Origin: Dehalococcoidia bacterium
Lineage (GTDB): Bacteria > Chloroflexota > Dehalococcoidia > JAENJB01
Length of the DNA: 16,969 bases
Assembly: GCA_030690705.1 (NCBI GenBank)
Contig: JAUYGE010000226.1
Location: 1 to 16,969 of the forward strand
Direction of reading: 5' to 3'
Positions 1 through 16,969 of the stretch are shown one piece after another. The notes beneath the pieces are model-generated. The model had not been told where the DNA came from. It did no database searches and worked only from the letters and a program-made list of their open reading frames with translations. The number at the start of each line of letters is the position of its first letter. Position 1 is the stretch's first letter. The position numbers and the translations under genes were made by a program.

Positions 1-557
<557 letters not shown>

Positions 558-579
558 ACACTAGCCTCCAAAGTGTCTT

Positions 580-614
580 GAGAGCCCCTTTCCCTCTGGA
601 GGGAAGGGGCTCTC
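580..614 (+). terminator. Strong C/G-rich hairpin downstream of the first glutamine synthetase
   Basis: The two arms (580-596 and 599-614) pair over about 16 bp with one bulged T at 591 and a two-base loop. The hairpin starts 22 nt after the stop of the upstream gene and ends just before the promoter of the next one, where a terminator would be expected. No T-tract follows, so it may be a weak or factor-assisted terminator, or a copy of a C-rich palindromic repeat resembling the one at 13125-13184. Confidence 0.5.
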
Positions 615-616
615 TG

Positions 617-645
617 TTGAAGTAGAAAGACGAAAAGACTAGAAT
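617..645 (+). promoter_or_regulatory. Sigma70-type promoter for the second glutamine synthetase
   Basis: TTGAAG at 617-622 and TAGAAT at 640-645 are separated by exactly 17 bp. The predicted start near 652 gives a leader of about 43 nt before the ATG at 695. The position directly after the 580-614 hairpin suggests this glutamine synthetase is transcribed independently of the upstream one. No clear inverted repeat like the one at 12978-13012 overlaps it. Confidence 0.6.
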
Positions 646-694
646 AGACGCACTTTTTGCCAGGCGAGCTATCGCGAAAAAGGAGGAGTCACCC

Positions 695-2035
695 ATGGCC
701 AAATCTCGAGCCGAGGCCCAGGAATACGTCCTGAAGATGGTCAAGGACTACAACGTCAAGTTCATACGGCTCTGGTTCACCGACATACTGGGATTCCTGA
801 AGAGCTTCTCCATCACCGTGGAAGAGCTGGAGAAGGCATTGACCGAAGGCATGGGCTTCGACGGCTCCTCTATCGAAGGCTTCGCCCGGATAGACGAGAG
901 CGACATGGTCGCCAAGCCGGACCCCACCACCTTCGTCCTCCTGCCCTGGCGCCACAGAGAGCAGCACGCCGTCGGCCGGATGTTCTGCGATGTCCTGCGT
1001 CCGGGCGGACAACCCTTCGAGGGGGACCCGAGATTCGTCCTGAAGCGCAATCTCAAGCGCGCCGCCGAAATGGGCTACACTTTCTACGTCGGCCCGGAGC
1101 TTGAGTTCTTCTACTTCAAGAACGCGGAGACCACCATCTTCCTCGACCAGGGAGGCTACTTCGACCTCACCCCACCCGATATAGCCAGCGACCTGCGCCG
1201 GGATACCATTCTCATGCTGGAGGAGATGGGCATAGGCGTAGAGTACAGCCATCACGAGGTGGCCCCCAGTCAGCACGAGATTGACCTGCGCTACACCGAT
1301 GCGCTCACCATGGCAGACAATGTGATGACCCACCGCATCGTGATTAAGCAGGTAGCTCAGCAGTACGGCTATTACGCCACCTTCATGCCCAAACCCGTTT
1401 TCGGCATCAACGGCTCCGGCATGCACACCCACCTCTCTCTCTTCAAGGGAGACAGGAACGCCTTCTTCGACCCCAAGAACGAGTACTTTCTCTCCCGCAC
1501 AGCCAAGCAATTCCTGGCTGGCCTGCTGAAGTATGCGCCGGAGATAACCGCCGTCAATAACCAGTGGGTGAACTCGTACAAGCGCCTGGTCCCCGGATAC
1601 GAAGCGCCCGTCTACCTCTCCTGGGCGCGGCGCAATCGCTCCGACCTCATCCGTGTGCCGGAATACCAGCCCGGCCGCGAGAAAGCCACCAGAATCGAAC
1701 TCCGCTCTCCGGACCCGGCCTGTAACCCCTACCTCTGCTTCAGTGTTATCCTGACGGCAGGCCTGGCGGGCATGGCCGAGAAGCTCGAACCGCCCGAGCC
1801 GGTGGAGGAGAACGTCTTTGAGATGACCGCGGAAGAGAGAGCCGGGCGGGGCATCCGCACGCTGCCGGGAAGCCTGTCCGAGGCACTGGAGCTGACGGAG
1901 AAGAGCAAGCTGGTGCGGGAATGCCTGGGCGAGCATGTCTTCAATAGCTTCATCCAGAACAAGACGATCGAGTGGGACCGCTACCGTACCCACGTGACCG
2001 ACTACGAGATCAAACGCTACCTGCCCCTCCTGTGA
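695..2035 (+). CDS. glnA: Glutamine synthetase, type I (GSI-alpha-like), complete
   Basis: This 446-residue cytosolic enzyme condenses glutamate and ammonia to glutamine with ATP. The start ATG has AGGAGG at 681-686 with an 8-nt spacer. An N-terminal beta-grasp domain (about residues 15-100) carries the DGSSIEGF signature at 56-63. The catalytic domain contains GPELEFF, the ATP-site stretch NGSGMHTHLSLF and [20 protein letters not shown]. The length and the ending (WDRYRTHVTDYE...) fit the short GSI-alpha group of archaea and Gram-positive bacteria. The position of the adenylylated tyrosine is occupied by phenylalanine (ENVFEMT), so adenylylation control is unlikely. It follows a glutamine synthetase that looks GSI-beta-like, so the two copies are not a recent duplication. 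It supplies glutamine to the glutamate synthase encoded at 7342-12953 and to the adjacent glutamine-dependent NAD+ synthetase. Confidence 0.97.
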   Translation: MAKSRAEAQEYVLKMVKDYNVKFIRLWFTDILGFLKSFSITVEELEKALTEGMGFDGSSIEGFARIDESDMVAKPDPTTFVLLPWRHREQHAVGRMFCDVLRPGGQPFEGDPRFVLKRNLKRAAEMGYTFYVGPELEFFYFKNAETTIFLDQGGYFDLTPPDIASDLRRDTILMLEEMGIGVEYSHHEVAPSQHEIDLRYTDALTMADNVMTHRIVIKQVAQQYGYYATFMPKPVFGINGSGMHTHLSLFKGDRNAFFDPKNEYFLSRTAKQFLAGLLKYAPEITAVNNQWVNSYKRLVPGYEAPVYLSWARRNRSDLIRVPEYQPGREKATRIELRSPDPACNPYLCFSVILTAGLAGMAEKLEPPEPVEENVFEMTAEERAGRGIRTLPGSLSEALELTEKSKLVRECLGEHVFNSFIQNKTIEWDRYRTHVTDYEIKRYLPLL

Positions 2036-2063
2036 GGGCAAGTGCGACAGTCTGGGCCTTTCT

Positions 2064-2160
2064 GTCATTGCGAGGAGACCGCCGAAGGCGGACGACGAAG
2101 CAATCCGGAAAGACCCTGATGAGATTGCCACGCCCCGATTGCATCGGGGCTCGCAATGAC
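2064..2160. repeat. Dispersed inverted repeat, GTCATTGCGAG family
   Basis: The element begins with GTCATTGCGAG at 2064-2074 and ends with the exact reverse complement at 2150-2160. An inner hairpin pairs 2132-2139 with 2143-2150, and the typical internal words GACGAAGCAATCC and GAGATTGCCACG are present. It fills most of the gap between the second glutamine synthetase and the NAD+ synthetase gene. Related copies occur at 4195-4340, 10951-10992 and, as a half copy, 15269-15282. Confidence 0.85.
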
Positions 2161-2192
2161 GAAATGGACGCAAGACGCGGCGAGGGGAAGTG

Positions 2193-3944
2193 ATGCGCCA
2201 TTTGCGGGTTGGCCTGGCCCAGATCAATTGCACCGTGGGCGACATCGAGGGCAACGCCCTCAAAGTGCTGGAGTACATCCAGAGGGCGCGCGAGCAGGGC
2301 GTCGAGCTGGTCGTCTTCCCCGAGTTGGCCCTAACCGGCTATCCACCTGAAGACCTTCTTCTAAAGCCTCAGTTCGTAGCCGAGAACCAGCGCAAGCTAG
2401 CGGAGCTTGTCCCGGCTACTACGGGCCTGACAGCGGTCGTTGGCTTCGTGGACTCAGACGGCGATATCTACAACGCCGCTGCCGTCCTGCACCACGGCGA
2501 GCTCAGCGGCGTCTACCGGAAGTCCTATCTACCCAACTACGGGGTCTTTGACGAGAACCGCTACTTCCAGGTGGGCAGCGAGGCGCCCGTCTTCCTGCGC
2601 GACGGCATGACCCTGGGCGTTAATATCTGCGAAGACATCTGGCACCCTTCGGGCCCGACCTTGCTCCAGGCGCAGGCCGGCGCCGAGGTGGTCGTCAATA
2701 TCAACGCCTCCCCTTACTATATGGGCAAGCGCGACTTCCGGGAGAAGATGCTGGCCACCCGCGCTGTCGACCAGGTGATGATCGTCACCTACACCAACAT
2801 GGTGGGGGGCCAGGACGAGCTGGTGTTCGATGGCGCCAGCGTCATTTTTAACGAGAAGGGCGAGCTGGTGGCTCGCGGCAAGCAGTTTGAAGAAGACCTG
2901 GTGGTGGCCGACCTGGACGTCGATTCCGTGTTCCGCTACCGCCTGCACGACCCGAGGCGACGCCAGGAGATACGGCAGGCTGAGAGCCGGCGGGATAAGG
3001 TCCCGCGCATCAGCCTCAGACCCGTCCCGGAGTCCCAACACGTCGGGATCTCGCTGTCCCTGACCAGACCTGTCTTGCTCGAGGGCGCCGCCGAGGTCTA
3101 CGGCGCTCTGGTAATGGGCACCAGGGACTATGTCCGGAAGAACGGCTTCCGCAAGGTGCTGATCGGCCTTTCCGGTGGGGTGGACTCGGCCATGGTGGCT
3201 GTTATCGCTGCTGACGCACTGGGCCCATCTCAGGTGGTGGGCGTCTCCATGCCGTCACGGTATACGTCGGAAGCCAGCAAGGTTGACGCGCAGGCGCTGG
3301 CCCAGAATCTGGGAATGGAGCTGATAACCATCCCCATGGAGGACATCTTCAAGAGCTATCTCAGTACCCTGGGACCCGCCTTCCAGGGGATGGCCCCCGA
3401 TACCACCGAGGAGAATATCCAGGCCCGCATCCGGGGCAACCTGCTGATGGCCCTGTCCAACAAGTTCGGCTGGCTGGTACTCACCACGGGCAACAAGAGC
3501 GAAATGGCCACGGGCTACGCTACTCTGTACGGGGATATGGCCGGCGGGTTTGCGGTGGTGAAAGATGTTCCCAAAACACTGGTCTACGAACTGGCAGAGT
3601 ATCGCAATCAAAGAGACGGCAAGCCCGCTATCCCCCGGAGTATCCTCGATAAGGAGCCCACCGCCGAGCTGAGGCCGAACCAGCGCGATGTGGATAGCCT
3701 GCCTCCCTACCCCGTGCTCGATCCCATCCTCAAGGCCTATGTGGAAGAGGACAAGTCCCTGTCGCAGATTGTGGGCATGGGATTCCCCGAGGAGACGGTC
3801 AAGAGGGTTATCACACTGGTGGACAAGAGCGAGTACAAGCGCAGACAGGCACCTCCCGGACTGAAAATCACCCCGCGGGCCTTCGGACGAGACCGCCGCC
3901 TGCCGATTACCAATCGCTTTCTGGGCGCTGAGACAAGGAAGTAG
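2193..3944 (+). CDS. nadE: Glutamine-dependent NAD+ synthetase
   Basis: This 583-residue two-domain enzyme carries out the last step of NAD+ biosynthesis: ATP-dependent amidation of nicotinic acid adenine dinucleotide with ammonia channelled from glutamine. Residues 1 to about 265 form a nitrilase-fold glutaminase with the expected catalytic triad: Glu44 (VVFPELALTGYP), Lys110 (YRKSYLPNYGVFDE) and Cys146 (GVNICEDIW). The C-terminal synthetase carries the ATP PP-loop SGGVDS at 327-332 and the TTGNKSEMATGY stretch. The ATG at 2193 is preferred because GAGGGG at 2182-2187 lies 5 nt upstream; a GTG at 2190 would leave only 2 nt. The gene depends on glutamine and sits directly after two glutamine synthetases. 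Only 17 nt separate it from the downstream tautomerase-like gene, so the two are probably cotranscribed. Confidence 0.96.
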   Translation: MRHLRVGLAQINCTVGDIEGNALKVLEYIQRAREQGVELVVFPELALTGYPPEDLLLKPQFVAENQRKLAELVPATTGLTAVVGFVDSDGDIYNAAAVLHHGELSGVYRKSYLPNYGVFDENRYFQVGSEAPVFLRDGMTLGVNICEDIWHPSGPTLLQAQAGAEVVVNINASPYYMGKRDFREKMLATRAVDQVMIVTYTNMVGGQDELVFDGASVIFNEKGELVARGKQFEEDLVVADLDVDSVFRYRLHDPRRRQEIRQAESRRDKVPRISLRPVPESQHVGISLSLTRPVLLEGAAEVYGALVMGTRDYVRKNGFRKVLIGLSGGVDSAMVAVIAADALGPSQVVGVSMPSRYTSEASKVDAQALAQNLGMELITIPMEDIFKSYLSTLGPAFQGMAPDTTEENIQARIRGNLLMALSNKFGWLVLTTGNKSEMATGYATLYGDMAGGFAVVKDVPKTLVYELAEYRNQRDGKPAIPRSILDKEPTAELRPNQRDVDSLPPYPVLDPILKAYVEEDKSLSQIVGMGFPEETVKRVITLVDKSEYKRRQAPPGLKITPRAFGRDRRLPITNRFLGAETRK

Positions 3945-3961
3945 GACAACGGAGGAGAGGC

Positions 3962-4150
3962 ATGCCACTGGCTCAAATCACCCTGTTTGCGGGAAGAACG
4001 GAGGAGATGAGGGGGGAGCTGATACGGAGAGTCACCGATACCATTGTGGAGGTGCTTCACTGTCCCAGGGAAGCGGTTACCGTGGTGCTTCAAGAGATAC
4101 CGAAGACCAACTGGGGCGAGGCGGGAGTCCCCGCGTCGAAGAGGGGGTGA
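3962..4150 (+). CDS. 4-oxalocrotonate tautomerase family small protein
   Basis: This 62-residue protein has the size and layout of the tautomerase superfamily, whose members use an N-terminal proline, exposed after Met removal, as catalytic base. The start MPLAQITLFAGR matches the family pattern with Pro1 and Arg11, and the C-terminal half (VTVVLQEIPKTNWGEAG...ASK) aligns with it along its length. Two positions differ from the Pseudomonas enzyme: the residue aligned with Arg39 is threonine and the one aligned with Phe50 is tryptophan. The true substrate is therefore unknown and may not be 4-oxalocrotonate. GGAGGAG at 3951-3957 gives a strong ribosome binding site. It lies 17 nt after the NAD+ synthetase gene with no promoter between them. 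No aromatic degradation genes are nearby. Confidence 0.85.
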   Translation: MPLAQITLFAGRTEEMRGELIRRVTDTIVEVLHCPREAVTVVLQEIPKTNWGEAGVPASKRG

Positions 4151-4194
4151 GCCCTGAATGGCCTCTCTTGCAGGAGCGTTCATCAATCTGCTCC

Positions 4195-4340
4195 GTCATT
4201 GCGAGCCCTTCACTTCATGTCATTCTGAAGGAGCCAAGCGACTGAAGAATCTCGTTCAGGGTAAACTCCGCGAAGCAATCCGTCCTGTGCGTCTCCCGGG
4301 ATTACGGATTGCTTCGTCGCCTACGGCTCCTCGCAATGAC
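4195..4340. repeat. Composite dispersed inverted repeat (GTCATTGCGAG type with a GTCATTCTGA insert)
   Basis: The outer ends are GTCATTGCGAG at 4195-4205 and CTCGCAATGAC at 4330-4340. Inside the left end is a second family start (GTCATTCTGAAG from 4219, followed by GAAGAATCTCG). An inner 13-bp stem pairs 4271-4283 with 4304-4316. The nested arrangement suggests one repeat family landed in another. It occupies most of the 270-bp gap between the tautomerase-like gene and the SppA-like gene. Confidence 0.8.
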
Positions 4341-4353
4341 AGGGCCGCTCCTT

Positions 4354-4382
4354 TTGATTGGGCAGTAATACTGTGCTAGAAT
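4354..4382 (+). promoter_or_regulatory. Extended -10 promoter for the SppA-like/DUF4350-like pair
   Basis: TTGATT at 4354-4359 and TAGAAT at 4377-4382 are 17 bp apart, and TGC directly before the -10 makes it an extended -10 element. The predicted start near 4389 gives a leader of about 30 nt. It lies immediately downstream of the repeat that ends at 4340. Confidence 0.65.
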
Positions 4383-4420
4383 TTTTCCAAGATTCTTATT
4401 ATTGACAAGGGGTGGAAGCA

Positions 4421-5302
4421 GTGCATGCATTTGATAGAGCCAAGGCAATAGTGGTGCGGGGGGTCCGCTCTCTGGCTTTCTGGCTGGTGCTCGGTGCCGT
4501 AGTCGGTGTGCTTTTCATCGTGGGAGCCGCGGGACGGCCGGCTGTAGGACTGATCAAGATACCGATAGCTATATCTTCCACGGACCAGACCCACGACATC
4601 GTTCGCATGATGAACTACGCCAGGGATTCGAGGGACATCAAGGCGGTGGTGCTCCAGATAGACAGCCCCGGTGGCTCCGCCGTTCTGCTGGAGGAGATTT
4701 ACCTGGCGCTGACTGATCTGAGGCGAGCGAAACCGGTGGTGACCACAGTAGATACCATGGCCCTCAGCGGCGGATATTTGATTGGAGTGGCGGCAGACTC
4801 CATCTACGTCAAGCCCACCTCCATGATTGGCAACATAGGGGTGTGGATGAGCCTGCCGGAACAGGACGAGCTCCCCGGTGACGTACTGCCGACGGGGCCC
4901 TACAAGTTGAGCGGCTTTGCGCTGCGAGACGCGGCCAAGATGCTCGACATGGTGAAGGAGGGCTTCGTAGGAGAGGTGATGAAGGAGCGGGGAGACCGGC
5001 TGAAGATGTCCAAGGAGGAGGTATCCGAGGGAAGGATATATCTGGGGCTGGAAGGCGTGAAGCTCGGCCTGGCGGACAAGATCGGGAGCACCGATGATGC
5101 CATAGCCGGGGCGGCGAAGCTGGCTCGAGTAGTGAACTACAGCGTGGTGGACGTCGCCGAGAAGCTGGACATCTCGCTCACTTTGCCTTTTTTCTTCTTC
5201 AAAGGTGACGCACCTCCCGTAGGGGACGGGGGAGCGCCGGCGCGGGACCCGGCGCCACGATTCTACTACCTCTATCCTGACTCCAGGGAGGCCCTGAGAT
5301 GA
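4421..5302 (+). CDS. SppA-like membrane serine protease (peptidase family S49)
   Basis: The product is a 293-residue, single-domain S49 peptidase, a family that digests leftover signal peptides or membrane protein fragments at the outer face of the cytoplasmic membrane. A membrane segment spans about residues 17-37. The protease core has the oxyanion-region motif DSPGGS at 81-86, the nucleophile Ser116 (MALSGGY) and a candidate general base Lys162 (GPYKLSG), matching the Ser-Lys dyad of Bacillus-type SppA. The GTG at 4421 is preferred because AAGGGG (4407-4412) lies 8 nt upstream; the GTG at 4412 overlaps that site and would add three residues. Its stop overlaps the next gene by 4 nt. The C-terminal 40 residues are Pro/Gly-rich and outside the family core. 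Assignment to S49 is firm; the exact substrate is unknown. Confidence 0.9.
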   Translation: MHAFDRAKAIVVRGVRSLAFWLVLGAVVGVLFIVGAAGRPAVGLIKIPIAISSTDQTHDIVRMMNYARDSRDIKAVVLQIDSPGGSAVLLEEIYLALTDLRRAKPVVTTVDTMALSGGYLIGVAADSIYVKPTSMIGNIGVWMSLPEQDELPGDVLPTGPYKLSGFALRDAAKMLDMVKEGFVGEVMKERGDRLKMSKEEVSEGRIYLGLEGVKLGLADKIGSTDDAIAGAAKLARVVNYSVVDVAEKLDISLTLPFFFFKGDAPPVGDGGAPARDPAPRFYYLYPDSREALR

Positions 5303-6198
5303 GACGCAATCTGTGGCTTGGGCTGGCCGCGTTCCTCGTGGCCGCTGTGGTGACCTCCGCCGCCTACTACCGGGGAGTCTACCGCGCCCCTGGGATCGAG
5401 CCCTTCGCTTATGAACAGATAGAGGTCCGGGGGCTGACTCCCGGAGGATTCACCGATGCGCCTAAGAAGACCGAGGGGCGCGCCATTATCGACCTGAGTT
5501 ATGACAACAACTTCACCCCGCCCGAGGCGAACCTCCTGACCCTCCGCCTGGCCACCAGGGGCCTCAGCATCGAGTACTTTGAGAAGGAAAAACGTGACCC
5601 GGACAATAAGGAAATCAAGCTCAAGGACAAGCTCAAGGATGCCAGTGCCATGGTCATCATCGCCCCCAAGAAAGCTTACGTGGACGAGGACCTCAACGCC
5701 ATAAAGGACTTCGTGAAGAATGGCGGAAGGCTGCTGCTCATCGGCGACCCCTCCCGCGAGAGCCAGATAAACCGGGTCGCGGTCCTCTACGGACTTGTTT
5801 TTGACAGTGGCTACCTTTTCAACCTGAAGGAGAACGAGAACAACTATCGCGATGTCTTCTTCACCGACTTCAAGAGCAACAAGATAACCGCCGACCTGAA
5901 AAGAATCGTCCTCTTCACCGCCGGCTCCGTCAGCTCCAACGACCGCGGAATTGTCTTCGGCGATGAAAACACCCGCACCACGCTTGAGACCCCAGCCAGC
6001 CGGCTCAGCCCACTCGCCCTTGCCGAGGGTGACAAGGTGCTTGCCCTCCATGACCTGACCTTCCTGAGCGAGCCTTACAGCAGCCTGGCGGACAATAACC
6101 GCCTGATATCCAACATCGCCGACTGGCTCGCCGAAGGCCACGCCATCTCCCCCGCTCAGGATAAGAACCATGAAATGCACCCCGAAATGCAGCCCTGA
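5299..6198 (+). CDS. Membrane-anchored DUF4350-like protein
   Basis: The protein has 299 residues. An N-terminal hydrophobic stretch (about residues 5-24) is a signal anchor, so the rest probably faces outside. The remainder resembles the DUF4350/GldG-like group with a Rossmann or class-I-amidotransferase-like fold. Typical marks are an aspartate-containing beta strand early on (AIIDLSYDNNFTPPEANLL), then SAMVIIAPKKAYVDEDLNAIKDF and NGGRLLLIGDPS, and a late LISNIADWLAEG. No catalytic cysteine or other obvious active site is seen. The start ATG overlaps the stop of the protease gene (ATGA-type overlap), implying translational coupling and related roles at the membrane. Its function is not known. 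It is the last plus-strand gene before a convergent operon. Confidence 0.72.
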   Translation: MRRNLWLGLAAFLVAAVVTSAAYYRGVYRAPGIEPFAYEQIEVRGLTPGGFTDAPKKTEGRAIIDLSYDNNFTPPEANLLTLRLATRGLSIEYFEKEKRDPDNKEIKLKDKLKDASAMVIIAPKKAYVDEDLNAIKDFVKNGGRLLLIGDPSRESQINRVAVLYGLVFDSGYLFNLKENENNYRDVFFTDFKSNKITADLKRIVLFTAGSVSSNDRGIVFGDENTRTTLETPASRLSPLALAEGDKVLALHDLTFLSEPYSSLADNNRLISNIADWLAEGHAISPAQDKNHEMHPEMQP

Positions 6199-6262
6199 CG
6201 CCAGCCGGGAACGCTCCCGCGAAAGATAGAGCTATCGCCTATGTTGACCTGACCGAGGCGAA

Positions 6263-6279
6263 GCAACCGCTCCGGTTGC
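6263..6279. terminator. Possible hairpin between convergent genes
   Basis: A perfect 7-bp stem (GCAACCG at 6263-6269, CGGTTGC at 6273-6279) with a 3-nt loop lies between the stops of two convergent genes (6198 and 6315). No T-run follows on either strand, so a terminator role rests on location only. Confidence 0.25.
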
Positions 6280-6314
6280 CGCCGGGTGGGCGCCAAATGG
6301 CGCGGGTGGAGAGG

Positions 6315-7316
6315 CTAGAGCGACCAGAAGCTGACCAAGCGCTCGTAGTCCATCAGACCGCTCATGGCCCTGTACTCGGCCACGAGACCCTCCTCCGCCG
6401 CCGCCGCCACCGGGTTCAGTCCTCCCAGGAGGATGACGCCGACCCGGTTCTGGCTTATCGGAACGCCGCAGAGGGGCTCGCCTGTCTGCCCCATGGTCAG
6501 CAGCCCTCTAATACTGGCTCGCTCCAGGTCGCCGACCACCTGTTCCACGTTTGACCTGGTCTGGGCCGGTATCTCGCGGAAATTGGCCAGCACCTTCCCT
6601 TCCCCGGTACGCGTTACCTGGCCCACGGAAGTCATCCTGCTGGTGATGAATATCTCTGACGGGTCCAGGCTGGAGCCCGCGTAGTTGATGATCTCCACGA
6701 AGCGCAAGGGCTTACCGTTGCGCATTTGCAACAGACCGCCGAACCGCGAGTCCATGGGTATGCCGGCCTTGAGCAAGGCCCCGTTGACGGTGATGCTGCA
6801 CACTGTGGCCAGACCTATGCACCCGTCGGGAACGGTTACCTCATCCAGCTTCTCACCGGACCGTGCCAGGGCCACCAGGTCGCTGACGCAAAGCCCGGCG
6901 CGGAAAGCCGGGGACATGGCTGCCTTCGCCCTCTCGAAATCTTTCTGACGGAAGACGGAGGTGTTGACTACCACCCGGCCGGTGCGTCTCCCGGCGTCAA
7001 AGGTTGTGCGAAAGGCCAGCAGCTCTATCTGGGAAATTACGAAGCCTACCTTGTCGTTGACCAGGGCGTTCCTCAGCTCCTCCCTCCCCATCTCCGTGAT
7101 CTCCCGTCCGTCCCTGCCCACGAGCGAGGTCAGACCCCGTTCATCCATCAGTTTGAGATGATATCTAACCGCACGCTCGCCCAGGTCAACCCCGCGATCC
7201 CTCAGCTCGCGAGCAATCAGCCGCCCGCCTACCGGTTGCGGGGATTCCTGCACAATTTTCAGAATAGAGAGGACCTTTCTCTCCACATCCAGCGAATAGT
7301 CCTGTCCAATCACCAT
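6315..7316 (-). CDS. nrpR: NrpR-family transcriptional regulator (HTH + DUF128 domain)
   Basis: The protein has 333 residues. Residues about 11-66 form a winged helix (VERKVLSILKIVQ...LGERAVRYHLKLMDERGL), and the rest matches the NrpR/DUF128 effector domain, with segments such as VCSITVNGALLKAGIPMDSRFGGLLQ and VGVILLGGLNPVAAAAE. In methanogens NrpR represses nitrogen fixation and assimilation genes and releases DNA when 2-oxoglutarate is high. This copy has one HTH and apparently one effector domain, like the NrpRI form of Methanosarcina rather than the tandem-domain protein of Methanococcus. It is the last gene of the glutamate synthase operon, 25 nt after the GltB3-like gene, with a modest GAGGG ribosome binding site. 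The natural hypothesis is that it represses its own operon through the inverted repeat at 12978-13012. Family assignment is strong; target and effector are inferred. Confidence 0.88.
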   Translation of the reverse strand: MVIGQDYSLDVERKVLSILKIVQESPQPVGGRLIARELRDRGVDLGERAVRYHLKLMDERGLTSLVGRDGREITEMGREELRNALVNDKVGFVISQIELLAFRTTFDAGRRTGRVVVNTSVFRQKDFERAKAAMSPAFRAGLCVSDLVALARSGEKLDEVTVPDGCIGLATVCSITVNGALLKAGIPMDSRFGGLLQMRNGKPLRFVEIINYAGSSLDPSEIFITSRMTSVGQVTRTGEGKVLANFREIPAQTRSNVEQVVGDLERASIRGLLTMGQTGEPLCGVPISQNRVGVILLGGLNPVAAAAEEGLVAEYRAMSGLMDYERLVSFWSL

Positions 7317-7341
7317 CTCTCAGCCCTCTTGCGCCTCATCA

Positions 7342-8127
7342 CTAGCCGTAGGCATAGAGCCGTCCGTAAGGTCTAAGGTACAAAGGGACCAGCTTGATGA
7401 ACTTGCCCTGGAGAAGCGCCTCTGCCTCGTAGCTGAAATGGCGAGCGAACTCGCCCACCAGCGAGCCGAGCGCGGCCCGGTCGTTGTCATCCAGTTCCTT
7501 CACGCCCACCTCTTTGCCCAGCTGGTATTTCTCCACCTCGCCCCTCAAGTAGATAGCGCCGCCGTGCATGCCCGTGCCTATGAAGCGCGCACGATGTTTC
7601 TCCCCCGGCTTCAGCTCCATGCCGAGCACAATGACGGTGCCGCCCGCCATGTATTCGCCAAGAAAGTCCTGAGCGGTGCCGCCGATGACCAGCGCCGGCT
7701 TCCTCTCCTGGTACTCTTTCATGTGAATGGCGGCCCGGTAGCCCACATAGTCGCGGACGAAGATCTTGCCGTCCCGGGCCGAGAGCCCGGTGATGTCCCC
7801 GGCATGACCGTAGACCACAATCTCTCCATGGTTCATGGTGTTGCCGCAGCCATCCTGAGCGTTGCCGTGGACGCGGATGCGCGGCCCGTCCATGAAGGAC
7901 CCGAGGTCGTTGCCCGGCGTGCCATAGATATCTATCTCCACCGGCTGGCCCAGGTCGGTGCCGATATACCTTTGCCCGCAGACGTTGCGAAGCTCTATCT
8001 TCTTTATGCCGTCGGCCACCGCCCGCCGCAGCAGGTCGTTCAACTGCTGGGTGGTCAGCCCGGCAGCATCTATCTGAACGGAATCCCTCGCCGTTACAGC
8101 GGGGGAAGTCGGTTCTTTCCCTGTCAT
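7342..8127 (-). CDS. Glutamate synthase GXGXG subunit (GltB3-like)
   Basis: The 261-residue protein corresponds to the C-terminal GXGXG beta-helix domain of the large subunit of bacterial glutamate synthase, here a separate polypeptide. Glycine-rich turns recur from about residue 70 to 225 (YGTPGNDLGSFMDG, NAQDGCGNTMNHGEIVVYGHAGD, GGTAQDFLGEYMAGGTVIVLG), as expected for the right-handed beta helix. In the intact enzyme this domain is structural and helps line the ammonia tunnel. The ATG is 1 nt from the upstream stop and GGAGC lies about 8 nt before it, inside the end of the GltB2-like gene, so translation is likely coupled to it. Related GXGXG proteins also occur in N-methylglutamate synthase and formylmethanofuran dehydrogenase; the neighbours favour glutamate synthase. 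Confidence 0.92.
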   Translation of the reverse strand: MTGKEPTSPAVTARDSVQIDAAGLTTQQLNDLLRRAVADGIKKIELRNVCGQRYIGTDLGQPVEIDIYGTPGNDLGSFMDGPRIRVHGNAQDGCGNTMNHGEIVVYGHAGDITGLSARDGKIFVRDYVGYRAAIHMKEYQERKPALVIGGTAQDFLGEYMAGGTVIVLGMELKPGEKHRARFIGTGMHGGAIYLRGEVEKYQLGKEVGVKELDDNDRAALGSLVGEFARHFSYEAEALLQGKFIKLVPLYLRPYGRLYAYG

Positions 8128-8128
8128 C

Positions 8129-9634
8129 TCAAGCTCCTGCCATCTTAACCCCGAGGATTTCCAGTTCGGTATCGGTCAGACCTACGCCCCTCAGGTGGAG
8201 GCGGTTTCCCCGCAGGCTCTCCAGTGCGTTCACCCCCATGCCGCCGAGCATCTCCTTTATCTCCAGGCTCCAGCCCCGCAGAAGATTCACCAGGCGCTGC
8301 GCGCCGATATCCGGGTTTATCCTCTTGGTCAACCTGAGGTCTGAAGTGCATATGCCCCAGGCGCATTTCCCGGTATGGCATTGCTGGCAGACGGTGCAGC
8401 CCAGGGCCACCAGGGCGGCGGTGCCGATATACACGGCGTCGGCGCCGAGGGCAATAGCCTTTATAACGTCGCCGCTGTTTCTGATGCCGCCGGCAGCGAT
8501 CAACGATACCTGGTTGCGGATCCCCTCCTGGCGCAAGCGGGTGTCCACGGCAGCGATGGCCAGCTCGATGGGGATGCCCACATTGTCGCGGATTATTTTG
8601 GGGGCTGCACCCGTGGCGCCCCTGATGCCATCCAGCGCGATGATATCCGCCCCCGCCCGGGCTATGCCGCTGGCGATGGCGGCGGCGTTGTGCACGGCGG
8701 CGATCTTCACGCTCACCGGCTTGGTGTAGTTAGTGGCCTCCTTCAGGGCGGAGATGAGCTGCGCCAGGTCTTCAATGGAGTAGATATCGTGCTGTGGCGC
8801 CGGGGAAAGGGCGTCGGTCCCCTTGGGTATCATCCGTGTCGCCGCTACCTCCGCGCTCACCTTCTCCCCGGGCAGATGCCCGCCGATGCCGGGCTTGGCC
8901 CCCTGGCCGATCTTTATCTCCAGGATCCGGCCCACGTTCAGGTAATCAGGATGGACGCCGAAGCGTCCCGAGGCCACCTGGCAGATGGTGTTGGCGCCGT
9001 ACTTGTACAGCTTGCGGTGCAGCCCGCCCTCTCCGGTGTTGAACAGCGTGCCCATCTCAGTCGCCGCTCTGGCCAGGGACTTATGCACATTGATGCTGAC
9101 CGCCCCGTAGGAAAGAGCGCTGAAGAGGATGGGGACTTCAATCGCCACCTGGGGAGCCAGCTTGGTCTTCAACGCCAGGGAGCCCGGCTCCACTGTCAGT
9201 GAGTCGGGCTTACGACCCAGATAGGTCCGCAACTCCATGGGCTCACGCAAGGGGTCAATGGAAGGATTGGTCACCTGGCTGGCATTCAGCACCAGGCGGT
9301 CCCAGTAAATGGGATGGGCCTTGTCAGTGCCCATGCCGGTGAGGAGGATGCCCCCGCTCTCCGCCTGCCTGATGATGTCCTCGATAATCTCGGGCCGCCA
9401 GTTGGCGTTCTCCCGGTAATCGAGAGGGGTCCGCCGGATGTTCAGCGCCCTGGTGGGGCAGAAAAGGACGCAACGATGGCAGCCGACGCAGTTCTCCTCC
9501 CGGCTCCTGACCTCATCCTCGTCCGCATCACGGTAGTTAACATCGAAGCTGCACTGGTTGACACATACCTCGCACTGAATACAGCGGGCGGGGTCTCTTT
9601 CAACTATGAACCGGTTCGGCAAGTAAGTCTTCAT
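8129..9634 (-). CDS. Glutamate synthase FMN/Fe-S subunit (GltB2-like) with N-terminal ferredoxin domain
   Basis: This 501-residue subunit should carry out the synthase half-reaction: 2-oxoglutarate plus ammonia is reduced to glutamate on FMN. An N-terminal ferredoxin segment holds two [4Fe-4S] motifs (Cys18/21/24/28 and Cys49/52/55/59). The following TIM-barrel domain matches the archaeal-type GltB2 family, with GQGAKPGIGGHLPGEKV, the alternating strands SVKIAAV and IIALDGIRGATGA, and the FMN phosphate region ALGADAVYIGTAALVALGC. Cys413, Cys419 and Cys424 have the i, i+6, i+11 spacing of the [3Fe-4S] ligands of Azospirillum glutamate synthase. The start ATG is preceded by AGGAAGGGA. The upstream gap to the amidotransferase gene (138 nt) is filled by a repeat; downstream it almost touches the GltB3-like gene. 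Confidence 0.95.
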   Translation of the reverse strand: MKTYLPNRFIVERDPARCIQCEVCVNQCSFDVNYRDADEDEVRSREENCVGCHRCVLFCPTRALNIRRTPLDYRENANWRPEIIEDIIRQAESGGILLTGMGTDKAHPIYWDRLVLNASQVTNPSIDPLREPMELRTYLGRKPDSLTVEPGSLALKTKLAPQVAIEVPILFSALSYGAVSINVHKSLARAATEMGTLFNTGEGGLHRKLYKYGANTICQVASGRFGVHPDYLNVGRILEIKIGQGAKPGIGGHLPGEKVSAEVAATRMIPKGTDALSPAPQHDIYSIEDLAQLISALKEATNYTKPVSVKIAAVHNAAAIASGIARAGADIIALDGIRGATGAAPKIIRDNVGIPIELAIAAVDTRLRQEGIRNQVSLIAAGGIRNSGDVIKAIALGADAVYIGTAALVALGCTVCQQCHTGKCAWGICTSDLRLTKRINPDIGAQRLVNLLRGWSLEIKEMLGGMGVNALESLRGNRLHLRGVGLTDTELEILGVKMAGA

Positions 9635-9651
9635 GGTCCCTTCCTACGAAC

Positions 9652-9756
9652 TGTCATTCTGAGGCCATCCCGACGTGGCGGGAGGCCGAAGAATCTCCTC
9701 GGCCAATCGCGAGACGAGGGAGATTCTTCGTTCTGCTACGCGAACTCAGAATGACA
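9652..9756. repeat. Dispersed inverted repeat, GTCATTCTGAG family
   Basis: The ends TGTCATTCTGAG (9652-9663) and CTCAGAATGACA (9745-9756) are exact reverse complements. Internal matches (GAAGAATCTC and GAGATTCTTC) let the whole 105 bp fold into one long stem. It sits between the amidotransferase and GltB2-like genes of the glutamate synthase operon. The left half, including GGCCATCCCGACGTG and GGGAGGCCGAAGAATCTC, recurs at 16689-16740. Confidence 0.85.
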
Positions 9757-9772
9757 CATAAGACCTATCTAC

Positions 9773-10924
9773 CTAGCAGGCTCCTTTCGCGGCCGCCACC
9801 GCCCCCTCCGCCACTACCTTGGTCCCGCCCAGGCGGGCGATTACCGGTTCTCCTCCCATCGGTATCCAGGCCCTGTCCAACTCCGGACAGACCAGCCGGA
9901 TGGCCGACTCCTCGGAGGAAAGGAAGAACATGTCTCCCCTGGTAGCTGCCGTCAAAGGCCGCAGCCTTATCCTGTCCGTCAGTCCCATCATCTCTCCCTG
10001 CCGGGCGATGATGACGGTGAACGGGCCGTTGAGAAGGAGGCTGCCATAGACCGTCCGCAAAGCCCGGTGCAACTCCTGCTTGGCGGCAGGCATCCGCTCG
10101 ATCTCCTCCCAGAAAGCTGGGGCCAGCACCGAGACGGCTGCCTCCAGCGGCAGCTTGTGACGTCTCATCAGCAGGTCCACCGCATAGGCTATCACTTCGG
10201 TATCCGTCTGCAGGGTGCAGGCGTAGCCAAACATCTCCAGGTAGCGGCGGTTTATTCCGTAGGAAGAGATTTCGCCGTTGTGCACCACCGTCCAGTCCAG
10301 GATGTTGAAGGGATGGGCCCCACCCCACCAGCCGGGGGTGTTGGTGGGAAACCGGCCGTGGGCGGTCCATAGATAGCCCGCGTATTCCTCCAGGCGGAAG
10401 TAGCTGGCTATGTCCTCCGGATAGGCCGCTCCCTTGAATACCCCCATGTTCTTGCCGCTGGAAAACACAAAAGCGCCCTCGATGCAGGTATTAATCTGCA
10501 TCACCTTCTCGATGACGAAGTCATCCGCCGGGCGGCCGTTCAGGCTCGCCGCCTCCGGCTCCAGAAAGTAGCGCCACAGGCCCGGGGCGTTGCTCACCGC
10601 GATGCATGGGTTGACGGGTATTTCCTCGGCCAGGACCATGTGAAAGTTCTCTTTCAACAGGTCCTCGGTCTCCGTCCTGGCCTGCTTGTTCATATACATC
10701 AGGTGAAAGGCGTAGTAGTCGGCATACCTGGGGTAGAGACCGTAGACAGCGAACCCGCCCCCCAGCCCATTGCTCCGCACATGCATATTGGCGATAGCCC
10801 GGATGATGTCCTTCCCGGAGAACACCTTTCCAGAGACATCCATCATCCCGAAAAGGGAGCAGGCGCTGATTACCTTGTCATCGTTGTAGGGATTGTTGAG
10901 CTTGTTCATATCTCTGTCTATCAT
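9773..10924 (-). CDS. Class II glutamine amidotransferase subunit of glutamate synthase (GltB1-like)
   Basis: This 383-residue Ntn-hydrolase should hydrolyse glutamine and pass ammonia to the GltB2 subunit. The catalytic-cysteine motif is at residues 20-25 (SACSLFG), so Cys22 is not at the start. Removal of about 21 residues would be needed to expose it, as in GltB, which is made with a propeptide. Other family marks are TAHGRFPTNTPGWWGGAHPF, WTVVHNGEISSYGINRR, TLQTDTEVIAYAVD and a closing FLSSEESAIRLVCP. AAGGAG lies 6 nt before the ATG, supporting this start. The last residues (GGTKVVAEGAVA, then a few more) lie beyond the family core and closely match the tail of the ferredoxin encoded at 12465-12953. 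Repeats flank the gene on both sides. The alternative role in N-methylglutamate synthase is less likely, as no methylamine genes are seen. Confidence 0.92.
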   Translation of the reverse strand: MIDRDMNKLNNPYNDDKVISACSLFGMMDVSGKVFSGKDIIRAIANMHVRSNGLGGGFAVYGLYPRYADYYAFHLMYMNKQARTETEDLLKENFHMVLAEEIPVNPCIAVSNAPGLWRYFLEPEAASLNGRPADDFVIEKVMQINTCIEGAFVFSSGKNMGVFKGAAYPEDIASYFRLEEYAGYLWTAHGRFPTNTPGWWGGAHPFNILDWTVVHNGEISSYGINRRYLEMFGYACTLQTDTEVIAYAVDLLMRRHKLPLEAAVSVLAPAFWEEIERMPAAKQELHRALRTVYGSLLLNGPFTVIIARQGEMMGLTDRIRLRPLTAATRGDMFFLSSEESAIRLVCPELDRAWIPMGGEPVIARLGGTKVVAEGAVAAAKGAC

Positions 10925-10950
10925 GGCGAACTCCTTGATCCCCCCGGGCT

Positions 10951-10992
10951 GTCATTGCGAGGGACGGATTGCTTCGCTTCGCTCGCAATGAC
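10951..10992. repeat. Short dispersed inverted repeat, GTCATTGCGAG family
   Basis: A minimal 42-bp copy: GTCATTGCGAG at 10951-10961 and its exact reverse complement at 10982-10992, with ACGGATTGCTTCG between. It lies in the 100-bp gap between the oxidoreductase and amidotransferase genes and can fold as one hairpin in the operon mRNA. Confidence 0.85.
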
Positions 10993-11024
10993 CTCTTAGA
11001 TGACCTCTCCTTGTGCACTCCCAC

Positions 11025-12317
11025 CTATCGGTGAAGCCAGTTCCTGGCTGAGCCTTCTCTTCCGCAGGTCATCTGGCAGCGAGGCAGGCTGAACTCATCT
11101 GAGAGCAGGGCCTCCTTAAAGCTGCTCACGTTGACCCCCTCCCTCATCAAGCCGAAGATTATTCCCGCCCGCCCGATGTCGGAGACCATAGCCATGCCGG
11201 CGATCCGCCCGTCCTTGAGAATAACCTTCCGGTAGGTCTCACCCTCCAGATGGGAAAGAGCCTCGTAGCCGTTGCCCTCCGGCGGGTCGAACAGGCCGGC
11301 GGAGGCGATGGGCAGGCCGAAGTAGCCCAGAGAGTTCATGACGGTCCCGCCAGGATAGACCGCCTTCTTCCCGGCCATGTTGAACCCGGCCACCCGCCCC
11401 CCTATATAAGCATTCGGCCAGATGGGCGTCAGCCTAGCAACGCCGTAAACGAAGTCGTAGGCTTCCGCCGCATCGCCGCAAGCGAAGACATCGGGGTGGC
11501 TGGTTGCCATGTGCCGGTCAACCACAATGCCGCGCCCCTTCTTGATATCGGTGCCCTCCACCAGTTCCCCCCGCGGGCTTACCCCCACAGCCACACCCAG
11601 AATCTGACAGGTTATCTCCTGCCCGTTGTCCAGGACCACGCCGCCCACCGCCTCCGGACGCTCAGCGGAGGCAACCACCTCCTGCACCGTGTGCCCGGTG
11701 ACGACCTTCACCCCCGCCTTCTTCAGCCTGGCCTCCTCCAGCCTGGACACGTTCGCGTCCACAATGGCGCCCAGCACCCTGCCCATCTTCTCCACGATGG
11801 TGACCTTGATGCGCGACTTCACCAGCGCCTCGGTGAGGCTGATGCCGATGAGTCCGCCGCCGATGACCACCGCCTCTTTGGCCTTCTTCAGGGCGGGCCG
11901 GAGCTTGCGGGCGTCATTGAGGGTTATGAAGTTAAAGCGTCCCTCGAGACCGTCCCCCTTCATCGGAGGCACGATGGGCTTGCCGCCGCAGGCCAGCAGC
12001 AGCCGCTCCCAGGTCAGCTCCTCGCCGCTCTCCAGACGGACCAGGCGTCCTGCCAGGTCCAGGGCTGCCGCCTTCTTACCCAGAATGGCCTGGACGCTCT
12101 TCTGCTTATAGAAATCCGCAGGGCGGAAGTAGATCCCTTCAATGGTGCGCTCGCCGGCCAGGTACTCGGAGATGAGCGGGCGGGAATAGGTATGGTAGGG
12201 CTCATCGGAGAGAATCGCCAGAGAGCCTTCCTTGTCCGTCTCCCTGATGGCCTCGGCAGCGCCGATGCCGCCGGCGGAGTTGCCGATGATGAGATATCGA
12301 AAATGCTTCCGGACCAT
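11025..12317 (-). CDS. FAD/NAD(P)-dependent oxidoreductase, probable electron-input subunit of glutamate synthase
   Basis: The product is a 430-residue pyridine-nucleotide-disulphide-oxidoreductase-fold protein. An N-terminal FAD-binding Rossmann motif is at residues 9-20 (a glycine-rich variant, IIGNSAGGIG), a NAD(P)-binding motif at about 150-160 (VVIGGGLIGIS), and a second FAD contact late on (VFACGDAAEAYD). No redox CxxxxC pair is evident, which fits NirB-like or ferredoxin-reductase-like members. The ATG at 12317 is chosen because everything upstream in the open frame is translated repeat DNA (VVRQAHHERH, from the element at 12373-12449); AGGAG lies about 12 nt before this ATG. The ferredoxin gene precedes it and the glutamate synthase subunits follow. 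The likely role is passing electrons from NAD(P)H through Fe-S centres to the FMN subunit. Cofactor preference cannot be read from sequence. Confidence 0.87.
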   Translation of the reverse strand: MVRKHFRYLIIGNSAGGIGAAEAIRETDKEGSLAILSDEPYHTYSRPLISEYLAGERTIEGIYFRPADFYKQKSVQAILGKKAAALDLAGRLVRLESGEELTWERLLLACGGKPIVPPMKGDGLEGRFNFITLNDARKLRPALKKAKEAVVIGGGLIGISLTEALVKSRIKVTIVEKMGRVLGAIVDANVSRLEEARLKKAGVKVVTGHTVQEVVASAERPEAVGGVVLDNGQEITCQILGVAVGVSPRGELVEGTDIKKGRGIVVDRHMATSHPDVFACGDAAEAYDFVYGVARLTPIWPNAYIGGRVAGFNMAGKKAVYPGGTVMNSLGYFGLPIASAGLFDPPEGNGYEALSHLEGETYRKVILKDGRIAGMAMVSDIGRAGIIFGLMREGVNVSSFKEALLSDEFSLPRCQMTCGREGSARNWLHR

Positions 12318-12372
12318 GTCAATCCCTATCTCCTGAGAGCGCTTCACAACTGCTGCGGGACCGGGGTGGTGC

Positions 12373-12449
12373 CGTTCGTGGTGAGCCTGTCGAACCACAA
12401 CGGTCCCGATGCAATCGGGATTCACCCTTCGACAAGCTCAGGGCGAACG
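12373..12449. repeat. Dispersed inverted repeat, CGTTCGTGGTGAGC / CAAGCTCAGGGCGAACG family
   Basis: The left part (from 12373) contains CGTTCGTGGTGAGCCTGTCG and the right part ends CGACAAGCTCAGGGCGAACG at 12449. The two halves pair imperfectly, with a central CCCGATGCAATCGGG hairpin at 12404-12418. Translated on the minus strand it gives the tell-tale VVRQAHHER string. It occupies the 147-bp gap between the ferredoxin and oxidoreductase genes. Confidence 0.8.
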
Positions 12450-12464
12450 TATTGCCAAGCACAC

Positions 12465-12953
12465 TCATCTCCTGGCCACCGCCCCCTCCGCCGCCACCTT
12501 GGTCCCGCCCGGAGTGGCTCCATCAGTGAAGATTAAGGCCTGATTGGGACAGTTCGCCACGCAAGCGGGAGTTTCCAGATGGGGGCACAGGTCGCACTTG
12601 ACCGCCTTCTTCCGGTGGAAGTCGGGAATGATGGCGCTGCAGGGGCAGGCCACCACGCAGGTGAAGCAGCCCACGCACTTCTCGGCATCCACGGTTACTA
12701 TGCCCGACTCAGGGTCCTTTTGCAGGGCGCCGGTAAGGCAGGAGTAGACGCACCAGGGCTCCTCGCAGTGCCGGCAACTCAGCGGGAAGGAGAGACTCCC
12801 TTTCTGCTGCACCTTTATCCTCGACGGCTGCCGCGGCGTCTCTTTCTTGTAGGCCTTGATGATATCCTTCGACTCGGAGTGGGCCACCAGGCAGTGCACC
12901 TGGCACAGGCCACAGGCTATACAGACCTCTTCCTTCGAATAGACCCTCTTCAT
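12465..12953 (-). CDS. Ferredoxin with four [4Fe-4S] motifs, electron-transfer subunit
   Basis: The 162-residue protein belongs to the HycB/DmsB-like polyferredoxin group. Sixteen cysteines fall in four sets: 11/14/17/21, 60/63/68/72, 93/96/99/103 and 120/123/131/135, the usual pattern for four [4Fe-4S] clusters acting as a wire between redox partners. As first gene of the operon it probably links the flavoprotein encoded next to the FMN/Fe-S GltB2 subunit, which carries two further ferredoxin-type clusters of its own. Its tail (GGTKVAAEGAVA, then two arginines) lies beyond the last cluster and nearly duplicates the tail of the amidotransferase encoded at 9773-10924. The ribosome binding site is weak (AGGCG). 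Similar proteins serve many oxidoreductases, so the partner is inferred from gene order. Confidence 0.9.
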   Translation of the reverse strand: MKRVYSKEEVCIACGLCQVHCLVAHSESKDIIKAYKKETPRQPSRIKVQQKGSLSFPLSCRHCEEPWCVYSCLTGALQKDPESGIVTVDAEKCVGCFTCVVACPCSAIIPDFHRKKAVKCDLCPHLETPACVANCPNQALIFTDGATPGGTKVAAEGAVARR

Positions 12954-12977
12954 AACGCTTCGCCTGCTAAAGACAAA

Positions 12978-13012
12978 AATTGTAGGATAACGGCAACCGT
13001 TTTCCTACAATT
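12978..13012. promoter_or_regulatory. Near-perfect 35-bp inverted repeat, candidate operator of the glutamate synthase operon
   Basis: The arms are 12978-12993 (AATTGTAGGATAACGG) and 12997-13012, with one mismatched pair (12988/13002) and a 3-nt centre. It lies directly after the -10 box of the minus-strand promoter at 13016-13045, over the predicted transcription start, where a bound repressor would block initiation. It also lies about 25 nt upstream of the ferredoxin start codon. The NrpR-like protein at the end of the operon is the obvious candidate ligand, although the sequence does not match the GGAA-N6/8-TTCC operator of methanogens. A hairpin in the mRNA leader is the alternative. Confidence 0.75.
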
Positions 13013-13015
13013 CGA

Positions 13016-13045
13016 AGTATAAGCCTTCCGGGCTGGCTCTGTCAA
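13016..13045 (-). promoter_or_regulatory. Promoter of the glutamate synthase/nrpR operon
   Basis: On the minus strand, TTGACA (13040-13045, consensus -35) is followed after 18 bp by TATACT (13016-13021). The predicted start is near 13009, inside the inverted repeat at 12978-13012, giving a leader of about 55 nt before the ferredoxin ATG at 12953. Confidence 0.75.
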
Positions 13046-13124
13046 TAGCTTGTGCCCGTTGCCAGGTAGTACTTGGGCTTGCGAAGGCTCTGTGGCTCAA
13101 CCATGAGGGGACATGCCAGGATCT

Positions 13125-13184
13125 CTCCCTTCCCCCTCTCTATACGGAGGAGGACCCTCTCAACTTAGAGAGGGGGAAGGGGAG
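13125..13184. repeat. C/G-rich imperfect palindrome
   Basis: The left arm CTCCCTTCCCCCTCTCTA (13125-13142) pairs with 13166-13184 over 18 bp with one bulged base; the loop is 23 nt. It is downstream of the exported protein gene (stop at 13232) and upstream of the glutamate synthase promoter, both on the minus strand, so it could separate the two transcription units. No T-run follows. Its arm composition resembles the hairpin at 580-614. Confidence 0.65.
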
Positions 13185-13231
13185 TGAATTTCCTTGTTGT
13201 GTTAAGTGTCCGGTTGACCTTGCACAGGCCG

Positions 13232-14737
13232 CTAGACGCGCGCTACCATGCTTCGTCCGATGACCATGACCAGGAGGCCGATTATCGCGAGCGCCAGCAG
13301 GGCCAGGAGAACCAGCGCCCATATGGGAATGGGCCAGCCTATCTGCACCGTCCAGGGGGTAGCCCAGGCACTGGCATTGCCGGCGCCATCTATAGCCATC
13401 ACCCTCCAGTAGTAGAGGCCGCGTTCCAGCGTCTCCACCGAGGTAGTCGCCGTCAGGTTATCCTTGGTAATTACAGGAATAGAGAAGGTAGCATCCTTGG
13501 CAATCTGGAAACCGTAGACCACGCTACTGGGATCAGTTACCTCCCCCCATGTGAAAACAGGGGATTGCTTGCTCAGCGCACCGATGGTCTTGTTGCTGAG
13601 AGGACTGCGCAGGGCCGGTATTGCTGGAGCTTCGCTCTCCATTGTCCAGGCGAAGCTTAAGGAGTTGGTGCCGTCCGTAATCGCTACCGTGTGGGCGCCC
13701 GCCTTGGACTTGGGCATAACGAAGTTGCCGGTGAAGCTGCCCTTGTCCGTCGTCCTGATAGGGCCCACCGGGTTCAGCGCTGCCACATCCAGGGTCAGAC
13801 TGATCGATGCGTTGGCCTGGAACCCCGTGCCGCTGACCTTCACTGGAGTGCTGACATTGCCGGCAGTCGGGGTAATGGTCATGTTGGCCTTGACGGTGAA
13901 CTTGGTATCTGCCGTGGCCGAATTTTGGGCGGCATCGGTCGCCTTCAGCTCCCAGGCGCCCGCCGGGAACTCACCGAAGCCCACCTGCGCGGTGGCAAAG
14001 GTACCCAATTCATTGCTCTTCACTTCGCCGATCTTGGTGGGGCCCAGATAGATAGAGATCCTGTTGTCATCGGCCTGAAAGCCCTTGCCGCTGACGAGAA
14101 TCGGGGTAAGGGCCGCACCCGACGTGGGAGTGATTTCGGAGAGGCTGGGCTTAATCTCGAACTGCACCGCGTCGGTGAGGTCAAAGCTGGAGGTCCCCGC
14201 CGTTACATCATGGCTGCCGGCCGGGTTTTCCGGCACCGTAAAGGGATGGCTGAAGTTTCCGTTGGCGCCGACGGTACGAGCGCCCACCGAATTACCGTCG
14301 AAGTAGACCGTGACCGTCGAGTTCGGTGCGAAACGGGTGCCGCTCACGGTGACCCGAGAGCCCACGATGCCCTGGGACACCGAAAGCGTAATGGCGCCCT
14401 TCAGCACCTCGAAGTACGCAAAAGCGGTCTGGGTACCCGCGGTAACCACCACCACGTTAGTGCCCGTACTTATGCCGGAAGGCACTGTGAAGGAAGCGCT
14501 AAGCGTACCAGAAGCGGTCGTCCCCGAGGAAACGATTACGCCAGCGAAGCTGATCGTAAAGGCAGTGGCGGTGCCAGAGAAGCCGCTCCCGGTGAGAGTT
14601 ACCATGGTGCCGATATTGCCCGTCGTGGGCGAAATACTGATGGTCTGGGCGCTCGCCGGGGTGGCAAATGCCGGTGCGAACGGCAAGAAGGCTAACAGTA
14701 AGACGAGGGCTATGAAGACAAGAGAGGACCTTTTCAC
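13232..14737 (-). CDS. Exported, membrane-anchored protein with IPT/TIG-like and fibronectin-III-like domains
   Basis: The 501-residue precursor has a signal peptide with likely cleavage after ASA at residue 30. Four Ig-like IPT/TIG-type repeats follow (about 32-112, 115-196, 199-283 and 286-367), each opening with a pattern like ISPTTGNIGTMVTLTGSGF. A fibronectin-III-like domain at 372-466 contains the typical YYWRVMAIDGAGNASAW. A membrane helix at about 471-493 and a short basic tail (GRSMVARV) end the protein. It should be displayed on the outer face of the membrane, perhaps for adhesion or cell-surface structure; no enzymatic domain is seen. The start is a GTG with GGAGGT 9 nt upstream. 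Its own promoter lies at 14888-14916, leaving a leader of about 140 nt. It does not appear linked in function to the glutamate synthase operon downstream. Confidence 0.85.
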   Translation of the reverse strand: MKRSSLVFIALVLLLAFLPFAPAFATPASAQTISISPTTGNIGTMVTLTGSGFSGTATAFTISFAGVIVSSGTTASGTLSASFTVPSGISTGTNVVVVTAGTQTAFAYFEVLKGAITLSVSQGIVGSRVTVSGTRFAPNSTVTVYFDGNSVGARTVGANGNFSHPFTVPENPAGSHDVTAGTSSFDLTDAVQFEIKPSLSEITPTSGAALTPILVSGKGFQADDNRISIYLGPTKIGEVKSNELGTFATAQVGFGEFPAGAWELKATDAAQNSATADTKFTVKANMTITPTAGNVSTPVKVSGTGFQANASISLTLDVAALNPVGPIRTTDKGSFTGNFVMPKSKAGAHTVAITDGTNSLSFAWTMESEAPAIPALRSPLSNKTIGALSKQSPVFTWGEVTDPSSVVYGFQIAKDATFSIPVITKDNLTATTSVETLERGLYYWRVMAIDGAGNASAWATPWTVQIGWPIPIWALVLLALLALAIIGLLVMVIGRSMVARV

Positions 14738-14887
14738 TTTCAGATTACCTCCGTATTTAACTTAATTCAGGATAGCCGAAACTAATGCCTCATAACTCTT
14801 CGAGGCAGATCTTCACCGCGAAGTTGCCGTCTACTATAAATTGAGGCGCTAGCTCCTCCTTCCTATCTTCGTCGAGCCCTCACGCTA

Positions 14888-14916
14888 CTTATATCACAAG
14901 CCCTATGGCATGTCAA
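14888..14916 (-). promoter_or_regulatory. Promoter of the exported IPT-domain protein
   Basis: On the minus strand, TTGACA (14911-14916) and TATAAG (14888-14893) are separated by exactly 17 bp. The predicted start near 14881 lies about 140 nt before the GTG start. The leader holds a small GCCTC/GAGGC hairpin (14787-14806) and no recognised riboswitch. Confidence 0.7.
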
Positions 14917-14974
14917 TAGGAACGGACGGAGGCTGATGGCACAGAGCGTGGAAACCACCGGCGACAAGAACTCC

Positions 14975-15004
14975 TTGAGAGCAGTAGAACAAATGTGCTA
15001 CTAT
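14975..15004 (+). promoter_or_regulatory. Extended -10 promoter abutting the small HTH gene
   Basis: TTGAGA at 14975-14980 and TACTAT at 14999-15004 have an 18-bp spacer, with TGC directly before the -10 box. The gene's ATG begins at 15012, only 7 nt after the -10 box, so transcription should start at or next to the A of the start codon. Confidence 0.6.
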
Positions 15005-15011
15005 CGCGTCC

Positions 15012-15302
15012 ATGGACACCGTCGATTCTCTGCCCGAGCTATATCCCTACCGGGACGAGGGCTGCGCCCTCTCTCCTTCCTGTCTGCACTGCCCCTTCCC
15101 TTCATGCCTCGATGAGCGGCCGCGGGGGCGGCAGGGCTGGCTTAAGGAGCAACGCAGCCAGGAGATTGCCAGACTTCACTCCCAGGGGAAGAGCACCCGC
15201 GACCTGGCCCGCATCTTTGGTATCAGCCAGCGCACCATCCAGAGAGCCCTGGCCGCCACCCCCTCCCGTCATTGCGAGGAGGCTGTTGCCCATGCCCTTT
15301 GA
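15012..15302 (+). CDS. Small Cys-rich helix-turn-helix protein
   Basis: The 96-residue protein opens with DSLPELYPYRDEGC. A cluster of four cysteines follows at about residues 18-31 (CALSPSCLHCPFPSC), which could bind zinc. Residues about 47-80 form a resolvase/sigma-region-4-like helix-turn-helix (QEIARLHSQGKSTRDLARIF, then GISQRTIQRAL). It probably binds DNA; a small-terminase-like or regulatory role next to the portal gene is possible but unproven. The last dozen residues (RHCEEAVAHAL) are encoded by a half copy of a dispersed repeat (15269-15282), so the native C-terminus may have been replaced. The gene overlaps the portal gene by 11 nt. No ribosome binding site precedes the ATG, in line with a leaderless mRNA. 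Confidence 0.75.
   Translation: MDTVDSLPELYPYRDEGCALSPSCLHCPFPSCLDERPRGRQGWLKEQRSQEIARLHSQGKSTRDLARIFGISQRTIQRALAATPSRHCEEAVAHAL
15269..15282. repeat. Half copy of the GTCATTGCGAG repeat
   Basis: GTCATTGCGAGGAG matches the left end of the elements at 2064, 4195 and 10951, with no matching right end nearby. It encodes the RHCEEA part of the small HTH protein, and its AGGAGG (15277-15282) is the ribosome binding site of the portal gene. Confidence 0.6.
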
Positions 15303-16674
15303 CCCCGCCGTTCTCCCCAGGCTAGACCAGGACCGCATGAGGCGCTACACGGAGCATCTGGACCTCTACAACGGCCTCCAGTGGCCCGGGCCCTCGACCC
15401 GCCGGCAGGAGAGGCGGTTGACGTTCAACTACATCAAGACCGCCATCGATAAGGTCACCAGCTACCTCATGGGCTCTTTGAACTTCGCCGTCGACCCGCT
15501 GGAGGACACCGACCCGGCCAGGGACAAGGCCCGGGCGGCCGAGAAGGCCATCTACCAGGTCTACGAGGCCAACAACCTCTCCGCCCTGGACTTCCAGACC
15601 GAGATAGACGCGGCCATCCTGGGGGACGGCTGCTACAAGGTCACCTGGGACCCGGAAGAGAAGCAGGTCCGCGTCACCGCGCCAGACCCTCAGGGCCTCT
15701 TCGCCTGGTGGCGCGGCGACGACCCGTCACGGATCTGGCGCATCGCCTCCAGGTACACGCTCACCGCCGAGGAGGTGGAGGCCCTCCACCAGGTCAAACC
15801 CACCAGGGACAAGGCCGTGCTCGCCGAGGTGTGGACGCCGGCCACCTTCGAGCTCTTCATCGACAACGCCAGCCAGGGGGAGAAACCCAACCCCTACGGC
15901 TTCATCCCCTTCGTCTTGTTCCCCAACCTCCAGGAGCCCAAGAAGTTCTGGGGCATGTCGGACATACCCCCTATCACCGAGACCCAGAAGGAGCTTAACC
16001 GCGCCCTCTCCCAGCTCTCCCGCATCCTGGAGGTGTCCGGCAACCCTATCGCCGTCCTCGAGAACGTCGAGTCCTCGGAGGACATCGCCGTCCAGCCCAA
16101 CGCCGTCTGGAACATCCCCGAGGGGGCCAAGGCCTACCTGCTGGACCTCCTGCAGGGAGGCGGGGTCAGGCTCCACGTCGATTACATCGACCTCCTCTAC
16201 CGCACCCTCCACGACCTGGCCGAAGCGCCCCGGGCGGCCTTCGGCGGCATCGAGCGCGAGCTCTCCGGGGTCGCCCTGGAGATTGAGCTCCATCCCCTGC
16301 TGCAGAAGGTCAAGAGGAAGAGGACCTTGAGGAGCGCAGCCTACAAGAGGCGAAACGAGATGACCTTAGCCCTGCTAGGCCAGTACACCAGCCAGGAGTT
16401 CGGCCCGGTGTCCCACCGCATCGTCTGGGGCGCAGTACTCCCCCAGGACACCCAGCGCCAGGCCCAGAACGAGCAGCTCCTCGTCCAGACCGGCATCCAC
16501 TCCAGGCAGCTGGCCATGGACAACCTGGGCATCCAGGACCCGGAGAAGGAGTTCGGGAGGTGGATGGAGGAGAGAAAGCGCATCCTGGAGATGAATCAAG
16601 CATTGAGAGCCAGAAGCACCCGCGGAGGCGACCGAGAGAGAGCCGTCGCCCCGGAGGCCGAGGCTGTCGAGTAG
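15292..16674 (+). CDS. Phage portal protein (SPP1 gp6-like)
   Basis: The 460-residue protein resembles the SPP1-type portal family, whose dodecameric ring is the DNA entry port of tailed-phage heads. Seen directly: an N-terminal region RRQERRLTFNYIKTAIDKVTSYLMG, a wing-like segment YKVTWDPEEKQVRVTAPDP, the mid-protein YGFIPFVLFPNLQEPKKFWGMSDI and the long ETQKELNRALSQLSRILEVSG helix, followed by the SGVALEIELHPLLQKVKRKR clip/stem region. The length is typical. The ATG at 15292 is chosen because AGGAGG (15277-15282) lies 9 nt upstream; the frame stays open further upstream but only over the HTH gene. No large terminase gene lies between the HTH gene and this one, unlike the usual phage order, and the next gene looks scaffold-like. 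It could belong to a prophage, a remnant or a gene-transfer-agent-like cluster. Confidence 0.88.
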   Translation: MPFDPAVLPRLDQDRMRRYTEHLDLYNGLQWPGPSTRRQERRLTFNYIKTAIDKVTSYLMGSLNFAVDPLEDTDPARDKARAAEKAIYQVYEANNLSALDFQTEIDAAILGDGCYKVTWDPEEKQVRVTAPDPQGLFAWWRGDDPSRIWRIASRYTLTAEEVEALHQVKPTRDKAVLAEVWTPATFELFIDNASQGEKPNPYGFIPFVLFPNLQEPKKFWGMSDIPPITETQKELNRALSQLSRILEVSGNPIAVLENVESSEDIAVQPNAVWNIPEGAKAYLLDLLQGGGVRLHVDYIDLLYRTLHDLAEAPRAAFGGIERELSGVALEIELHPLLQKVKRKRTLRSAAYKRRNEMTLALLGQYTSQEFGPVSHRIVWGAVLPQDTQRQAQNEQLLVQTGIHSRQLAMDNLGIQDPEKEFGRWMEERKRILEMNQALRARSTRGGDRERAVAPEAEAVE

Positions 16675-16688
16675 ACAGAGTCCCCCCT

Positions 16689-16740
16689 GTCAATCTGAGG
16701 CCATCCCGACGTGTCGGGAGGCCGAAGAATCTCGTCCCAG
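16689..16740. repeat. Half copy of the GTCATTCTGAG repeat
   Basis: GTCAATCTGAGGCCATCCCG and the following bases up to CGAAGAATCTCGTCCCAG match the left half of the element at 9652-9756 with few changes. The complementary right end is absent. It lies between the portal gene and the scaffold-like gene. Confidence 0.75.
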
Positions 16741-16773
16741 GAGGGGGCTACTGCACAGAAAAGGAGGAACCTT

Positions 16774-16969
16774 ATGCCACAGGACAACGGGACCTTTACC
16801 CCGGAGGAGGTCGAGGCCGTCAAGGCCCAGCTCACCGCCGAGCTCCAGACCAGGGACCAGGCCGTCGAGCAGCTCCAGACAGCCCTCGGCCTGGCCAGGG
16901 AGGAGGCCAACGCCGTCAAGGCAGGCCGGCAGCAGGACGCCCTGGCCGGGCAGACGGCTCTGGACGAGG
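16774..16969 (+). CDS. Scaffold-like coiled-coil protein, N-terminal part (runs off the window)
   Basis: An ATG with AGGAGG at 16762-16767 (6-nt spacer) opens a frame that continues to the window edge, giving 65 visible residues. They are rich in Glu, Gln, Ala and Leu (for example EEVEAVKAQLTAELQTRDQA) with heptad-like spacing, so a coiled coil is likely. The place directly after a portal gene and the acidic helical N-terminus fit a phage head scaffolding protein, but the diagnostic C-terminus is not visible. Confidence 0.6.
   Translation, partial: MPQDNGTFTPEEVEAVKAQLTAELQTRDQAVEQLQTALGLAREEANAVKAGRQQDALAGQTALDE

Follow-up and report, generated by a model that had tools for sequence, protein, structure and literature searches.

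The window, that is, the whole 16,969-nt stretch of DNA analysed, carries on its minus strand a glutamate synthase operon whose last gene encodes an NrpR-type regulator. Comparison of related genomes showed an operator core at the promoter of this operon, matching the dyad GGNA-N6-TNCC, and tied its occurrence to the presence of NrpR. We put a probability of about 0.85 on the joint reading, in which an NrpR operator would lie over the transcription start, with repression by a dimer, release by 2-oxoglutarate, negative feedback and a third half-site beside the core.

Operon and regulator

The genes of the operon, with the domains that identify them, are as follows.

12465..12953, minus strand: first gene, ferredoxin-like 4Fe-4S protein of 162 aa (Pfam Fer4_11)
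11025..12425, minus strand: pyridine nucleotide-disulphide oxidoreductase subunit (Pfam Pyr_redox_2); the start codon of the longest frame was used, and the true start may be further downstream
9773..10924, minus strand: glutamate synthase, glutaminase part (Pfam GATase_2)
8129..9634, minus strand: glutamate synthase, FMN-domain part with a 4Fe-4S domain (Glu_synthase, E 2.4e-138)
7342..8127, minus strand: glutamate synthase, GXGXG part (Pfam GXGXG)
6315..7316, minus strand: last gene, NrpR-type regulator with a winged helix and one NRD (HTH_12, NRD1_2)

With the start codons as used, the gaps along the six genes are 39, 100, 138, 1 and 25 bp, and a single transcript is therefore likely. The GATase_2, Glu_synthase and GXGXG domains are found in three adjacent separate genes, a split glutamate synthase that we take to be of the archaeal type. 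Near the operon, an SPP1-type phage portal protein is encoded at 14995-16674, possibly marking a prophage edge.

An NrpR-type regulator had been proposed for the last gene, and the product of 7316-6315 was indeed found to match HTH_12 (E 3.2e-23) and NRD1_2 (E 1.2e-84), both above the curated cut-off and in the arrangement of the NrpR family, an N-terminal winged helix followed by the NRD. No NCBIfam match to the regulator was obtained at E 0.001. Residues 89-330 aligned with the NRD of archaeal MJ0159 (PDB 3nek, E 9.2e-26). The winged-helix stretch E47-K55 was invariant in 32 homologues with 62-86% identity to the window protein, as expected if these homologues share one DNA target. The protein, of 333 aa, has one NRD rather than two; NRD copy number varies within the NrpR family and is hence not taken here as defining.

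Promoter and inverted repeat

Five elements were located between the -35 hexamer and the first gene.

13040..13045, minus strand: -35 hexamer TTGACA (motif search; identical in the congener locus L039)
13016..13021, minus strand: -10 hexamer TATACT (motif search; identical in L039)
12978..13012, minus strand: 35-bp inverted repeat, pairing half-site 1 with half-site 3 (repeat search and shuffles)
12992..13005, minus strand: operator core GGAA-AACGGT-TGCC, half-sites 1 and 2 (conservation in relatives, dyad scan)
12985..12988, minus strand: third half-site ATCC, degenerate with A for T, 7 bp past half-site 2

The near-consensus promoter and the repeat were both described in the earlier note, and both were confirmed. 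The two hexamers are separated by an 18-nt spacer and match the consensus at 11 of 12 positions; such promoters are rare in shuffles, with one in 12850-13250 compared with a mean of 0.1 (sd 0.4). The repeat has 16-nt arms with one mismatch (12978-12993 and 12997-13012, 94% complementary, 3-nt loop) and reads AATTGTAGGAAAACGGTTGCCGTTATCCTACAATT on the minus strand from 13012 to 12978. No other repeat in the window combines 16-nt arms with no more than one mismatch and a loop no longer than 10 nt, and none of equal quality was seen in 20 first-order-Markov shuffled windows. The repeat begins 3 nt after the -10 hexamer, would span a predicted start site about 7 nt past the -10, and ends 24 nt before the start codon of the first gene (ATG at 12953). 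Between the upstream gene and the promoter lies a perfect 16-nt inverted repeat, CCCTTCCCCCTCTCTA, at 13127-13181; no further copy of 13049-13231, the segment holding it, was found in the organism's own draft genome (1.42 Mb, 74% complete).

A genome-contig search for related loci gave one locus. In the congener (G001), locus L039 matches the window at 94 of 95 nt over the stretch that begins 3 nt ahead of the -35 and runs to the start codon; further upstream it does not align with the window. As the operon proteins are themselves 95-98% identical between the two, this identity indicates no more than where the conserved block stops, at the promoter. A break in gene order at the -35 was considered and dropped, because inspection of the L039 sequence suggests that both have a comparable C-terminal coding end upstream, and only the intervening DNA differs. 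Three more nrpR matches, of which one is near full length and two are partial, were noted in the congener besides the operon copy (loci L040, G001:C8, and L041, G001:C151). The second congener nrpR is preceded by TTGACA, TAATAT and GGCAACCGATTGCC.

A core dyad that tracks NrpR

Conservation was examined in 148 genomes, comprising the organism's own, the one congener and others of the same class, Dehalococcoidia, to which the dehalogenating Dehalococcoides belongs. NrpR was found in 50. Among the matches listed, orthologous glutamate synthase FMN parts (63-100% identity) occurred in at least 38 genomes, giving 38 loci (the window, L039 and L090-L125), with a partial G085 match outside the set. 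The first gene was present in 31; L091, L092, L099, L116, L117, L122 and L125, where it was outside the stretch or unmatched, were excluded.

Of 24 NrpR-positive genomes, 23 have GGNA-N6-TNCC in the 300 bp upstream of the first gene, as against only one of seven NrpR-negative genomes, in line with the earlier expectation that the site would track NrpR presence (Fisher test, p = 6e-5 by genome, 3.5e-4 by family group, kinship not corrected). At the same loci, every other spacing between N0 and N15 (15 in all) gave 0-4 of 24 NrpR-positive loci, with the exception of N13 (9/24). In a scan of 4,032 palindromic dyads with three fixed letters and spacers of 0-20, GGNA-N6-TNCC ranked first, occurring in 16 of 17 family groups (one family being divided in two by genus) as opposed to a maximum of 9 in five shuffles. 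The distance from core to aligned gene start was 16-39 bp in 20 of the 23 loci and 110-219 bp in L101, L114 and L123. Approximately 10% of random 300-bp windows from the same loci matched the dyad, so that one hit among seven NrpR-negative genomes is about what chance would give.

Within family group f32, the NrpR-positive genome G032 has the site and the NrpR-negative G075 (86% complete) does not. Two observations speak against the association: in f43 the NrpR-negative G066 (96% complete) has a matching site, as do NrpR-positive members of the group, and NrpR-positive L096 matches only with one mismatch. The seven NrpR-negative genomes are 69-96% complete, and nrpR may thus have been overlooked in some. 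Outside the count, NrpR-positive L091 has the core and NrpR-negative L125 has none; L238-L240 and L242, retrieved for matching the core pattern, were excluded from it.

Exact matches to CGGNAANCGGTTNCCG across the 148 genomes gave only a loose association (14/50 NrpR-positive, 11/98 NrpR-negative). By a crude gene call, these sites fell inside a called frame in 11 of 12 cases for NrpR-negative and 9 of 15 for NrpR-positive genomes, and the association was therefore not taken as proof. In L105, L106, L107 and L109, four of the five genus g61 genomes, a second palindrome, CGGCA-N15-TGCCG, was noted besides the N6 core, some 162-174 bp ahead of the first gene.

Register of the operator

The window copy of the conserved dyad is GGAAAACGGTTGCC at 12992-13005, and its centre lies 3 to 4 bp from that of the long repeat. 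The half-site given in the earlier note, TTGTAGGAAAACGG, is in the wrong register. Nor did the claim that the operator is unlike the methanogen motif hold up. Methanococcus maripaludis NrpR binds GGAAN6TTCC (PMC2723118); the spacing is the same here, and three of the four methanogen bases agree, the third base of the half-site being mostly C rather than A.

The long repeat pairs GGAA with ATCC at 12988-12985, 7 bp beyond TGCC. An additional GGNA or TNCC occurred exactly 7 bp outward in 15 of 34 sites (GG or CC alone, 22/34), as compared with 0-2 (0-8) at other outward distances from 3 to 15. This set was obtained by leaving out 5 near-identical sites of 39, with L096 placed by hand with one mismatch and the nrpR sites chosen by the stricter GG.AA.{4}TT.CC. 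In 16 further sites selected on the core only (one duplicate of 17 dropped), the 7-bp half-site was seen in 6 (GG or CC alone, 9), as compared with 0-3 (1-4) at other distances. The degenerate ATCC of the window counts only under the looser GG/CC measure. By this comparison, half-sites 1 and 3 of a predicted three-half-site operator explain the long repeat, and the 7-bp rule accounts for much of the N13 enrichment.

The bacterial NrpR may read a 7-bp-spaced half-site array, GGNA-N3-GGNA-N6-TNCC-N3-TNCC, either in two registers that overlap (spacers of 6 and 13), the long repeat being the outer register, or with an extra subunit; we regard the chances of this as even. We know of no such array operator described for archaeal NrpR. 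Such a design, if real, would adjust how strongly glutamate synthase and nrpR are repressed.

Several candidate sequences were set aside. Exact copies of the 14-mer TTGTAGGAAAACGG in the own draft genome, 74% complete, were the two arms only; with two mismatches, six other places were found. Another match in the window, GGGAAGCGGTTACC at 4068-4081, falls within a short coding frame and carries G where the 34-site set never does. Hits to GGNAANCGGTTNCC with at most one mismatch in G000 and G001 were not above the reversed control and were uninformative, while ACGGNA-N6-TNCCGT in eight f13 genomes gave 16 forward hits and 18 in the reversed control.

nrpR promoters and other nitrogen genes

The N6 dyad was present within 250 bp upstream of 18 of 41 nrpR genes, all of which had 150 bp or more of sequence upstream. 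Other spacings from N2 to N14 gave 2-7 each at these genes, apart from N13 with 15, part of which falls in coding ends of the preceding gene. The remaining 23 nrpR genes had no upstream core, and some of them lie inside operons. A phylum-wide search added 11 nrpR loci, 5 with a dyad within 300 bp (one weak, L224); L199 and L209 represent classes of the phylum other than Dehalococcoidia. Across the phylum NrpR is uncommon (23/201 genomes), and among 14 control genomes it was matched only in Methanocaldococcus jannaschii and Methanosarcina acetivorans. With the core before these nrpR genes and nrpR last in the operon, the autoregulation suggested in the earlier note is supported, and the operator is probably autoregulatory.

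By pattern, then, the site was found before glutamate synthase and nrpR genes. Glutamate synthase and glnA had both been proposed as targets of the half-site; the former stood, whereas the latter mostly did not, as 9 of 12 glnA loci had no site within 300 bp, 6 of these in NrpR-positive genomes. The window itself holds tandem glnA-like genes at 3-557 and 695-2035, the first truncated by the contig end, and no operator core was found within 300 bp of the complete one (695-2035). Palindromes like GGGGAAAATATTTCCCC, possibly a related site, occur about 20 bp upstream of glnA in L118, L120 and L121, all three genus g13 genomes; the other 9 glnA loci had no matching dyad. In L048 (G137:C172), a glnA end, a homologue of the ferredoxin-like first gene and nrpR stand in a row, apart from the remaining glutamate synthase operon of G137.

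Some NrpR-positive genomes without the orthologous operon carry a different glutamate synthase cluster. L226, L227, L230, L231 and L235 have cores at distances of 0.5-2.9 kb upstream from their first glutamate synthase match, and in L228 and L237 nrpR lies upstream of the cluster on the same strand, with the core before nrpR. None convincing was found in NrpR-positive L229 and L234, and none in L233 and L236 (NrpR-positive, short stretches) or NrpR-negative L232. These loci were partly chosen by pattern match and do not form a controlled count.

Proposed mechanism

In the 19 NrpR-positive loci covered, out of 24, the core lay 1-30 nt past the best-scoring -10, with an exact TTGACA in 11 of the 19, although this promoter search was permissive and uncontrolled. 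The position relative to the -10 makes start-site blocking the likely mode, and comparison of relatives supports the earlier placement of an operator at the start site of the operon. We infer that the NrpR-type protein would bind GGAA-N6-TGCC as a dimer just downstream of the -10 and, when nitrogen is plentiful, would block RNA polymerase. Nitrogen shortage would lead 2-oxoglutarate to accumulate and NrpR to be released; glutamate synthase and the repressor, presumably on a single six-gene transcript, would then be made together, giving negative feedback. Release of NrpR from its operator by 2-oxoglutarate is described in PMC11957540, and archaeal work on it in PMC4902934; by analogy, the same would apply in this bacterium. 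The third half-site, 7 bp on, accounts for the long symmetric repeat; it may make binding tighter or permit a second register. Counting against this explanation are the imperfect window core (GGAA/TGCC), the enrichment of N13 at first-gene loci and at nrpR genes alike (9/24 and 15/41), and the several nrpR matches in the congener, which leave more than one possible binder.

Among other explanations, binding of the site by a different regulator, co-inherited with NrpR, would fit the comparative nature of the NrpR-site tie and the several nrpR paralogues of the congener, and in 13 of 17 family groups the dyad can also be read as CGG-N3-CCG and as CGG-N10-CCG. The spacing and half-sites nevertheless agree with the published NrpR operator, and the site both follows NrpR presence and precedes many nrpR genes (18/41), making this explanation improbable. 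The repeat might instead act as RNA, in a 5' stem-loop that stabilizes the message or attenuates transcription. Two of seven folded leaders would allow this, that of the window (-22.9 kcal/mol, z -4.4) and that of L097 (z -6.3), but the other five gave z between -1.5 and +0.7, and no terminator-like site was called. The GGNA/TNCC letters are conserved, not the pairing; a DNA operator fits better, and a role as RNA appears somewhat more improbable still. We give least credence to the palindrome of 16-nt arms, with half-site TTGTAGGAAAACGG, as the functional operator, the N6 core being incidental. The 35-bp repeat is far from chance and is retained in the congener; its arms, however, recur nowhere else, in a genome whose operon proteins are 95-98% identical anyway, while the core is found in 16 of 17 family groups, and the half-site that forms the arms belongs to the recurring 7-bp rule. 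The NrpR operator over the start site therefore remains our preferred reading.

Comparison with known systems

On the sequence evidence, a known repressor-operator pair is present here in a bacterial variant. Sites were seen before its putative targets, glutamate synthase and nrpR, and the repeated 7-bp half-site is its predicted distinctive feature. The NrpR family is said to occur in certain Bacteria (PMC2723118). No bacterial NrpR operator was found in the literature searched, the main NrpR papers in subscription journals being outside its coverage. The comparison would give NrpR a testable regulon in bacteria, where the presence of the family was already on record, and would link an archaeal-style 2-oxoglutarate repressor to bacterial promoters and glutamate synthase in Dehalococcoidia; it also yields precise binding predictions, including the unusual 7-bp half-site repeat.

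The window regulator shares the NRD with Methanocaldococcus jannaschii MJ0159 (PDB 3nek), the matched chain covering the NRD part of that protein only. With methanogen NrpR acting at nif and glnA operators, the system shares an NRD-type regulator and two half-sites with a 6-bp spacer, and the predicted target likewise lies in nitrogen assimilation. The regulator has one NRD, whereas M. maripaludis NrpR has two copies. The main target here is glutamate synthase, compared with nif, glnA or glnK-amtB in methanogens. The site is also present at promoters of nrpR; in methanogens, by contrast, NrpR levels are reportedly unresponsive to nitrogen (PMC9765008), so that autoregulation would be no known trait of the family. 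Unlike the methanogen operators, finally, that of the window lies under a bacterial -35/-10 promoter, and extra half-sites spaced at 7 bp accompany the core.
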